Source: an uncultured Gammaproteobacteria bacterium (GTDB lineage Bacteria > Pseudomonadota > Gammaproteobacteria > Eutrophobiales > Eutrophobiaceae). From it: a DNA stretch of 64,000 bases. The position numbers and the translations under genes were made by a program. The stretch covers positions 1-64,000 of the forward strand of contig CALKEZ010000001.1 in assembly GCA_938084745.1 (NCBI GenBank), read 5' to 3'. Positions 1-64,000 of the stretch are shown piece after piece. Position 1 is the first letter of the stretch. Every line of letters starts with the position of its first letter. A model generated the notes under the pieces. The model was not told where the DNA came from. It worked only from the letters and a program-made list of their open reading frames with translations, and made no database searches.

Positions 1-710
1 TTGAGCATCTCTTCAAATAATCGGGCGGCCGGGATATCTTGCAGTAATGCGGCATATTCAAAGATAGGCTGCTCCGCTTCCGGATGAATTCTCAAACCCA
101 GTTTTGATGAGAACCGGATTGCACGCAGCATGCGCACCGGATCCTCAATATAGCGTTGCGTCGGATCGCCGATTAACCTTAATTGACCCGCTTCGAGATC
201 CTTGACGCCACCCACATAATCGACAATAGAGAAATCTTCTATATTGTAGAACAAGGCATTGATAGTGAAATCTCGGCGCCAGACATCATCATCAATACCA
301 CCGTAAACATTGTCACGAATGATTCTGCCCTCTTCGATGCGACCTGCACCCTGATCTGAAACATGATGAGGCGCACGAAAGGTAGAGACCTCAATGAGTT
401 CATCTCCAAAACGAACATGGGCTAGACGAAAGCGACGCCCGATTAATCGACAATTACGAAATAATTCCCGTATCTGTTCAGGCTTTGCATCGGTCACCAC
501 ATCAAAATCTTTGGGTTCCCTGCCTAACAGGATATCGCGTACACCACCACCAACCAGATACGCCTTGTAGTCAGCATTCTTCAAGCGGTACAACACCTTC
601 AAGGCATTTTCGCTAATCGCTGCGCGGGAAATCGTATGTTGATCACGCGGGATAATCGTTGGCTTGATTTTAAGCTTGGCAACGTTTTTGGATTTATCTG
701 GAATTGTCAT
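1..710 (-). CDS. pcnB: Poly(A) polymerase I (PcnB), N-terminal 236 residues, cut by window edge
   Basis: Adds 3' poly(A) tails to RNA, promoting decay. The reading frame was translated by hand from the minus-strand ATG at 708-710 and stays open to the window edge. Class II nucleotidyltransferase signature is clear: LVGGGVRD near residue 52, then the DFDVVTDA acid pair near 69, and the [12 protein letters not shown] and [15 protein letters not shown] blocks that follow in this superfamily. The basic N-terminal lead (about 45 residues before LVGGGVRD) and the ARLFEEML segment favour PcnB over CCA-adding enzyme, but the diagnostic C-terminus lies outside the window. A tRNA gene is divergent from it. 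Confidence 0.92.
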
Positions 711-724
711 TTAAAAATAATATA

Positions 725-752
725 TTGAGGACACCTTATTGTTCCCTATAAT
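725..752 (+). promoter_or_regulatory. Sigma-70 promoter for tRNA-Glu
   Basis: TTGAGG (725-730), a 16-base spacer, then a perfect TATAAT (747-752). Transcription would start near 759, just before the tRNA 5' end at 773. It lies in the gap between divergent pcnB and the tRNA. Confidence 0.7.
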
Positions 753-772
753 AACCCGGTTCAGAACCAAAT

Positions 773-848
773 GCTCCCTTCGTCTAGTGGCCCAGGACGT
801 CGCCCTCTCACGGCGAAAACACGAGTTCGAGTCTCGTAGGGAGCACCA
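773..848 (+). tRNA. tRNA-Glu (anticodon CTC)
   Basis: Full cloverleaf: acceptor GCTCCCT pairs with AGGGAGC at the 3' end, followed by discriminator A and an encoded CCA. The anticodon stem TCGCC/GGCGA encloses a seven-base loop with CTC in the middle, and the T arm ACGAG-TTCGAGT-CTCGT is canonical. CTC reads the GAG codon. Only 22 bases separate it from the next gene and no terminator is visible between them. Confidence 0.97.
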
Positions 849-870
849 TTAAAATAATCGTCTATTAAAA

Positions 871-1296
871 TTGAATAAAGCACAGCAAATCCCCTGCTCC
901 TTGATACGCCGTATGGCTGCCATATTCTATGATTGCCTGTTGCTGATTGCTGTTCTTTTCTTTGGCACCTTTGTATTAATGCCGTTAATAGGCGGCAATG
1001 CGATTGAAAGTGGCAACCTTCCCTATAAAATTTTTCTGCTGACCATTAGTTATTTTTATTTTTGCTGGCATTGGGTGAAGGGTGGTCAAACTTTAGGAAT
1101 GCGTAGCTGGCATGTTGTTGTTGTCAACGAGTCGCTGTCAAATCCGAACTGGAAACAGGCAACGCTACGCTTTTGCGCTGCGTTTTTATCACTTATTTTG
1201 TTTGGCCTGGGTTTTGTCTGGTCTTTAGTCGATAAAAATAAATTGGCTTTACATGATATTCTTTCAAAAACCAGACTGATTGTTAGCAAGGACTGA
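871..1296 (+). CDS. RDD family membrane protein
   Basis: 141 residues with the RDD-family opening IRRMAAIFYDCLLL, in which the Arg pair and Asp are the family hallmark, then two more hydrophobic spans (about 50-70 and 95-118) joined by a GQTLGM loop typical of the family. RDD proteins are small inner-membrane proteins; some are linked to ion transport but most have no proven role. The TTG start is chosen because the conserved Arg lies upstream of the first ATG (913); an in-frame stop at 850-852 bounds the frame. No Shine-Dalgarno is visible. It follows the tRNA by 22 bases and may be read through from it. Confidence 0.8.
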   Translation: MNKAQQIPCSLIRRMAAIFYDCLLLIAVLFFGTFVLMPLIGGNAIESGNLPYKIFLLTISYFYFCWHWVKGGQTLGMRSWHVVVVNESLSNPNWKQATLRFCAAFLSLILFGLGFVWSLVDKNKLALHDILSKTRLIVSKD

Positions 1297-1306
1297 GCGC
1301 AAGCAC

Positions 1307-2368
1307 TCAATAACGTTTTTTAAGCGTGTAATAAATATAAGCCAACACCAGTATCGTTGGTAAACAAACACTGATAAATGCCGGCACACCGTAAACTATG
1401 CCCAAGTGCCCTGTCACCTGATTCACCAGATGAAATGTAATTCCGAGTAATGCACCGATAAACACACGTTGACCCAATCCCATGGGGCGTCCTTCACATC
1501 TGACGACACAGATAGACAGCAGGATCATCGCCAGGATCGCAAATGGATTGATTAATTTCGACCAGAAGGCCTGCACATATTGCTTACTGCTCTGATTATT
1601 CGCTTTAAGATAATCTATGTAGCTGATTAAACCATACACCGATAAGTACTGCGGTTTAATGGTGACGAGATTAATCACCTCCGGATTTAATAGCGCTTTC
1701 CATTCCACTGTCTCGTAGTGGTTATTTATTATTTTTTCTTCAGAGATTTCCGTCTTTAGAATGTCATGTAACATCCATCTGTCTTCATTATATTCTGCGT
1801 GTTTAGCATAGAGACTGGATTTCAATTGGTTACTTTTATCAAATTCGTAAATATAAATGTCTTCGACGCGATCACCCGGCAAAATCTTTCTTATATTAAT
1901 GTAATTATCACCATCGCGTGACCAGAACCCATGTTTCGTTTTCATTGAGATTTGCTGTGTTAATGCGATAGATCGCTGTTGCTGTGCCGTTTGTTCCGTC
2001 ATAGGCGCAATAACTTCTCCAATTAACACGCTGAGGATGACGAAGACCAAACCGGTCTTCATCAACGAGTAAGCCAGTTGCATTTGCGATACACCCGATG
2101 TTCGAATGACTGCCAGTTCAGAGGTATTAGCCAACATACCCAGTGCCGTCATACTGCCGATAACGGTCGCTATCGGAAAAAGTTCATAACTCAAGCGCGG
2201 TATGGTTAGTAACACATACTGTATGGCCTGAGGAACGCCATAATCACCGCGACCGGTATCATCAAGTTGGTCGACCAAAGCAAAGAACGAAAACACCGAA
2301 ACCAGTGCAAACAACGCCAACATGGTTGTGAGCAGTATGCTGCGTCCCAGATATCGATCGAGTATCAT
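1307..2368 (-). CDS. lptG: LPS export permease LptG
   Basis: 353 residues of the YjgP/YjgQ permease family. LptG pairs with LptF in the inner membrane and, with the LptB ATPase, extracts lipopolysaccharide and pushes it along the LptC/A bridge. Visible: opening MILDRYLGRSILLTTMLAL, two N-terminal helices plus one near 100, a periplasmic beta-jellyroll region (about 130-260), and three C-terminal helices ending in YYTLKKRY. The start codon directly abuts the lptF stop with no gap, so the two are translationally coupled. Confidence 0.95.
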   Translation of the reverse strand: MILDRYLGRSILLTTMLALFALVSVFSFFALVDQLDDTGRGDYGVPQAIQYVLLTIPRLSYELFPIATVIGSMTALGMLANTSELAVIRTSGVSQMQLAYSLMKTGLVFVILSVLIGEVIAPMTEQTAQQQRSIALTQQISMKTKHGFWSRDGDNYINIRKILPGDRVEDIYIYEFDKSNQLKSSLYAKHAEYNEDRWMLHDILKTEISEEKIINNHYETVEWKALLNPEVINLVTIKPQYLSVYGLISYIDYLKANNQSSKQYVQAFWSKLINPFAILAMILLSICVVRCEGRPMGLGQRVFIGALLGITFHLVNQVTGHLGIVYGVPAFISVCLPTILVLAYIYYTLKKRY

Positions 2369-3472
2369 TTAGTCCGCCGGAATGACTTGATGTTTATCGC
2401 CAGCCTGCTTTTTGTATCGGTATTGAGGCAGGTAATACAGGGCCAATAATATCGCGCCCAGTAAAAAGTGTACCCACCACAAACCAATAAAGCCTGGAAT
2501 AACATCCCGATTCAGTAGTGTTTTCGCAATCCCCAGCAAATTACTGTAGATAAGATAAATCGATATGCCGATTAAAAACGGCATGTACTTGCGATCGCTG
2601 GTGTGTGCCTGCATCAATAAAATTGCCAGTATAGACAGCAATAAACAGGAGAAAATTAATGAGATCCGCCATTGCAACTCGGCAATATAAGTCTTGTTGT
2701 CAGAGCCGATGATTTCTGCTGTTGATAATGCCGCTGTTTTTGCGCCCGGGGCATTTGTCTCCCCGCTCTCTGTTAAAATTGCGTAGTGCTCGTACTCGGT
2801 TATCTGGTAATCAAGCAGCCCGGGCGTACCAACATAACGTCGGCCATCACTAAAAACGATATATTTGTTGCCTGATTTTTTATCCAGTCTAAAGCGGGCA
2901 CTGTCAGAGGTTAAAACACCGAGTTTTCCGTCCTGCCGTACCTGTAGAAAAACTTCTTCCATCGACAGGTTATCGGGTGATGGCTTCTGCACATAAACCA
3001 CACGGTCACCCTGGCTAAACTCTTTAAATTGTCCCGCTTTAATACCCGAGATATCAGATTCCTGTTTGGCTCTTTCTTTCAAATTGTGTACGCCCTGTTC
3101 TGCCCAAGGCGCAAAAAACAAGGTAATAACCGCTACAATAAAACAAAAAACAAGCGCGAACCTTACCACTATGCCAATTTGAAAAACTTTACTTATTCCC
3201 GCCGCAGCCAATATCACCAGTTCCCTGTCGCTGTCCATACGGGAAAAAGCCAGTAGCATGGCCACAAGTATTGAAATGGGTAATATCTTGGGCAAGGTTG
3301 CCAACATTTTATAGGCCAGCATCAGGAAAACCATGTCCGGTGGTAAGCTACCCTCGGCAGCATCTGCCAGAAACCCCACAAATCGATTACTGGCGATAAC
3401 AAGAATCAGCAAACTCAATATCCATAGCAATTTTTGCAACAGTTCCCGGTAGATATAATGCTGGATGATCAC
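2369..3472 (-). CDS. lptF: LPS export permease LptF
   Basis: 367 residues, same family as LptG. N-terminal MIIQHYIYRELLQKLLWIL is the usual LptF opening. Membrane spans near 15-35, 55-75 and 100-120 precede a periplasmic domain (about 130-270), with three more spans at the C-terminal end. First gene of the lptF-lptG pair and divergent from pepA across about 225 bases, an arrangement common in Gammaproteobacteria. Confidence 0.95.
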   Translation of the reverse strand: MIIQHYIYRELLQKLLWILSLLILVIASNRFVGFLADAAEGSLPPDMVFLMLAYKMLATLPKILPISILVAMLLAFSRMDSDRELVILAAAGISKVFQIGIVVRFALVFCFIVAVITLFFAPWAEQGVHNLKERAKQESDISGIKAGQFKEFSQGDRVVYVQKPSPDNLSMEEVFLQVRQDGKLGVLTSDSARFRLDKKSGNKYIVFSDGRRYVGTPGLLDYQITEYEHYAILTESGETNAPGAKTAALSTAEIIGSDNKTYIAELQWRISLIFSCLLLSILAILLMQAHTSDRKYMPFLIGISIYLIYSNLLGIAKTLLNRDVIPGFIGLWWVHFLLGAILLALYYLPQYRYKKQAGDKHQVIPAD

Positions 3473-3697
3473 AATGGCAGGCTCATGTTATTAAATGCGG
3501 CTTTGCTTAGTTGAAGATAAATGAATAAACTTGGTTAAAAATAAGGTTTTAATCATTTTTCGCTGTTTTTAACAAAAAACGAAACGATTATGACACGCTT
3601 GATCTCAAAGTGAAGAACAATTAATGCATAATCGTAACGTCATTAACCAAACAACAACAATAAACTTATAGAGTACGTAAACTTACTGGAGCTGGTA

Positions 3698-5191
3698 ATG
3701 GATTTTAATATCAAGAGTGGCAATCCCGAAAAACAACGCACAGCTTGCGTCATTGTCGGCATTTTCGAATCACGACGCTTATCGCCAGCCGCCAAGGCGA
3801 TTGACACAGTAAGTAAAAAATACCTGTCTAATCTGATACGCCGTGGTGATATGGATGGCACTAAGGGGCAATACTTATTGCTGCATAATGTGCCGGGTAT
3901 GATTGCCGATCGGGTACTGTTAATCGGCTGTGGCAAAGAACGGGAAATCGACGATCGAAACTATCGCACTATCATCGCGAACAGCATCCGCACCTTGAAT
4001 AACACCGGTTCACTGGACGGGGTTAACTACCTGAGCGAATTACCCATCAAGGGGCGCGATCATGACTGGAAAATCCGGCAGGCCGTACAGATAGCAGAAC
4101 ATACGCTTTATGAATTTAAAGCACTAAAAACCAAAGAGAAGAAAAACCGGCGCCCGTTGCGCAAAATCACCTTTACCGTGCCCACGCGTCGTGAACTACC
4201 GCAGGGTGAAATTGCCATGCAAGAAGGACGCGCCATTGCGAACGGCATAAAACTAACTCGCGATCTTGCCAACTACCCTTCGAATATCTGTACACCCACC
4301 TACTTGGCGCAACAGGCAACGGCATTAGCCAAAGGGCATCGTTCATTGACGGTAGAGATATTAGAAGAAGCCGATATGAAAAAACTGGGCATGGGATCAT
4401 TGCTCTCTGTTTCACAAGGATCTGCCAGACCGGCAAAACTGATTACGCTGGACTATAAAGGATCGAAAAAAGCACAAAAACCAATCGTTCTCGTTGGTAA
4501 AGGCGTTACGTTTGATACTGGTGGCATATCGATCAAACCTTCTCCCGCTATGGATGAAATGAAATACGATATGTGTGGTGCAGCATCCGTGCTCGGAACG
4601 CTCGCTGCTGTCGCAGAACTTGGTCTGCCGATTAACGTCGTTGGTGTAATTCCGGCAGTTGAAAATATGCCGAGCAGCACAGCTACCAACCCCGGTGATA
4701 TCTTTACCAGTATGTCTGGACAGACTATCGAGGTTCTTAATACAGATGCAGAAGGTCGGCTGATACTATGCGATGCCATAACCTATAGTGAGCGCTTTAA
4801 TCCGGGTGTCGTTATTGATATTGCAACCTTAACCGGCGCCTGTGTCATCGCCCTGGGTAAACATGCTAGCGGCTTGTTAAGTAATCACAATCCACTGGCA
4901 AGAGATTTACTCAATGCCGGTGATGAGTCTGGTGATCGGGCCTGGCAATTACCCTTATGGGACGATTATCAACAACAACTGAACAGTCCATTTGCTGACA
5001 TGGCCAATATCGGGGGCCGTGAGGCTGGCACGATTACCGCCGCCTGCTTCCTGTCCCGATTTGCCGAAAAATACCACTGGGCGCATCTGGATATCGCCGG
5101 CACAGCCTGGTTATCCGGTTCAAACAATAAAGGCGCGACCGGTCGACCGGTCTCATTACTGATGCAGTACATCATCAATCAAACCAAGTAG
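3698..5191 (+). CDS. pepA: Cytosol aminopeptidase (leucyl aminopeptidase, M17)
   Basis: 497 residues, usual M17 length. Removes N-terminal residues from peptides using two metal ions; in enterobacteria PepA also binds DNA in Xer recombination and carAB control. Visible: a variable N-domain (1-170), the metal site [16 protein letters not shown] around 265-280, the family signature [13 protein letters not shown] near 350, and the [13 protein letters not shown] block near 445. The Shine-Dalgarno GGAG sits eight bases before the ATG. Head gene of the pepA-holC-hypothetical-valS-cysE run. Confidence 0.96.
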
Positions 5192-5208
5192 CGTTAGAAG
5201 AACCGGCA

Positions 5209-5649
5209 ATGTCACGCGTAGACTTTTATATACTGCCCGACGGAAGTAATAGTGATCGCTTTGCCTGTGCAATCGCGACTAAAGCCTGGACGAATGGAAA
5301 TAGAGTACATATCCATACAACATCAGCAGCATCTGCAACCACATTTGATGATTTGCTCTGGATTTATAAAGATATCAGTTTTGTGCCACACGAAATATTC
5401 GATGGCAATGCGCATGAAGAAACACCGGTTACCATTGGTTATGATGATCACTACCCGGAACCATCTCAGGTGATGATTAATCTTGGTGCTGATGTGCCTG
5501 GTTTTGCGTCGCGTTTTGAACGGGTCATTGAGATTGTGGGCGGTAATGAATCGATGAAACAACTGGCACGTGAACGTTACCGTCAATATAAACAAGCCGA
5601 TTATGAAATACATAACCATAAGATTGATAGTCTGACCGAAGATGATTGA
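5209..5649 (+). CDS. holC: DNA polymerase III chi subunit
   Basis: 146 residues. Chi links the clamp loader (via psi) to single-strand binding protein at the replication fork. The opening RVDFYILPD, then DRFACAIATKAWTNGNRVHIHT, the DDLLWIYKDISFVPHEI block and RFERVIEIVGG near the end follow the HolC family in order. Sits 17 bases after pepA, the typical pepA-holC-valS order, and its end overlaps the next gene by eight bases. Confidence 0.92.
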   Translation: MSRVDFYILPDGSNSDRFACAIATKAWTNGNRVHIHTTSAASATTFDDLLWIYKDISFVPHEIFDGNAHEETPVTIGYDDHYPEPSQVMINLGADVPGFASRFERVIEIVGGNESMKQLARERYRQYKQADYEIHNHKIDSLTEDD

Positions 5650-6040
5650 TTCAAGTGAGACATCCTCGCAGGAGCTTAATGAGGCAGACCGAAACAATCT
5701 GATCAATCGCATCGATGAGCTTGAGCAGTTATTAGCAAAAAAGAAAACAGAATCAAGACAAGCCAAACTGCCGCGACTAAAAGTCGGCACGGATGGCATT
5801 CCTGTGCTGGTGGATCCTGTCAATATTGATGAACTCGATATGGAACAGGAACAGGTCTTCAAGCAAATAGAACAGGACGATCAACTGATAAATGACATTA
5901 TCAATAAGGTCGACAAGGAAATATCCGGCGATTTGGACGAATTAATTCTGATGCTCAAAGACAGCATTATTGATGAAGTGAAAACACGATTACTCAAAGA
6001 GTTTCATGTCAGCAAGGATAACTCGACTAAAAAGGAATAA
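5642..6040 (+). CDS. Hypothetical acidic coiled-coil protein between holC and valS
   Basis: 132 residues, not assigned to a family. The N-terminal part (about 10-45) is a heptad-rich charged segment, INRIDELEQLLAKKKT, that looks like a coiled coil. A short proline/glycine patch, LPRLKVGTDGIPVLVDPV, follows, then a long acidic helical C-terminal half. No signal peptide or membrane span. It overlaps holC by eight bases, so translation is probably coupled, and similar small proteins occur at this spot in other gammaproteobacteria. A role in holoenzyme assembly would be a guess from position only. Confidence 0.6.
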   Translation: MIDSSETSSQELNEADRNNLINRIDELEQLLAKKKTESRQAKLPRLKVGTDGIPVLVDPVNIDELDMEQEQVFKQIEQDDQLINDIINKVDKEISGDLDELILMLKDSIIDEVKTRLLKEFHVSKDNSTKKE

Positions 6041-6121
6041 CGGCCGAATAGCCGCAGCAACTCCGAAAATAACCTAATAAAGATTGCCCTGAACAGCCTC
6101 CATGTGGACAATACGCCTCCC

Positions 6122-6147
6122 TATAATAGGGCTAGTCAGCTTAGCCC
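6122..6147 (+). promoter_or_regulatory. Possible valS promoter with overlapping hairpin
   Basis: A perfect TATAAT (6122-6127) is followed at once by an inverted repeat GGGCTA-N7-TAGCCC (6129-6147) that would lie across the start of transcription. The -35 is poor at normal spacing. The repeat could be an operator or a 5' leader hairpin for valS; no T-box features are visible. Confidence 0.35.
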
Positions 6148-6169
6148 CTAAAAGTGTTTGTTATTGATA

Positions 6170-8944
6170 ATGGATAAAACCTATAAACCTGAAACCATAG
6201 AAGCCAGTTGCTACGCTAATTGGGAGAAGCACAATTACTTCGCACCAAAAGGCGAAGGATCTCCCTATTGCATCATGTTGCCGCCGCCAAATGTAACGGG
6301 CAGCCTGCACATGGGGCATGCCTTTCAACAAACATTAATGGATGTTCTGACGCGTTATCATCGTATGCAGGGTGATGATACTTTGTGGCAATGCGGTACC
6401 GATCATGCGGGTATCGCCACCCAAATGGTGGTCGAACGCCAACTCCAGCAAGACAATATATCTCGTCACGACCTGGGACGGGAAAAATTTGTTGAAGCCG
6501 TCTGGGACTGGAAAGAACATTCCGGTAACACCATCACCCGCCAATCACGACGCCTGGGCACATCGATGGACTGGTCACGCGAACGTTTCACGATGGACGA
6601 AGGACTTTCCGAGTCGGTCAAGGAAGTGTTTGTCCGTTTACACGATGAAGGTTTGATTTACCGTGGTAAGCGACTCGTTAACTGGGATCCGGTATTACAC
6701 ACCGCCATATCTGATCTCGAAGTTATCTCCGAAGAAGAAAATGGCCACCTTTGGCATATGCGTTATCCGCTCAAAGAACCCATCGACGGTCTTGACTTTA
6801 TTGTTGTTGCGACGACACGACCTGAAACGATGTTGGGCGATGCCGCGGTTGCGGTTCATCCCGATGATGAACGCTACAAAAACCTGATTGGCAAAGAAGT
6901 CTTGCTGCCATTAACTGATAGAACGCTACCGGTTATTGCCGATGACTATGTTGATCCTGAATTCGGTACCGGTTGTGTCAAGATAACACCGGCCCATGAT
7001 TTCAATGACTATGCCGTGGGTGAGCGACATGCACTGGACAAAATAAATATTTTTACCGTTGATGCAGCACTCAATGATGCTGTGCCGGAAAAATATCGAG
7101 GCCTGGATCGTTATCTAGCCCGCAAACAAATCCTTGCTGATCTTGAAGAACTCGGACTGATAGACAAAATTGACGATCATAAATTAATGGTGCCACGCGG
7201 TGATCGTTCGCATGCTGTTGTAGAACCTTATCTGACGGATCAATGGTATGTGAAGATCCAGCCATTGGCCGATCCCGCTATCAAGGCGGTGAAAGACGGC
7301 GACATAAAATTTGTTCCTGCCAACTGGGATAAAACCTATTTTGAGTGGATGAACAATATCGAAGACTGGTGTATCAGCCGCCAGCTCTGGTGGGGACATC
7401 GTATTCCAGCCTGGTATGACGATGCGGGGAACATCTATGTCGGTCGTGATGAAGCCGAAGTCAGGGCAAAGCACAATCTGGGCGATATCAATCTGCGACA
7501 GGATGAAGATGTATTGGATACCTGGTTTTCATCCGCGCTTTGGCCCTTCTCCACTCTGGGTTGGCCGGAGCAAACTCCCGAACTGGCTAAGTTCTACCCA
7601 ACTAACGTACTGGTAACCGGTTTCGACATTATCTTTTTCTGGGTCGCCCGCATGATCATGATGGGCCTGAAATTCATGGGTGATGTGCCATTCAAGGAAG
7701 TGTATATCCATGGCCTGGTACGTGATGGTGAAGGTCAGAAAATGTCCAAGTCGAAAGGTAACGTCCTTGATCCGATCGACCTGATTGACGGCATTCAACT
7801 CGAAGATCTCATCAGTAAGCGCACCAATGGCATGATGCAACCGCAAATGGCAGCAAAGATCGAAAAGGCTACGCGCAAGCATTTCCCGGAAGGCATAGAG
7901 GCATACGGCACCGACTCGTTACGCTTTACCTTTGCCTCGCTGGCAACACAGGGTCGATTCATTAATTTTGAAACCGGCCGCATAGAAGGCTACAGAAACT
8001 TTTGTAACAAAATATGGAATGCCACTGTTTTCGTCATAATGAATGTCGAGTCACAGGCAATCGATATCACTCAAGGCGCAAAAGAATTTGGTCTTGCTGA
8101 ACGTTGGATAACGACAAAGTTAGCTGAAGTTATCGCAGCGACGCATGAAGGGATGCTGACCTATCGTTTTGACCTTGCTTCACAGGCACTTTATGAATTT
8201 ACCTGGGATGAATATTGTTCCTGGTACATTGAATTATCAAAAACCACATTGAACAGTGCCGAGACCAGCGAAGCTGAAAAACGGGGCACCTTATATACAT
8301 TATTAAATGTACTTGAAACCCTGCTGCGTGCATTACACCCGTTTATTCCGTTTATCACGGAAGAACTTTGGCATCGCGTTGCCCCGTTATTAGGTAAGCA
8401 AGGACCTAGCGTTATGCTTGCGGCTTTCCCGCATCAGGATGAGTACGAGCATGATAAGTCTGCACTGGAACAAATGGAGTGGGTTAAAGCCTTTATTATG
8501 GGTGTGCGTCGTATCCGCTCTGAACGCGATATCTCTCCCGGAAAACCATTAAACGTGTTTGTTCGTAATGGCACAGCCCCGGAACGTCAATGGCTGGAAG
8601 ATCATCAAGCCTATATCAAAACCCTGGGCCGGATTGAGTCTATCAAAAATGCAGAAACCGAGATGGACGATGCCGTCATGGCATTAGCTGGCGACATGAC
8701 CTTACTCGTTCCGTTAGCCGATATTATTGATCCAGTCGCAGAACATAAACGTCTGGAAAATACGATTGAAAAATTGCAAAAGGAAAAGTCAGGCCTTGAA
8801 GCAAAACTGGATAACGCCAGTTTCGTTGAACGTGCGCCGGCAAATGTGGTTGATGGTGCAAAACAACGGCTTGCTGATACACTTAACGAAATCAAGACCT
8901 ACGAAACCCAACTTCACTCTATATCAAAACTACTAGAACAATAA
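6170..8944 (+). CDS. valS: Valyl-tRNA synthetase
   Basis: 924 residues, class Ia. Charges tRNA-Val and edits mischarged Thr. Visible: HMGH signature (about 47-50) in [17 protein letters not shown]1 editing domain around 190-345 with the [19 protein letters not shown] block, KMSKS at about 524-528, anticodon-binding domain, and a C-terminal coiled-coil arm (about 860-920) that ValRS uses on tRNA. The ATG at 6170 is preferred over a TTG 12 bases upstream because it gives the usual [11 protein letters not shown] start. Its stop overlaps the cysE start (TAATG). Confidence 0.98.
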
Positions 8945-9624
8945 TGTTTGCCACTATTAAAGAAGAAATTGACGTTGTCTTTGAACGCGACCCGGCAGCA
9001 CGTTCTGTGCTGGAGACGATCTTCACCTGTCCCGGCTTTCAGGCGATTGTTTTTCACCGTTTCAACCATTGGCTGTGGAACAAGAAGCTCTATTTCATTG
9101 CGCGCTTGATGGCACATATTGCTCGCTTCCTGACCGGTATCGAAATACATCCCGGCGCCAAAATCGGTCGCCGTTTCTTTATCGATCATGGCATGGGTAT
9201 CGTCATAGGCGAAACCTCCGAAATCGGTGATGATGTCTCCATCTATCATGGTGTCACACTCGGCGGCACAACCTGGAACAAAGGTAAACGTCACCCAACC
9301 CTGGAGAATAACGTTGTCATCGGCGCCGGCGCAAAAGTCCTTGGTCCTATCACTCTAGGCGCAGGAACACGTGTGGGTTGTAATGCCGTCGTTGTGAAAG
9401 ACACACCGCCAAATGCAACTGTCGTGGGTGTACCGGGGCATGTTGTTGTGAAACGCAATGATGAAGATAAAGATGCCCAGCGCGAGGCCATGGCCAAAAA
9501 AATCGGCTTCACTGCTTATGCAGAAAGCAAGGACATGCCTGATCCGATCCAGAATGCACTGGAGTCAGTACTGGATCATTTGCATAAAGTTGAAAGCGAA
9601 CTGGAAGAGCTGAAGAAAAAATAA
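8944..9624 (+). CDS. cysE: Serine O-acetyltransferase
   Basis: 226 residues. Acetylates serine from acetyl-CoA, the first step to cysteine. The left-handed beta-helix hexapeptide region is clear from about 65 to 165: [39 protein letters not shown] and the [18 protein letters not shown] turn, with the catalytic FIDHG histidine. This is the shorter, NifP-like form, with a C-terminal helix of about 55 residues. Overlaps valS by one base, so coexpressed. Confidence 0.94.
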
Positions 9625-9638
9625 GCGGGATTTAACAC

Positions 9639-9854
9639 ATGACTGAACAAAAAGACCCTAATATTTTCCAAATCGCTTTTAGCCTGATTGCCTCTTTTTG
9701 CGGCGTTCAAACAAAAGAAAACATGGCGCGTGACGAAGCCTACATAGAAAAAAATGGCATCAAGGTCTATGTCATCATCGGATTCTTTCTGGTGTTTTGT
9801 ATCTTGCTTACCCTATTTGGTATCGTTCAGTTGGTTTTGAAGCTGGCGGTGTAA
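9639..9854 (+). CDS. DUF2970 small membrane protein
   Basis: 71 residues. An N-terminal amphipathic stretch ends in SFCGVQTKENMARDEAY, matching the FGVQS-x-NRERD signature I associate with DUF2970. One strong transmembrane helix follows (about 45-67). Function unknown. It is 14 bases after cysE and ends that transcription unit; a GCAGCTG hairpin (9904-9923) lies downstream but lacks a T tract. Confidence 0.7.
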   Translation: MTEQKDPNIFQIAFSLIASFCGVQTKENMARDEAYIEKNGIKVYVIIGFFLVFCILLTLFGIVQLVLKLAV

Positions 9855-9982
9855 ACCGTTTAAAAGACAATTTTTCCGAATTACTCGAAACAAACCTTCC
9901 CTCGCAGCTGAGCACACAGCTGCAAATAACAATAGATCTCATTTATTTACAATAACTTAGCTGTCATATCGCAATACGGCTT

Positions 9983-10032
9983 AATTCCGACTAAACTAAT
10001 CAACAATATAGTTGACTAAACTACTGGGTTAT
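9983..10032 (+). promoter_or_regulatory. suf promoter with two abutting IscR-type sites
   Basis: The segment 10008-10032 fits the 25-base type-1 IscR consensus at about 21 of 25 positions, starting ATAGTTGACT and ending GGGTTAT. Directly before it, 9983-10007 holds a second, weaker copy centred on CCGACTAAACTAATC. A -35-like TTCCGA (9985-9990) and -10-like TATAGT (10007-10012), 16 bases apart, lie inside the pair, so bound IscR would block RNA polymerase. The iscR start is at 10079. This supports [2Fe-2S]-IscR feedback on the whole operon. Confidence 0.65.
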
Positions 10033-10078
10033 GTGACCCTTGCCACCCCTTATTTAGGGCAAAATAGAGAATTAGACG

Positions 10079-10534
10079 ATGAAAATGACAACTAAAGGCC
10101 GTTATGCCGTAACCGCGATGCTCGATGTGGCGCTGCATGATAGCGATGGCCCGGTGAATCTGGCGGATATTTCCCGGCGTCAGGATATTTCCCTGACGTA
10201 TCTGGAACAGTTGTTCAATAAATTAAAACGACACGAGCTCGTTGAGAGCGCCCGAGGACCCGGCGGTGGTTATCGCCTGGCGCAGGCAGCAGACAAGATT
10301 ACTGTTGCCAAGGTTATTTATTCAGTCGATGAACCGATTGATGTGACACGCTGTAAAGGTAAACAAAATTGTCAGGGCGATCTGCGCTGTCTGACACATG
10401 ATTTGTGGATGGAATTGAATATGCACATTTCGGGATTTTTGAATGGGCTAACACTGGGCGATTTGATTAAACGTAATAATGTAAAACAAGTCTCTGATCG
10501 ACAAGATGTGATCATGCTGCAACTACAACACTGA
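10079..10534 (+). CDS. iscR: Fe-S cluster regulator IscR (Rrf2 family)
   Basis: 151 residues. A winged-helix repressor/activator that senses iron-sulfur status by carrying a [2Fe-2S] cluster. Opening [20 protein letters not shown] and the helix-turn-helix (about 28-50) with GPGGGYRLA wing match IscR closely. The cluster ligands are all present: Cys92, Cys98, Cys104 and His107, the same positions as in the E. coli protein. It heads a suf operon here rather than an isc operon, so suf is likely the main assembly system in this organism. Confidence 0.95.
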
Positions 10535-10542
10535 TAAATACT

Positions 10543-10896
10543 ATGACTACAGAAACAACTATTAATCTTACTGAAAGCGCCAAAAAACACATCGAGAGTG
10601 TTCTCGCGAAGGATACCGACGGTATTGGTTTACGCGTTGGCGTGAAAACCACGGGCTGCTCCGGTTACCAATATGTCATTGAGACTGCGAAAGCCATCAA
10701 CGAAGAAGACCGGATTATTGAATCGAATGACATCAAGATCGTCATTGATGAGCAAAGCCTGCGTTATCTTGCCGGAACAGAACTTGATTTTGTTCGTGAA
10801 GGTTTGAATGCCGGCTTTAAATTCAACAATCCTAATGTTGAGGAATCCTGTGGTTGTGGTGAAAGCTTCAGCCTCAAAGAAGAATCGGGAACATAA
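10543..10896 (+). CDS. sufA: A-type Fe-S carrier (SufA/IscA-like)
   Basis: 117 residues. Carries and delivers assembled clusters to target proteins. The three A-type cysteines are present: TTGCSGYQY near residue 39 and the ESCGCGESF pair near 103-105. It sits eight bases after iscR and four bases before sufB. SufA and IscA cannot be told apart securely by eye; the symbol follows the operon. Confidence 0.88.
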
Positions 10897-10900
10897 ACTT

Positions 10901-12349
10901 ATGGCAACGAATACTGAAAATGTAGAAGAACTGGTTCGCAAAGACTATGAGCATGGTTTTTTCACTGATATCGAAAGTGATACCGTGGAACCTGGCCTTA
11001 GCGAAGAGACCATTGCGTTCATTTCGGCAAAGAAGGAAGAACCGGAATGGTTGCTTGAATGGCGTTTGAAAGCCTATCGTCATTGGCTAACCATGAAAGA
11101 CCCGACCTGGGCGCATCTGGATATTGAACATATTGATTATCAGGCCATCTCTTATTATTCAGCGCCAAAATCGAAAGATGACGGTCCCAAGAGTCTTGAT
11201 GAAGTTGATCCAAAATTATTAGAAACATACGAAAAACTTGGCATTCCGCTGCAGGAACAAATGATGTTGGCGGGGGTTGCCGTCGATGCGGTGTTTGACA
11301 GCGTCTCTGTTGCGACCACCTTTAAAAGCAAGCTGGCCGATGCCGGTGTTATCTTTTGCTCATTCTCAGAAGCAGTAAAAGAATATCCGGAACTCGTTAA
11401 AAAATATCTGGGCTCTGTTGTCCCTGCGGCTGATAACTTTTTTGCCGCATTAAACTCGGCCGTGTTTACGGATGGTTCATTTGTTTATATCCCCAAGGGC
11501 GTGCGTTGCCCGATGGAACTGTCAACCTATTTCAGAATTAACGCGTCCAACACCGGACAGTTTGAGCGTACCTTGATCGTCGCTGATGAAGCGAGTCACG
11601 TCAGCTATCTTGAAGGTTGTACCGCGCCGATGCGCGATGAAAACCAGTTGCATGCAGCCGTCGTTGAGTTGGTTGCCTTGGAAGATGCGCAAATAAAATA
11701 CTCTACCGTACAAAACTGGTACCCCGGTGATGAGAACGGAGTAGGTGGAATATATAACTTTGTGACTAAACGCGGTGATTGTCGCGGCAATAACTCAAAG
11801 ATCTCCTGGACTCAGGTAGAAACCGGATCAGCGATTACCTGGAAATATCCAAGTTGTATTTTAAAAGGAGATAACTCTGTCGGTGAATTTTATTCCGTCG
11901 CCGTCACGAACAATCATCAACAAGCCGACACCGGTACAAAGATGATCCATATCGGCAAGAATACCCGTAGCACGATTATTTCCAAGGGTATCTCTGCACG
12001 ACATGCGCAGCAATCCTATCGCGGGCTGGTTAAGATCAGCAAGAGTGCAGAAAACGCCAGAAACTATACACAATGTGATTCCTTATTAATGGGCGATCAA
12101 TGCGGTGCCCATACCTTCCCTTATATTGAAGCGAAAAACTCAACAGCAACCGTTGAGCATGAAGCAACAACATCGAAGATTGGTGATGACCAATTATTCT
12201 ATTGTATGCAACGCGGTATTAAGGAAGAAGATGCGGTCAACATGATCGTTAATGGCTTTTGTAAGGAAGTATTCAAGGAATTGCCGATGGAATTCGCAGT
12301 AGAAGCACAAAAACTTCTGGGTATAACACTTGAAGGTGCGGTTGGGTAA
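10901..12349 (+). CDS. sufB: Fe-S scaffold subunit SufB
   Basis: 482 residues. Core of the SufBC2D scaffold on which clusters are built. Typical blocks: KPEWLLEWR-like segment ([14 protein letters not shown]), [48 protein letters not shown], and the C-terminal [37 protein letters not shown] with the conserved Cys and His. The frame is open further upstream inside sufA, but the ATG at 10901 gives the normal N-terminus ([11 protein letters not shown]). Confidence 0.97.
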
Positions 12350-12438
12350 AACAGGTAACGTGAAAAGTAGAAAGTGAAATGTAATAGCAATATGCGCCAA
12401 CGCTTGGATACGACACAAGATTATTAAGGTAACTAATT

Positions 12439-13194
12439 ATGCTTACAATTAAAGATTTACACGCAAAAGTTGAAAAGAAACAAATACTGAAAGGTTTAAA
12501 CCTGGAAGTTAAAGCTGGAGAAGTGCACGCCATCATGGGTCCTAACGGATCTGGCAAGAGCACATTAGCCAATGTCCTTGCCGGTCGAAACGGTTATGAC
12601 GTCACCAAGGGCAATGTCGACTTCGAAAATGAAAACCTGCTTGAACTAGCTCCGGAAGAACGGGCCTGGAAAGGTTTATTTCTGGCATTTCAATACCCGG
12701 TAGAAATTCCGGGCGTCAACAATGTGTATCTTTTAAAAGCGGCGGTCAACGCTGTTCGAAAACATCGTGGCGAATCGGAGCTGGATGCGGTCGAATTTCT
12801 GGCGCTGATCAAGGAAAAAATGAAGCTGGTCAAAATGAAAGAAGACTTGCTCAACCGTTCGGTTAATGAAGGCTTTTCTGGTGGTGAAAAGAAACGTAAT
12901 GAAATTTTTCAGATGGCGGTGCTTGAGCCAAAGCTCGCCATACTCGATGAAACTGATTCAGGTTTGGATATTGACGCACTGAAGATTGTAGCGGAAGGCG
13001 TTAACAGTTTACGCAATGAAGAACGCGCCATAATTTTAGTAACGCATTACCAACGTTTGCTGGATTACATAAAACCGGATTACGTGCATGTCTTGAGCGA
13101 TGGCAAGATCATCAAGTCGGGTGGCCCTGAGCTGGCACTGGAACTTGAAGAAAGAGGTTATGACTGGTTGCTGGAAAAAGGTGAAGCTGCATGA
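12439..13194 (+). CDS. sufC: SUF ATPase SufC
   Basis: 251 residues, soluble ABC-type ATPase of the SufBC2D complex. Walker [10 protein letters not shown] (about 34-42), the Q-loop FQYPVEIPG, the SufC-type signature [14 protein letters not shown], Walker [17 protein letters not shown]. The DETDSGLD motif is SufC-specific. Separated from sufB by 89 bases with no clear terminator; overlaps sufD by four bases (ATGA). Confidence 0.97.
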
Positions 13195-14522
13195 GTGTCG
13201 ATCTCGAACACTATATTAATGATTTCGAACAGCTTCAGAAAAATGACAACTGGTTTTCTGAGCAACGTCAGTCTGCATTAAATCTGTTTAAAGAAACCGG
13301 CTTTCCAAGTTCAAGACAGGAAGACTGGAGATATACAGACGTACGGCCGATCGCGAGAAAGAATTTTTCCAATATTCATCAACATGCAGTATCACTCAGC
13401 ACTCAAGAGGTTGATGCCGTGCGATTTCAGGGACTGGATTGCATAGAGCTGGTTTTCATTAATGGCGTCTTTTGCAAGGAGCACTCGCAGCTAAAAGATT
13501 TACCTGCAAACGTAATTGTTGAAAACATGGCAGATGCTTTGGAAAAAGATGATGCACTGTTAGCCAAACATCTGACTCAACATGCGGATAATAATGTCAG
13601 CCCTTTTACCGCATTGAATACCGCATTTATTCAACATGGCACCTATATTCAGGTACCGAAGAATACCGTCATTGAAAAGCCGATTAATATTTTATATTTG
13701 TCCAGGGGTGATACGAGTCCATTTGCGACGCACCCGAGAAACCTGATCATCATGGCTGAACACTCGGAAGCCACCGTGATAGAAAGTTATATTGGAATTG
13801 ACGAGGGTGATTACTTTACTAACGCTGTGACTGAAGTTGTTTTATCTGCTGATGCTATTCTCAAGCATTATAAGGTACAGCAAGAAAGTTTGAATGCGTA
13901 TCATGTTGGCAACCTGAATGTTGTCCATGGAAAAAACAGTAAGCTTGAGTCTCATTCAATCTCACTGGGTGGCTCTTTGGTTCGAAACGATATTCATAGT
14001 CAACTTGCTGCAGAAGGCGCCGAGATAGTCATGAACGGTTTATACATGACGACTGACAAGCAACATGTTGATAACCACACCCGTGTTGATCATCTCAAAC
14101 CAAATACCTTTAGCACTGAAAATTACCGCGGCATTCTGAATGGTAAAAGTCGTGCTGTATTTAATGGCAAGGTGATAGTACATAAGGATGCGCAAAAGAT
14201 TGAAGCTCATCAAAACAACGCCAACCTGTTGTTATCAAATGATGCCGAGATTGATACCAAGCCCGAACTTGAGATTTATGCGGATGATGTAAAGTGCAGT
14301 CATGGCGCAACTGTCGGACAGCTAGACCAAAACATGTTGTTCTATTTACGTTCGCGCGCAATTGATGAAGAAACAGCACGCAGCCTGCTAACCTATGCCT
14401 TCGCCGATGAATTGATAAGTAATATAAGCTTTACACCGATTAGAAACCGTCTTGAACGTCTCGTAATCGGTCAACTACCCGACGCTGCATTAATTCGTGA
14501 GTTTACTAATGAACAATCCTGA
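13191..14522 (+). CDS. sufD: SUF scaffold subunit SufD
   Basis: 443 residues, paralogue of SufB that pairs with it on SufC. N-terminal helices with [15 protein letters not shown], then the beta-helix core with [39 protein letters not shown] and [20 protein letters not shown] (conserved His and Cys) and the [19 protein letters not shown] tail. Translationally coupled to sufC upstream and overlapping sufS downstream. Confidence 0.96.
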
Positions 14523-15771
14523 GCCTGCAAACAATATGCTTGATAACATATCCCGTTTTGATGTGGAAAAAGTGCGTGCTGATTTTCCAATATTAAAACA
14601 GCAAATACATGGCAAACCACTGGTTTATCTTGATAATGCCGCGACCGCACAAAAACCAAAACAGGTTATCGATGTTATAAGCACATACTACCGTGAAACT
14701 AATTCCAATATTCATCGTGGTGTACATAGCCTCAGTGAAAAAGCGACCGCGGAATATGAAGCCGCTCGCGACAAGGTTAAACAGTTTATAAATGCCGCCT
14801 CTACTAAAGAGATTATTTTTGTGCGTGGCGCTACTGAAGCCATTAACCTGGTTGCACAAAGCCTCGGGCGTAACACGCTAACGGCGGGTGATGAAATCAT
14901 CATTACTGAACTTGAACATCATTCGAACATTGTTCCCTGGCAAATTCTAAGTCAGCAAACAGGTGCTACTTTAAAATATATTCCGATAAATGATGCTGGC
15001 GAATTGATGCTGGAGGAATATGAAAAACTGCTCAGTGATAAAACCCGTATCGTTGCCGTTGGTCATATCTCTAACGCGCTGGGAACCATCAACCCGATCA
15101 AAACCATTATTGATAAAGCACATGCAGTAGGTGCCAAGGTACTGGTCGATGGGGCACAAGCCGTTCCACATACAACAGTCGATGTAACAGAATTAAATTG
15201 TGACTTCTACGCTTTCTCGGGTCATAAACTCTTCGGTCCGACAGGTATTGGCGTACTCTATGGTAAAGAAGCCTTGTTAGAATCCATGCCGCCCTATCAG
15301 GGTGGTGGCGACATGATCCAGATGGTCACCATGAAAGAGAGTAGCTATAACTCGCTGCCTTATAAATTTGAAGCAGGCACGCCACATATCGCGGGGGTCA
15401 TTGGTCTTGGTGCAGCAATTGATTATGTGAATGAGCTTGGCCTCGATGCCGCAGCTCAATACGAACATGAACTACTTCTCTATGCTAGCGAACAGGCCAC
15501 TCAAGTCGACGGATTAAACTTGGTTGGCACGGCAAAAAATAAAACCAGTATCCTTTCGTTCACACTGGACGGTATTCATCCACATGATATTGGCACCATA
15601 CTCGATGGGGAAGGTGTTGCCATTCGAGCGGGACATCACTGTGCCATGCCGGTAATGGAACGGTTTAAAATTCCCGCTACAGCCAGAGCTTCGTTCGCTT
15701 TCTATAACACACGTGCAGAAATTGATGTTTTATTTGAAGCCATCGAAAAATGTAAAAAGGTATTTAACTAA
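14509..15771 (+). CDS. sufS: Cysteine desulfurase SufS
   Basis: 420 residues, PLP enzyme that takes sulfur from cysteine for cluster assembly. PLP lysine in YAFSGHKLFGPTGIGVLYG; active-site cysteine in the AIRAGHHCAMPVMER loop near the end, the group II (SufS) arrangement. The ATG at 14509 is chosen over the GTG at 14497; both lie inside the sufD end. Overlaps sufU by one base (TAATG). Confidence 0.96.
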   Translation: MNNPEPANNMLDNISRFDVEKVRADFPILKQQIHGKPLVYLDNAATAQKPKQVIDVISTYYRETNSNIHRGVHSLSEKATAEYEAARDKVKQFINAASTKEIIFVRGATEAINLVAQSLGRNTLTAGDEIIITELEHHSNIVPWQILSQQTGATLKYIPINDAGELMLEEYEKLLSDKTRIVAVGHISNALGTINPIKTIIDKAHAVGAKVLVDGAQAVPHTTVDVTELNCDFYAFSGHKLFGPTGIGVLYGKEALLESMPPYQGGGDMIQMVTMKESSYNSLPYKFEAGTPHIAGVIGLGAAIDYVNELGLDAAAQYEHELLLYASEQATQVDGLNLVGTAKNKTSILSFTLDGIHPHDIGTILDGEGVAIRAGHHCAMPVMERFKIPATARASFAFYNTRAEIDVLFEAIEKCKKVFN

Positions 15772-16217
15772 TGTTTGATATAAAAGATTTATATCAGGAA
15801 GTCATTGTCGATCATAACCGCAGTCCGCGTAATTTTGGCAAACTCGATGATGCCGATACAACACTGGAGGGTTTCAACCCGCTCTGTGGCGATAAACTCA
15901 CCCTCTATCTCAAGACTGACGGTGAAAATATCAGCGACATTGCGTTTGATGGTTCCGGTTGTGCTATCTCAGTTGCTTCAGCTTCATTGATGACCGATGC
16001 CATGAAGGGCAAGTCATTAGAGGAAGCCGAAAAACTGTTTAATGAATTTCATAAACTCGTCACGACAGATGATGAGTATGATGCCGAGTACCTGGGAAAA
16101 CTGGCCGCACTAGCTGGCGTTAAAGATTACCCCGCAAGAGTCAAATGCGCTTCACTCTGCTGGCATACATTACATTCAGCGCTACACGGCGAGAATACGC
16201 CCGTTAAAACAGAATAA
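15771..16217 (+). CDS. sufU: SufU-type sulfur acceptor / NifU-like protein
   Basis: 148 residues. SufU takes persulfide sulfur from SufS; it replaces SufE, which is absent here. The opening LYQEVIVDHNRSPRNFG, then NPLCGDKLTLYLK (Cys near 43), GSGCAISVASASLMTDAMKGKS (Cys near 68) with the insertion before RVKCASLCWHTL (Cys near 126) are typical of SufU rather than IscU. Confidence 0.93.
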   Translation: MFDIKDLYQEVIVDHNRSPRNFGKLDDADTTLEGFNPLCGDKLTLYLKTDGENISDIAFDGSGCAISVASASLMTDAMKGKSLEEAEKLFNEFHKLVTTDDEYDAEYLGKLAALAGVKDYPARVKCASLCWHTLHSALHGENTPVKTE

Positions 16218-16227
16218 GAGAAGAATC

Positions 16228-16785
16228 ATGCAGGAAAATAAACCCATCACTTTAGAACGCGATTGCGATGCTGTTTTAATCCCGGTCGGTACACCGATAG
16301 AGTTACCCGAAGGTACAGTCGTGTTAATCACTCAGGCACTCGGTGGCAGTTACACGGTTAATGTTAATGGTAATCTGGCACGCATCGATGCAAAAAATGC
16401 CGACGCGCTAGGTTTTGAAGTAGAAACTCGGGCAGACGAGAATATCGCTAAAGAGTTGACCGGCGATGGCACTGTTGATGAAGACCTGGTCTGGGATCAG
16501 TTAAGAACTTGCTATGATCCGGAAATACCGATCAATATCGTTGAGTTGGGACTGATCTATGAATGTGATATCACCCCGCTAGGCGCAGATGGTAATCAAG
16601 TCGATATTGTCATGACGTTGACAGCGGCTGGATGTGGCATGGGCGATTTTCTGGCTGATGACGTGCGTTCGAAGATATTAGCTGTACCCAATGTTACCCG
16701 AGTAAATGTCAGTGTGACCTTCGAGCCACCCTGGAGTCAGGAAATGATGTCTGAGGCGGCACGATTAGAAACGGGAATGTATTAA
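16228..16785 (+). CDS. sufT: SufT-type Fe-S maturation protein (DUF59)
   Basis: 185 residues. The C-terminal MIP18/DUF59 domain (about 90-180) has the DPEIPINIVELGLIYE signature and the TAAGCGMG cysteine loop, and ends with VTFEPPWSQEMMSEAARLETGMY. An N-terminal domain (1-80) of about the length seen in SufT precedes it. SufT supports cluster maturation when iron-sulfur demand is high; its biochemical step is not settled. It is 10 bases after sufU. Confidence 0.88.
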   Translation: MQENKPITLERDCDAVLIPVGTPIELPEGTVVLITQALGGSYTVNVNGNLARIDAKNADALGFEVETRADENIAKELTGDGTVDEDLVWDQLRTCYDPEIPINIVELGLIYECDITPLGADGNQVDIVMTLTAAGCGMGDFLADDVRSKILAVPNVTRVNVSVTFEPPWSQEMMSEAARLETGMY

Positions 16786-16930
16786 TCAAATTAAGGTGAA
16801 ACGCACGTTCTGAATTTCTCTTTATAGCCGCCCATGTTTCATCTTTTTTGCACTTCGAAAAACAATTCTAATGCTATCGTCTGAAAAATTAATAAACGTA
16901 ATATAACTAGATCCGATGAGGAATGATTAA

Positions 16931-17269
16931 ATGGCTGGTTGGTTTGATGTGGCACCGGAAACAGAACTCTTGCCAGGACAGGCAAAATTAATTGATGTGG
17001 ATAATGTCATGATCGCTGTTTTTAATCTGGACGGTGAGTATTATGCTATCGAAGATGTATGCACCCATGATGGCTCACCGATGCTCGGTTGTGGTCTCGA
17101 TCCAAAACAGGTCATCGATGGTGCCGAAATCATTTGCCCGCGTCATGGCGCACGTTTTTGTGTGAAAACGGGTGAAGCACTGACACCGCCCGCCTATGAG
17201 CCAACCACCACGTTTCCTGTCAGAGTAAATGAGGGAATGGTGCAGGTTACAGACGACCGTTGGGACTAA
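16931..17269 (+). CDS. Rieske [2Fe-2S] ferredoxin
   Basis: 112 residues. The Rieske ligands are complete: CTH at 44-46 and CPRH at 69-72. No membrane anchor or signal peptide, so a soluble ferredoxin like the small subunits of aromatic-ring dioxygenases or NirD. No oxygenase is nearby; its place after sufT suggests a link with cluster assembly or delivery, but that is inference. A separate promoter is possible in the 145-base gap before it. Confidence 0.85.
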   Translation: MAGWFDVAPETELLPGQAKLIDVDNVMIAVFNLDGEYYAIEDVCTHDGSPMLGCGLDPKQVIDGAEIICPRHGARFCVKTGEALTPPAYEPTTTFPVRVNEGMVQVTDDRWD

Positions 17270-17346
17270 TTACACAAAATTCCAGCCTTTAATGAGCTTT
17301 TTAAGCTAGATAACTGCTTTTTATACAAAAAAAAGCCTTTTCACAA

Positions 17347-17375
17347 TTTCACCTGAAGTCGCTAACACGTATAAT
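17347..17375 (+). promoter_or_regulatory. Sigma-70 promoter of ndk
   Basis: TTTCAC (17347-17352), 17-base spacer, perfect TATAAT (17370-17375). Gives a leader of about 45 bases ending in the AAGGAGAT Shine-Dalgarno of ndk. Confidence 0.55.
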
Positions 17376-17426
17376 TCGCGATTTTTTATACTTAATAATA
17401 AGAACTGTCCAAGGAGATTTGGCTGC

Positions 17427-17873
17427 ATGGCACTTGAAAGAACACTCACTATAATTAAACCCGACGCGGTAGCTTCGGATTTCACCGGCAAAATATTAGC
17501 AATGATAGAAGACGCCGGACTGCATATTATTGCTGCAAAAATGTTACATTTAAGCAGCCAAAAGACGGACGAGCTGTACGCTGAACATAAGGAGCGTTCA
17601 TTTTATCCGGCATTAAAAGAATTTATGGTCTCTGGCCCGGTCATGGTGCTTGCGCTGGAAGGCGAAGATGCTGTTACAACACTTCGTAATATCATGGGTG
17701 CAACTGTACCTAAGGAAGCAGAGGTAGGCACAATTCGTAATCTATATGCTGAACATGAATTTGTTGGAGGTGTACTTGAAAATGCCATACATGGATCAGA
17801 CAGTGTTGAAAGTGCTAAAAAGGAAATTGACTTTTTCTTCAAAGCTGATGAAATTTGCCCAAGAACACGCTAA
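17427..17873 (+). CDS. ndk: Nucleoside diphosphate kinase
   Basis: 148 residues, slightly longer than the common 141-143. Balances NTP pools by phosphate transfer through a phospho-histidine. Opening ERTLTIIKPDAV, substrate-site residues in MGATVPKEAEVGTIRNLYA, and the catalytic histidine in the NAIHGSDSVESAKKEI signature. Followed after six bases by rlmN, a common pairing. Confidence 0.97.
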   Translation: MALERTLTIIKPDAVASDFTGKILAMIEDAGLHIIAAKMLHLSSQKTDELYAEHKERSFYPALKEFMVSGPVMVLALEGEDAVTTLRNIMGATVPKEAEVGTIRNLYAEHEFVGGVLENAIHGSDSVESAKKEIDFFFKADEICPRTR

Positions 17874-17879
17874 GAAAAC

Positions 17880-18968
17880 ATGACTGAAAAAACCAATCTT
17901 CTTGATTACGACCTGAAATCTCTGGAATCTTATTTCAATGAGATTGGCGATAAGTCTTTTCGTGCGCGACAAGTTATTAAATGGATATACCATCACGGTG
18001 TTGTTGACTACCAGTCAATGACTAACCTGAGTAAGAGTTTACGCAGCAATCTCGAAGAAAATACAATTATTAAACTGCCGGAAATTGTCACCGAGCAGCG
18101 ATCTGAAGATGGCACTCGCAAGTGGCTGATCCGGGTCGATAATAAAAATTCTGTTGAGACCGTGTTTATCCCGGAGAATGATCGTGGCACCTTATGTATC
18201 TCGTCACAGGTAGGGTGCCCTCTCGATTGCAAATTTTGTTCAACCGCTCAGCAGGGCTTCAATCGCAATCTCACTACCAGTGAAATCATTGGTCAGGTAT
18301 GGATTGCTAATCAGGCACTGGGTTGTTTTGAAAGCGGCAAACGCCTCATTACGAATATCGTCTTTATGGGGATGGGAGAACCATTACTCAACTATAACAA
18401 TGTACTGAAAACCATAAATCTATTAACGGATGATCTGGCCTTCGGTCTTGCCCGTCGGCGTGTCACGGTCAGTACCTCGGGCATCATTCCGGAAATTGAA
18501 CGATTAAAAGACGATACCAATGTCAGCCTGGCAATCTCTTTACATGCCAGTAACAATGAACTTAGAAATAACATCGTACCCATAAATCGTTCATACCCAC
18601 TGAACGATCTTTTAGCCGCCTGCAAGCGCTATTCTGAAGGCAGGGATAATGAGACTGTTACCATAGAGTACGTCATGCTCAATGGTGTTAATGACGGTTT
18701 GCAAGATGCACGCGACCTTGTTAAATGCTTACATGACTTACCGGCCAAGGTTAATTTAATCCCGTTTAACAAATTCCCGGGGACAAATTATACTTGTTCA
18801 GATCAGAATACGATTAATGCATTCAGGGATATATTAATCAAGGCTGGCATAGTGACTATTACGCGTAAAACTCGTGGTGATGATATTGATGCGGCTTGCG
18901 GGCAACTGGTGGGAAAAGTCTCAGCCAAAGCAGCAAGACATCAAAAAACCTCGGCGGGACAGATCTAG
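17880..18968 (+). CDS. rlmN: Dual-specificity 23S rRNA/tRNA methyltransferase RlmN
   Basis: 362 residues, radical-SAM enzyme that methylates C2 of A2503 in 23S rRNA and A37 of some tRNAs. The radical-SAM cysteines CPLDCKFC are at 113, 117 and 120. Conserved NIVFMGMGEPLLNY and RRVTVSTSGIIPEI follow, and VTIRKTRG-like VTITRKTRGDDIDAACGQL carries the C-terminal catalytic cysteine. Its stop overlaps the pilF start (TAGTG). Confidence 0.97.
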   Translation: MTEKTNLLDYDLKSLESYFNEIGDKSFRARQVIKWIYHHGVVDYQSMTNLSKSLRSNLEENTIIKLPEIVTEQRSEDGTRKWLIRVDNKNSVETVFIPENDRGTLCISSQVGCPLDCKFCSTAQQGFNRNLTTSEIIGQVWIANQALGCFESGKRLITNIVFMGMGEPLLNYNNVLKTINLLTDDLAFGLARRRVTVSTSGIIPEIERLKDDTNVSLAISLHASNNELRNNIVPINRSYPLNDLLAACKRYSEGRDNETVTIEYVMLNGVNDGLQDARDLVKCLHDLPAKVNLIPFNKFPGTNYTCSDQNTINAFRDILIKAGIVTITRKTRGDDIDAACGQLVGKVSAKAARHQKTSAGQI

Positions 18969-19744
18969 TGCATATTATCAGACAAAAAATTATTCTGCTG
19001 TTAACCGCTTTAATAGTTGTTGCCGGCTGCAATCAGGTCGGAACGTCGAATAACAATATCCGCGCATCGCAAACAACCAATGAGATCGCCGCCGCTAATC
19101 TTGATCTTGGTATTGAGTATATGAAACAGGGTGCCTATGAAAATGCATTAAAGAACCTGGAAAAAGCAAAACAAGCCGATCCGGCTTATGCACCAACATA
19201 CAACGTGTTGGGTTTACTCTACCAGCGACTTGGCGATACTAAAAAAGCTGAAGATAATTTCAAGCGTGCACTTGGCTTAAACAGTTCCGACTCATCAACA
19301 CTAAACAACTATGGTAGTTTTTTATGCCAGCAAGACAGACTGGAAGAAGCAGAAAAAACTTTCTTAAAAGCTGCCGACAACCCGCTCTATGAGTATCCGG
19401 AAATTGCCATCACCAATGCCGGCTTATGTCTTTATAATAATCAACGCGAGAAGGAGGCGGAAAACTATTTTCGACAGGCGCTGAAATTAAACCCGAGCAT
19501 GCCGCAGGCGCTTATCAAAATGTGTGAAATATCGTTCAATACTCCCAACTATCTTTCAGCAAGAGCATACCTGCAACGTTACCAGCAAGTTGCTCGGCAC
19601 ACAGCAAGAAGCCTCTGGCTGGGAATACAAATAGAACAAGAGCTTGGTGATAAAGATGCGGTTTCGAGTTATATATTGCTTCTGAAAAACACTTATCCGG
19701 ATTCTAAAGAAGCCGCTTTATTACAGCAATCAAGGATTCGATAA
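18968..19744 (+). CDS. pilF: Type IV pilus biogenesis lipoprotein PilF (TPR)
   Basis: 258 residues. Outer-membrane pilotin that helps place the PilQ secretin. The GTG start gives a clean lipoprotein signal, about 20 residues ending LIVVAGC with Cys21. Several TPR units follow (about 45-200), such as YAPTYNVLGLLYQRLGDTKK. Same position as in other gammaproteobacteria, between rlmN and rodZ. It could also serve a non-pilus role, since no pilus gene lies in this window. Confidence 0.88.
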   Translation: MHIIRQKIILLLTALIVVAGCNQVGTSNNNIRASQTTNEIAAANLDLGIEYMKQGAYENALKNLEKAKQADPAYAPTYNVLGLLYQRLGDTKKAEDNFKRALGLNSSDSSTLNNYGSFLCQQDRLEEAEKTFLKAADNPLYEYPEIAITNAGLCLYNNQREKEAENYFRQALKLNPSMPQALIKMCEISFNTPNYLSARAYLQRYQQVARHTARSLWLGIQIEQELGDKDAVSSYILLLKNTYPDSKEAALLQQSRIR

Positions 19745-20670
19745 TGACTGAGAACTTATCTAATGAAAACAACGTCAATGCATATGAAACACCAGGACAA
19801 ATATTACGTGGCCGACGTGAAGAATTAAATTTATCGCTGCAAGATATCACCAAACAAATACACCTCGATATTTCTGTATTAGAAGCGATAGAACAAGACG
19901 TAAATGATGGCATGCCTGCAGCGACTTATGTACGGGGTTATTTGCGTAGCTACGCCAAGATAGTCGGTGCCGATGCAGATCATATCATTGCACTTTATAA
20001 TTCTGATTCACCCCCATCACCACCGGATATATTGCCTGAGGTAAAACCACCAACGCAGGTCAGTAGCAGTGACAAACCGGTTAAGGCATTTACGTATCTG
20101 CTCACATTAGCACTCGTGCTGTTATTGTTAATCTGGTACCAAAGTAATTTTATCGTCGATACTTCTGCGACTAACGAGCCGGAAAATTATAATAGCGAGC
20201 ATGTGATTAACGGAGTTGATGTCACCTATGATGTTATCAAACACCCTGATTCATGGCAGTCACCCAAATACACGTCAGAAAAACAACCGGCTCCTGAAGT
20301 ACTTGATTCAACATCAGTAAATGAAGATGAAATGCTTGAACTCCAAACCGATGATGGTGAAGAAACGCTGGGATTAATCTCAATAGCCGGGATAGAGAAT
20401 AAAACACCTCTAGCCACTACCGGAGCCGGACCCGATAGCATCGATTTAACACTAACACGAGATTCCTGGATTGAAATTCATGATGCCAATAATGAACGTA
20501 TTTTTCACGACCTTGCACTTGGTGGAGAGCATTACTCAATTAAAGGCAGCGCGCCTTTTAAAATATTGTTTGGGTTTTCGCCCGGCGTCAGCATGAAGTT
20601 TAATGGCAAGGACTTTGATCATTCGCGCTATTCCAATAACGGCATTGCCCGATTCAAACTACCTGAATAA
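19744..20670 (+). CDS. rodZ: Cell-shape protein RodZ
   Basis: 308 residues. Links MreB filaments to the elongation machinery. N-terminal helix-turn-helix of the HTH_25 type (about 15-85: GQILRGRREELNLSLQDITKQIHLD in sections), one transmembrane span near 114-134 (YLLTLALVLLLLIWY), an acidic periplasmic linker, and a C-terminal DUF4115 beta domain with SWIEIHDANNERI. Overlaps pilF by one base. Confidence 0.92.
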   Translation: MTENLSNENNVNAYETPGQILRGRREELNLSLQDITKQIHLDISVLEAIEQDVNDGMPAATYVRGYLRSYAKIVGADADHIIALYNSDSPPSPPDILPEVKPPTQVSSSDKPVKAFTYLLTLALVLLLLIWYQSNFIVDTSATNEPENYNSEHVINGVDVTYDVIKHPDSWQSPKYTSEKQPAPEVLDSTSVNEDEMLELQTDDGEETLGLISIAGIENKTPLATTGAGPDSIDLTLTRDSWIEIHDANNERIFHDLALGGEHYSIKGSAPFKILFGFSPGVSMKFNGKDFDHSRYSNNGIARFKLPE

Positions 20671-20751
20671 TAATTTGCATTATTCATAATACGATTTCAT
20701 TTCGATACTGCTAAATTGCGACTTTATTAACAGGGTTTTGGAGACTTTTTG

Positions 20752-22020
20752 ATGGCTAAGATACAAGCGATTCGTGGTATGCATGACATACTCATGCATG
20801 ACACTCCGCGCTGGCAATTTCTCGAGGAATCCATCAAAGCCATCCTCCATCAATATGCTTATCAGGAAATCCGCCTGCCTGTGGTGGAAAAAACCGAACT
20901 GTTTAAACGTTCGATCGGTGATAACACCGATATTGTTTCCAAAGAGATGTACAGCTTCAATGATCGCAACGAAACCAGTTTGACCTTGAGACCAGAAGGG
21001 ACAGCCGGTTGCGTACGCGCTGGCATTGAACATGGTTTGTTTCATAATCAAACTCAACGGCTTTGGTATATTGGCCCCATGTTTCGACATGAACGACCTC
21101 AAAAAGGACGCCAACGACAATTTCATCAAATTGGTGTTGAAGCATTCGGCTTTGCTGGTCCGGATATTGATGCCGAACAAATACTGATGTGCGCACGGCT
21201 ATGGCGGGCATTAAACCTTAGCGACATTAACCTGGAGTTAAATTCGCTTGGCACCAGTGAGTCACGCGCTAACTACAGGAAAATACTGGTTGATTATTTT
21301 TCAGCCCATAAAGACCAACTCGATGATGACAGCCTGGTAAGACTGGAACAAAACCCGTTACGGATACTCGACAGTAAAAACCCGGACATGAAAACCTTGA
21401 TCGGGCAATCACCGACACTGGCAGAACATCTCGATACTGAATCGGCCGATCATTTTGCCGGTCTTAAGGCGATACTCGATAGTGCCGGAATCGAATACCA
21501 AGTGAATCCGAGGTTGGTCAGAGGTCTCGATTACTATGGCAAGACCGTATTTGAATGGACTACCCAGCAGCTCGGTGCACAAGGTACCGTTTGCGCCGGT
21601 GGTCGTTACGATGGGCTGGTCGAACAACACGGTGCGTCGCCAACGGCGGCGGTCGGCTTTGCGATGGGTCTCGAACGCCTGCTGGAGTTAACTGATTTTA
21701 GCGCTATGCCCGATAAACACTCGCCGCATGTGTATCTGTTGTTATCGGGTGATCGTGCTGTTGAACGTGGTTTATTACTGGCTGAAGAACTTCGTAGCCA
21801 GTCACCCCGGCTCAGGATTTTAAGTCATTGTGGTGGCGGCAGTTTAAAAAGCCAGTTCAAGAAGGCTGATAAATCAGGTGCTCAACTCGCTTTTGTACTG
21901 GGTGAGGACGAACTTGCGCAAAATCAGGTAACCATCAAGTTTTTACGTTCAGATGAGCCTCAAACCGCCATTAAGTGGTCAGAAATAGTCCATTTCCTCA
22001 CTACGAAATTGTCGATTTAG
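20752..22020 (+). CDS. hisS: Histidyl-tRNA synthetase
   Basis: 422 residues, class II. Opening [15 protein letters not shown], motif 2 [19 protein letters not shown], HisA motif [14 protein letters not shown] near 260, [12 protein letters not shown] near 287, motif 3 [14 protein letters not shown], and a C-terminal anticodon domain. ATG 20752 preferred over an adjacent TTG. It follows rodZ directly; ispG, which usually stands between them, is missing here. Confidence 0.97.
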
Positions 22021-22285
22021 CTAAGCCCTGGAACTCGTGATTTTTTCCGGCGTTCTCGGTTGAGGGAGTTGCAAAGAGTTGCCGTATAAGGGTTAGATGA
22101 TGATCCAAACCTCGCGATAACGCTATCCGCGTGAGAAAAATGCATATTCGACGGTGATCTGCCGATAATTCGATAAATAAGTGCCTCTTAACACTAAACA
22201 AACGTAAAACCCACGTTATAATGTGCGCCCGCTACGGGTAGTGATCCCACGCCGAACATTCAAGTATTCCCAGGAGATTTTAGAA

Positions 22286-22918
22286 GTGGATGTCTACAAA
22301 ACAGAAGAAGAACAAGTCGAGGCCATTAAGAAATGGTGGCATGAAAACGGCAAATCAATTATCGCCGGTGTTGTCTTAGGCATAACCGCAATATTTGGCT
22401 GGCGCGCCTATGATAGCCATACCGCACTTCAAGCTGAAGCAGCCTCAACACTATATGAACAAATGCTTGGTGCATCACGTGAAAATGATACGGAAAATAC
22501 CCGTGTTTATGCCAATCGTATTCTTGATGATTACAAGTCCGGCACCTATGCGGTATTTGCCAAGCTGATGCTGGCCAAAGTTGATGCTGAAGCGGGTAAT
22601 CTCGATCAAGCAGAACAGGATTTACGCTGGGTATTACAGAAGAATTCTCAGCCTGAAATTGAACATATCGCTCGATTGCGACTGGTGCGGGTATTGATTG
22701 CGGCCAACAAGCTCGAACAGGCAATGGAAACGCTTAATATCGGCAAGCCGGGAGATTTCCTCGCCAGCTACGAAGAATTGCGCGGCGATATTTATGCCAA
22801 GCAAGGCAAGCCTGAGGAAGCAAGAAAAGCCTACGAAAAATCACTTTTCAACACGCCACCATCTGGAGAAGCACAATCTCTTTTAGAAATGAAACTTGAT
22901 AATTTAGGTAGAAGTTAA
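22286..22918 (+). CDS. yfgM: YfgM family ancillary translocon / periplasmic TPR protein
   Basis: 210 residues. YfgM proteins sit in the inner membrane beside SecYEG/PpiD and help periplasmic folding. Short cytosolic N-terminus with EEEQVEAIKKWWHENG, one transmembrane span (about 24-42, SIIAGVVLGITAIFGWRAY), then TPR-like repeats. The GTG start is chosen because AGGAG stands nine bases before it and the family start follows; the frame extends further upstream without support. Promoter-like TATAAT at 22216-22221. Confidence 0.88.
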   Translation: MDVYKTEEEQVEAIKKWWHENGKSIIAGVVLGITAIFGWRAYDSHTALQAEAASTLYEQMLGASRENDTENTRVYANRILDDYKSGTYAVFAKLMLAKVDAEAGNLDQAEQDLRWVLQKNSQPEIEHIARLRLVRVLIAANKLEQAMETLNIGKPGDFLASYEELRGDIYAKQGKPEEARKAYEKSLFNTPPSGEAQSLLEMKLDNLGRS

Positions 22919-22919
22919 T

Positions 22920-24260
22920 TTGTTTACTCTTGTCCGTTGCGCTGCAACCTTACTTTTAATTTTATCGACTTGTGTTGGCTGCGGTGCTTCAAAGGTCGTG
23001 GGCGACTGGCTCGGTGGCAACGAAGATAATACCGAACCACCCTCACCCTTGGTTGAAATTGTCACCACTGCAAAGCTGACCAAGTTATGGTCTGCAAATA
23101 TCGGCAAAGGCACTGATGAATTATTCATCAAACTTGCGCCGGTCGTTTTGGGCGATCGAATTTTTATCGCCGATACCCGGGGCGATGTTGCGGCTTTATA
23201 TGCCGAAACAGGCAAAAAGGTCTGGCGTATAGACAGCGATTTACCCATCACCGGGGGGCCCGGAGCAGATGAAAATCTGATTTTAGTTGGTTCCAGTGAA
23301 GGGGATGTACTGGCTCTGGCTAACACGACGGGCGACGAAGTCTGGCGTTCAAAAGTATCTAGCGAAATTCTATCTTCGCCACGAGAAGGTGATGGCGTGG
23401 TCGTTGCGAGAACCATCGACGGAAAAATCTTCGCACTTGATGCAACAAGTGGAGAACGTCTTTGGGTCTATGACCGAACCGTTCCTACCTTAACGCTGCG
23501 TGGAACAAGCACCCCGGTGATTGCAAATGGACTGGTTATCGTCGGCTTCGATGGTGGCAGGGTTACTGCGCTTGAATTAAAAACCGGAAAATTAATCTGG
23601 GAAACCAAGGTCGCTATTTCAAGCGGCAGAAGTGAATTGGAAAGAATGGTTGATATTGATTCTCAACCCTTGATCATCGGCGACACCATTTATGTCACTA
23701 CATTTCAGGCCAATGTCTCAGCCTTATCATTAGCAAGTGGACAGGTTCTATGGCAACGCGACATATCGTCGCACTCGGAACTAGCCGCAGACAGAGAAAA
23801 CCTCTATGTGACCGATCAGGATGGTAACGTCTGGGCAATAGATCGCTTTTCAGGCACCTCCGTATGGAAGCAGGACAAACTAACATACCGGAACCTCACC
23901 GGACCTACCGTTCTGGAAGATAAGATTATTGTCGGCGACTTTGAGGGTTACTTGCACTGGTTAGATAAGGCAACGGGCGATATGGCCGCGCGAGTGGAAG
24001 TGGAAAGCGATCCTATACTGACTAAACCTATAGTCTCAAATAACATACTCTTCGCCTATTCCAGCGGCGGTAAACTTGCAGCCTATACGTATGTCAATAA
24101 CGATATAAAAGGTCGACCCAATAAACCTGTCGTTAAAGAAGACGTCAAAACGCAGGAAATCACTGAGTCAGAAAAGGAACAACCTGAAAATGATGAAAAA
24201 GAAGGATCGTTTTTTGGCCGATTCCTGAATATATTTTCTGGTGATGACGAAGCAGAATAA
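22920..24260 (+). CDS. bamB: Outer-membrane assembly lipoprotein BamB
   Basis: 446 residues. Beta-propeller partner of BamA in outer-membrane protein insertion. Signal peptide with a lipoprotein-like end, LSTCVGCGAS, but two cysteines fit only loosely, so the lipidated residue is uncertain. PQQ-like WD repeats with VWRI, VWRSKV, LWVYDR and LIWETKV blades. A C-terminal acidic tail of about 50 residues beyond the propeller is longer than usual. TTG start, one base after the yfgM stop, no good Shine-Dalgarno; no better start precedes the signal peptide. Confidence 0.92.
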   Translation: MFTLVRCAATLLLILSTCVGCGASKVVGDWLGGNEDNTEPPSPLVEIVTTAKLTKLWSANIGKGTDELFIKLAPVVLGDRIFIADTRGDVAALYAETGKKVWRIDSDLPITGGPGADENLILVGSSEGDVLALANTTGDEVWRSKVSSEILSSPREGDGVVVARTIDGKIFALDATSGERLWVYDRTVPTLTLRGTSTPVIANGLVIVGFDGGRVTALELKTGKLIWETKVAISSGRSELERMVDIDSQPLIIGDTIYVTTFQANVSALSLASGQVLWQRDISSHSELAADRENLYVTDQDGNVWAIDRFSGTSVWKQDKLTYRNLTGPTVLEDKIIVGDFEGYLHWLDKATGDMAARVEVESDPILTKPIVSNNILFAYSSGGKLAAYTYVNNDIKGRPNKPVVKEDVKTQEITESEKEQPENDEKEGSFFGRFLNIFSGDDEAE

Positions 24261-24292
24261 CACTTCGTCATTATCATTGATGAATTCATCAA
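24244..24292 (+). repeat. Two inverted repeats between bamB and der
   Basis: A 9-base perfect inverted repeat, ATGACGAAG (24244-24252) with CTTCGTCAT (24263-24271), spans the bamB stop. Six bases further is a 16-base perfect palindrome, TTGATGAATTCATCAA (24277-24292). No T tract follows either. Could be a processing stem or operator before der. Confidence 0.4.
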
Positions 24293-24314
24293 CCACACAA
24301 CACTAGTACACATT

Positions 24315-25712
24315 ATGAAACCTGTCATCGCTATCGTTGGTCGACCCAACGTTGGCAAATCTACCTTTTTCAATCGCTTAACATCAAGCCGTGATGCGCT
24401 GGTCGCTGATCGTCCGGGTGTTACACGCGATCGTCAATATGGCGTTATGCATTATGAAGACCGATCATTTCTGGTCATCGACACGGGTGGGATAGGTGAA
24501 GAAGATCATGACAGTCAGGATGTTGCTAACTTGATGACAGAACAATCCATGTTGGCAGCAAGCGAAGCTGCGGTACTCATCTGGATCGTTGATGGCCGCA
24601 CTGGACTCACACACGTTGAAGAAGTGCTGGCAGCAGAGTTTCGAAAATTGGACAAACCCATATTTCTTGCGGTTAATAAAATTGAAGGTTACGACCCCGA
24701 ACTCACGAAAGCTGAATTTTACCGTTTGGGTGTGGATTCTATTTGGCCCATTTCTTCCAAGCGCGGTGACGGTGTACCGAGCCTGATAGACGCCGTTACT
24801 AAAAAGATTCCGGCAACAAATGAAGAAGAAGTTGAAGAACTGGAAGGTCTTGCGATTTCTGTTTTAGGTCGGCCCAATGTCGGTAAATCAACCTTGATCA
24901 ATCGCATGTTGGGCGAAGAACGGGTACTGACTTTTGATCATCCCGGCACAACTCGCGACAGCATCAAGATTCCCTTCGAAAAAGACGGTAAAGATTACAT
25001 CCTGATTGATACGGCGGGCGTACGCAGAAAAAGTAAAGTACACGACATGGTTGAAAAGTTCAGCATCCTGAAATCATTTGATGCCATTAATGCAGCCAGA
25101 ATAATTATACTTGTACTCGATGCCAGCGAAGGTGTAACCGAGCAAGACACCACCCTGTTAGGCATGATCGAAGATAGCGGCAAGTCGCTAATTATTGCTG
25201 TTAATAAATGGGATGGCATGGAGACCTCGGACAAGGAACGCGTAAAGGCCTTGTTGTCACGCAAATTCAGTTTTGTTGATTATGCACAATACCATTTCAT
25301 CTCGGCACTGCATGGCACTGGCGTTGGTAATTTATTCAAGACGATAAACAAAATAGAAAAATCACTGGATATCAATGTTTCCACCTCGGACATGACCGAC
25401 ATCCTGGAAGACGCTGTCGCTAAACACCCGCCACACATGGTACAAAGTCGACGAATAAAACTACGCTATGCGCACATAGGTGGCACCGATCCAATACGCG
25501 TCATTATTCATGGTAATCAAACTGACAAAGTACCCGATGCCTACAAACGTTATCTCGCAAGTGTATTTCGTAAACGCTTAAAATTGGTCGGAACAAATGT
25601 TCTGGTTGATTTCAAACAAGGCGACAATCCCTACAAAGACAAAAAGAATATCTTAACTGCAAGACAAGTTACTAAACGTAAACGTTTAATGAAGTTTGTT
25701 AAAAAACGTTAA
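24315..25712 (+). CDS. der: Ribosome-assembly GTPase Der (EngA)
   Basis: 465 residues, two tandem GTPase domains and a C-terminal KH-like domain; acts in 50S subunit assembly. First G1 GRPNVGKSTFFNRL near residue 8, DTGG, NKIE; second G1 [14 protein letters not shown] near 188, DTAGVRRK, NKWD. The tail HPPHMVQSRRIKLRYAHIGG to NPYKDKKNILTARQ is typical. The KH-containing part ends in a basic run, KRKRLMKFVKKR. Same order as bamB-der elsewhere. Confidence 0.97.
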   Translation: MKPVIAIVGRPNVGKSTFFNRLTSSRDALVADRPGVTRDRQYGVMHYEDRSFLVIDTGGIGEEDHDSQDVANLMTEQSMLAASEAAVLIWIVDGRTGLTHVEEVLAAEFRKLDKPIFLAVNKIEGYDPELTKAEFYRLGVDSIWPISSKRGDGVPSLIDAVTKKIPATNEEEVEELEGLAISVLGRPNVGKSTLINRMLGEERVLTFDHPGTTRDSIKIPFEKDGKDYILIDTAGVRRKSKVHDMVEKFSILKSFDAINAARIIILVLDASEGVTEQDTTLLGMIEDSGKSLIIAVNKWDGMETSDKERVKALLSRKFSFVDYAQYHFISALHGTGVGNLFKTINKIEKSLDINVSTSDMTDILEDAVAKHPPHMVQSRRIKLRYAHIGGTDPIRVIIHGNQTDKVPDAYKRYLASVFRKRLKLVGTNVLVDFKQGDNPYKDKKNILTARQVTKRKRLMKFVKKR

Positions 25713-26026
25713 GTCTTATCTAATAACCTAAAACACTTTTAAGTGTTATGTCAGGCTACCGGCCATAAGCGGATATAGCAAATATCGATTGATATCAACG
25801 TCACTTAACATAAAAGGATGGGTGCTGAAATCTTCTTCCCTATTTAAATTGGGTAGGTTTTATGACTGCCCTTTTAATCAAGCTTAGTTCGATCAAAGCT
25901 AAAATGGGTAGATATCATCTACAAAGCTATTTATACTGAAATCGTTTTTTGAATTGCACATAGCGACCTCTGTCTATCAGACACCTGGTCTCTGCCGATA
26001 TATCATCACATAACGGTATAACGATA
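25713..26026. other. 314-base gap between der and the GMC operon
   Basis: Contains a 7-base-stem hairpin AACACTT-TT-AAGTGTT (25732-25747) just after der, without a T tract, so at best a weak terminator. The rest is AT-rich and has no convincing promoter. A 25-codon open frame starts at 25862 but has no other support. No RNA gene recognised. Confidence 0.5.
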
Positions 26027-26584
26027 ATGAAAAACGAAGGTCTCAATCGTCGGCAATTTTTATGTCATAGTGGCAAAGCCCTTGCGGGTGTTGTCGTTGC
26101 CTCTTCCGGTGTCGTATCCCTTGTCTTCCCTGCCACAGGCTGGTCTGCTCCGCTTGCTGTTCTCGATGAACATGAAAGTAAAACGCTGCTACACATGACG
26201 CGATTGTTATATCCGCATGATGCTGTCGAAGATAAATTTTATGCTGTTGTTGTTAAAGCACTGGATACTGACGCCAGTACGGCTGAAGACAAAGCACAAC
26301 AACTCAAAGAGGGCGTAAAAAATCTGGACAAACTGGCCAATGGTAACTGGAGAGAACTCTCTACGGATAAGCGCAACACCATGCTGAAGAACATCGAAGG
26401 CACTGCATTTTTTGAACAAGTCCGCTCGAAATGCATTACCGGGATTTATAATAATAAAGAATTGTGGCCACACTTCGGCTATGAAGGCGCTTCTGCCAAA
26501 CATGGTGGTTATATCAATCGTGGTTTTAACGATCTGGATTGGTTACCTGAGCCACCGGAAGAGGCCAGTCCCAAAGCACGTTAA
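26027..26584 (+). CDS. Gluconate 2-dehydrogenase subunit 3-like protein with Tat signal
   Basis: 185 residues. N-terminal twin-arginine signal NRRQFLCHSGKALAGVVVASS (Arg pair at 8-9), cleaved probably after WSA near residue 41. The mature part resembles the small subunit of membrane-bound FAD dehydrogenases (Gluconate_2-dh3 family), with the LLYPHD segment and a helical bundle. In such complexes the small subunit carries the Tat signal that exports the folded flavoprotein subunit. The next gene fits that partner. Family call from pattern, not from a search. Confidence 0.7.
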   Translation: MKNEGLNRRQFLCHSGKALAGVVVASSGVVSLVFPATGWSAPLAVLDEHESKTLLHMTRLLYPHDAVEDKFYAVVVKALDTDASTAEDKAQQLKEGVKNLDKLANGNWRELSTDKRNTMLKNIEGTAFFEQVRSKCITGIYNNKELWPHFGYEGASAKHGGYINRGFNDLDWLPEPPEEASPKAR

Positions 26585-26603
26585 AAAATAACGGAGAATT
26601 CTC

Positions 26604-28172
26604 TTGGCGAACATTGATTTTAACGATAACACTGCGGTTGTCATTATAGGTTCAGGTGCCGGTGGCGGTACGCTGGCAAATGAGCTTTGCCAGAAAGGTA
26701 TTAAGGTTGTGCTGCTTGAAGCCGGTAAACACTTGAGCATCGCTGATTTCGTCAATGACGAGTGGCCTTCCTTTAGTCAACTGGCCTGGCTGGATAAACG
26801 TACGACATCCGGTAATTGGCGAGTCGCCAAAGACTTCCCAAACCTGCCAGCATGGATCTGTAAAACCGTCGGCGGTACTACGACGCATTGGGCCGGTGCA
26901 AGCCTGCGCATTCAGGATCATGAATTCAGAGCAGAGACACATTATGGAAAAATAGACGGCGCTAACCTGATTGACTGGCCTATAACGTTAAACGATCTTG
27001 AGCCTTACTATGCCAGAGCCGAAGATAAGATGGGCGTTACACGCACGAACGGCATTCCCGGTCTGCCCGGCAATAATAATTTCAAGGTCATGTATGCCGG
27101 TGCGAAAAAGCTGGGCTATAAAGAAGTACATACCGGTCGTATGGCGATTAACAGTCGCCCCCGAGACGGTCGCGCAGCCTGCCAACAAATCGGGTTCTGT
27201 TTTCAAGGTTGTAAATCCGGTGCCAAATGGTCAACGCTATATACCGAGATCCCGGCAGCAGAAGCCACAGGCCAACTTGATTTACGTTCTGAATCCCATG
27301 TTTTACAAATCAAACACGATGCTACTGGAAAAGTCAGCGGCGTTTTATACGCAGATAAAGATGGTGCGCAGCATTTGCAGCAGGCTCGCATTGTTTGCGT
27401 CGCCGGTAATTCAATAGAATCACCTCGCTTATTACTAAACTCGGCAAGCTCCTTATATCCCGATGGTCTTGCTAATTCGTCAGGACAGGTCGGCAGAAAT
27501 TATATGCGACACACTACCGGTTCGGTTTATGCGACGTTTGAAAAACCGGTACACATGTATCGTGGCACGACCATGGCAGGCATTATTGCTGATGAGAATC
27601 GACACGACACCCGTCGCGGTTTTGCCGGCGGTTATGAAATGGAAACTTTATCTTTGGGTCTACCGTTCATGGCAGCGTTTCTTGATCCCGGATCATCCGG
27701 TAAAAAGTTTAGTGATGCATTGGAAGATTATGCACACATGGCGGGGATGTGGATCGTCGGTGAAGACATGCCACAGGAAAATAATCGCGTCACCTTACAC
27801 GCGACTGAAAAAGATCAGCATGGCCAACCCGTGCCTAACGTTCACTTTGATGATCATAAGAACGATATCGCCATGCGTAATCATGCTTATCAACAAGGCA
27901 AGTTAGTCTATGAAGCAGCAGGGGCGAAAACGGTTCTGGAAACACCGCCGTATCCTTCAACGCATAATCTCGGCACAAACCGCATGAGTGCAAAAGCTGG
28001 CGACGGTGTCTGCAACGGTTTTGGACAAACACATGATATTAAAAATTTATTTATTTCTGACGGCAGTCAGTTCACAACGGGTGCTGCTGAAAATCCAACC
28101 TTAACGATTGTGACGCTTGCTATTCGCCAGGCGGATTACATCGCAGCGGAAATGAATAATAAAAATATCTAG
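26604..28172 (+). CDS. GMC-family FAD oxidoreductase
   Basis: 522 residues. FAD-binding GSGAGGGTLANELCQKG near residue 16 with LLEAGKH at the second strand end; GGTTTHWAGASLR near 91; C-terminal THNLGTNRMS and LFISDGSQFTTGAAENPTLTIVTLAIRQADYI, the pattern of gluconate, sorbitol and related sugar or alcohol dehydrogenase large subunits. No signal peptide of its own, which fits export together with the Tat-bearing small subunit encoded 19 bases upstream. TTG start with GGAG seven bases before it. The usual third subunit, a multiheme cytochrome c, is not in the window. Substrate unknown. Confidence 0.85.
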   Translation: MANIDFNDNTAVVIIGSGAGGGTLANELCQKGIKVVLLEAGKHLSIADFVNDEWPSFSQLAWLDKRTTSGNWRVAKDFPNLPAWICKTVGGTTTHWAGASLRIQDHEFRAETHYGKIDGANLIDWPITLNDLEPYYARAEDKMGVTRTNGIPGLPGNNNFKVMYAGAKKLGYKEVHTGRMAINSRPRDGRAACQQIGFCFQGCKSGAKWSTLYTEIPAAEATGQLDLRSESHVLQIKHDATGKVSGVLYADKDGAQHLQQARIVCVAGNSIESPRLLLNSASSLYPDGLANSSGQVGRNYMRHTTGSVYATFEKPVHMYRGTTMAGIIADENRHDTRRGFAGGYEMETLSLGLPFMAAFLDPGSSGKKFSDALEDYAHMAGMWIVGEDMPQENNRVTLHATEKDQHGQPVPNVHFDDHKNDIAMRNHAYQQGKLVYEAAGAKTVLETPPYPSTHNLGTNRMSAKAGDGVCNGFGQTHDIKNLFISDGSQFTTGAAENPTLTIVTLAIRQADYIAAEMNNKNI

Positions 28173-28197
28173 CCGGTGCTGAGTACAACTTTATAAC

Positions 28198-29358
28198 TCA
28201 GTATTGCAACTGGATACCAAACGTCACCTTATCTACATCCCTGCCGGCATAACCACTGGCATTGGTATCGCCACTGACATAGCTCAGGTTCAATTTGGCC
28301 ATATGACCTGAAATAACATAGTTCGTGCCAATCTCGAAAGAATCACTTGAAGTTGCTGCAGTGGGATTATTTTCAACATAGCGAAGATATGGCTGGAACT
28401 TACCGACACCAATAACCTTGGGGTATAAATAACTTAGCGTGGCAAAAACGGAATTGCCATCGAACAAACAAAAGCAATCGGCTAAGCCAGCTGCCGGCGG
28501 TGATGCGGCACTGTAGTCCGAATCAAAATCTTTATACTCTGCTTCGATAGTAACGACACCAATATCCGGAAGTACCGTTTCGGATAATAGATCAATCGAA
28601 TAACCAAAGTAGTCACCTTGCTCAACAGCACTGCCGCTTCCGCCATCCTGATTTTGTAATGTGAGCGCAACTGTAAAAAGATTACCTTGCTCGCCAAAGT
28701 AAGTAGAGCTGGTGTAATAGCCAAAGTTGGATTCTACATTGAGAAAATTGTAGGTTAATCGTGCGGCATAAAGTTTATCGTTGGATTGATTGCTGAAACC
28801 TTTCAAACCATCAACGATTCCAAGTGCATAATGAAACTTACCCGTCGTGCCCCAGAACACTCCGCCTTCGCCACGTCCGAGACTACCGGCAGCACCACCG
28901 AGCTCCGTTGGAAATAGCGGCTGACGATATTGGATCCAGTTCATACCATAGAAAGGACCACTCATGCCGATACGATTACCGGGGACCACCAGACGCCCTA
29001 ACCAAAGATTAAAGCCGGGGTGTAATTCAAAACGAACCATGGCATCGATAAGTTCGGTAGAGTCATGATTTTGCTTGTCGGTGTTGATACTGAACTTCAG
29101 GTATTTATGTAGCTGCGCAGCGATATAAACACGAATACTGTCGAAAGACACCTCAGAATTATTATCGAGATCACTCTTTCTGGAATCGAGTTGCATGCGG
29201 GCACCGCCGCCAATACTCAACCAAACGGTATCACTGTGTTCAAATTTAACGCCGGCTGAGACTGATGCGGAGGTGAAAAAAATAATACTTAAAAGAAAAA
29301 GACCAAGTGTGCTGCGAACACACGCACGGCAATCGCGCGACTGCTGCTCTTTGTTCAT
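28198..29358 (-). CDS. Outer-membrane porin, OprO/OprP-like
   Basis: 386 residues from the ATG that stands seven bases after GGGG; a second ATG six bases upstream is too near the Shine-Dalgarno. Signal peptide ends SASVSA. Mature part is made of alternating amphipathic strands, has FSINTDKQNHDSTELIDAMVRFE in sections and LWLGRLVVPGNR, and ends in aromatic-containing FGIQLQY, a beta-barrel closing signal. Resembles phosphate-selective or DcaP-type porins. Convergent with the GMC gene with 25 bases between; a link to its substrate is possible but unproven. Confidence 0.75.
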   Translation of the reverse strand: MNKEQQSRDCRACVRSTLGLFLLSIIFFTSASVSAGVKFEHSDTVWLSIGGGARMQLDSRKSDLDNNSEVSFDSIRVYIAAQLHKYLKFSINTDKQNHDSTELIDAMVRFELHPGFNLWLGRLVVPGNRIGMSGPFYGMNWIQYRQPLFPTELGGAAGSLGRGEGGVFWGTTGKFHYALGIVDGLKGFSNQSNDKLYAARLTYNFLNVESNFGYYTSSTYFGEQGNLFTVALTLQNQDGGSGSAVEQGDYFGYSIDLLSETVLPDIGVVTIEAEYKDFDSDYSAASPPAAGLADCFCLFDGNSVFATLSYLYPKVIGVGKFQPYLRYVENNPTAATSSDSFEIGTNYVISGHMAKLNLSYVSGDTNASGYAGRDVDKVTFGIQLQY

Positions 29359-29590
29359 GATCATGCCCCTTTTTATTATTACTTATTTTTATTGCACGTC
29401 TTGAGTAACAAATAGAGCATCCAGCATTATCGTTTATCTGTAAAAGATAACGTCAGCTACGCAAAGTTACTGATTTTCCATCGCCGTGATTACTGCTTAA
29501 CAGTAACCAACGTCACCACAATCTGAGAACAAAGTAACAGGTTTAATACAGTTATGTACTAAGCCGTCAAATCAATACAAAACCTGACAG

Positions 29591-30643
29591 CTAAAGCTGG
29601 TTATACAAACCTCTTAAGGTATCGAGTATGAGCTTGGCGTCTTCCCCTGTTTCCCATTCACCGTCTTTACTCATCACAATCGCTTCGGTTTTATCGCCGA
29701 CACCGGTGAGACTTAATTGATAAGCTTTACCCTCATCTTCGTCATCACCCCAGAACTTCAATTTTGATAAAAGTCCCTTTTCTTCTTGCGCGCCTTTGGG
29801 CTTGAAGTAGCGAAAATCATAAATGCCTTTTTCCTGATCACTTGCTTCGATGACATACTCAGCGCGTTCCAGAATCATTTTTGCTTCGCGCCATGCGCGG
29901 GTAAATTCCTGTGGAATAGCCAAATAGCTTTTGCCATCACCAACATCAAGGACTTCTGCCTTCAGTTTTGCCGGTGCAGGTATGGCTGCGGTGGTTGTTG
30001 CTGCTGAGCTACTTGCCGTACTTGTGGCGTTAGTCACTTCCGTTCCATAAAAATGCAGGTTTAATTTACGAATAACATCCTTTTCCAGATTCGTATCGGC
30101 TAATGTTTCCAGCCATTCTCCTTCAGACAGATCTTCTTTTTCGCTCGACATAAATAACATCGTGCCACCGGACTCATCGGGCTCGGTAAAAATCTTGAAT
30201 TTGTATCTACTGCCATCTTCTTCTTTCCAGGCTGTTTCAAGCACACCTAACTCGGCATCATCTAGGTCGATTTTATAGCCCTTCTCTAGCCAGAACTCGC
30301 GTAACTTAGGCCAGATGTCAAACGCCGAACCTCTTAAGGCCAACCATTGCTCGCCATCAACCTCACCTGAACCAAGGACAGAACCCTGACGTTTGCTAAT
30401 GGAGCGTTGTCTTTCAAACTCACTCAACGAAGTCGATTCTTCGCCCGGAATATCGGCCGAATATTCGCCTTCCGTTACAGTCAAATCGGGCGGCACTTCC
30501 AGTTGTGGCATGCCTCTGCTTTTTTGATAGGCATTACGTTTGTCGGGCAAGACCTTATCCAGGTCGCCTAGACCGGGAATATTTGAACAACCATAAATAG
30601 CAAGAAAACTAAGTATTAATCCGAGATTGCGTAAAATCGTCAT
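29591..30643 (-). CDS. bamC: Outer-membrane assembly lipoprotein BamC
   Basis: 350 residues. Accessory lipoprotein of the Bam complex. Lipoprotein signal ends FLAIYGCSN (Cys19). The unstructured N-terminal segment with LDKVLPDKRNAYQKSRGMPQLEVPPDLT, which binds BamD in known proteins, is conserved. Two helix-grip domains follow (about 100-200 and 230-345), joined by an Ala/Thr-rich linker. It follows dapA by six bases, the classic dapA-bamC pair. Confidence 0.93.
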   Translation of the reverse strand: MTILRNLGLILSFLAIYGCSNIPGLGDLDKVLPDKRNAYQKSRGMPQLEVPPDLTVTEGEYSADIPGEESTSLSEFERQRSISKRQGSVLGSGEVDGEQWLALRGSAFDIWPKLREFWLEKGYKIDLDDAELGVLETAWKEEDGSRYKFKIFTEPDESGGTMLFMSSEKEDLSEGEWLETLADTNLEKDVIRKLNLHFYGTEVTNATSTASSSAATTTAAIPAPAKLKAEVLDVGDGKSYLAIPQEFTRAWREAKMILERAEYVIEASDQEKGIYDFRYFKPKGAQEEKGLLSKLKFWGDDEDEGKAYQLSLTGVGDKTEAIVMSKDGEWETGEDAKLILDTLRGLYNQL

Positions 30644-30649
30644 GTGAAA

Positions 30650-31540
30650 TTATATAACTCCTGCCTGTTTCATGGCGTCTAGTAATTGGGGTTCCGCTGA
30701 TTCCGACATCCAGGTCATAGGCAGTCTAATACCAGCCTGGATAAGACCCATTTTATGCAAGGCCCATTTCACTGGTATTGGATTTGATTCAATAAATAAT
30801 GTCTTATGCAGACCAACTAGTGTTTCATCTATTTTGCTGGCACCTGCTGCGTCGCCTTTGAGTGCCAACATACACATTTCATGCATTGCTCGCGGAGCCA
30901 CATTTGCCGTTACCGAGATTACCCCATCTCCACCTTGAAGGATAAAATCTTTGGTCGTCTCATCGTCACCGGTTAAAAGTAGAAAATCAGCGCCGGTACC
31001 CTCGCGTATTTTCTTTATCCGGGTCAGATCACCCGTGGCTTCCTTAACACCAATGATGTTTTCTACAGAGGACAGACGGATGATTGTTTCCGGCAACATA
31101 TCACAAGCAGTTCTACCTGGCACATTATACAGTATTTGCGCTATATCTACGGCTTCAGCAACAGCCTTGTGGTGCAGGTACAATCCTTCCTGAGTAGGCT
31201 TGTTATAGTAAGGTGTTACCAGTAAACAGGCATCCGCTCCCGCTTTTTTAGCACATGCAGTCAGGGATATGGCTTCAATGGTTGAGTTTGCACCAGTGCC
31301 GGCGATAACCGGCAAGCGTCCCCCAACAATCTCGACAACCTGTTTAATCACAGCGCAGTGCTCTTTTTCAGTCAGGGTGGCGGATTCACCCGTCGTACCA
31401 ACGGCTACAATCGCGTCAGTACCCTGCGCTATATGAAATTCGAGCAAGTTCTCCAATGCAGGAGTATCAAACTCTGTGTCTGGACGCACCCCGGCTTGCA
31501 TCGGGGTGACTATGGCAACCATACTTCCGGTAAACAACAT
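30650..31540 (-). CDS. dapA: 4-hydroxy-tetrahydrodipicolinate synthase
   Basis: 296 residues. Condenses pyruvate with aspartate semialdehyde on the lysine/diaminopimelate path. Opening [13 protein letters not shown]-like, GTTGESATL near 48, the [10 protein letters not shown] segment with the catalytic Tyr, the Schiff-base lysine in [11 protein letters not shown] near 165, and [14 protein letters not shown] near 195. Upstream a TTGACA (31563-31568) points away from it, toward the gcvR-like gene. Confidence 0.96.
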
Positions 31541-31710
31541 ATGAATAGTTAATTATGAGTAATTGACAAAAACGTGTATGGTACTTAATGATGCAACCCT
31601 ATGACAAGGACATTGGCCTTTATATAATATTCATTGCAGTTCAATAATGACAATGGTACTAATATCAGACCCTTTATACCGTAATTACCTAAATACATCC
31701 CAAGTATAAG

Positions 31711-32238
31711 ATGCAAAATAATCTTGTAGTCAGCGCGTTGGTAGAAAATTCCAGCGAAATCATACGTAAATTTTCCAAATTGTCTAAATCCAGCGGTTGT
31801 AATATCGTTGATAGTCGCTTTAAGGTCTTGGGGCAGGAGCTTTCCTTGATGCTATTCCTGTCGGGAACCTGGGATGCGATAGCCAAGATTGAAGACATGC
31901 TCGGCGTTCTCGCTCGGGAGCACGATATCAAGATAATGACAAAACGGACCACGGTCGACAAATTACAAGGCGATGCGATGCCTTATGCGGTTGATGTTGT
32001 CGGTCTTGATCAATCCGGAGTAATTTTTGATATAACTGACTTCATGTCGACCAACAATTTGCTGATTCAGGAATTGGCGTCAAATACCTATCATGCCTCC
32101 TTGACCGGGGCGAAGATGTTTTCCTTGCATATGATGGTCAATATCCCGTCGGACACATCGATTGCTTCTGTTCGTGGCGATTTCATCGAGTTTTGCGATC
32201 GTCTTAATCTGGACGCAATAATGGAACCGGTAAAATAA
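31711..32238 (+). CDS. gcvR: GcvR-like ACT-domain regulator
   Basis: 175 residues, two ACT domains (about 1-80 and 90-170). The opening NNLVVSALVENSSEIIRKFSKLSKSSGCNIVDSRF and the second-domain DQSGVIFDITDFMSTNNLLIQEL follow the GcvR plan, a protein that modulates GcvA in the glycine cleavage system in enterobacteria. Divergent from dapA and upstream of bcp, the usual order in Gammaproteobacteria. Whether it acts on glycine genes here is unknown. Confidence 0.85.
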   Translation: MQNNLVVSALVENSSEIIRKFSKLSKSSGCNIVDSRFKVLGQELSLMLFLSGTWDAIAKIEDMLGVLAREHDIKIMTKRTTVDKLQGDAMPYAVDVVGLDQSGVIFDITDFMSTNNLLIQELASNTYHASLTGAKMFSLHMMVNIPSDTSIASVRGDFIEFCDRLNLDAIMEPVK

Positions 32239-32265
32239 ACAATGTGAGCAACGCGAAGAATAACT

Positions 32266-32733
32266 ATGAGTAAAGTCAGTATTGGGAAAAAAGTTCCCGC
32301 ATTCAGTCTGCCGGCCACCGGTGATCAAACCATCAAACTATCAGCCCTAAAAGGTAAAAATATTGTTTTATATTTTTACCCTAAAGACAGCACTCCGGGC
32401 TGCACGCTGGAAGGTCAGGATTTTCGGGATAACATCCGCAAGTTCAGTTCCCGGAATACTATCATTCTGGGCGTCTCCAGAGACAAATTAACCTCACACG
32501 AAAAATTCAAAGAGAAGCAATGCTTCCCGTTTGACTTACTCTCGGATGAAGACGAAACGCTTTGCAATTTATTTGATGTGATTAAAGAAAAAAATATGTA
32601 CGGCAAAAAAGTCATAGGCATTGAACGCTCAACCTTCCTGATTGATGAAAAGGGAGTATTGCGAAAAGAATGGAGAAAGGTGAAAGTGAAAGGACATGTC
32701 GACGAAGTCCTTGAAGCCTTAAAAACTCTTTAA
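32266..32733 (+). CDS. bcp: Thioredoxin-dependent peroxiredoxin Bcp (PrxQ)
   Basis: 155 residues. Reduces hydroperoxides. Peroxidatic cysteine at 46 in YPKDSTPGCTLEGQDF. The second cysteine five residues on, found in E. coli Bcp, is absent (Gln there), so it would work as a one-cysteine type or use Cys86 or Cys102. The rest (ILGVSRDKLTSHEKF, FPFDLLSDED, ERSTFLIDEKGVLRKEWRKVKVKGHVDEVL) is standard. Confidence 0.92.
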   Translation: MSKVSIGKKVPAFSLPATGDQTIKLSALKGKNIVLYFYPKDSTPGCTLEGQDFRDNIRKFSSRNTIILGVSRDKLTSHEKFKEKQCFPFDLLSDEDETLCNLFDVIKEKNMYGKKVIGIERSTFLIDEKGVLRKEWRKVKVKGHVDEVLEALKTL

Positions 32734-32752
32734 CAATAATTTTAATCTCACT

Positions 32753-34159
32753 ATGTCAGCAAAAATTCTGTCTCGCATTTTTGTACTCGATACCAATGTG
32801 TTGATGCATGATCCGGCATCACTGTTTCGGTTTGAAGAACATGATATTTTTATTCCAATGGTGGTGCTGGAAGAGCTTGACGCCGCCAAGAAAGGTGTTT
32901 CTGAAGTTGCGCGTAATGTGCGCCAGGTCAGTCGTTTTCTTGATGAAATCATTAGTGATGCAGAAACGGATGATATTGATAAAGGTCTCCCATTAAATTC
33001 GGCCAGACAATTAAACGGGCATAGCGAACCTGCTGGACGACTCTATTTACAAACGCAGATTTTACCCGACAGCCTGCCAGAAAGCCTGCCGGGCAAGAAT
33101 GCAGATAACTCGATCCTTGGGATAACGCTTTCCCTACAAAAAAATTATCCCGATAAAGTGGTCACCCTCGTTTCCAAGGACATCAATCTGCGTATTAAAG
33201 CGCGGGTAGTCGGTATACATGCTGAAGACTACACCAGTGACAAGGTACTGGACGATGCCGATCTACTTTATACCGGCATTAATGAATTACCTGAAAATTT
33301 TTGGGATGCAAAATCGGAAGCCCTGACCTCCTGGCAGGAAGATATGCGGACCCTCTATGAGATTAAGGGGCAACCACTTGCGGAATGTTATCCGCATCAA
33401 AGTTTATACACTGATGAAGGTACAGGTTTCGAAGCGTTGGTCAAAAAAACCAGTAAAGAAAAAACGACTTTAGTCCACGCCATTGATTATAAAAAAGATA
33501 ACCAGGCTGTATGGGGCGTGAATGCCCGCAACCGGGAACAAAACTTTGCTTTCAACCTGTTAATGGATCCCGATATTGACATGGTGACTATTCTGGGTGC
33601 TGCAGGTACGGGTAAAACATTGCTGACCCTGGCAGCCGGTCTGGCTCAGGTAATGGATAAAAAAATCTATCGCGAGATTATTATTACTCGCGTGACTATC
33701 CCTGTTGGCGAAGACATAGGCTTCCTGCCCGGTACGGAAGAAGAAAAGATGGCACCATGGATGGGGGCCCTACTCGACAATCTTGAAGTATTAACCGAAT
33801 CGGATGAAAGTGGTGAATGGGAACGTGCTGCTACTGCTGACCTGCTAACCAAACGTATCAAAATTCGTTCCCTTAACTTCATGCGCGGACGTACCTTTCT
33901 GAATCGCTTTATTATTGTGGATGAGGCACAAAACCTGACAGCCAAGCAGATGAAGACCTTGATTACGCGCGCAGGACCGGGCAGTAAATTAATCGTGCTG
34001 GGAAATATTTCACAAATCGATACACCTTACCTGACGGAAACCACCTCGGGGCTTACCTATGTTGTTGATCGCTTCAAAAACTGGGAACACAGTGGCCATA
34101 TAACGTTAATGCGTGGCGAACGCTCTCGACTGGCTGATTTTGCCAGCGAAGTTCTTTAA
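32753..34159 (+). CDS. PIN domain - PhoH-like ATPase
   Basis: 468 residues, two domains. N-terminal PIN nuclease (about 7-150) with FVLDTNVLMHDP, VVLEELDAAKKG and SKDINLRIKA, supplying the acidic metal site. C-terminal PhoH/RecD-like ATPase (about 240-465) with Walker A GAAGTGKTLL, GFLPGTEEEKMAPWMGAL and Walker B FIIVDEAQNLT. The fusion is the YlaK/PhoH2 type, proposed as an RNA helicase-ribonuclease. Follows bcp by 19 bases. Confidence 0.92.
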   Translation: MSAKILSRIFVLDTNVLMHDPASLFRFEEHDIFIPMVVLEELDAAKKGVSEVARNVRQVSRFLDEIISDAETDDIDKGLPLNSARQLNGHSEPAGRLYLQTQILPDSLPESLPGKNADNSILGITLSLQKNYPDKVVTLVSKDINLRIKARVVGIHAEDYTSDKVLDDADLLYTGINELPENFWDAKSEALTSWQEDMRTLYEIKGQPLAECYPHQSLYTDEGTGFEALVKKTSKEKTTLVHAIDYKKDNQAVWGVNARNREQNFAFNLLMDPDIDMVTILGAAGTGKTLLTLAAGLAQVMDKKIYREIIITRVTIPVGEDIGFLPGTEEEKMAPWMGALLDNLEVLTESDESGEWERAATADLLTKRIKIRSLNFMRGRTFLNRFIIVDEAQNLTAKQMKTLITRAGPGSKLIVLGNISQIDTPYLTETTSGLTYVVDRFKNWEHSGHITLMRGERSRLADFASEVL

Positions 34160-34225
34160 GAGGTAGCGTGATTTAGCCAGCGCGGACTGATTCATCCGAC
34201 TTTACTAAATCTACTATAGGAATCA

Positions 34226-34273
34226 GGCTTTTTGCCGCTATAAATATTGACTCAATATTTATATTAAAAAGCC
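34226..34273 (+). promoter_or_regulatory. Long nested palindrome / 5' leader hairpin before the phosphatase gene
   Basis: Inner part is a perfect 25-base palindrome (34239-34263): 12-base arms TATAAATATTGA and TCAATATTTATA around one C. Outer arms GGCTTTTT (34226-34233) and AAAAAGCC (34266-34273) pair around it with short unpaired spacers. It ends three bases before the ATG and fills the place where a Shine-Dalgarno should be. It may be an operator for a dimeric regulator or an RNA element controlling translation. No T tract follows, so not a terminator for the + strand. Confidence 0.6.
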
Positions 34274-34276
34274 GTT

Positions 34277-35050
34277 ATGCAGCAAACTTTCCAGCATAGA
34301 CAACACAGCACCCCGTCTAAAGAACAGGCCTATCAAAATGATTTGATGCTAGCCGCCGATTTTCAACGCGCGGTATTGCCGAAAATCATCCAGATTGATT
34401 ATTTGGATATTGCCTTGATGTACAAACCCTACGACACCGTATCGGGTGATGTGTATGACTTTATCCTGAACCGAGAGAGAGAACTTGCCATCTTCGTTGG
34501 CGACGCCACGGGGCATGGTATTTCTGCCGCATTAATGACCATGATGGTACATATTGCCATCGATAGTCTTACTCCAAACCTGTCAACAGACGAATCCATT
34601 CGCAAACTGAACCGCGTAATTGCATCACGCAACACGGGTCGATCTGTCAGCAGTGTCTTGTTGCGGATCACCCCGCAAGGAAAAATGACATTAACCCATG
34701 CCGGACATCCCTCCGCTATTGTGATACCTGCCGACAACTCCGGGCTGGTTCTGTTTGATGAAGCGGGTTGTGCGCTCGGTTTGTTTATTGAAGAACCGGT
34801 AAAATATATTGAAGAAACCTATCAATTAAAACCCGGCGACAAGGTAATCGCGTATACCGATGGTCTAATTGAATGGCGTAATAAAGATAAACAAGTCTAT
34901 GGTGCTGAAAAACTACTGAATTACATCAAGCAGAACCACGCGCTTGATTGCGATGCGTTAATGCAGGGGATTTATGCCGATGTTGAAGCATTTGCAAACC
35001 AGCAAGAGATTAACGATGACTTAACGTTGTTAGTTGCTAGATATAATTAA
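34277..35050 (+). CDS. SpoIIE-type PP2C serine phosphatase
   Basis: 257 residues. PPM/SpoIIE phosphatase domain fills most of it (about 25-255): AADFQRAVLPK, VSGDVYDF, FVGDATGHGISAALMTMMVH (metal-binding Asp and the GHG), LTHAGHPSAIV, KVIAYTDGLIEWRN and the closing DDLTLLVARYN. No receiver, GAF or membrane domain is attached. Such stand-alone phosphatases usually act on an anti-sigma-factor antagonist, but no partner is adjacent. No visible Shine-Dalgarno; a large hairpin abuts the start codon. Confidence 0.88.
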   Translation: MQQTFQHRQHSTPSKEQAYQNDLMLAADFQRAVLPKIIQIDYLDIALMYKPYDTVSGDVYDFILNRERELAIFVGDATGHGISAALMTMMVHIAIDSLTPNLSTDESIRKLNRVIASRNTGRSVSSVLLRITPQGKMTLTHAGHPSAIVIPADNSGLVLFDEAGCALGLFIEEPVKYIEETYQLKPGDKVIAYTDGLIEWRNKDKQVYGAEKLLNYIKQNHALDCDALMQGIYADVEAFANQQEINDDLTLLVARYN

Positions 35051-35089
35051 CCGTAAACAACACACGAATAAGCAGAAGTCTCAACCTGA

Positions 35090-36169
35090 TTAAGTACGCC
35101 CCGTTAATGTCGTGTCATCACTCTCATGCGTCGGCCAGACATTGATCAAGGCTTTGACCAGAGTTGCTAATGGAATAGCAAAGAACACACCCCAAAAACC
35201 CCATAAGCCACCAAACACCAGTATCGCAACGATGATCGCGACCGGATGCAGGTTGACCGCTTCCGAAAACAGAATAGGCACCAGAACGTTACCATCAAGA
35301 AACTGGATGACCAGATAGGAGAACATTAGCCAGGTGAAATCGGAGCTAATACCCCATTGAAAATAGGCCACAAAGGCGACCGGTAAAGTCACGACAGCCG
35401 CACCTATATAAGGTATTAAAACCGACAGACCGACCAGCATCGCCAGTAGCGAGGCATAATTAAGACCGAGAATAACAAAAAGAATATACGAGACGGCGCC
35501 GACAATAATGATCTCATTGAATTTGCCGCGGACATAGTTACCAATTTGCGCGTCCATCTCTGTCCAGATCTCATTCACCAGCCGTCTTTCCTTTGGTAGA
35601 AACCGCCCCAACCAATCCAGAATGATGCTTTTGTCTTTCAGAAAAAAGAAGATCATTAACGGTACCAGTACCAGATAAACAAGAACCGTAATAATTGCCG
35701 GAATTGACGCAACAGATAACGAAAGAACACTGCGCCCAAGCTCGCTAAAGCCCTGGCGGATTGTGATAATGAGTTGGCTTATATATTCTTCAGAAATAAA
35801 TTCAGGGTATTGTCCGGGTAAGCGCAATAACAGATCCTGTCCATTATTAATCATGTCCGGCACTTCCTGAAAAAACTGACTCACCTGCTTTGATAGTAAT
35901 GGCATCAATCCAAACAAAATAAACAACATGAAAGCAACAAATAAGAGGTAAACCAGGCTCACCGCCCAAAGTCGTGAAAACCGTTTTCCTTCCAGTTTTA
36001 AAACCGCGCCTTCGAGTAAATAGGCAATGATAAGTGCTGCCAACAAGGGCGCTAACATTTTGCCCATGGTTAGCAAGATCGCAGCGCCGAGGAATAACAA
36101 GACGACTAATAATGCCGCTTGCGGATCAGTAAAGTAGCGTCGATACCATGAACTAATAAAGTCAAACAT
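35090..36169 (-). CDS. perM: PerM / AI-2E family membrane transporter
   Basis: 359 residues with about seven to eight hydrophobic spans. The family core GLNYASLLAMLVGLSVLIPYIGAAVVTLPVA and FLDGNVLVPILFSEAVNLHPVAIIVAILVFGGLWGFWGVFFAIPLATLVKALI (in sections) is well kept. Members export autoinducer-2 or act as ion antiporters; the function here cannot be told. Opening FDFISSWYRRYFTDPQAALL is typical of the PerM group. A predicted small RNA ends about 110 bases upstream on the same strand. Confidence 0.9.
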   Translation of the reverse strand: MFDFISSWYRRYFTDPQAALLVVLLFLGAAILLTMGKMLAPLLAALIIAYLLEGAVLKLEGKRFSRLWAVSLVYLLFVAFMLFILFGLMPLLSKQVSQFFQEVPDMINNGQDLLLRLPGQYPEFISEEYISQLIITIRQGFSELGRSVLSLSVASIPAIITVLVYLVLVPLMIFFFLKDKSIILDWLGRFLPKERRLVNEIWTEMDAQIGNYVRGKFNEIIIVGAVSYILFVILGLNYASLLAMLVGLSVLIPYIGAAVVTLPVAFVAYFQWGISSDFTWLMFSYLVIQFLDGNVLVPILFSEAVNLHPVAIIVAILVFGGLWGFWGVFFAIPLATLVKALINVWPTHESDDTTLTGRT

Positions 36170-36280
36170 GTGTTACATCGTGTTCAATTATAATTTGAAT
36201 CATCATAGCGGTATCTTTCATCGACAGCGAGCAGATAGCATAATTATGTATCTAAACCATGAAAACTTAAGGGACAGTGC

Positions 36281-36367
36281 AAAAAAAAAAGGGCGCCGGA
36301 GGGGGTGGCACCCTTTAAAAATACAACAAAACTGCTGAGGAGGAAAACAAAACCTAACTATTTCTCA
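36281..36367 (-). ncRNA. Predicted sigma-54-dependent small RNA
   Basis: Predicted start 12 bases after the -12 GC, near 36366-36367; end at the T10 tract. About 87 bases. The 3' terminator pairs AAAGGGTGCC with GGCGCCCTTT over ten base pairs in RNA (one U-G), around loop ACCCCCTCC. On the opposite strand the same spot is a C-A mismatch and no T run follows, so the minus strand is the coding one. The upstream body is U-rich and holds a second CCTCC (TTTTCCTCCTCAG). The two anti-Shine-Dalgarno-like motifs suggest pairing with mRNA leaders. No open frame of note. Expression is not shown. Confidence 0.55.
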
Positions 36368-36378
36368 GTAGTTATAAA

Positions 36379-36394
36379 GCAGTAGTTGTGCCAA
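36379..36394 (-). promoter_or_regulatory. Sigma-54 promoter of the predicted sRNA
   Basis: Reading the minus strand: TTGGCAC (GG at 36392-36391), then CTGC (GC at 36380-36379), with the strict ten bases between GG and GC. TGGCAC is a full match to the -24 element; the -12 CTGCTT differs at one base from TTGCWT. Confidence 0.65.
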
Positions 36395-36456
36395 CCTTGA
36401 TTAGTACCGATATTCAATGACTTAGACAAAACCTGACAGATACATGTTATATAATT

Positions 36457-36493
36457 GCACCATGATCGTTTATTTTTAGGACATAAATGGTGC
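36457..36493. promoter_or_regulatory. Inverted GCACCAT / ATGGTGC half-sites, possible NtrC-type enhancer
   Basis: GCACCAT and ATGGTGC face each other with 23 bases between. Each resembles half of the NtrC site (TGCACCA ... TGGTGCA, normally about five bases apart). The pair lies about 90-125 bases upstream of the predicted sRNA start, where an enhancer is expected. Spacing is wrong for a single dimer, so two degraded sites or a hairpin are alternatives. Confidence 0.35.
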
Positions 36494-36544
36494 GTTGCAA
36501 AAAAAAATGTCCCTCATCAGTGAATCTGGCTAATATCAGGCAAT

Positions 36545-37597
36545 ATGGATCAAACACAGTTATCAAGTCAGATAAAATCCTGGGGTATCGCCTTAGGCTT
36601 TCAGCAAGTGGGTATTACTACAACCTCTCTCGAGGAAGATGAAACACACCTGCTTAACTGGCTAAATCAGGGACGGCACGGCGAGATGGCGTATATGCAA
36701 CGACATGGCAACAAACGCAGCCGTCCCGGGGATCTGGTAGCCGGTACTATCAGCGTGATCTCGGTAAGAATGGATTACCTGCCGCCATCCAGCAAACACC
36801 CTGGACAAGTGCTTAACAATAATAAGCTCGGCTATGTTTCTCGCTACGCGATGGGGCGTGATTATCACAAACTCATTCGCCACCGCTTACAAAAGCTCGC
36901 AACTAAAATAGAAAAGCAGTACGGCGAATTTGGTTATCGTTGTTTTGTCGACAGTGCGCCGGTGCTGGAAAAAGCACTGGCACGCAATGCCGGCTTGGGA
37001 TGGATAGGCAAACACAGCAATCTCATCAACCCTAAAGCCGGATCATGGTTTTTTCTGGGCGAAATATATACTGATTTACCACTCGAAATTGATACGCCAT
37101 TTACAGAACAGCATTGTGGCACCTGCAATGCCTGTATCGACATATGCCCTACACAGGCAATAGTCGGTCCCATGCAAGTTGATGCACGTCGTTGTATTTC
37201 TTATTTGACGATTGAATTACGTAGTTCCATCCCGGAGGAATTTCGAAAGATGATCGGCAACCGTGTCTATGGCTGTGATGATTGTCAATTGATCTGTCCC
37301 TGGAACAAATTTGCCAAAAATACCGAGGAAGATGATTTTCGTGTGCGCAATGGCCTGGACGCACCAACGCTGGTTGACTTGTTTGCCTGGACAGAAACAG
37401 ATTTTTTGAAAAATACTGAAGGATCTGCTATCCGTCGGATAGGTTATGAATGTTGGTCGCGAAATATTGCTGTGGGCTTGGGTAACGCGCCCAATAGTGA
37501 TGAGACTATTAACGCCTTGCGCTTACGGCAGAACGATCCCTCGGCTATGGTGCGTGAACATGTGGCATGGGCGTTGGCACAGCATGCCTTAAATTAA
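36545..37597 (+). CDS. queG: Epoxyqueuosine reductase QueG
   Basis: 350 residues. Last step of queuosine synthesis in tRNA, using cobalamin and two [4Fe-4S] clusters. Catalytic Asp near 136 in CFVDSAPVLEKALARNAGLGWIGKHSNL. Cluster cysteines: CGTCNACIDICP (191, 194, 197, 201), then Cys217, and GCDDCQLICPWN (244, 247, 251). The C-terminal HEAT-like stretch is present. Usually next to tsaE/nnr; here it stands alone. Confidence 0.95.
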   Translation: MDQTQLSSQIKSWGIALGFQQVGITTTSLEEDETHLLNWLNQGRHGEMAYMQRHGNKRSRPGDLVAGTISVISVRMDYLPPSSKHPGQVLNNNKLGYVSRYAMGRDYHKLIRHRLQKLATKIEKQYGEFGYRCFVDSAPVLEKALARNAGLGWIGKHSNLINPKAGSWFFLGEIYTDLPLEIDTPFTEQHCGTCNACIDICPTQAIVGPMQVDARRCISYLTIELRSSIPEEFRKMIGNRVYGCDDCQLICPWNKFAKNTEEDDFRVRNGLDAPTLVDLFAWTETDFLKNTEGSAIRRIGYECWSRNIAVGLGNAPNSDETINALRLRQNDPSAMVREHVAWALAQHALN

Positions 37598-37611
37598 GCA
37601 TCAGCGATGCA

Positions 37612-38070
37612 CTATTCAGAAAACATCGTTTCTCCTTCTACATTAAATACCGTACCTTCAACACTCATAACCCGTACCTTCATACCTGCGGGCATATCGG
37701 TGCCCCTTACTTTCCAGGTCGAGTCATCTACCTTGACCTTACCGACACCATTCACTATCGCTTCTTCCAGTGTAAAACTGCGGCCTATGTATTGCTCGCC
37801 GCGCCGATTAAGGTGGGGTTCATCCCTTACTTCGGGATTCATTTTTTGATGACGTTTATACATATAGACACTTACTATCGATAACACGCCAAAGATAATG
37901 ACTTGAATCAATAAAGGTATGCCCGGCACAGCGTATAACAACAAACCCACAACAAAGGCGGAGATACCCATCCATAAAAAATAGGCTGCCGGTAATACCA
38001 TCTCAATAATGATCATCACGACAGCAGCAATCAGCCAATGCCAAAAAGCAATCTGTTCTAACCATTCCAT
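37612..38070 (-). CDS. NfeD-like membrane protein (YbbJ)
   Basis: 152 residues. Three N-terminal hydrophobic spans (about 10-30, 30-48, 50-70) followed by a small OB-fold (about 90-150) with GEQYIGRSFTLEEAIVNGVGKVKVDDSTWKV in parts. This is the short NfeD form that pairs with an SPFH protein; the stomatin-like gene lies ten bases upstream. The pair is thought to organise membrane microdomains or protect membrane protein quality. Confidence 0.9.
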   Translation of the reverse strand: MEWLEQIAFWHWLIAAVVMIIIEMVLPAAYFLWMGISAFVVGLLLYAVPGIPLLIQVIIFGVLSIVSVYMYKRHQKMNPEVRDEPHLNRRGEQYIGRSFTLEEAIVNGVGKVKVDDSTWKVRGTDMPAGMKVRVMSVEGTVFNVEGETMFSE

Positions 38071-38080
38071 AAGCTACTCC

Positions 38081-39010
38081 TTAAACCGACCCGATATTTT
38101 TATCACCTTTAGCAAAAGTTTCCTTGGCAATTTCAGAAATTCCCGCAAGAGCACCAATCACATTACTTGCCTCTAGTGGCATCAGAATAACTTTATGATT
38201 TGGCGCAGACGCAACATCTTTTAGTGCCTCAACATATTTGGTTGCCACAAAATAGTTTATCGCCTGAATATCGCCGGTAGAAATTGCATTCGAAACATCT
38301 GTAGTCGCCTTGGCCTCGGCTTGAGCTTCACGCTCGCGCGCTTCTGCATCAAGAAAAGCCGATTCTTTACGTCCTTCAGCTTCCAGTATACGTGCCTGTT
38401 TTTCGCCGGTAGCTTTTAAAATGGCAGCCTGTTTTTCACCTTCCGCTTCCAGGATTAAAGCGCGCTTTTCGCGTTCTGCTTTCATTTGACGCGCCATGGA
38501 GTCAACCAGATCTTTGGGTGGTGTAATATCCTTAATTTCAATACGTGTCACCTTCACACCCCAGGGACCGGTAGCTTCATCAACCACATGCAATAACTGC
38601 GCATTAATCGTATCGCGCTGTGACAGCAATTCATCCAGATCCATAGAGCCCATCACAGTACGGATATTGGTCATCGTGAGATTCAGGATTGCTCGGGTAA
38701 GATTATTAACCTCATACGCCGCCTGTGCTGCATTCAACACCTGAAAGAAGACCACACCATCAACTCTGACCATGGCATTATCTTTAGTGATAACCTCTTG
38801 TGAGGGAACATCCACAACCGTTTCCATCATATTCATCTGCGCGCCTATCCGGTCAAAGAATGGCACAATAATATGCAAGCCTGGCGATAAGGTGCGTTTA
38901 TATTCACCAAAGCGTTCCACCGTATACTCGTGTCCCTGAGTAACGATAGTGACCGCTTTTACCAGTAAAACAATTGAAAAAATAAAGACGACGAGAATAA
39001 ACTCGGTCAT
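38081..39010 (-). CDS. qmcA: SPFH/stomatin-like protein (QmcA)
   Basis: 309 residues. One N-terminal membrane segment, then the SPFH/band-7 domain (about 20-190: [45 protein letters not shown]), followed by a charged coiled coil with repeated [24 protein letters not shown] units (about 195-250). Matches QmcA and partners the NfeD-like protein encoded downstream. Confidence 0.93.
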
Positions 39011-39029
39011 AACGGTTCTCCCTAATAAA

Positions 39030-39398
39030 TTATTTTATAAAACGTATCGTGTAAGGGTAGCGATAACGCACCCCGTCATTCGCTTTGATGGAAGCAACAA
39101 TAATCACGATAATCTGAAAGATGAGTAATGCCCCAAGCAGGAAAAACCCGATAAAAACAAATATCAATATCACAGAAATAACCATCGCGATAAGCATTGT
39201 TAATTGAAAATTGAGTGACTCTTTACCTTGATCATTAACGAAAGGCATCTCGTCTTTTTTGATCATCCAAACGATTAATGGACCGAGCACACTGCCCAGC
39301 GGAATGACAAAGCCAGTGAAGGCGCTCAGGTGACACAGCATACCCCAAAGTCGCTCATCCTTATCGGGAATATCCACCGTTTCAATGTCCTGAGTCAT
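39030..39398 (-). CDS. DUF4870 membrane protein
   Basis: 122 residues. Starts [33 protein letters not shown], the DUF4870 hallmark, then three to four hydrophobic spans. The ATG at 39398 is used because CAGGAG stands six bases before it; the frame runs 21 bases further to a TTG. Function unknown. It is 19 bases upstream of the stomatin gene and probably in the same transcript. Confidence 0.85.
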
Positions 39399-39492
39399 AT
39401 CGGGCTCCTGAATTAACAAATATTAGAGAACGTTAATACCTAGAATATCTGCCGGAAACATTATCACTCCACACGCTGTTTGTCTCAGAGAA

Positions 39493-40365
39493 TTATTGCG
39501 CTTCGGGCTGATTTTCATCTTTTTCATCATTGCCATCAAAATCTTCATTCACCAGGATAGACATTCCCGGTGCGGCTTTATCCAGCCAGCCACGAATACG
39601 TTTTATCAAAACATCGTCCATCTTGTTAAAATAGTGATCTGCGCCGGCAATTTCTATCTGGGTGTACAAGCGATTATTGCCTTTTTTTGCCGCGAGGCGA
39701 CGATCCGGTGCCCTCCTGATGACGTTCCTGAAATCACGACTTCCGTAAATATCCAACAACGGTACTTTTGATTTTTCGATCAAATCAAGAATATTAATTG
39801 CCGGTTTTACAAATCCATAACCTTGCAATCCTATTGCAACCAGCGCGACAACTTTTTGTCTTTGTTCGCGTTCAAGATAAGCAAGCGCCGTTGCCGCACC
39901 AAAACTGTGTCCGATGATGACAATGTTCAGGAATTTACGTTCGCGCAAGAACCTGACTGCTGCCTCAATTCGAGCAGCCGCCGGCTGTAATGTCTGCCCA
40001 TAATCCTCAATCTGGTTTTCCGGTGCCACTACCGGTAGCTGGATTGATAACGTAGTCCAACCATGCTCGGGTAATTGGGCCCGAAGTGGTGCGATAGTCT
40101 GGGGCCAATCCGCATGCGCACCCATACCGTGTAAAATAATTGCCGCGCCATGAGCCGTTTCACTAGTTTGAGTGGTATAAAGCGCCAAAAATTTATCATC
40201 TTTGCTGTCCAGCCACAGGATTTCCGTTGCCTTGACTGTCTCCGCCAACTTTTCTGTAGTCCGCTTCTCCCAGTCCTTGTCAACCACATCGGCATTAATC
40301 GCTATACTGACCGCCAACAATAACGAAAGCACGATACTCATCTGAATTCTCTGTTTCATAGTCAT
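39493..40365 (-). CDS. Secreted alpha/beta hydrolase, DUF3530 type
   Basis: 290 residues. Signal peptide (about 1-25, SIVLSLLLAVSIAINA). Alpha/beta-hydrolase signs: ILHGMGAHADWP near 80, nucleophile serine in IIGHSFGAATALAYLE near 153, an acid in LLDIYGSRDFRNV and histidine in GADHYFNKMDD. The last 25 residues are acidic. DUF3530 proteins have no settled substrate. Divergent from rpe. Confidence 0.8.
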   Translation of the reverse strand: MTMKQRIQMSIVLSLLLAVSIAINADVVDKDWEKRTTEKLAETVKATEILWLDSKDDKFLALYTTQTSETAHGAAIILHGMGAHADWPQTIAPLRAQLPEHGWTTLSIQLPVVAPENQIEDYGQTLQPAAARIEAAVRFLRERKFLNIVIIGHSFGAATALAYLEREQRQKVVALVAIGLQGYGFVKPAINILDLIEKSKVPLLDIYGSRDFRNVIRRAPDRRLAAKKGNNRLYTQIEIAGADHYFNKMDDVLIKRIRGWLDKAAPGMSILVNEDFDGNDEKDENQPEAQ

Positions 40366-40496
40366 CTATTAAACCCCAACCACTATTTAGCAACAAGTAG
40401 GCCAGATAATCGCTCAGATAGTAGCGATGGCTGGGCTGATCAGGTAAAGTTGCCCCACTTTTAACAGCACGTTAAACAAAACGAAAAATAGCTTCC

Positions 40497-41171
40497 ATGA
40501 CTGAATACGTAATCGCACCCTCAATTTTGTCTGCGAACATGGCTCGACTCGGCGAAGAGACCGAAGCAGTATTAGCTGCCGGCGCTGATTTTGTGCACGT
40601 TGATGTCATGGATAATCATTATGTACCGAACCTGACCTTCGGCCCGGTCGTGGTCAAGGCCTTGCGTGACTTTGGTATTAAAGCGCCATTAGATGTACAT
40701 CTTATGATTAAGCCCGTGGATCGTATCATCCCTGATTTTGCCGAGGCCGGTGCCAGTTACATTACCTTTCACCCGGAAGCATCGGAACATGTAGACCGCA
40801 GCCTGCAATTGATTCGTGATAGCGGTTGTAAATCCGGGCTGGTCTTTAATCCGGCAACACCACTTGATGTACTTGAATACGTGATGGATAAGATCGATAT
40901 GATTTTGCTGATGTCAGTCAATCCCGGTTTTGGTGGACAATCTTTTATCAACTCGGCGCTGGACAAACTCAAAGCAGCCAGAAAATTAATTGATGATTCC
41001 GGTTACGCTATACGGCTAGAGATTGATGGTGGCGTCAAGATCGACAATATCGCCGAGATTGCCAGGGCAGGCGCAGATACCTTCGTTGCCGGTTCCGCTA
41101 TATTTGGCAGCGATGATTACCCATCAACCATCAAGGCAATGCGAGATCAACTAGCCCAAGCTAATAGCTAA
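40497..41171 (+). CDS. rpe: Ribulose-phosphate 3-epimerase
   Basis: 224 residues, TIM barrel of the pentose phosphate pathway. [16 protein letters not shown] at the start, [17 protein letters not shown] (metal His/Asp), DVHLMI near 69, [12 protein letters not shown] near 140, [11 protein letters not shown] near 176. Head of the rpe-gph-trpEGDC cluster. Confidence 0.97.
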
Positions 41172-41206
41172 AACACACAACTTATTCTTTACCTTGTGTC
41201 TATTAA

Positions 41207-41881
41207 ATGATGTCTATCAAAACACCCGAACTGGTTCTACTTGATCTTGACGGCACTCTGGTCGATTCGATACCCGATCTGGCCTGGTCGGTAAACCAAA
41301 CCCTGCGCGAATTATCGCTGCCTGAACGCGATATAGTCAGTATCCGGAACTGGGTTGGCAATGGTTTGGAAAAATTATTACATCGCTCGCTGACGGATGA
41401 CTTTGATGGTGAAGCAGAAAGAGTCTTGTTTGAAAAAGCGATGTCGATTTTCATGGCGGTCTATAGTGACAACATGTGTAATCTCAGTACCTGTTATCCA
41501 GGTGTACTTGAAGGTATCGCCCAACTTAAAGAGAGGGAAATCACGCTCGGCTGTGTTACCAATAAGCGCGGTGAATTTGTTGGGCCGATACTGGAAACAC
41601 TGGGACTGATAAATGATATGAGTATAGTCATTGCGGGTGATACCCTGGCTAAAAAGAAACCCGATCCCTTACCGTTACTCCATGCCGCCTCACACTTCAG
41701 CACAGATCCGGCACTATCGTTAATGGTCGGTGATTCAGAGAGTGATGTGAAGGCAGCACGTGCAGCTGGTTTTCAGATCGTTTGTGTCAGCTATGGTTAT
41801 AATCACGGTCGTGACATACAAGAAACCAACCCGGATGCGGTGATTGATTCTATCGCCGATCTGACAAGTCTTTTTTCATAA
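41207..41881 (+). CDS. gph: Phosphoglycolate phosphatase (HAD family)
   Basis: 224 residues. HAD motif [16 protein letters not shown] near 13, cap domain with the [15 protein letters not shown] segment, motif II in GCVTNKR, motif III lysine in [10 protein letters not shown], motif [17 protein letters not shown]. Removes phosphate from 2-phosphoglycolate. Next to rpe and trpE as in many gammaproteobacteria. Confidence 0.92.
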
Positions 41882-41886
41882 GCATC

Positions 41887-43365
41887 ATGATTAACGAAAA
41901 CGAATTCAAGCAACTCGCTGAACAAGGTTATAACCGTATACCTTTGATGCGCGAGGTGCTGGCCGATCTCGATACACCACTCAGCACCTACATGAAATTG
42001 TGTTCCGCACCCTATACTTATTTATTCGAGTCGGTTCAAGGCGGTGAAAAGTGGGGACGTTATTCCATCATCGGATTACCTGCTCAGAAAATCATTTCGA
42101 TTACTGGCACAAAAGTCACCATTAAAGAGAATGACACTATTGTTGATGAATACACTGTTGACGATCCACTCGCCGAAATCGAACGCATTCAAAAAGGCTA
42201 TAACGTTGCCGAGATAGAAGGCATGCCACGATTTAATGGCGGTCTGGTCGGTTACTTTGGTTATGAAACCATTCGTTATATAGAACCGCGTTTGAATAAA
42301 CACGATAAAGTCGATCCTATCGGTTCACCCGACATACTCTTGATGGTATCGGATGAAGTCATCGTGTTTGATAACCTGGGCGGCAAACTGTATATCATCG
42401 TCCATGCAGATCCGAATAACAGTGATGCATTTTCAAACGCACACGCCAGGCTGGATGAACTGGTCGAAACTCTGGCCACTAAACAAATACAACAGTCAAC
42501 ATCAAATGGTTCACGTACTGTTAATGAAAATGATTTTATTTCGGGCTTTACCCAGGCGAATTACGAAGCGGCGGTAGATGCCATAAAACAGTATATTGTT
42601 GATGGTGATGCGATGCAGGTAGTACTCTCGCAACGGTTGTCTATCCCGTTTGCATCTGAACCGATCAATCTTTATCGCGCTTTACGTTGCCTTAATCCTT
42701 CACCCTATATGTACTTTCTTGATCTGGATGATTTTCAGATCGTGGGATCTTCTCCGGAAATACTGGTTCGACTGGAAGACGATATTGTCACGGTCAGGCC
42801 CATTGCCGGTACACGTCCTCGCGGTAAGACAGAAGCCGAAGATCTGGCTTTGGAAAAAGATCTGTTACAGGATCCGAAAGAACTGGCTGAGCATTTAATG
42901 TTGATCGATCTGGGACGCAATGATGCCGGCCGTGTTGCCGAGATGGGCAGTGTCAGCTTGACCGACAAGATGATCATTGAACGGTATTCGCATGTCATGC
43001 ATATCGTTTCTAACGTTACCGGAAGATTAAAAGCAGGCATGAGCGCGATCGATGTCTTACGTGCTACCTTCCCCGCTGGCACTGTATCTGGTGCACCGAA
43101 AATTCGGGCGATGGAGATTATCGACGAACTGGAACCTGTTAAACGCGGCGTCTATTCCGGTGCGGTGGGTTACCTCTCCTGGAATGGCAATATGGATACG
43201 GCGATCGCGATACGCACTGCCGTCATTAAAGATAAAACCTTGCATATACAAGCTGGCGCAGGCATTGTCGCCGACTCTATTCCGAGAAATGAATGGGATG
43301 AAACCATGAATAAAGGCCGCGCCATTTTTCGAGCCGTCAGTTTGGCCGAGAAAGGTTTGACATAA
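41887..43365 (+). CDS. trpE: Anthranilate synthase component I
   Basis: 492 residues. Makes anthranilate from chorismate with TrpG. N-terminal tryptophan-binding region has [19 protein letters not shown], the feedback site. Chorismate-binding domain (about 220-485) has [60 protein letters not shown] and the end block [14 protein letters not shown]. No leader peptide or attenuator in the five bases before it, so it relies on upstream transcription. Confidence 0.97.
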
Positions 43366-43378
43366 TAAAGGTAACGCC

Positions 43379-43960
43379 ATGCTGTTGATGATCGACAATT
43401 ACGATTCCTTTACCTACAACCTGGTTCAGTATTTTGGTGAGCTGGGACAGGAAGTGCAGGTCTATCGTAATGATAAAATTTCGCTCGCCGAGATTGAAAA
43501 ACTGGCACCTGAGCACATAGTGATTTCACCCGGACCCTGTACACCAAATGAAGCCGGAATTTCGATTGATGTGATCAATCATTTTAAAGGTAAAATTCCC
43601 TTGCTTGGCGTGTGCCTTGGTCACCAGAGTATTGGCCAGGCCTTTGGCGGCGAAATTATCCATGCGCATGACATCATGCACGGTAAGACCTCGGATATTT
43701 ATCATAAAGGGACTGATGTGTTTCGTGGTTTTGAAAACCCCTTTACCGCCACCCGTTATCACTCGTTGGTCATTAATAAGGAAAACCTGCCGGATTCGCT
43801 GGAAATCACGGCATGGACCCAGGACAAGGCAGGTAATCTGGATGAGATCATGGGAATCAGACATAAAGAACTCAATATTTCCGGTGTACAGTTTCATCCC
43901 GAATCGATACTAACGTCGTATGGGCATGAGTTATTGCAAAATTTCCTTAACAATTCATAA
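43379..43960 (+). CDS. trpG: Anthranilate synthase glutamine amidotransferase component
   Basis: 193 residues, class I amidotransferase. Catalytic Cys in [17 protein letters not shown] near 80, and His/Glu in [14 protein letters not shown] near 172. Supplies ammonia to TrpE and may also serve 4-amino-4-deoxychorismate synthase, as TrpG/PabA does in organisms with one copy. Confidence 0.97.
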
Positions 43961-43974
43961 GTATACTTTTGATA

Positions 43975-44994
43975 ATGGATATTCAAACCGCACTCAATGA
44001 TGTCATCAGTGGCAAGGATTTAAGTCGCACTGATATGCACAGCGTCATGCGAACGATCATGCAAGGTGACGCAACGCCAGCACAGATTGGCGGCTTGTTG
44101 GTCGCGCTACGCTTAAAAGGCGAAAGTGTCGATGAGATTACCGCAGCAGCTGAGGTCATGCGTGAATTGGCTACACGGGTTGACGTTGATAAAAATCACC
44201 TGGTCGATACCTGCGGTACCGGCGGTGATGGTGCCAATACATTTAATATCTCAACGACCTCCGCTTTTGTTGTTGCCGCAAGTGGTGCCAAAGTCGCCAA
44301 GCATGGTAATCGATCGGTTTCCAGCAAATCGGGCAGTGCTGACGTACTCGAAGCCGCCGGGATTAACCTGACATTAAGTGCACAACAGGTTGCCAGCTGC
44401 ATTGAAAATGTAGGTATTGGTTTTATGTTTGCGCCGATGCATCACAGTGCAATGAAGCACGCAATTGGACCACGACGGGAACTCGGCATCCGAACCTTGT
44501 TTAATGTACTCGGTCCGTTAACCAATCCAGCTGGTGCGCCTAACCAGGTGATTGGCGTCTTTAGTAACGACTGGTTAGAGCCGTTGGCTGAAACATTGAA
44601 ACAACTGGGCAGCAAACATGTGCTGGTCGTGCATGCCGAGGATGGCATGGATGAGATCAGCATTGCCGCCAAAACATCCATTACAGAATTAAAAGATGGC
44701 CACATCGATCATTATGAAATCACGCCAGAGGATTTCGGCATGCAGAGGCAGAGCATTGAAAAACTGGCGGTTAAAGACGTTGCCGAGAGTTTGTCGATGA
44801 TGCAATCTGTGCTGGAGAATACTGATGGGCCGGCAAAAGACATAGTCTGCCTAAACGCCGGGGCGGCGATATACGCTGCGGGTCTCGCCGACTCTATTAG
44901 CGAGGGAGTTGGAATAGCCATCAAAACAATCGCATCTGGCACTGCAAAACTAAAACTGGAACAACTGATACAATATAGCCACTCATTTAAATAA
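43975..44994 (+). CDS. trpD: Anthranilate phosphoribosyltransferase
   Basis: 339 residues. Glycine-rich loop [15 protein letters not shown] near 80, [19 protein letters not shown] near 110, and [31 protein letters not shown] near 155 are diagnostic. ATG 43975 is used; a TTG six bases earlier is also in frame. Follows trpG by 14 bases. Confidence 0.97.
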
Positions 44995-45002
44995 TAAATC
45001 CT

Positions 45003-45809
45003 ATGCAAGCAGATACACCCGATATATTGAAAGAGATACTTAACTACAAAGCCGAGTATGTCGCACAGGTTAAAAAATCATCCTCATTAAAAGAACAAAA
45101 AGCGAAAGCGGCTGATTGTCCTCCCGTGCGTGGTTTTACTTATAATCTGTCGAAGACCATCAAAGCGGGACAGCCCGGAGTTATAGCAGAGATCAAAAAG
45201 GCTTCTCCTAGTCGTGGTATCATACGGGAAGATTTTCAGGCCGACGCGATTGCCAAAAGTTATGCTGATGCCGGCGCCTGTTGCTTATCGGTACTGACCG
45301 ATATCAAATATTTTCAGGGTTCCGATGATTACCTTAAACAGGCGCACGCGGCCTGTAGTTTGCCAATACTGCGCAAGGATTTCATGATCGATCCTTATCA
45401 GGTCTATGAAGCCAGAGTGATTGGTGCTGACTGTATCCTGATTATTGTGTCGGCTTTATCTGACTTACAAATGCAGGAATTGGTTGGGGTTGCCAACGAG
45501 CTTGGACTGGATGTACTGGTCGAGGTACATAACCGTGAAGAGCTCGAACGCGGCCTGATGCTTCGCACACCGCTGATAGGAATTAACAACCGGAACCTGC
45601 ACACGTTTGAAACTGATCTGGATACTACTCTTGGTCTGTTAACAGATGTTTTTCAAGACCGCACTGTCGTCACAGAAAGCGGCATTCACACCCAGGAGGA
45701 GGTAAATTTGATGCGTAAAAATAACGTTAATGCCTTTCTGGTAGGTGAAGCCTTTATGAAGGCAACAGATCCTGGCGCTGAGCTTAAAAAACTATTTTTT
45801 TCTAATTAA
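45003..45809 (+). CDS. trpC: Indole-3-glycerol phosphate synthase
   Basis: 268 residues, TIM barrel, stand-alone (not fused to trpF). Catalytic signs: [12 protein letters not shown] near 61, [42 protein letters not shown]-like, NNRNLHTFE and [12 protein letters not shown]. Ends the trp run; trpF, trpB and trpA are not in the window. Confidence 0.96.
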
Positions 45810-45863
45810 TATATCGGCTTCAAAGGAAGTCGTTAAATCATATAAATAAAGGAGTATCTTGTA

Positions 45864-46751
45864 ATGATGACACGTAAATTAATACACAGTTTTATAGGCC
45901 TGATTTTATCATCATCGTTTATTAACCTCGCCCATGCCGAAGGAGAGGGACTCGAACTGGCCTGGGAATTAACCGGTCTGGCCAATCCTGAATCCGTTGT
46001 TTACGATCCAAGGCTAAACCTGCTTTACGTTTCCAACGTGAATGGCGGACCAAATGATAAGGATGGCAACGGTTATATCTCGCTCGTCTCCATGGACGGC
46101 AGGATAATCAATGAAAAATGGGTTACTAATCTAAATGGACCGAAAGGACTCGCCCTATCCGGCAACATGCTTTACACCGCAGACATAGATGAGATTGTGA
46201 CAATTGATGTTGACCACGGACGCATACTAAACAAATACAAAATTGATGGTGCTAAATTTCTAAATGATGTTACCGCAACTGATACCGGCGATATTTATGT
46301 CTCTGATATGCTGACCAATAAAATTCATTTGTTATCCGGTACTACAGTAACAACCTGGCTGGAATCGGATGAACTTGAATTTCCAAACGGCTTACTCTTT
46401 ACCGAAGACGATATCATTCTCGGGACCTGGGGCAAGATGACCGATGGCTTTGCAACAGAAGTTCCCGGACATCTAAAGCGTATTTCATTAAAGACGAAAC
46501 AGATTTCGGACATTGGCGATGGTTCTCCTGTCGGCAACATGGATGGTGTTGAAGGCAATGATGACATCGGTTTTTATGTCACCGACTGGATGAACGGCAC
46601 GCTTTTCCACATCAGTGCAAAAGGTGAAGTAACGACCCTGTTGGATTTAGATCAGGGCAGCGCAGATATTGAATTGGTACTGAAGAAACATCTGCTCATC
46701 ATTCCAATGATGAATGACAACAAAATGTTTGCCTATAAAATTCAACATTAA
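45864..46751 (+). CDS. Secreted SMP-30/gluconolactonase-like beta-propeller protein
   Basis: 295 residues. Signal peptide ends NLAHA (about residue 25). The rest shows propeller strands with NPESVVYDPRLNLLYVSNVNG, GPKGLALSGNMLYTADID, FLNDVTATDTGDIYVSDM and FPNGLLF, the acidic/Asn calcium-site pattern of SMP-30-like lactonases and related sugar-binding proteins. Enzyme activity is not provable from this. Own AAGGAG Shine-Dalgarno, 54 bases after trpC, and a strong terminator right after the stop. Confidence 0.75.
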   Translation: MMTRKLIHSFIGLILSSSFINLAHAEGEGLELAWELTGLANPESVVYDPRLNLLYVSNVNGGPNDKDGNGYISLVSMDGRIINEKWVTNLNGPKGLALSGNMLYTADIDEIVTIDVDHGRILNKYKIDGAKFLNDVTATDTGDIYVSDMLTNKIHLLSGTTVTTWLESDELEFPNGLLFTEDDIILGTWGKMTDGFATEVPGHLKRISLKTKQISDIGDGSPVGNMDGVEGNDDIGFYVTDWMNGTLFHISAKGEVTTLLDLDQGSADIELVLKKHLLIIPMMNDNKMFAYKIQH

Positions 46752-46766
46752 TCAATAGACCATAGC

Positions 46767-46807
46767 AAAAATCGCCGGCATGCCAGTCACATGCTGGCGA
46801 TTTTTTT
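46767..46807 (+). terminator. Rho-independent terminator after the beta-propeller gene
   Basis: Left arm AAATCGCCGGCATG and right arm CATGCTGGCGATTT form 14 base pairs with one G-U, around loop CCAGTCA, followed by a run of T. On the opposite strand the wobble becomes an A-C mismatch, so + is the working direction. It insulates the next operon from trp-side transcription. Confidence 0.88.
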
Positions 46808-47029
46808 GCATCCGACTTAACTCCGCCGAAATTATTTTTTTGGGATTGATAATAAATGTTAGTATTTTTTAAAATTTGTACTAATATCCGCAAATAAAAT
46901 TAACTGTGTATAAACCCAATAAAAAAAGATAATCGGAACACTCGCTCACATACTGTGCCAACCTTACGCCCGGGGCTTTCTTTAGCCTCACCCCTGTGAA
47001 AAAAACAATCTACTTGTATAGCAAGTGCC

Positions 47030-47749
47030 ATGGACGTTGAACTACCGATAACTATCCTGCGTCAGCCGGATGACACGACTTGTGGTCCGACCTGTTTGCA
47101 CGCGGTCTATAATTACTATGGTGAGGATATCTCTCTGGATGAGGTTATTACTGACACGGAGACGTTGCAGGCTGGTGGTACGCTGGCAGTCTTTCTTGCC
47201 TGTGCCGCCCTGCGTCGCGGCTATAAAGCAACGATCTATACTTACAACCTTCAGGTTTTTGATCCGACCTGGTTTGCCTCGCCGGATATTGATATAGCAG
47301 AGCGCCTGATAAAACAGGCCGAAGCTAAAGAAGATAAAAAATTGCGCTTTGCAACCGAGGGCTATCTGGAGTTTCTAAGACTGGGCGGTAAGCTCCGGTA
47401 TGTTGATCTGACTACCGGACTGTTACGTAACATCATTCGACGTCGTCTGCCGATCCTCACCGGACTCAGCTCGACGTATCTTTATAAGACAAAACGAGAT
47501 ATTGATGACGAGCCTTCAGGTGATGACATCCGAGGTTACCCGGATGGGCACTTTGTTATTTTGAGTGGTTACCACCGACATGATCGAACCGTATTAATTA
47601 ATGATCCGTATGAGCCGAACCCGGTATCGGGTTCACTCACCTATGCCATCAATATTGATCGGGTGATTTGTGCCATCTTGCTAGGCGTACTCACTTATGA
47701 TGCCAACCTGTTAGTTATACAACCGGCCAATTCAAGGAAAAAGTCATGA
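47030..47749 (+). CDS. C39-like papain-fold cysteine peptidase
   Basis: 239 residues. Catalytic set looks complete: Gln12 and Cys18 in RQPDDTTCGPTCL, His174 in PDGHFVILSGY, Asp192 in VLINDPYEP. This is the Peptidase_C39-like fold without ABC or membrane domains, so not a bacteriocin exporter. Related proteins I know are encoded next to RimK-like ligases, sometimes fused to an acetyltransferase, which is absent here. No signal peptide, so cytoplasmic. Overlaps the next gene by four bases. The substrate is unknown; a small peptide made by the neighbouring ligases is my inference. Confidence 0.8.
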   Translation: MDVELPITILRQPDDTTCGPTCLHAVYNYYGEDISLDEVITDTETLQAGGTLAVFLACAALRRGYKATIYTYNLQVFDPTWFASPDIDIAERLIKQAEAKEDKKLRFATEGYLEFLRLGGKLRYVDLTTGLLRNIIRRRLPILTGLSSTYLYKTKRDIDDEPSGDDIRGYPDGHFVILSGYHRHDRTVLINDPYEPNPVSGSLTYAINIDRVICAILLGVLTYDANLLVIQPANSRKKS

Positions 47750-49218
47750 ACATACTCCTGGTCGTAAACAACCCTAACAATTGGCCACTGCAAATTCCCG
47801 GGGTCAGTGTCGTCGCGGCACGCACCTACCTGACTGATCCGGCCTACTCTGAAGGTAAAAAAACGCGCGTCTTCAATCTGTGTCGTTCCTATAGTTATCA
47901 ACGCACCGGTTATTATGTGTCACTGCTGGCCGCGGCACGCGGTCACAAACCGATGCCTGACATTAATACGATTCAGGATCTTAAATCACCCCATGTGATT
48001 CAGGCTATATCAGAAGACATGGAAGAATTGATTCAAAAAAAGCTCAGTCATTTGCAATCCAAACGCTTTACCTTGAGTATTTATTTTGGTCGAAATATAG
48101 CGAAACATTATGATAGTTTGAGTTTGCGCTTATTTAATCTGTTTCAGGCGCCCTTACTACAAGCGCGGTTTGTCAAAAGAAAGACCTGGCAACTGGAATC
48201 CATTCGCACGATAACCGTGACGGACATACCCGATAACCATCGCGACATTGTGATAGAGGCAGCTTCAAATTATTTTTCCGGCCGTAAACGTCGCGTCAAA
48301 AAAGGCACCACGACGCGATTTGATCTGGCGATATTGCATGACCCGGATGAAAAAGAACCACCGTCCAATGAAAAGGCCTTAAAAAAGTTTCAAAAAGCAG
48401 CAGAGTCTGTCGGACTGGACTGTGAACTTATTACTAAAAATGATGTGAATCGTATTGCTGAATTTGATGGCTTATTTATACGTGAAACCACGCTGGTTGA
48501 TCATCACACTTTTCGCTTTGCACAGCGTGCCGTAAATGAAGGCTTGATCGTTATGGATGATCCCAACTCGATACTTAAATGTACCAACAAGGTTTATCTG
48601 GCCGAATTAATGGCGCGGCATAATATACCCATACCCAAGACCATGATCGTGCATCGGTATAATATCGATCAGATAGAGAAAACCCTGGGCTTGCCCTGCA
48701 TCTTGAAAAAACCAGACAGCGCATTTTCGATGGGCGTCTCCAAGGCGGAAAATCGGGAGGAATTAATCTCGACCGTAAAAACCCTGCTTGAAGATTCGGA
48801 CCTTGTCATAGCGCAACAATTCCTGCCTACAAATTTTGACTGGCGTATCGGTATTTGTGATCGTAGGCCGTTATATGCCTGTCGTTACCATATGGCAGAT
48901 GAGCATTGGCAAATAATCAAACGTGATGCACTGGGTAATTCTACCGGTGAGGGTACTGCCGATACGATGGCGATTGGTGAAGCACCGGATGATGTAGTGA
49001 ACATCGCGCTTAAGGCAGCAAACCTGATAGGTGATAGTCTTTACGGCGTAGATTTAAAACAGGTTGGTCAAAAATTCTACCTGATTGAAATTAACGATAA
49101 TCCAAACATTGATAGTGGTTGTGAAGATCTGGTTCTGAAGGATGCGCTCTACCGGGAAATCATGGGGGTGTTTATCAAACGCATAGAAGCTCGCAAACTC
49201 GGCTTATATGGACGCTAA
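47746..49218 (+). CDS. RimK-like ATP-grasp ligase with N-terminal RLAN domain
   Basis: 490 residues. N-terminal domain (about 1-180) of the type seen ahead of RimK-like ATP-grasps (RLAN), opening MNILLVVNNPNNWPLQIPGV. ATP-grasp domain (about 275-485): NKVYLAELMARHNIPIPKTM, lysines in CILKKPDSAFSMGVSK, DWRIGICDRRPLYACR, and the metal-binding EINDNPNID at 448-456. RimK relatives ligate glutamate or other amino acids by acyl phosphate. It is longer than RimK itself (about 300), and no ribosomal S6 gene is near. Overlaps the neighbours on both sides (4 and 11 bases). Confidence 0.88.
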   Translation: MNILLVVNNPNNWPLQIPGVSVVAARTYLTDPAYSEGKKTRVFNLCRSYSYQRTGYYVSLLAAARGHKPMPDINTIQDLKSPHVIQAISEDMEELIQKKLSHLQSKRFTLSIYFGRNIAKHYDSLSLRLFNLFQAPLLQARFVKRKTWQLESIRTITVTDIPDNHRDIVIEAASNYFSGRKRRVKKGTTTRFDLAILHDPDEKEPPSNEKALKKFQKAAESVGLDCELITKNDVNRIAEFDGLFIRETTLVDHHTFRFAQRAVNEGLIVMDDPNSILKCTNKVYLAELMARHNIPIPKTMIVHRYNIDQIEKTLGLPCILKKPDSAFSMGVSKAENREELISTVKTLLEDSDLVIAQQFLPTNFDWRIGICDRRPLYACRYHMADEHWQIIKRDALGNSTGEGTADTMAIGEAPDDVVNIALKAANLIGDSLYGVDLKQVGQKFYLIEINDNPNIDSGCEDLVLKDALYREIMGVFIKRIEARKLGLYGR

Positions 49219-50464
49219 AATGCCAAAACCACTCTCAATTTTTTCTGCCTATGGCATAGAAATCGAATACATGATTGTTGATCGAAAGCATATGAATGTA
49301 ATGCCGATCACCGATAAAGTGCTGCACCATGTTGCTGGTGAATATCGCAATGAAGTAGATCAGGGTGAAATCGCCTGGTCAAATGAATTGGTTTTGCATG
49401 TTATTGAAACAAAAACCAATGGTCCGGCTAAATCTTTGTTACAGGTACCGGAACATTTTTTAAAAAATATAAAACAGATACAAACGATACTCGATGAGAT
49501 GGGCGCGCGCTTGATGCCAACGGCCATGCATCCGTGGATGAATCCGTTTAAAGAAACGCGATTATGGCCACATGATTCCAAAGAGATCTACGACACCTAT
49601 AACGGCATTTTCAACTGCCAGGGACACGGTTGGTCAAACTTGCAAAGTATGCACATCAACTTGCCGTTTGCGAACGATAAAGAGTTTGCCTTACTGCATA
49701 GTGCGATACGTACCCTATTGCCCATATTGCCTGCTTTGTCGGCGAGCTCGCCGATAGTGGAAGGTTCGTCTACCGGAATAATGGATACCCGGCTCGAGGC
49801 TTACCGTCAAAATTCAAAAATAATTCCGTCTATTACCGGACTGGTTGTACCTGAAGCAGTGATCAGTGAAAAAGAATATCAACGCTTAATTCTGAAACCG
49901 ATGTACAAGGCGATTGCACCATTTGATAAAGACAAGATATTACAGGATGAATGGTTAAATTCACGTGGTGCGATAGCTCGCTTTGATCGAAATGCGATAG
50001 AGATACGTGTATTAGACACACAGGAAACACCTGCCGTTGATCTGGCCATAGCCAGTTTTATCATTCAGGTATTAAAAAAACTCTCGGATAAAAGCTGGTC
50101 CAATGTCATAGAACAAAATACACATGAGACCGCAGCCTTAGCACAAATACTGGATAAGGTAATAGTCGATGCTGATCAGGCCGTGATAGATGATCGTGAC
50201 TACCTGCAATTGTTCTCGTTCCCGGACAAGAAATGCAGTACTCAGGAATTATGGCAATACTGCCGCGAGTCAGTCGATCTGAATACAGGCGAATTTGCGG
50301 CATCAACCACATCAATAATTGATTTCATTTTGAAAGAAGGCCCCTTGGCCAGACGTATATTGAATGCCACTGGCAATAGTGTTAAAAAATCCAGGCTACA
50401 CGAAACCTATCGTGTGTTGTGTGACGCACTGCTTGAAGGAGAACCTTTTGTTGGCATCGATTAA
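49208..50464 (+). CDS. GCS2-family carboxylate-amine ligase (glutamate-cysteine ligase-like)
   Basis: 418 residues. GCS2/YbdK pattern: GIEIEYMIVDRKHMNVMPI at the start (metal-binding Glu pair), SNELVLHVIETKTNGP near 60, AMHPW near 107, QSMHINLPF near 143, and the NSRGAIARFDRNAIEIRVLDTQETP segment near 265. Family members join the gamma-carboxyl of glutamate to an amine. Cysteine as substrate is not assured. The ATG at 49208 lies in the ligase gene end; a second ATG at 49220 is possible. Confidence 0.85.
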   Translation: MDAKMPKPLSIFSAYGIEIEYMIVDRKHMNVMPITDKVLHHVAGEYRNEVDQGEIAWSNELVLHVIETKTNGPAKSLLQVPEHFLKNIKQIQTILDEMGARLMPTAMHPWMNPFKETRLWPHDSKEIYDTYNGIFNCQGHGWSNLQSMHINLPFANDKEFALLHSAIRTLLPILPALSASSPIVEGSSTGIMDTRLEAYRQNSKIIPSITGLVVPEAVISEKEYQRLILKPMYKAIAPFDKDKILQDEWLNSRGAIARFDRNAIEIRVLDTQETPAVDLAIASFIIQVLKKLSDKSWSNVIEQNTHETAALAQILDKVIVDADQAVIDDRDYLQLFSFPDKKCSTQELWQYCRESVDLNTGEFAASTTSIIDFILKEGPLARRILNATGNSVKKSRLHETYRVLCDALLEGEPFVGID

Positions 50465-51156
50465 TGAATCTGATTGTTAGCTGTGAACATGGCGGGAACA
50501 AAATTCCAAAACGCTATCTGCCACTATTTAAAAATAACCTATCACTATTAAACAGTCATCGTGGCTGGGATCCAGGGGCATTGATACTGGCAAAAAAAAT
50601 AGCGCTCGATTTATCAGCACCGTTATTTTATTCAACCACATCCCGCTTATTAATTGATCTGAATCGATCATTACACCATCCCGGACTATTTTCAGAATTC
50701 AGTAAACGTGCCGATGACACTATCCGGCAGAAAATAATTAACAGTATTTATATTCCCTATCGAACCGGGATAGTGGAACATATAAAAAAAATTAAATCAG
50801 CAACAAACCCGATATTGCATCTGTCGATACATTCCTTTACCAATAAACTGGAAGGTATCGAACGTACTGCTGATATTGGACTGCTCTATGATCCGTCAAA
50901 GCTGTCCGAAAAGAATTTTTGCAGAAAATTAAAAACATCGCTCGAACAGGCTTTTCCGGACCTCATTATCAGATGCAACTATCCCTATCGGGGTAATGCT
51001 GACGGCTTTACAACATACCTGCGACGCCGTTTTAATGAACGTGACTATGCCGGCATCGAGATTGAGATCAATCAAAAACATGTTGTTAGTGATAATGTGG
51101 TCTGGTCTGAAATTAAAAAGAAACTTGGCAATTTAATATTAAATAACGTCAAATAA
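50464..51156 (+). CDS. N-formylglutamate amidohydrolase family protein
   Basis: 230 residues. FGase pattern: IVSCEHGGNKIPKRYLPLF at the start, SHRGWDPGALILAKKIA, LLIDLNRSLHHPGLFSEF, HLSIHSFTNK (metal-type histidines), ADIGLLYD, and the GIEIEINQKHV block. The family removes a formyl or acyl group from glutamate amides with a metal ion. No histidine-degradation genes are near, so an N-formylglutamate role is unlikely. Starts on the last base of the previous gene. Confidence 0.83.
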   Translation: MNLIVSCEHGGNKIPKRYLPLFKNNLSLLNSHRGWDPGALILAKKIALDLSAPLFYSTTSRLLIDLNRSLHHPGLFSEFSKRADDTIRQKIINSIYIPYRTGIVEHIKKIKSATNPILHLSIHSFTNKLEGIERTADIGLLYDPSKLSEKNFCRKLKTSLEQAFPDLIIRCNYPYRGNADGFTTYLRRRFNERDYAGIEIEINQKHVVSDNVVWSEIKKKLGNLILNNVK

Positions 51157-51194
51157 GCGATAAGCAAATTTTAATTTACAGGTAAGAGCAGCTA

Positions 51195-52259
51195 ATGTTG
51201 AATCACGACTTCATAGATTTACTTAAAGCCATCATACGGCAACCCAGTGTCGTCGGCGCAGAACATTCATTCTTTAGAGTCTTGCAGCGTGAGCTTGAAG
51301 AACGCGGCGCAAAAGTAACCTGGTATGAGGGCTTATTGGTTGCGCAAGGTAGTGACCCGTTTAGTGCTATGTTTTCGGCACATATCGATCGTCATGGCCT
51401 TATCTGCACTGGACCGAATGAATTTCAGTTTGCTGCGTTTATCTCTGCGAACAGAACAGACCTGTTAAACAATTCGGTTTCAGAAGAATTAATGAGCAAG
51501 GTAACAGAACGTTTTCAATCCGAACCTGTTTTCGCTTACGAACCATGGTCAGGTGCCTACCGCGGTAATGGCATTATTAAAAAATCTTATGTCTGCGAGA
51601 ACAGGAACAACCTGATATTCGAACTCGAGGGTCTGGGTGATGTTGTTGCAGGCACACCGATCGCCTTTAAAGATAAGCTCAAGATCAATAATAATCGACT
51701 CGAGGGTCAGCTCGACAATGTGTTAAGTGCCGCTGTGTTAGTACATTTATTCAGTCTTGGTTTTAAAGGCACTGCATTTTTTACAGCACAAGAGGAGGCA
51801 GGAAAAAGTTGGCGTTATTTACTGGAGTGGTTCCGTCGTTTCGGTGGCTCAACTAACCGACTGTTCGTTGTCGACACCAGTCCGTTTCCAGACATTGCCA
51901 CAGCCAATGAACAACTGCTCGTGTTAAGAGAAAAGGATGCCAATGCCCCCTTTAATAAAGAGGCAACGGCACACATTGAAAAACTCTGTCGAAATAATGA
52001 TCTCAGTTATTTATATAAAGACCGCTATGTAGAAGCCGACAATGCCCGCTTGCAAAGCCAGGGCGAAAAGCCACGTTCATTGGGCAGTACCGAAATGGGC
52101 AGAATAATTGCAGCATCGAATGGCCTGGTAGACGGCACCACAATTCAGATCCCGACGACGGGTTATCACACCATGGAAGAATCTGCCGCTATCGAATCAG
52201 TCGAAGCATTTATAGACATTCTAACGTTATTAGCTAATGACGTTGCCTATTCAACGTAA
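51195..52259 (+). CDS. M42-like dinuclear metallopeptidase
   Basis: 354 residues. The metal ligands of the M42/M20 fold are all present: His63 and Asp65 in SAHIDRHG, bridging Asp174 in EGQLDN, catalytic Glu200 and Glu201 in TAQEEAG, Asp227 in VVDTSP, His325 in TTGYHTMEE. Likely an aminopeptidase acting on short peptides. A relative occurs with N-acetylglutaminylglutamine amide genes elsewhere, but those partners are absent here. 38 bases after the previous gene; last of five. Confidence 0.83.
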   Translation: MLNHDFIDLLKAIIRQPSVVGAEHSFFRVLQRELEERGAKVTWYEGLLVAQGSDPFSAMFSAHIDRHGLICTGPNEFQFAAFISANRTDLLNNSVSEELMSKVTERFQSEPVFAYEPWSGAYRGNGIIKKSYVCENRNNLIFELEGLGDVVAGTPIAFKDKLKINNNRLEGQLDNVLSAAVLVHLFSLGFKGTAFFTAQEEAGKSWRYLLEWFRRFGGSTNRLFVVDTSPFPDIATANEQLLVLREKDANAPFNKEATAHIEKLCRNNDLSYLYKDRYVEADNARLQSQGEKPRSLGSTEMGRIIAASNGLVDGTTIQIPTTGYHTMEESAAIESVEAFIDILTLLANDVAYST

Positions 52260-52321
52260 AGCGCTATCTGAATTTTATTCATTTAAATCCTGACTTCCCA
52301 AATAACAGAGTGATAGACAGA

Positions 52322-54205
52322 TCAATTTATTTGCTGCCCGTAAGATTTAAAGTCGCGCGGATCGATCAGGTATTTCTTGAGTCGCGACATCACCGTTGTT
52401 GGTTTCATATCCAGTAACTCGGCAGCACCACCTTCACCAAAAACTTTTCCCTGGCATTGATCAAGTGCAACCAGTAAATTGCGTCGGTCTCTGTCTTTAA
52501 TTTCCGAGTCTGTAAGGACTGTTTTATCATTTAAAATTTGCCGAGGAACGTTTTCATTATTAATAGAAACGAGTTCATTAAAACGTATGCTATTACCCTG
52601 GGCAAGAATGACCTGTCGCTCTATTACATTTTCCAGTTCGCGAATATTACCGGGCCAATGATAGCTTTTAAGTTTTTCCAGTTCACTTAAGGAAATTTTA
52701 AGACCTGTTTTTTTTGCCCGTATAACAGCGCGCTGAATAAAGTGCTGTGTCAATAATGGAATATCCTCCGGTCGATTGCGTAGCGGAACCGACTCAATCG
52801 GGAACACGTTCAATCTAAAATATAAATCTTCGCGAAAATGTCCCTGCTCTACCTGTTTTTTTAATTTACGATTCGTTGCGGCGATGATCCGTACATCAAC
52901 ATTTCGGGTTTTTGATTCACCCACTCGTTCAAACTGCTGTTCCTGTAACACGCGCAGTAATTTTCCCTGAAGATGAAGCGGAATCTCACCAACTTCATCC
53001 AGAAACAAGGTGCCGCCATCGGCTAATTCAAATCGACCCGGACGATCTGATGTTGCACCGGTAAACGCTCCCTTTGCATGACCAAAGAATTCGCTTTCAA
53101 AAAGATCTTCCGGTATGGCTGCACAGTTCACCCGAATTAAAGATCGTTGAGATCGTTCACTCATCTCATGTATAGCACGCGCTATTAATTCCTTACCTGT
53201 ACCAGACTCACCATTTATCAATACAGTGGCATCGGTAGGTGCAACCAGATTGATTTGCTGCACAATATTCTGGATAGCAGGACTCTTGCCTATTATTTGA
53301 TGGTGATTAAATTCAGAATTGATTTCTTCTTGCAGATAAGCATTTTCCATTTCCAGTCTGTTTTTCAGGTTTTGTACTTCGATCAACGCTTCCAGTAATC
53401 GTTTCTTGTCGGTCTTTTTTTGTGATACGTCATGAAAAATAACAACTGCACCTACAATAAAACCGTTGTCACGAATCGGCGTGCTGGTGTATTCAACATC
53501 AACGGGCTTGCCTGATTTCGACCAGAAAACATCTTCCTCAACGGTATGTACTGTCCCATCCCGAAAAGCCTCAAAGATCGGACATTGCTCAATCCCGAAA
53601 TGAGAGCCATTCACACGACTATGATGGATCATGCTATGCATATTTCGCCCGGCCAGCTCTGCGGCACTAAAACCCAGGATGCGCTCAGCGGCGGGATTGA
53701 CAAAAGTAGTGATGCCTTTTTCATCAACGCCGTAAATTCCTTCACCAACCGCATCAAGTATCAGTTGGTTTTCTCTTTCGAATTCCTGGAAGACCCGACT
53801 GACCCGGTTCCAATGACCAATACCGGAAAGATAATGTCGCTGCGCATCGGACAACTCGCGTAACTGATCCAGTTCATCTGCCAATTGCAGGCTCAAATGA
53901 AGCTGTAACTGATCACTGCTTTCAAAACTGCGACCTGTTACTTCCATGCGTAGTTCGCCTTTATTACAGGTAAGTAATAAATGGTCTGACCAGGCCCGGC
54001 CCTGATCGATGACTTCTTCGGTAAAGACCACCATCGCCGGGAAACTGGGCGAGAATAAATGACTGGCACGTTGTGATTCAATTTCTTCAACACTCATTCC
54101 CAGTAAACGACAGATTTCCTGATTAGCACCGATAATCTTGTCTGATATTGGTTCAACGACTAACTGGGGAGTAGCTGAATAATAAAAAAAACTGTCATTG
54201 ATCAT
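52322..54205 (-). CDS. PAS-domain sigma-54 activator (NtrC family, no receiver domain)
   Basis: 627 residues from ATG 54205 (a TTG 15 bases upstream is in frame). Two PAS-like domains (about 8-105 and 145-263; the second has [29 protein letters not shown]), then AAA+ core with Walker A GESGTGKE (about 332), GAFTGA at about 379-384, Walker [13 protein letters not shown], and a Fis-type helix-turn-helix near 575-613 ([20 protein letters not shown]). With no phospho-receiver it should sense a ligand or redox state through PAS. Divergent from the cyanate operon, which has a sigma-54 promoter, so it is the likely activator. Confidence 0.9.
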
Positions 54206-54299
54206 ATTTATTGGACTCAAAATAAAGGACGTAATACCAACGTTTTAGTAACGCTGTTTTGATATAGTTAGTAACTCTATCTCAACATCTATGCCAACT

Positions 54300-54350
54300 A
54301 CGAAATCTCGTTTTATTCACTATGAAATATCGTGTATTACGAACTCTCGT
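54300..54350. promoter_or_regulatory. Three-copy upstream activator sites for the cyanate operon
   Basis: ACGAAATCTCGT (54300-54311), ATGAAATATCGT (54322-54333) and ACGAACTCTCGT (54339-54350) share RYGA-N4-TCGT, a palindrome with a variable centre. Centres are about 140, 118 and 101 bases upstream of the predicted start, the usual enhancer distance for a sigma-54 activator. The site nearest the promoter and the farthest are exact palindromes in the arms. Confidence 0.55.
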
Positions 54351-54417
54351 AGTGATTTTTTATCTTACATAATCCTTTATATCCCTTTATATTCAACTAG
54401 TTAAAGAATTTCTCAGG

Positions 54418-54436
54418 CTTGGCCCCCCACTTGCAA
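54418..54436 (+). promoter_or_regulatory. Sigma-54 promoter of the cyanate operon
   Basis: CTTGGCC at -24 (GG 54421-54422) and ACTTGCAA at -12 (GC 54433-54434), exactly ten bases between GG and GC. TTGCA is a perfect -12 element; the -24 is TGGCCC rather than TGGCAC. Transcription should begin near 54446, about 115 bases before the first gene. Confidence 0.75.
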
Positions 54437-54561
54437 TAGCCCTTACAGTGTGTGTGTTAACTGCGAGTCAAAACTTGCAAGTGATGCACCTTAATCACTT
54501 TGTTTTGTACAACGTGCACCGTAAAGACGCATTACGATATCAACTTTAGAGGTAAGTGAAT

Positions 54562-56031
54562 ATGACCAATAAAAGTCTAGGCGACCCCTTTGACGCAAAT
54601 AGCAAGTTGACACATTCGACCTCATGTCGATGTGAGACTTGTAAGGCCGAGCAATCCAGTCCCAATGGATTGAGCGATAGTGAACGACAGCAATTAATGG
54701 AACGGCAAGCCGAAGCTTCCGAAATTCATGCTTCCGGAAGTGAAAGAGGCGATACACCCGAATTTGAGAGCAGCGATGATATGCTTGACCGCGCCGTAGA
54801 GAGCGCCATCGTTCGTGGCATGTTTGGTCATAACGACGCCAGTCGTCGTAACTTTATCAAACTCGTTGGCGGTGGCACACTGGCAACCGTGCTCGGCAGT
54901 ATTCTGCCTATGGATAAGGTAAAGGCCGCAGTTAAAGATTCATTCGGTCCTCTTGAAAAAACCAAATTAAAAGTAGGTTTTGTCCCGATCACTTGCGCCA
55001 CACCAATCATCATGGCTCAACCTATGGGCTTTTATGCCAAGTATGGCCTTGATGTCGATGTCATAAAAACAGCCGGTTGGGCTGTCGCTCGAGACAAATC
55101 ACTGAATGGCGAATACGACGCATCACATATGCTGACGCCGATGCCATTAGCAATGAGTATGGGTGCCGGTTCTACATCGACGCCTTATATCATGCCTGCA
55201 GTTGAAAATATTAACGGTCAGGCGATCGTTCTGCACAATAAACATAAAGATAAACGTGATCCTAAACAGTGGAAAGGCTTTAAGTTTGGCGTGCCGTTTG
55301 ATTACTCCATGCATAACTTTTTATTACGTTACTATGTTGCTGAACATGGTATCGATCCCGATCAGGATATTCAGATAAGAGTAGTACCACCACCAGAGAT
55401 GGTAGCTAATCTACGCGCCGGCAACCTGGATGGTTACCTGTCTCCAGACCCATTCAACCAACGTGCCGTCTATGAAAAAATTGGTTTTCTACACATTCTG
55501 ACGAAAGATATCTGGGAAGGGCATCCTTGTTGCGCATTCGCTTGTAGTGAGAAATTTGCGAAAGAAATGCCAAATACCTATGCCGCACTGTTTAAATCGA
55601 TCGTTGATGCAACACACTTCTCGGCTAAAGCAGAAAATCGTGCCGAAATTGCCAAAGCCATCTCACCTAAGAATTACCTCAATCAACCGGAGGTAGTGGT
55701 CAGACAGGTTTTGACCGGGCGTTATGTCGACGGTCTTGAAGAGAAAGTATTCGATGTGCCTGATCGAATCGACTTTGATCCGTTCCCATGGCATTCAATG
55801 GCCGTCTGGATTCTGACACAGATGAAACGCTGGGGTTATGTTGAAGGTGATATTGACTACACCGGCATTGCCGAGCGCGTCTATGTTGCTGCAGAAACCG
55901 GCAAGGTCATGAAAGAACTGGGCTATACACCGCCGGATAAAACTTACCAGAACTACACCATCATGGGTAAAACATTTGATTACACCAAGCCGGAAGAATA
56001 CATCAATAGTTTTGCGATTAAACGAGGCTAG
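54562..56031 (+). CDS. cynA: Cyanate/nitrate-type ABC transporter substrate-binding protein
   Basis: 489 residues, NrtA/CynA family periplasmic binding protein. A long N-terminal lead of about 93 residues with CRCETC (22, 24, 27) precedes the Tat-type signal SRRNFIKLVGGGTLATVLGS (Arg 95-96), an unusual layout. Mature domain LKVGFVPITCATPIIMAQPMGFYAKYGLDV with later HPCCAFACSEKF is typical of the family. ATG 54562 is nine bases after AGAGG; a GTG six bases upstream is less well placed. Cyanase downstream points to cyanate as substrate, though nitrate or related anions cannot be ruled out. Confidence 0.88.
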   Translation: MTNKSLGDPFDANSKLTHSTSCRCETCKAEQSSPNGLSDSERQQLMERQAEASEIHASGSERGDTPEFESSDDMLDRAVESAIVRGMFGHNDASRRNFIKLVGGGTLATVLGSILPMDKVKAAVKDSFGPLEKTKLKVGFVPITCATPIIMAQPMGFYAKYGLDVDVIKTAGWAVARDKSLNGEYDASHMLTPMPLAMSMGAGSTSTPYIMPAVENINGQAIVLHNKHKDKRDPKQWKGFKFGVPFDYSMHNFLLRYYVAEHGIDPDQDIQIRVVPPPEMVANLRAGNLDGYLSPDPFNQRAVYEKIGFLHILTKDIWEGHPCCAFACSEKFAKEMPNTYAALFKSIVDATHFSAKAENRAEIAKAISPKNYLNQPEVVVRQVLTGRYVDGLEEKVFDVPDRIDFDPFPWHSMAVWILTQMKRWGYVEGDIDYTGIAERVYVAAETGKVMKELGYTPPDKTYQNYTIMGKTFDYTKPEEYINSFAIKRG

Positions 56032-56036
56032 CGATA

Positions 56037-56861
56037 ATGTCACTTAACTTTCGTGCCGGTGTCTTATCGCTGGTAATACTGTTCCTCTTGCTTGGAATTT
56101 GGGAAGCGCTTAATCAGCCGCCAGATGCGTCAAAAGCGCTTTCCGAATTCGAACTTTTGATGGGTGGCTCGGATCAAGAAGCACGTGTTCCACCACCCTC
56201 GTCAGTGCTAAAACATGCTTATGATGAATTGAGTAATCCTTTTTATGATGCCGGACCGAACGATAAGGGTATTGGTATTCAAATCGCCTATTCGATTTAT
56301 CGCGTTTTGTTAGGTTATTTCGCTGCTGCACTGATAGCGATCCCGTTAGGGTTTGTAATCGGGATGTCACCGTTGATGTATCGGGCGTTGAATCCTTTTA
56401 TACAGGTGCTAAGGCCGATATCGCCGCTGGCATGGATGCCACTGGCACTGTTTATCATTAAGGACTCGGAACAATCAGCCATCTTTGTTATTTTCATTTG
56501 CTCTATCTGGCCGATGCTGATCAATACCGCATTTGGTGTGGCGAGTGTCCGCACAGACTGGGTTCGCGTTGCGCAGACACATGAGTTAAGTCAATTAAAA
56601 ACTGCGTTTCAAGTAATTCTGCCCGCTGCTGCGCCAACAATTTTAACCGGTATGCGCATCTCTATCGGTATTGCCTGGTTAGTTATCGTTGCAGCTGAAA
56701 TGCTGGTGGGCGGAACCGGCATCGGTTACTACGTCTGGAACGAGTGGAATAACCTTGATTTAAACAGCGTTATTTTTTCCATCTTGATGATCGGTGTTGT
56801 TGGCATGATATTGGATTTTGCTCTGGGCACAGTCGCAAAAATTGTGCAGTACGAGGAGTAA
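56037..56861 (+). CDS. cynB: Cyanate/nitrate-type ABC transporter permease
   Basis: 274 residues, NrtB/TauC-like permease. Six hydrophobic spans. The EAA-loop type signature is near 170-200 (RTDWVRVAQTHELSQLKTAFQVILPAAAPTILTGMRI in parts), with PLAWMPLALFIIKDSEQSAIF before it and GTGIGYYVWNEWNNLDL after. Five bases after cynA and directly followed by the ATPase. Confidence 0.9.
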   Translation: MSLNFRAGVLSLVILFLLLGIWEALNQPPDASKALSEFELLMGGSDQEARVPPPSSVLKHAYDELSNPFYDAGPNDKGIGIQIAYSIYRVLLGYFAAALIAIPLGFVIGMSPLMYRALNPFIQVLRPISPLAWMPLALFIIKDSEQSAIFVIFICSIWPMLINTAFGVASVRTDWVRVAQTHELSQLKTAFQVILPAAAPTILTGMRISIGIAWLVIVAAEMLVGGTGIGYYVWNEWNNLDLNSVIFSILMIGVVGMILDFALGTVAKIVQYEE

Positions 56862-56865
56862 AAAA

Positions 56866-57774
56866 ATGAGTAAGTATTTTCTAAGTATGGAAGGATTGAC
56901 AAAAATCTTTCCCAGTAAAGAAGAAGACATGGTGGTATTTGAAAATATCAATATCGGTCTGAACAAGGGTGAATTCGTCTGCATCATTGGTCATTCGGGT
57001 TGCGGCAAATCCACCATCATGAATGTTCTGGCGGGACTCGATAGTCCTACTAGTGGCAGTGTCATTATGGATGGCCATGAAGTTTCCGGTCCGAGTCTGG
57101 ATCGAGGCGTGGTATTTCAAAACTATAGCCTGTTGCCGTGGCTAACGGCAATGCAGAATGTCTCATTTGGTGTTAAGGCGCGTTGTCCTGACTGGACCAG
57201 GGAACAGGTGATCGCACACAGTCGAAAATACCTGGAAATGGTCGGACTGGAAGAATCATTGAATAAAAAACCGGCACAATTATCGGGTGGCATGCGACAG
57301 CGCGTGAGCATTGCACGTGCCTTCGCTACCAACCCGAAGTTATTGTTACTGGATGAACCGTTTGGCGCATTGGACGCGTTGACCCGCGGAATTATTCAGG
57401 ACGAGCTGATAAAAATCTGGGGTGAAACACAACAAACTGTTTTCATGATCACGCACGACGTCGATGAAGCTATTTTACTGGCTGATCGCGTGCTGCTAAT
57501 GACTAACGGCCCAAAGGCACGCGTTGCAGAATCGGTGCTGATCAATTTACCCAGACCACGTAAACGCGATACGGTTATTGATGATCCGAATTACTACAAG
57601 ATTCGTAATCATCTGGTTCATTTTCTGGTGAAACGTTCTGAAGAACTATCCGGATCTGTAAGTGATGAAGACGGTGGCACCATCGTCATCGACCCGACTA
57701 AAGACACCAGCACCAAAGTTGAAAATACTGGTGAACAAGACACCAATCCACAATATGAGCGCGTCGCTCTTTAA
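56866..57774 (+). CDS. cynD: Cyanate/nitrate-type ABC transporter ATPase
   Basis: 302 residues. Walker A GHSGCGKST (42-50), Q-loop VVFQNYSLLPWLTAMQNV, signature LSGGMRQRVSIARAFA, Walker B LLLLDEPFGALDALTR, H-loop MITHDVDEAI. NrtD/CynD type without the extra C-terminal binding domain of NrtC, but with an acidic tail of about 45 residues. The ATG at 56866 follows GAGGAG; an upstream in-frame start lies in cynB. Confidence 0.93.
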   Translation: MSKYFLSMEGLTKIFPSKEEDMVVFENINIGLNKGEFVCIIGHSGCGKSTIMNVLAGLDSPTSGSVIMDGHEVSGPSLDRGVVFQNYSLLPWLTAMQNVSFGVKARCPDWTREQVIAHSRKYLEMVGLEESLNKKPAQLSGGMRQRVSIARAFATNPKLLLLDEPFGALDALTRGIIQDELIKIWGETQQTVFMITHDVDEAILLADRVLLMTNGPKARVAESVLINLPRPRKRDTVIDDPNYYKIRNHLVHFLVKRSEELSGSVSDEDGGTIVIDPTKDTSTKVENTGEQDTNPQYERVAL

Positions 57775-57798
57775 ATATATATCTATCAGGAGAATAAA

Positions 57799-58239
57799 AT
57801 GGATAAAGTAACCATGACAGAAAAAATCATGAATGCAAAAACTAGTAAAGGGGCTAGCTGGGAAACGGCCGGTAAAACACTCGGTATGTCGCCAGTGTGG
57901 CTAACTTCGGCTTGTCTGGGAATGAACAGCGCACCTGAAGAAAAAGCAAAAGCGATTGCTGATTACTTTGGTTTGGGGCCGGATGTTGTCGATGCGCTCG
58001 TTGCCTTCCCCACCAAGATATGGGATCAAGCCGTTCCAACCGATCCGCTGATTTATCGTTTGTACGAGGTAGTCGGTGTATATGGTGAAACACTAAAAGA
58101 AGTTATTCAGGAAAAATTTGGTGACGGCATTATGAGTGCAATCGATTTTTCCATGGAAGTGGACAAGATAGAAGATCCTAAAGGTGATCGTGTTTTGCTT
58201 ACCTTAAATGGCAAGTTTCTTCCTTATAAATCCTGGTAA
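57799..58239 (+). CDS. cynS: Cyanate hydratase (cyanase)
   Basis: 146 residues. Converts cyanate and bicarbonate to ammonia and two CO2. Catalytic Arg87, Glu90 and Ser113 sit in PTDPLIYRLYEVVGVYG and FGDGIMSAIDF, nine lower than the E. coli numbers. Ends with LNGKFLPYKSW, close to the family end. Good AGGAG Shine-Dalgarno. The product, ammonia, explains the sigma-54-type control, since nitrogen scavenging is often under that factor. Confidence 0.97.
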   Translation: MDKVTMTEKIMNAKTSKGASWETAGKTLGMSPVWLTSACLGMNSAPEEKAKAIADYFGLGPDVVDALVAFPTKIWDQAVPTDPLIYRLYEVVGVYGETLKEVIQEKFGDGIMSAIDFSMEVDKIEDPKGDRVLLTLNGKFLPYKSW

Positions 58240-58259
58240 TTTAGATTCAGCCTTTAGCA

Positions 58260-58733
58260 ATGACTGACAAGCAACGCCCACCGCTGCCACCGTTTGATTA
58301 TGATAGTGCAACTATCAAGGTACGTAAGGCAGAAGATGCATGGAACACAAGGAATCCGGATGCCATTGCACTCGCTTACAGTGTTGATTCCGTCTGGCGC
58401 AATCGTGCAGAGTTCCTGCAGGGCCGCGATCAAATAGTCGCGTTCTTAAACCGAAAATGGATGCGTGAACTCGACTATCGTTTAATCAAGGAAATATGGG
58501 CACATGATAAAAATCGGATTGCTGTTCGTTTTGCCTACGAATGGCATGATGATTTAAACAACTGGTATCGATCCTATGGTAATGAAAACTGGGAGTTCGA
58601 TGAAAGCGGTCTGATGAAAAAACGTATTGCCAGTATTAACGATGTGACCATTGATGAATCGGAGCGGAAGTTTCATTGGCCCAGTGGACCGCGTCCAGAA
58701 GATTATCCGAGCCTGTCTGAACTGGGTCTTTAA
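58260..58733 (+). CDS. DUF1348 NTF2-like protein in the cyanate operon
   Basis: 157 residues. DUF1348 pattern: [47 protein letters not shown], then the [30 protein letters not shown] strand set with a polar pocket, and the closing [15 protein letters not shown]. SnoaL/NTF2-like fold; enzyme or binding role unknown. 20 bases after cynS, so the last gene of the operon by position. Confidence 0.82.
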
Positions 58734-58757
58734 TACAATCCGGATTTTTCAGCTGGT

Positions 58758-58904
58758 TTATTGATTGACCGTTTCCTGCCAGCGCTGCAATGCCCTTTCG
58801 TAATAAACAAAAATACAATTTTCACAGCCACGGTTGCAACACTCTGCTGCATCTGGCCTGACCGGTTTTGTCGGATGTTGTTTTGACGTCTCTTGCTTAT
58901 TCAT
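58758..58904 (-). CDS. 48-residue Cys-rich oxidoreductase-like mini-protein
   Basis: Translated by hand from the ATG at 58904; too short for a usual gene caller. Residues 22-30 read CCNRGCENC, giving Cys22, 23, 27 and 30, followed by IFVYYERALQRWQ. The CC-x3-C-x2-C followed by a V-Y-E segment resembles the N-terminal Oxidored-like domain (PF09791), a probable metal-binding motif. N-terminus is polar with Pro and Lys. Convergent with the DUF1348 gene and 19 bases upstream of nothing but the VOC gene's end. Real coding is supported by the motif only. Confidence 0.6.
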   Translation of the reverse strand: MNKQETSKQHPTKPVRPDAAECCNRGCENCIFVYYERALQRWQETVNQ

Positions 58905-58922
58905 TTTGAAAACTGAAGTTGA

Positions 58923-59342
58923 TTAACCTGTTGCGAATAACTGTGCACGGTCTTTAAACGATTTAAACTCAAGTGCATTGGCACTAGCATCAGAAATAAA
59001 GAACGTCGCTTGTTCGCCTGGCTCGCCTTTAAAGCGGATGGTTGGCTTAATTAAATAATTGATCGGTTGTTTATCCAGTCGCTCGACAAGTTGATGCCAA
59101 ACATCCCATTCCAGTACCAGACCGAAATGTCTGACCGGTACTGCCTCACCATCAACCGGGTTCGTTTCAGCTTTATCTAAGGCTTCCGGTTTGACATGTG
59201 CGGAAAGTTGATGGCCGAAGAAATTAAAATCAATCCAGTGTTCAGCCTCACGACCAACCGTACAACCGATTATGTTCGAATAAAACTCACGCGTTGTTTT
59301 TATATCCCTGACCGGTATGGCAAGATGAAACGGGGAAAGCAA
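58923..59342 (-). CDS. VOC/glyoxalase family protein
   Basis: 139 residues. PFHLAIPVRDIKTTREFYSNIIGCTVGREAEHWIDFNFFGHQLSAH is the first beta-alpha-beta-beta-beta half, with His6; the second half has VRHFGLVLEWDVW and ISDASANALEFKSF, supplying a His and a Glu for a metal site. Members open rings or isomerise; which is not clear. Between ychF and the mini-protein gene on the minus strand. Confidence 0.85.
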   Translation of the reverse strand: MLSPFHLAIPVRDIKTTREFYSNIIGCTVGREAEHWIDFNFFGHQLSAHVKPEALDKAETNPVDGEAVPVRHFGLVLEWDVWHQLVERLDKQPINYLIKPTIRFKGEPGEQATFFISDASANALEFKSFKDRAQLFATG

Positions 59343-59359
59343 AGTCGCAACGCCAGCCG

Positions 59360-60451
59360 TTATACATTAAACCTGAAGAGAATAACGTCACCGTCCTTAA
59401 CGATGTATTCCTTGCCTTCTGAACGCCATTTTCCAGCATCCTTCGCGCCTTGCTCACCCTTATACTGAATGTAGTCAGCAAAAGCCGTGACTTCTGCCCG
59501 GATAAAGCCTCGTTCAAAATCAGTATGGATAACACCGGCTGCTTTTGGAGCAGTCGAACCGACCGGAATAGTCCAGGCACGCACTTCTTTTTCACCAGCA
59601 GTAAAATAATTCTGTAACCCAAGTAACTCGTAACCCGCACGAATAATACGATTTAAGCCTGGCTCTTCCATGCCCAACGCATCCAGAAACTCCTGTTTTT
59701 CATCCTCGTCCAGTTGCGATACTTCAGCTTCTATCGACGCACAGACAGGAATCAATTGGGCATTTTCATTTTCGATCAAGCCCTGGATTTTTTCTAACCA
59801 GGGATTGGAATCAAGACCGTCTTCTTCAACATTGGCAATATATAAAGTCGGCTTCTGGGTCAGCAAGTGCAGATTATAAATCAAGGCGAGATCATCTTCT
59901 GACAATGACATGGAACGTACAGGCAAGCCCTGATCCAGATGCGCCATTACGGCCTCAAGGCGTTCCTGTTCCAGCTTGGCTGATTTATCACCACTGCGGG
60001 TTAACTTCGCTGCTTTTTGTAGCGCCTTGGTGACGGTTTCTTGATCAGCAAGACAAAGTTCAGTATTGATAACTTCTATATCCGAAATTGGATCAACCTT
60101 ACCCGCAACATGCACAATATTATCATCGTCGAAACAACGTACCACCTGAGCAACGGCATGTGTCTCTCGAATATTGGCCAGAAATTTATTGCCCAGACCT
60201 TCACCTTTCGATGCACCTTCAACGAGGCCGGCAATATCAACAAACTCCATATGCGCCGGCACTATACGCTGCGGTTTGACGATCTCGGCCAGTTGTTGCA
60301 TACGCTTATCAGGGACCGCGACAACGCCAACATGGGGGTCGATGGTACAGAAAGGATAATTCTCTGCGTCTATCGCTGAGTTGGTTAACGCATTAAAAAG
60401 CGTCGATTTACCGACATTTGGTAAACCAACAATGCCACATTTAAATCCCAT
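59360..60451 (-). CDS. ychF: Ribosome-binding ATPase YchF
   Basis: 363 residues, Obg-family P-loop protein that prefers ATP. G1 [15 protein letters not shown] near residue 8, [41 protein letters not shown], a coiled-coil arm near 130-200, and the C-terminal TGS-like domain [36 protein letters not shown] (in parts). 18 bases after pth, as in many gammaproteobacteria. Confidence 0.97.
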
Positions 60452-60469
60452 AGAATCTCTTCCGCATTA

Positions 60470-61075
60470 TTAAGCGGATGGATCCGCTTCAGGTTTATTT
60501 TTTTTATTCAGTTCTGTCATCAGCTTATTAAGATTGTCCTGAAAAAACTGATCACTTTTTTCAAGTGCTAAAGAAAAAGACTGAATAATCTGTTCTTCTT
60601 CATCGGCACTGGCACGTCCGAGAACATAAGGCACAACTTTATCCTTACTGCCGGGATGACCTACGCCTATTCTCAAACGTAAAAAATCACTATTCCCTGT
60701 AGCCTGAATAATATCGCGCAGGCCGTTATGGCCACCATGGCCACCGCCTTTCTTGAGCCGCACAGTGCCTGGACTCAGATCAATTTCATCATGGACGACC
60801 ATGACTTGATCCATAGTCAGTTTATAATAATTAACTATCGCTTGTACGGCAGCGCCGCTGCCATTCATAAAGGTTTGAGGTTTACATAGCCAACAATCGA
60901 TAGACGCTTTCTGATAGCGGCATACTTCAGCTTGAAATTTTTTTTCGAAAGAAAAACTAAGTGAGAGTTTTTTTGCCAGGGCATCGACAAACCAGAAACC
61001 AGCGTTATGCCGTGTCATCAAATATTCGGGGCCCGGATTACCCAGGCCCACGATTAATTTGATCAAGGAAGACAT
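60470..61075 (-). CDS. pth: Peptidyl-tRNA hydrolase
   Basis: 201 residues. Frees tRNA from dropped peptidyl-tRNA. KLIVGLGNPGPEYLMTRHNAGFW with catalytic His near 23, KPQTFMNGSG near 69, HDEIDLSPGTVRLKKGGGHGGHNGL near 96, and FLRLRIGVGHPG near 132. Extra charged C-terminal tail. Between ychF and rplY. Confidence 0.97.
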   Translation of the reverse strand: MSSLIKLIVGLGNPGPEYLMTRHNAGFWFVDALAKKLSLSFSFEKKFQAEVCRYQKASIDCWLCKPQTFMNGSGAAVQAIVNYYKLTMDQVMVVHDEIDLSPGTVRLKKGGGHGGHNGLRDIIQATGNSDFLRLRIGVGHPGSKDKVVPYVLGRASADEEEQIIQSFSLALEKSDQFFQDNLNKLMTELNKKNKPEADPSA

Positions 61076-61097
61076 CTCCTCAGCTTAATACTGAGTA

Positions 61098-61763
61098 TTA
61101 ACTTTCCTTGTCTTCAGAATCTTTATCTTCGTCAGGAGCTGCTGCCTCAATACCTTCTTCAGCTTCGGTTTCTTCTTCTGTTACAACTCGGGGTAGATGA
61201 ACTGAAGCAACAGGCTGATCTTCTTCTTGACCGTGCAAGAGATCATAAATCTGAACGCCTTCAGGTAATTTCAATTCGGTAAGATGCACAGTATCACCGA
61301 CATTAACCTCTAACATGTCTACTTCAATGTATTCTGGCAAATCCTTGGGTAAACATACAATTTCCAGTTCCGAGATTAAGTGGCTGATAACACCACCATC
61401 GTTCTTGACACCAGCACATTTCTCTTCATTGATGTAATGCAGAGGCACACGCATATTCAGCGTTTCATTTGCATCGATTCGTAGTAAATCTATGTGCAAC
61501 AACACGCGTTTGTAAGGATGGCGCTGCAGATCTTTCAAAACCACCTTTTCGCTATCATCACCCACTTTGAGCGTCAGGATGTGTGAGTAAAATGCTTCAT
61601 GATCGAGATTGTGCATAATGGCATTATGATTCAGCGAGATCATAGTTACCTCTTTGCCGGTACCATAAACGATACCGGGTACTTTGCCGGCGCGGCGTAG
61701 GCGGCGGCTCGCACCTTTCCCTACATCCGTACGCGCTTCGGCGTTGAGTTCAAATTCATTCAT
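61098..61763 (-). CDS. rplY: 50S ribosomal protein L25 (long, CTC/TL5 form)
   Basis: 221 residues. N-terminal 5S-rRNA-binding domain (about 1-92) with RTDVGKGASRRLRRAGKVPGIVYG, then the TL5/CTC second domain (about 95-190) with VPLHYINEEKCAGVKNDGG and IEVDMLEVNVGDTVHLTEL, then an acidic Glu/Asp-rich tail of about 30 residues. Confidence 0.97.
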   Translation of the reverse strand: MNEFELNAEARTDVGKGASRRLRRAGKVPGIVYGTGKEVTMISLNHNAIMHNLDHEAFYSHILTLKVGDDSEKVVLKDLQRHPYKRVLLHIDLLRIDANETLNMRVPLHYINEEKCAGVKNDGGVISHLISELEIVCLPKDLPEYIEVDMLEVNVGDTVHLTELKLPEGVQIYDLLHGQEEDQPVASVHLPRVVTEEETEAEEGIEAAAPDEDKDSEDKES

Positions 61764-61842
61764 TTTGTTACTACTCCTTAATATTTAAGGGTTATTGTTT
61801 ACCTCCTGAACGCGACCAATCAGGAGAATTTAAGCAAAAAGA

Positions 61843-62796
61843 CTAATCCAGAAACATGGAGCTTAAGGATTCACCTTCTGCAATACGACGCATACTCTCA
61901 GCCAGCATTGCTGCCACACTGAGTTGTCGAATACGATCACAGGTTGCTGCCTCTGAGCGAAGCGGGATTGTATCTGTTACAACCAATTCATCAAGTCTTG
62001 AATTCTCTATATTTTTCACTGCATTCCCGGAAAGCACCGGATGCGTGCAGTAAGCGACCACTTTTACAGCTCCAAAATCCTTCAATGCCCCCGCAGCATT
62101 ACATAAGGTACCGGCAGTATCGACTAAATCATCGATAATCACACAGGTTCGACCTTCTACATCACCGATGATGTTCATAATTTCGGATTGGTTCGGATTA
62201 GGGCGACGTTTATCAATAATGGCCAAATCCGTATCATCCAAACGCTTTGCCAGTGCCCGGGCACGTACGACACCACCCACATCGGGCGAAACCACCATTA
62301 AATCAGGATACTTATGTTTCCATAAGTCACCTAACAACACAGGCGATCCATAGACATTGTCTAATGGAATATCAAAAAAGCCCTGTATTTGATCAGCATG
62401 TAAATCGACGGTCAGGACACGGTCTATACCGGCGGCGGCGATCATATTCGCGACGACTTTTGCCGTAATCGGAACACGCGCTGAGCGAGAGCGTCGATCC
62501 TGGCGCGCGTAACCCAAATAAGGAATAACCGCAGTTATCCGGGTCGCTGAAGCACGCTTCAAAGCGTCGGCCATGACCAACAATTCCATCAAATTGTCGT
62601 TAGTCGGCGCACAGACGGGTTGCATGATATAAACATCCCGACCACGTACATTCTCGTTAATCTCAACCATGACTTCGCCATCGCTGAAACGACCCACTGA
62701 TATTTTACCCAGGGGTATATTGAGATACTCGGCTGCCTCAAGTGCTAATTTTGGATTAGCATTACCACTGAATAACATCATATTGGAAATGGACAT
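61843..62796 (-). CDS. prs: Ribose-phosphate pyrophosphokinase (PRPP synthetase)
   Basis: 317 residues. Makes PRPP for nucleotides, histidine and tryptophan. [73 protein letters not shown] (metal His), and the PRPP loop [15 protein letters not shown]-like segment near 220. Followed by rplY after 79 bases and preceded by tRNA-Gln. Confidence 0.98.
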
Positions 62797-62828
62797 GAAC
62801 TTGCGTTCTCCAGACTATTTAAAAAATA

Positions 62829-62905
62829 TGGCTGGGGTGCCAGGACTCGAACCTGGGAATGCATGGATCAAAACCATGTGCCTTAACCAGCTTGGCCACA
62901 CCCCA
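62829..62905 (-). tRNA. tRNA-Gln (anticodon TTG)
   Basis: Minus-strand cloverleaf of 77 bases with encoded CCA. Acceptor TGGGGTG pairs with CACCCCA, discriminator G. Anticodon arm ATGG-TTTTGAT-CCAT has TTG in the loop centre. T arm has GGTTCGAACC. D arm GTGGCCAAGCTGGTTAAGGC is in order. Sits between ispE and prs, as is usual in these bacteria. Confidence 0.97.
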
Positions 62906-62943
62906 ATTTAATCATTTTTAATATCGTCACGAATGAACTTGTT

Positions 62944-63798
62944 TTAAACCCTGGATCGTTCAGCCGCCAATCGTTTTAATAAGGGCGATCTATTCATCCC
63001 TTTTACAACATAGCCTTGCCAGTTATCCGGCAATTGCTGTTTTACTATTGTTGCTGCATCACTATCTGAGAATGGGGCAAATAAACAGGCACCCGTGCCG
63101 GTTAATTTTGCTGGTGCAAATTGCTCGAGCCATTCGAGAGCATTTGCGACCTTTTGGTAGTGTTTTCGCACCACAAATTCACAGTCATTTATGCCTCCCC
63201 TTTCGAGGAAGTCGCGTATTGTGATAGTAGGTGTATTCCGTGTCAAATCATCTGCGTTAAATACTGACGCTGTCGCGATACTACAACCCGGATGTACGAC
63301 CAAATAAACGCTCTCTGTTGGTTCTATGGGCGTCAGATTCTCACCCACGCCCTCGGCCCAAGCCGCTTGTCCATGAACAAATACCGGAACATCGGCACCA
63401 AGCGAGAGCCCAATACTGGCCAACTCCGTGGTAGATAATCCACATTGCCATAATTCATTTAAGGCTACCAGGGTCGTTGCGGCATCAGAACTCCCCCCCC
63501 CCAAACCACCACCAGCAGGAATACTTTTATTTACATTAATATGCACGCCCAGCTTGCAGCCGCTACTTTCTTTCAAACAACGCGCGGCGCGCACAACCAG
63601 ATCATCCTCTGCTGCCACACCGGCTAATGTTGAACTACGCGAAACGGTATTGGCTTCCAGAAGGGTAAAATCTATCTCATCGGCAAGCTCAATAAATTGA
63701 AATACCGTTTGTAACAGGTGATAACCATCCGGTCGTCGCCCTGTTATATGCAAGAATAGATTGAGTTTTGCCGGTGCCGGCCAGGCAGAACTTAGCAT
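62944..63798 (-). CDS. ispE: 4-diphosphocytidyl-2-C-methyl-D-erythritol kinase
   Basis: 284 residues, GHMP kinase of the MEP isoprenoid path. Opening WPAPAKLNLFLHITGRRPDGYHLLQTVFQF, ATP motif IPAGGGLGGGSSDAATTLVALN near 95, SLGADVPVFVHG near 135 (catalytic Asp), GTGACLFAPF near 245. The ATP-loop codons for the Gly run use GGG three times, giving ten G in a row (63493-63502) in frame. Confidence 0.96.
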   Translation of the reverse strand: MLSSAWPAPAKLNLFLHITGRRPDGYHLLQTVFQFIELADEIDFTLLEANTVSRSSTLAGVAAEDDLVVRAARCLKESSGCKLGVHINVNKSIPAGGGLGGGSSDAATTLVALNELWQCGLSTTELASIGLSLGADVPVFVHGQAAWAEGVGENLTPIEPTESVYLVVHPGCSIATASVFNADDLTRNTPTITIRDFLERGGINDCEFVVRKHYQKVANALEWLEQFAPAKLTGTGACLFAPFSDSDAATIVKQQLPDNWQGYVVKGMNRSPLLKRLAAERSRV

Positions 63799-63802
63799 GA
63801 GA

Positions 63803-64000
63803 TTAAATTTTCCAGTTTTGGATGATTAATTTAAGTTGAATATCATCACTCTTGATTACCAGTTTTTCAGGTAGAGAAATACCATTATGGTCAACATAAC
63901 GTAACACGCTAATATCAAAACCGGACTGTTGCATATTCATAAGGCGACCCTTTTCATCTAGTTTGAGCCCACTAAAGATCATGTAAGGCTCAGGTACGCC
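63803..64000 (-). CDS. lolB: Outer-membrane lipoprotein LolB, C-terminal 65 residues
   Basis: Hand-translated: the frame runs from the window edge to a stop at 63803. The end LRYVDHNGISLPEKLVIKSDD then LKLIIQNWKI has the sheet-and-Trp ending of LolB, which receives lipoproteins from LolA and inserts them in the outer membrane. lolB next to ispE is the usual order. Its stop lies four bases before the ispE ATG. Confidence 0.85.
   Translation of the reverse strand, partial: GVPEPYMIFSGLKLDEKGRLMNMQQSGFDISVLRYVDHNGISLPEKLVIKSDDIQLKLIIQNWKI

Follow-up and report, generated by a model that had tools for sequence, protein, structure and literature searches.

A conserved putative NtrC/sigma-54-activated anti-Shine-Dalgarno small RNA gene between queG and perM in an uncultured gammaproteobacterial order

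The intergenic segment between queG and perM in the window, by which we mean the whole stretch of 64,000 nucleotides of DNA analysed here, probably holds a free-standing gene for an anti-Shine-Dalgarno small RNA (sRNA), activated by NtrC and sigma-54, that would serve as a repressing arm of the nitrogen response. The host belongs to an uncultured gammaproteobacterial order. Comparison with related sequences establishes the unit, its conservation, the form of its promoter, the boxes upstream and the pyrimidine motif within it. The first-pass annotation had suggested a sigma-54-driven sRNA with anti-Shine-Dalgarno loops at this position, and the comparison of relatives supports that reading. NtrC as the likely activator is an addition of ours, as the enhancer boxes had been missed by the author of that annotation.

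On the minus strand, the spacing from GG to GC in TTGGCACAACTACTGC fits a -24/-12 element, as had been claimed, and the features around it are collected in Table 1. CCTCC is read twice on the same strand (36343-36339 and 36302-36298), both copies at the kind of place where they had been described and one of them in the terminator loop. The ten pairs of the terminator stem include one G-U, which on the plus strand appears as an A-C mismatch, and therefore all ten pairs can form on the minus strand alone; the U-tail and this pair are compatible with the minus strand only, so that the strand proposed in the first-pass annotation holds. The run of ten T's is also present as described, but three of them lie in the stem and the free U-tail is about seven long.

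Table 1. Features of the proposed sRNA unit and its surroundings in the window
Feature	Position	Strand	Basis or comparison
NtrC-type box A, CGCAC-N7-GTCCT, left half-site intact	36478..36494	-	Relatives: TGCAC-N7-GTGCN at -97 to -100 from TTGG
NtrC-type box B, TAAAC-N7-GTGCA (right half TGGTGCA), 8/10 consensus positions	36456..36472	-	Relatives: -77 to -79
Conserved TAAGTCATTGAAT box in the enhancer-promoter interval, IHF-like	36412..36424	-	Pattern in 12/15 loci
Sigma-54 promoter, -24/-12, TTGGCACAACTACTGC	36379..36394	-	Sequence; comparison of loci
Predicted sRNA, about 86 nt	36281..36366	-	Start inferred from the -12 element
Anti-Shine-Dalgarno motif UCCUCCUC	36337..36344	-	Sequence; motif comparison
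Small hairpin CAGCA-GUUU-UGUUG	36324..36337	-	Fold prediction
U-rich UAUUUUU before the terminator, putative Hfq-type site	36317..36323	-	Invariant in seven genomes
Terminator stem-loop, ten pairs	36288..36316	-	Sequence, fold; compensatory changes in relatives
Stem arms AAAGGGTGCC and GGCGCCCTTT	36316-36307; 36297-36288	-	Direct reading
Terminator loop ACCCCCTCC (RNA ACCCCCUCC), second CCUCC	36298..36306	-	Identical in 6/7 core genomes
T10 run, three T in the stem	36281..36290	-	Direct reading
TATGAT, likely sigma-70 -10 of perM itself	36202..36207	-	Inferred; similar sequence in sRNA-less loci, e.g. L109, L126
perM-like AI-2E family transporter, neighbour	35090..36169	-	Same strand as the unit
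queG epoxyqueuosine reductase, divergent neighbour	36545..37597	+	Opposite strand to the unit

The promoter match is not significant on its own, since TGGCACN5TTGC with at most one mismatch occurs seven times in the window and 5.3 +/- 2.4 occurrences are expected. The pattern TGGYAY-N6-TGC matches twice in the 64 kb, and of these two matches the one at 36379-36394 alone has a strong stem and a T-run within 135 bases. The fold of the predicted RNA was better than that of 198 of 200 shuffled sequences (z -3.0). It is conservation, and not the promoter match by itself, that is the decisive evidence for the predicted unit.

Conservation was followed in 53 genomes of the family, the one family by which the order is represented, including 12 of the genus (G000 being the window's own assembly). 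A DNA search gave matches in 8 of 58 genomes, own included, of which seven were in the genus and one elsewhere in the family (L008 in G027, which looks like chance), and in none of 21 genomes of other families did the sRNA segment match. A covariance model of the sRNA (R1), built from the window and six more of its seven top-matching genomes, reached E <= 0.05 in 13 of the 53 family genomes and E <= 2.2e-17 in seven; these seven, own included, are among the 12 genus genomes and are the source genomes of the model. Two further genus genomes gave a weaker match, again at the queG-perM locus, and thus the first-pass expectation that relatives should keep the -24/-12 element and the stem is borne out in the genus. 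Another R1 match (L017 in G020) has no -24/-12 element and was judged by eye to be chance, as was L008.

A search with perM matched 37 of the 53 genomes, and in the 30 returned loci that were read, the queG-perM junction has the unit in 15 (14 with the full promoter, one degenerate), a decayed copy in one and no unit in 14, genus members G002 and G005 among the latter. The unit is carried by nine genomes of the genus (G000, G001, G003, G004, G006-G010) and, extending the conservation to other genera, by six more (G016, G017, G022, G024, G030, G035), with the degenerate unit in G030, where one G of the -24 is lost and the terminator stem is unclear. The decayed copy (L015, L111), upstream of perM in G011, has TTGACAC...CTAT in place of the -24/-12 element and a ruined terminator; this genome of 1.6 Mb retains ntrC. 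In G010 (L107) the terminator and perM are separated by some 150 additional bases containing inverted repeats, and the sRNA is intact. In a set of 80 perM loci taken from named genomes, R1 found the unit in three (L022, L024, L025; apparently genomes already counted), and scanning the whole set by pattern gave no additional unit. Matches in the plasmid collection fell within the queG/perM coding sequence only, with no sRNA.

In the final 40 nt ahead of the T-run (36329-36290) identity to the window is 0.85-0.98 in the seven core genomes, which represent seven species, compared to 0.91 at the start of perM and 0.39-0.54 just 3' of the stem. The terminator stems covary, as 96 of 98 cells are paired in 14 loci and both-sided changes were seen in nine cells and in five of the seven pairs; G030 was left out of these counts for its unclear stem, and the arms were aligned by hand because MAFFT misaligned those of the subfamilies. 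Beyond the motifs the RNA sequence diverges strongly between subfamilies, and in relatives outside the core a 5' hairpin GAUAGUC/GACUAUC stands where the core has CAGCA/UGUUG. RNA bodies of about three types thus share one promoter design. A promoter properly spaced from an independent terminator, with both conserved, points to a free-standing sRNA gene of sigma-54 type.

Within 130 bases upstream of the promoter, a box agreeing with TGCAC-N7-GTGCA in at least 8 of 10 positions was found in 14 of the 15 loci, and where two boxes are present they start 20-22 bp apart, at -97 to -100 and -77 to -79 from TTGG. Such predicted boxes at enhancer distance would be consistent with membership in the NtrC regulon. 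Their summed best score was 123, compared to a shuffle mean of 93 and a maximum of 103 (1000 shuffles), a statistic inflated by the relatedness of the loci, and the shuffle values of single loci were weak (0.002-0.108 in 14 loci). The boxes of the window itself are only half-perfect, with 7 and 8 of 10 positions. At -29/-30, 12 of 15 loci have [CT]A[AT]NNNNTTGA[AT][AT], and the TAAGTCATTGAAT box in the window is IHF-like. For E. coli, the NtrC consensus is TGCACCAnnnTGGTGCA (PMC8743547). In the genus, the glnK promoters of 6 of the 12 genomes (G003, G006, G008, G009, G010, G011) have a sigma-54 element together with a 9-10/10 box, and the window's genome has one glnK copy with a sigma-54-type TTGGCATAGATGCTGC and a GCACC half-site, truncated upstream by the contig end. 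The glnK promoters of G001, G004 and G005 (all with ntrC) and of G002 did not fit the sigma-54/box pattern.

An ntrC gene was over the cut-off in 45 and rpoN was matched in 48 of the 53 family genomes; within the genus G000 and G002 are without ntrC. In G000, which is 87% complete, rpoN was unmatched and no ntrC was over the cut-off. As the NtrC model still has five weaker matches (E <= 1e-100) in this assembly, both absences are probably assembly gaps, and they are a caveat for the model in this species. G002 (99% complete) has neither NtrC over the cut-off nor the unit, while ntrC is present without the unit in G005 and in other genera at queG-perM, and together with the decayed copy in G011. 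Proximity of ntrBC to the unit, at about 7 kb, was seen only in G007. In that genome the surroundings of perM and the sRNA (L162, G007:C4:56000-69700) have ntrB-ntrC and a glutamine synthetase, presumably of eukaryote type judging from its sequence, at no more than about 8 kb from the unit, and also include a Ser/Thr kinase, in an arrangement that is not found in the window.

Some other enhancer-binding protein, such as the LuxO-like type that serves Qrr, could activate the same sigma-54 sRNA, since most genomes have several further NtrC-like activators, the window's own boxes are half-sites and a second unit (below) has no NtrC box. However, boxes of the same TGCAC-N7-GTGCA type in the glnK promoters of the genus and the fixed distances argue for NtrC, and the LuxO motif, TTGCA-N3-TGCAA, does not describe the boxes, which makes another activator rather unlikely in our view.

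The unit shares its strand with perM and its terminator precedes the start of perM by some 110 bases, as could be expected of a sigma-54-driven leader in which a regulated terminator attenuates perM and no free RNA is formed. We give this explanation a low probability, because a TATGAT-type sequence precedes perM both where the unit is present and where it is absent, which suggests that perM is transcribed from a promoter of its own, and because the extra bases in G010 separate the unit from perM. Additionally, a non-systematic look at the computed fold gave no alternative anti-terminator pairing, and the C-rich loop is conserved past the needs of termination. A conserved intergenic terminator beside a chance -24/-12 element, with no RNA of its own, would be in line with the chance-level promoter match, but it is very improbable, as promoter, boxes and motif are kept together at fixed spacing and no known gene ends at the segment: queG is divergent and perM heads away, so no known gene end here needs a terminator. 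A short protein-coding message can practically be dismissed, as open frames of 9-23 codons are found in 14 of the 15 sequences but neither the frame nor the start nor the peptide is kept among them, one sequence is without any, and no conserved ORF was found among the 15 RNAs compared.

For the preferred reading, an sRNA gene activated by NtrC and sigma-54, we propose that under nitrogen limitation phosphorylated NtrC would bind both boxes, which lie some 60-100 bp ahead of the -24/-12 element, and, perhaps assisted by an IHF-like bend, open the sigma-54 polymerase complex to produce an RNA of about 86 nt. This RNA would contain UCCUCCUC in single-stranded form along with a small hairpin, a U-rich stretch of Hfq type and a terminator with a ACCCCCUCC loop, and together with Hfq one or both of the pyrimidine motifs would pair with purine-rich ribosome-binding sites and block translation. 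We infer that the gene is transcribed with NtrC as its activator and that the RNA binds Hfq and pairs with target messages.

YCCUC occurs in all 15 RNAs compared to a shuffle mean of 4.7 and a maximum of 10 (1000 shuffles), a figure that is not a probability as the sequences are related, and in six of the seven core genomes one CCUCC lies in a single-stranded region and another in the loop of the terminator, a loop that is identical in those six. The earlier anti-Shine-Dalgarno idea gains support from this persistence in diverged RNAs and from the second sigma-54-type unit, which shares the motif. Hfq was over the cut-off in 49 of the 53 family genomes, this one included, and with the U-rich site and the U-tail of the terminator this suggests an Hfq-dependent sRNA, its binding being predicted from sequence features.

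Matches to the target pattern GGAGGGG-N2-12-ATG, searched in the 12 genus genomes with the reversed pattern as a control, exceeded the control in nine. From the list 20 regions were chosen and read, all eight of G000 and 12 recurrent-looking ones, and the recurrent gene among them was nrdA, which has GGAGGGGUAAAUG or close variants of it (G000, G007 and G010 by reading; other genomes by the short string alone). Since G004 and G005 share the string and their RNA is without that loop or absent, nrdA is a candidate target only. It ranked second of 61 by duplex energy, which was not used as evidence, as nrdA had been pre-selected by the pattern and the model permits long interior loops. The ntrB and ntrC leaders of G007 paired weakly with the sRNA by duplex energies. 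The site by the start of nrdA, the gene for the class I ribonucleotide reductase alpha subunit, is an unusually strong GGAGGGG in three genus genomes (L141, L153, L155).

A second R1 match in the window's genome (G000:C17) revealed another sigma-54-type unit, sRNA-2, with folE2 on one side and, on the other, mazG preceded by a gene for a small protein (names from reading the proteins). It is kept in four genus genomes, G000, G003, G004 and G005 (L136, L137, L138, L139), with promoters of TGGCATA type (TGGTGTA in G005), a hairpin in which the stem varies and the CUCCUC/CCCCC loop is constant, and a terminator. R1 matches three of the four loci, with 34.7, 31.3 and 19.8 bits, and no NtrC box was found upstream of sRNA-2. 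A model of sRNA-2 (R2), the consensus structure of which is poor, gave no further convincing unit in a search of 63 sources. Weak R2 matches (20-26 bits) with terminator-like sequence were seen upstream of glnK copies (L174:1150-1261, L172:1203-1298, L171:1204-1296). Tentatively, the order might use a set of unlinked sigma-54-driven anti-Shine-Dalgarno sRNAs, with sRNA-1 (queG-perM) under NtrC and sRNA-2, with its CUCCUCCCCCCCC loop, under another enhancer-binding protein. In such a set the C-rich loops would act as conserved seeds, the loop of the terminator included in the case of sRNA-1, and would form a starvation-controlled brake on the translation of mRNAs that have strong ribosome-binding sites, nrdA for example; as a whole we consider this possible, though somewhat doubtful.

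If the proposed function is true, nitrogen starvation would reach translation directly via a generic mimic of ribosome sites, and a similar solution would exist in alphaproteobacteria with a different promoter. The terminator loop as a possible pairing site, together with the second, unlinked unit, makes the idea testable with reporters.

Qrr, GlmY/GlmZ and CrcZ are sigma-54-driven sRNAs, and no threshold match to them came up among the Rfam families scanned in the window. In the same scan two tRNAs alone reached the threshold and no other RNA family did. Alpha-r14 (RF02344) scored 17.6 bits against a threshold of 58.8 and suhB/mmgR (RF00519) 17.8 bits against 41, so far under threshold that the sRNA is filed in neither family. 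In the literature, with subscription papers mostly outside the search, no report of an sRNA at perM/queG was found, and a search for NtrC-dependent sRNAs gave the GlnZ paper alone. GlnZ, a nitrogen sRNA of enterobacteria, is cut from the glnA 3'UTR, unlike the free-standing gene proposed here. NrsZ of Pseudomonas is (PMC8395346, section 2.9), like the proposed gene, a free-standing sRNA under NtrB/C and RpoN that responds to nitrogen limitation, but it is about 226 nt long, processed, adjoins ntrC and activates rhlA. The sRNA described here is set apart from NrsZ by its description, being about 86 nt, located at the queG-perM junction and not beside ntrC, and having anti-Shine-Dalgarno motifs. 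MmgR, a short sRNA induced by nitrogen depletion (PMC9049629) and positively affected by NtrC according to a title in the references of PMC9170634, is alphaproteobacterial, unlike the gammaproteobacterial sRNA here. In NfeR1/alpha-r14 of Sinorhizobium and relatives, CCUCCUCCC anti-Shine-Dalgarno motifs, the proposed sites of pairing in that family, lie in unpaired parts of hairpins; there is a link to NtrC, and NfeR1 pairs with the translation initiation region of ntrB (PMC10746234). The same text describes a sigma-70 promoter repressed by NtrC, independence of Hfq and three hairpins all with the motif, in which NfeR1 differs from the sRNA proposed here. Among the sRNAs compared, NtrC/sigma-54 control and anti-Shine-Dalgarno pairing are thus each known, but in different sRNAs, and here they would be combined in one gene.

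Follow-up and report, generated by a model that had tools for sequence, protein, structure and literature searches.

What does a bacterium make, or take apart, with five tightly packed genes that encode two ligases and three hydrolases? The question is raised by positions 47030-52259 of the window, the 64,000-nucleotide stretch of DNA from an uncultured gammaproteobacterium that was analyzed here, in which five complete open reading frames (ORFs) follow one another on the + strand:

46765..46809, + strand: terminator-like hairpin and T-run (stem 46781-46799, tail ATTTTTTT), lying between the trpDC/NHL genes upstream and the operon
47030..47749, + strand: core gene 1, C39-like (papain-fold) cysteine hydrolase, 239 aa (Pfam Peptidase_C39_2, E 3e-11)
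47746..49218, + strand: core gene 2, RLAN + RimK-like ATP-grasp ligase, 490 aa (Pfam RLAN 1.8e-49, RimK 2.5e-11)
49208..50464, + strand: core gene 3, GCS2-family carboxylate-amine (predicted gamma-glutamyl) ligase, 418 aa (Pfam GCS2 4.3e-27)
50464..51156, + strand: core gene 4, FGase-like zinc amidohydrolase, 230 aa (Pfam FGase, PF05013, 3.5e-24)
51195..52259, + strand: optional accessory gene, M42-like metallopeptidase, 354 aa (weak PF05343)

When the ORFs were re-checked, the positions and spacing given in the original prediction were reproduced exactly: successive genes overlap by 4, 11 and 1 bases, and the last gene begins after a gap of 38 bases. This spacing suggests that all five are co-transcribed. 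The strong terminator that had been proposed upstream corresponds to a stable terminator-like hairpin, which with its T-run folds at -25.8 kcal/mol, far below shuffled versions (z = -6.1; 0 of 200 equally stable). No terminator-like element was found between the M42 gene and the convergent sigma-54 regulator gene, and a promoter scan returned nothing exceeding shuffled sequence.

Pfam agreed with the families originally assigned to all five proteins, although the M42 protein only just passed for PF05343 (24.8 bits; cut-off 23.2), and the catalytic or metal-binding residues, which had been described as intact, were invariant within the homologues of each family. The C39-like protein is a single domain with no attached transporter, and its catalytic residues C18, H174 and D192 were conserved in all 18 homologues. 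Its AF2 model (pLDDT 83) best matched C39 peptidase domains (PCAT1, ComA and 3erv) and also, more weakly and lower in the list, the glutathione-cleaving phytochelatin synthase Alr0975. The product of the second gene belongs to the RLAN-RimK family (PF14401, 167.7 bits, cut-off 25; PF08443, 44 bits, cut-off 21), has RimK and LysX as its closest solved relatives, and retains the ATP-grasp residues K282, K321, E448, N450 and N452 in all 17 sequences. For the GCS2 protein (PF04107, 95.7 bits, cut-off 21), the AF2 model (pLDDT 89) adopts a GCS fold (1r8g, 1tt4, 2gwc) and matches YbdK, plant glutamate-cysteine ligase (GCL) and the GCS part of GshF, with PafA and Dop ranking lower in the fold-match list; E18, E20, E60, H64, E67, H108, H140, E265 and R267 were invariant in 18 homologues. 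The FGase-like protein has 2odf (Atu2144) as its nearest solved structure (E 8.8e-35), and residues E8, H9, D36, H119, H123, E199 and E201 were invariant in 16. It was rejected as the N-formylglutamate deformylase HutG, scoring 15.7 bits against a cut-off of 278.75 for TIGR02017. In the M42 protein, the likely metal ligands H63, D65, D174, E200/E201, D227 and H325 were invariant in 5 homologues.

The surroundings of RLAN-RimK genes were surveyed by taking the flanks of about 130 loci, 129 of which had a usable ligase gene, and by scanning all ORFs with profiles for the window's five proteins and for a GNAT-C39 protein encoded beside other RLAN genes. RLAN was present in 15 of 58 relatives, 72 of 398 genomes of a phylum sample, and 81 of 369 gamma-proteobacterial genomes, so that about a fifth of the latter carry an RLAN-RimK protein annotated merely as 'RimK family'. 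Nearly all loci were of two types. We define type A as C39, RLAN-RimK, GCS2 and FGase genes in that order, on one strand and tightly spaced, as in the window cassette. With its stand-alone C39-like gene, it accounts for 27 of the 129 loci, the window included; these come from 14 gamma-proteobacterial families, their genes overlap or are separated by short junctions, and none was seen outside Gammaproteobacteria in the phylum-wide set. Incomplete type A loci are mostly explained by contig ends, the genuine exceptions being L099, with RLAN-RimK and GCS2 only and neither C39 nor FGase, and G151, whose GCS2 gene lies on a separate contig. Legionella adelaidensis also carries the cassette, annotated as 'RimK family protein', 'glutamate-cysteine ligase family protein' and 'N-formylglutamate amidohydrolase' in a record that starts at the match, the C39 position being outside it.

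Type B (97 of 129 loci) pairs RLAN-RimK with a GNAT domain, which is fused to a C39-like DUF3335 domain (PF11814) in 79 loci and stands alone in 18. The ligase family is the same as in the window, a C39-like domain is usual, an AstE/AspA-like zinc hydrolase (DUF2817) is sometimes present, and the M42 family of the window appears twice. On the other hand, GNAT replaces GCS2, FGase gives way to DUF2817 or has no amidohydrolase counterpart, and the ligases fall on the opposite side of the tree: among 80 RLAN-RimK proteins, all 26 of type A were separated from all of type B by a branch with full SH-aLRT support. The two types are mutually exclusive, as no locus carried both the GCS2-type and the GNAT-type set. 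Five loci were of neither type, three of them close to contig ends.

Could such a neighborhood consist of unrelated housekeeping genes that happen to be adjacent? Flanking genes do vary among loci, and the M42 gene occurs in one type A locus only. For the first four genes, however, this explanation is refuted by conserved order and co-occurrence, and its probability overall is close to negligible. The order is kept in 27 loci, about 24 neighbors were observed in 81 loci where about 0.2 would be expected by chance, and 26 of 27 type A genomes had a type-A GCS2 gene, versus 0 of 23 comparison genomes (p about 2e-13, GCS2 being part of what defines type A). The four type A families also show correlated pairwise distances (r 0.58-0.89; 0 of 2000 permutations as high), as expected if the four genes are inherited together, although species relatedness also contributes. 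The original prediction that five families co-occur was therefore correct for the first four genes, far above chance, and failed for M42, which only 1 of 27 type A loci contains and which is thereby ruled out as a core gene. What is conserved as a unit is core genes 1-4, not all five, and within it the proposed linkage of ligases with hydrolases of glutamyl or amide bonds holds across type A loci.

The M42 gene is a rare and optional companion that is nonetheless linked to RLAN. Close, full-length homologues (64-69% identical) were found in 5 of 369 genomes of the class, and 4 of these 5 also carry RLAN (hypergeometric p 0.009 without correction for kinship). The gene adjoins RLAN-RimK in the window and in two distant genomes, both with type B loci: L178, where it is directly downstream on the same strand, and L166, where it is on the opposite strand. 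Its chemistry presumably fits the products of types A and B alike.

The domain families involved are already catalogued; ATP-grasp amidoligase neighborhoods as a general class were reportedly treated by Iyer et al. in 2009, and RLAN neighborhoods are probably listed there. In the literature collection that was searched, no papers on the RLAN domain or on the C39/RLAN-RimK/GCS2/FGase cassette were found. We therefore regard the window operon as a variant of a known but uncharacterized kind.

The strongest functional clue is the exchange of GNAT for GCS2 around the RLAN ATP-grasp ligase, which is the constant element of the two types. Each of the exchanged enzymes would cap an amine, and either one usually comes with a C39-like hydrolase. 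The exchange suggests that a small capped peptide is made and recycled. The reading we favor, with a probability of roughly 0.45, is that the four-gene cassette is a self-contained cytoplasmic system for making and turning over a small non-ribosomal glutamyl peptide; its reactions, their order and the small-molecule nature of the substrate are what we infer. GCS2 would first phosphorylate the side-chain carboxylate of glutamate and couple it to an amine X, giving gamma-Glu-X. The RLAN ATP-grasp enzyme would then activate a free carboxylate of gamma-Glu-X and attach a second residue, most likely glutamate, and the C39-like hydrolase and the FGase-like zinc amidohydrolase, together with the M42 protein in the window strain, would re-cut these bonds so that the compound is recycled. 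With the GNAT acetyltransferase of type B in GCS2's place, the cap would be acetyl rather than gamma-glutamyl. The compound may act as a solute or a reserve, and the occurrence of the cassette in L. adelaidensis, which comes from cooling-tower water, does not favor a salt-specific role. More tentative, and in our estimate somewhat doubtful, is the idea that type A defines an as yet uncharacterized class of gamma-glutamyl-capped non-ribosomal peptide, built by a GCS2 and RLAN ATP-grasp pair and recycled by dedicated hydrolases, with GCS2 replacing the acetylating GNAT of the more widespread type B. The GCS2-versus-GNAT split provides a concrete, testable idea of what the RLAN-RimK family does, namely cap and extend a small peptide.

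Several observations favor the peptide reading. The set of two ligases and hydrolases is kept as a block in 27 loci, with correlated distances and with types A and B excluding each other. Among the matches of the GCS2 model (YbdK, GCL and GshF), GshF is a known pairing of GCS with ATP-grasp whose product is a tripeptide, and RimK and LysX, to which the RLAN enzyme is related, attach amino acids to carboxylates. In the flanking-gene survey of RLAN loci, no transporter was conserved beside the cassette, and no short precursor or carrier-like ORF was conserved in the cassette or its immediate flanks. Bacteriocin or RiPP processing was ruled out, as there was no exporter, and neither a short ORF nor other DNA was conserved within 300 bases upstream or 400 downstream except among near relatives; the window C39 protein, single-domain and with no conserved exporter adjoining, is likewise unlike the C39 leader peptidases of ABC exporters, which are fused to or lie next to the exporter and have a double-Gly precursor. 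The exceptions L099 and G151 count against the peptide reading, and the 18 type B loci with GNAT and without C39 indicate that C39 can be dispensed with.

Of the pathways already worked out, the one closest to this capped-peptide logic makes the osmoprotectant NAGGN. Its operon consists of asnO, ngg and an M42 gene (PA3459-PA3461 in P. aeruginosa), and in Ngg a GNAT and an ATP-grasp domain are fused. A comparable fusion was found in one type B locus (L148:6062-8041), where GNAT and RLAN-RimK form a single 659-residue protein, and its resemblance to Ngg is a further point in favor of a peptide product. Ngg N-acetylates one glutamine and joins the acetylated glutamine to a second glutamine (PMC8070244). 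The likeness thus lies in an N-capped non-ribosomal peptide, in the ATP-grasp and GNAT pair of type B, and in the M42-type peptidase; the window, by contrast, has no asparagine synthase-like gene, and its cap would be gamma-glutamyl. Identity with the NAGGN system itself was ruled out, as the window proteins gave no match to the NCBIfam models TIGR03103 (ligase) and TIGR03106 (M42 peptidase). Also in line with the capped-peptide interpretation is a published classification, according to which DUF3335 often occurs in fusion with GNAT domains that might serve as peptide ligases or acetylases (PMC10318531).

The main rival, by analogy with RimK and LysX relatives that act on proteins, is a reversible protein modification, in which the RLAN ligase would place glutamates, or a dipeptide made by GCS2, on a protein tail or side chain, and the C39, FGase and M42 enzymes would erase them. 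A writer with erasers fits the gene set, the closest characterized relative is RimK, and LysX, another relative, acts on a carrier protein. The GCS2 fold is shared with PafA and Dop, which are protein modifiers, and their place in the fold-match list, like the ability of RimK-type enzymes to modify proteins, counts against the peptide reading. A parallel is RimK/RimB on ribosomal protein S6; RimB takes off the glutamates that RimK adds (PMC12239564). Both that system and the window combine an ATP-grasp glutamate-ligase relative with a hydrolase partner, but the window ligase has an RLAN domain and GCS2, FGase and C39 partners, and no retropepsin. Similarly, rloABC of Pseudomonas encodes an ATP-grasp protein alongside a peptidase but differs in having a secreted retropepsin and a membrane transglutaminase-like partner and no GCS2 or FGase (PMC12239564). 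Against protein modification, the GCS2 enzymes closest in fold (YbdK and GCL) use small molecules, no carrier-like ORF is conserved at the cassette, and a canonical S6-type RimK is encoded outside the operon in the same genome (E 3e-69). We consider this alternative unlikely. The separate RimK rules out the operon product as the S6 ligase, and the RLAN ligase's score of 24.8 bits against the equivalog model of E. coli-type RimK (NF007764, cut-off 331) points the same way. Exclusive action on S6, which would have overturned the original prediction, is accordingly unlikely.

A glutathione-like thiol was a second possibility, and a redox thiol had been among the products originally suggested. Here GCS2 would make gamma-Glu-Cys or an analogue, the ATP-grasp enzyme would complete the thiol peptide, and the C39 protein would process it in the manner of phytochelatin synthase. 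A GCS-type ligase with an ATP-grasp ligase is indeed the logic of GshA/GshB and of GshF, and the C39 model does match glutathione-cleaving Alr0975, albeit less well than ordinary C39 peptidases. However, sequence similarity to these systems is remote, the operon adds hydrolases, and the genome has its own GshA (PF08886, E 1.6e-185; contig C39, position 8098) and GshB (PF02955, E 5e-75; contig C12, position 20569). PF08886 is also present in most type A genomes. Because of these dedicated enzymes, the operon was ruled out as a glutathione pathway or alternative GshA, glutathione synthesis by it is unlikely, and a related thiol is quite improbable. The automatic names given to genes of RLAN cassettes, which are neither ribosomal S6 ligases nor glutathione genes, are therefore misleading.

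Three hydrolases against two ligases would be odd in a purely biosynthetic operon, and this too counts against the peptide reading. It could instead be explained by a mainly degradative or salvage role, in which the hydrolases would degrade acylated or gamma-glutamyl peptides obtained by uptake or from the cell wall, with the ligases serving in conjugation or detoxification. Some type B loci encode a DUF2817 protein with a weak resemblance to the murein tripeptide amidase MpaA and to AstE/AspA, and no biosynthetic regulator is conserved adjoining the cassette. Yet no catabolic gene or transporter is conserved there either, and what types A and B have in common is the RLAN ligase, not a hydrolase. 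We give this explanation little chance.

Several loci showed further variation. In eight type B loci (L103, L129, L136, L138, L141, L142, L146 and L147), DUF2817 and DUF155 (RMND1-like) both adjoin RLAN-RimK; how DUF155 would contribute to making a peptide is not obvious. On the P. aeruginosa plasmid pZYPA1927 (L189), RLAN-RimK lies near a gamma-glutamyltransferase, a glutamate/aspartate ABC transporter and pagP, with no annotated GNAT or C39 partner nearby. Two contigs titled as a Klebsiella pneumoniae MAG (L009 and L010; the titles are probably wrong) carry members of the gene family that are 72% identical to the window. One of the proteins most enriched in biofilms of Pseudoalteromonas tunicata is EAR30706, a RimK family alpha-L-glutamate ligase (PMC12153261).

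Nine genomes of the same genus and one other have trpC, usually with the NHL gene, and lack all five operon genes; in three of these, the NHL gene and the block that starts at 59360 in the window lie only about 220-380 bases apart. The stretch absent from the nine same-genus genomes lies between the trpC-NHL genes and this block (46752-59359) and comprises the operon, the sigma-54 regulator and a cyanate-type ABC transporter/cyanate lyase cluster. Because other species have different inserts at the same site, it looks like an insertion hotspot. Adjoining the sigma-54 activator gene, consecutive genes for a substrate-binding protein, a permease, an ATPase and cyanate lyase (54556-58236) probably form a cluster for uptake and use of cyanate or nitrate/cyanate.
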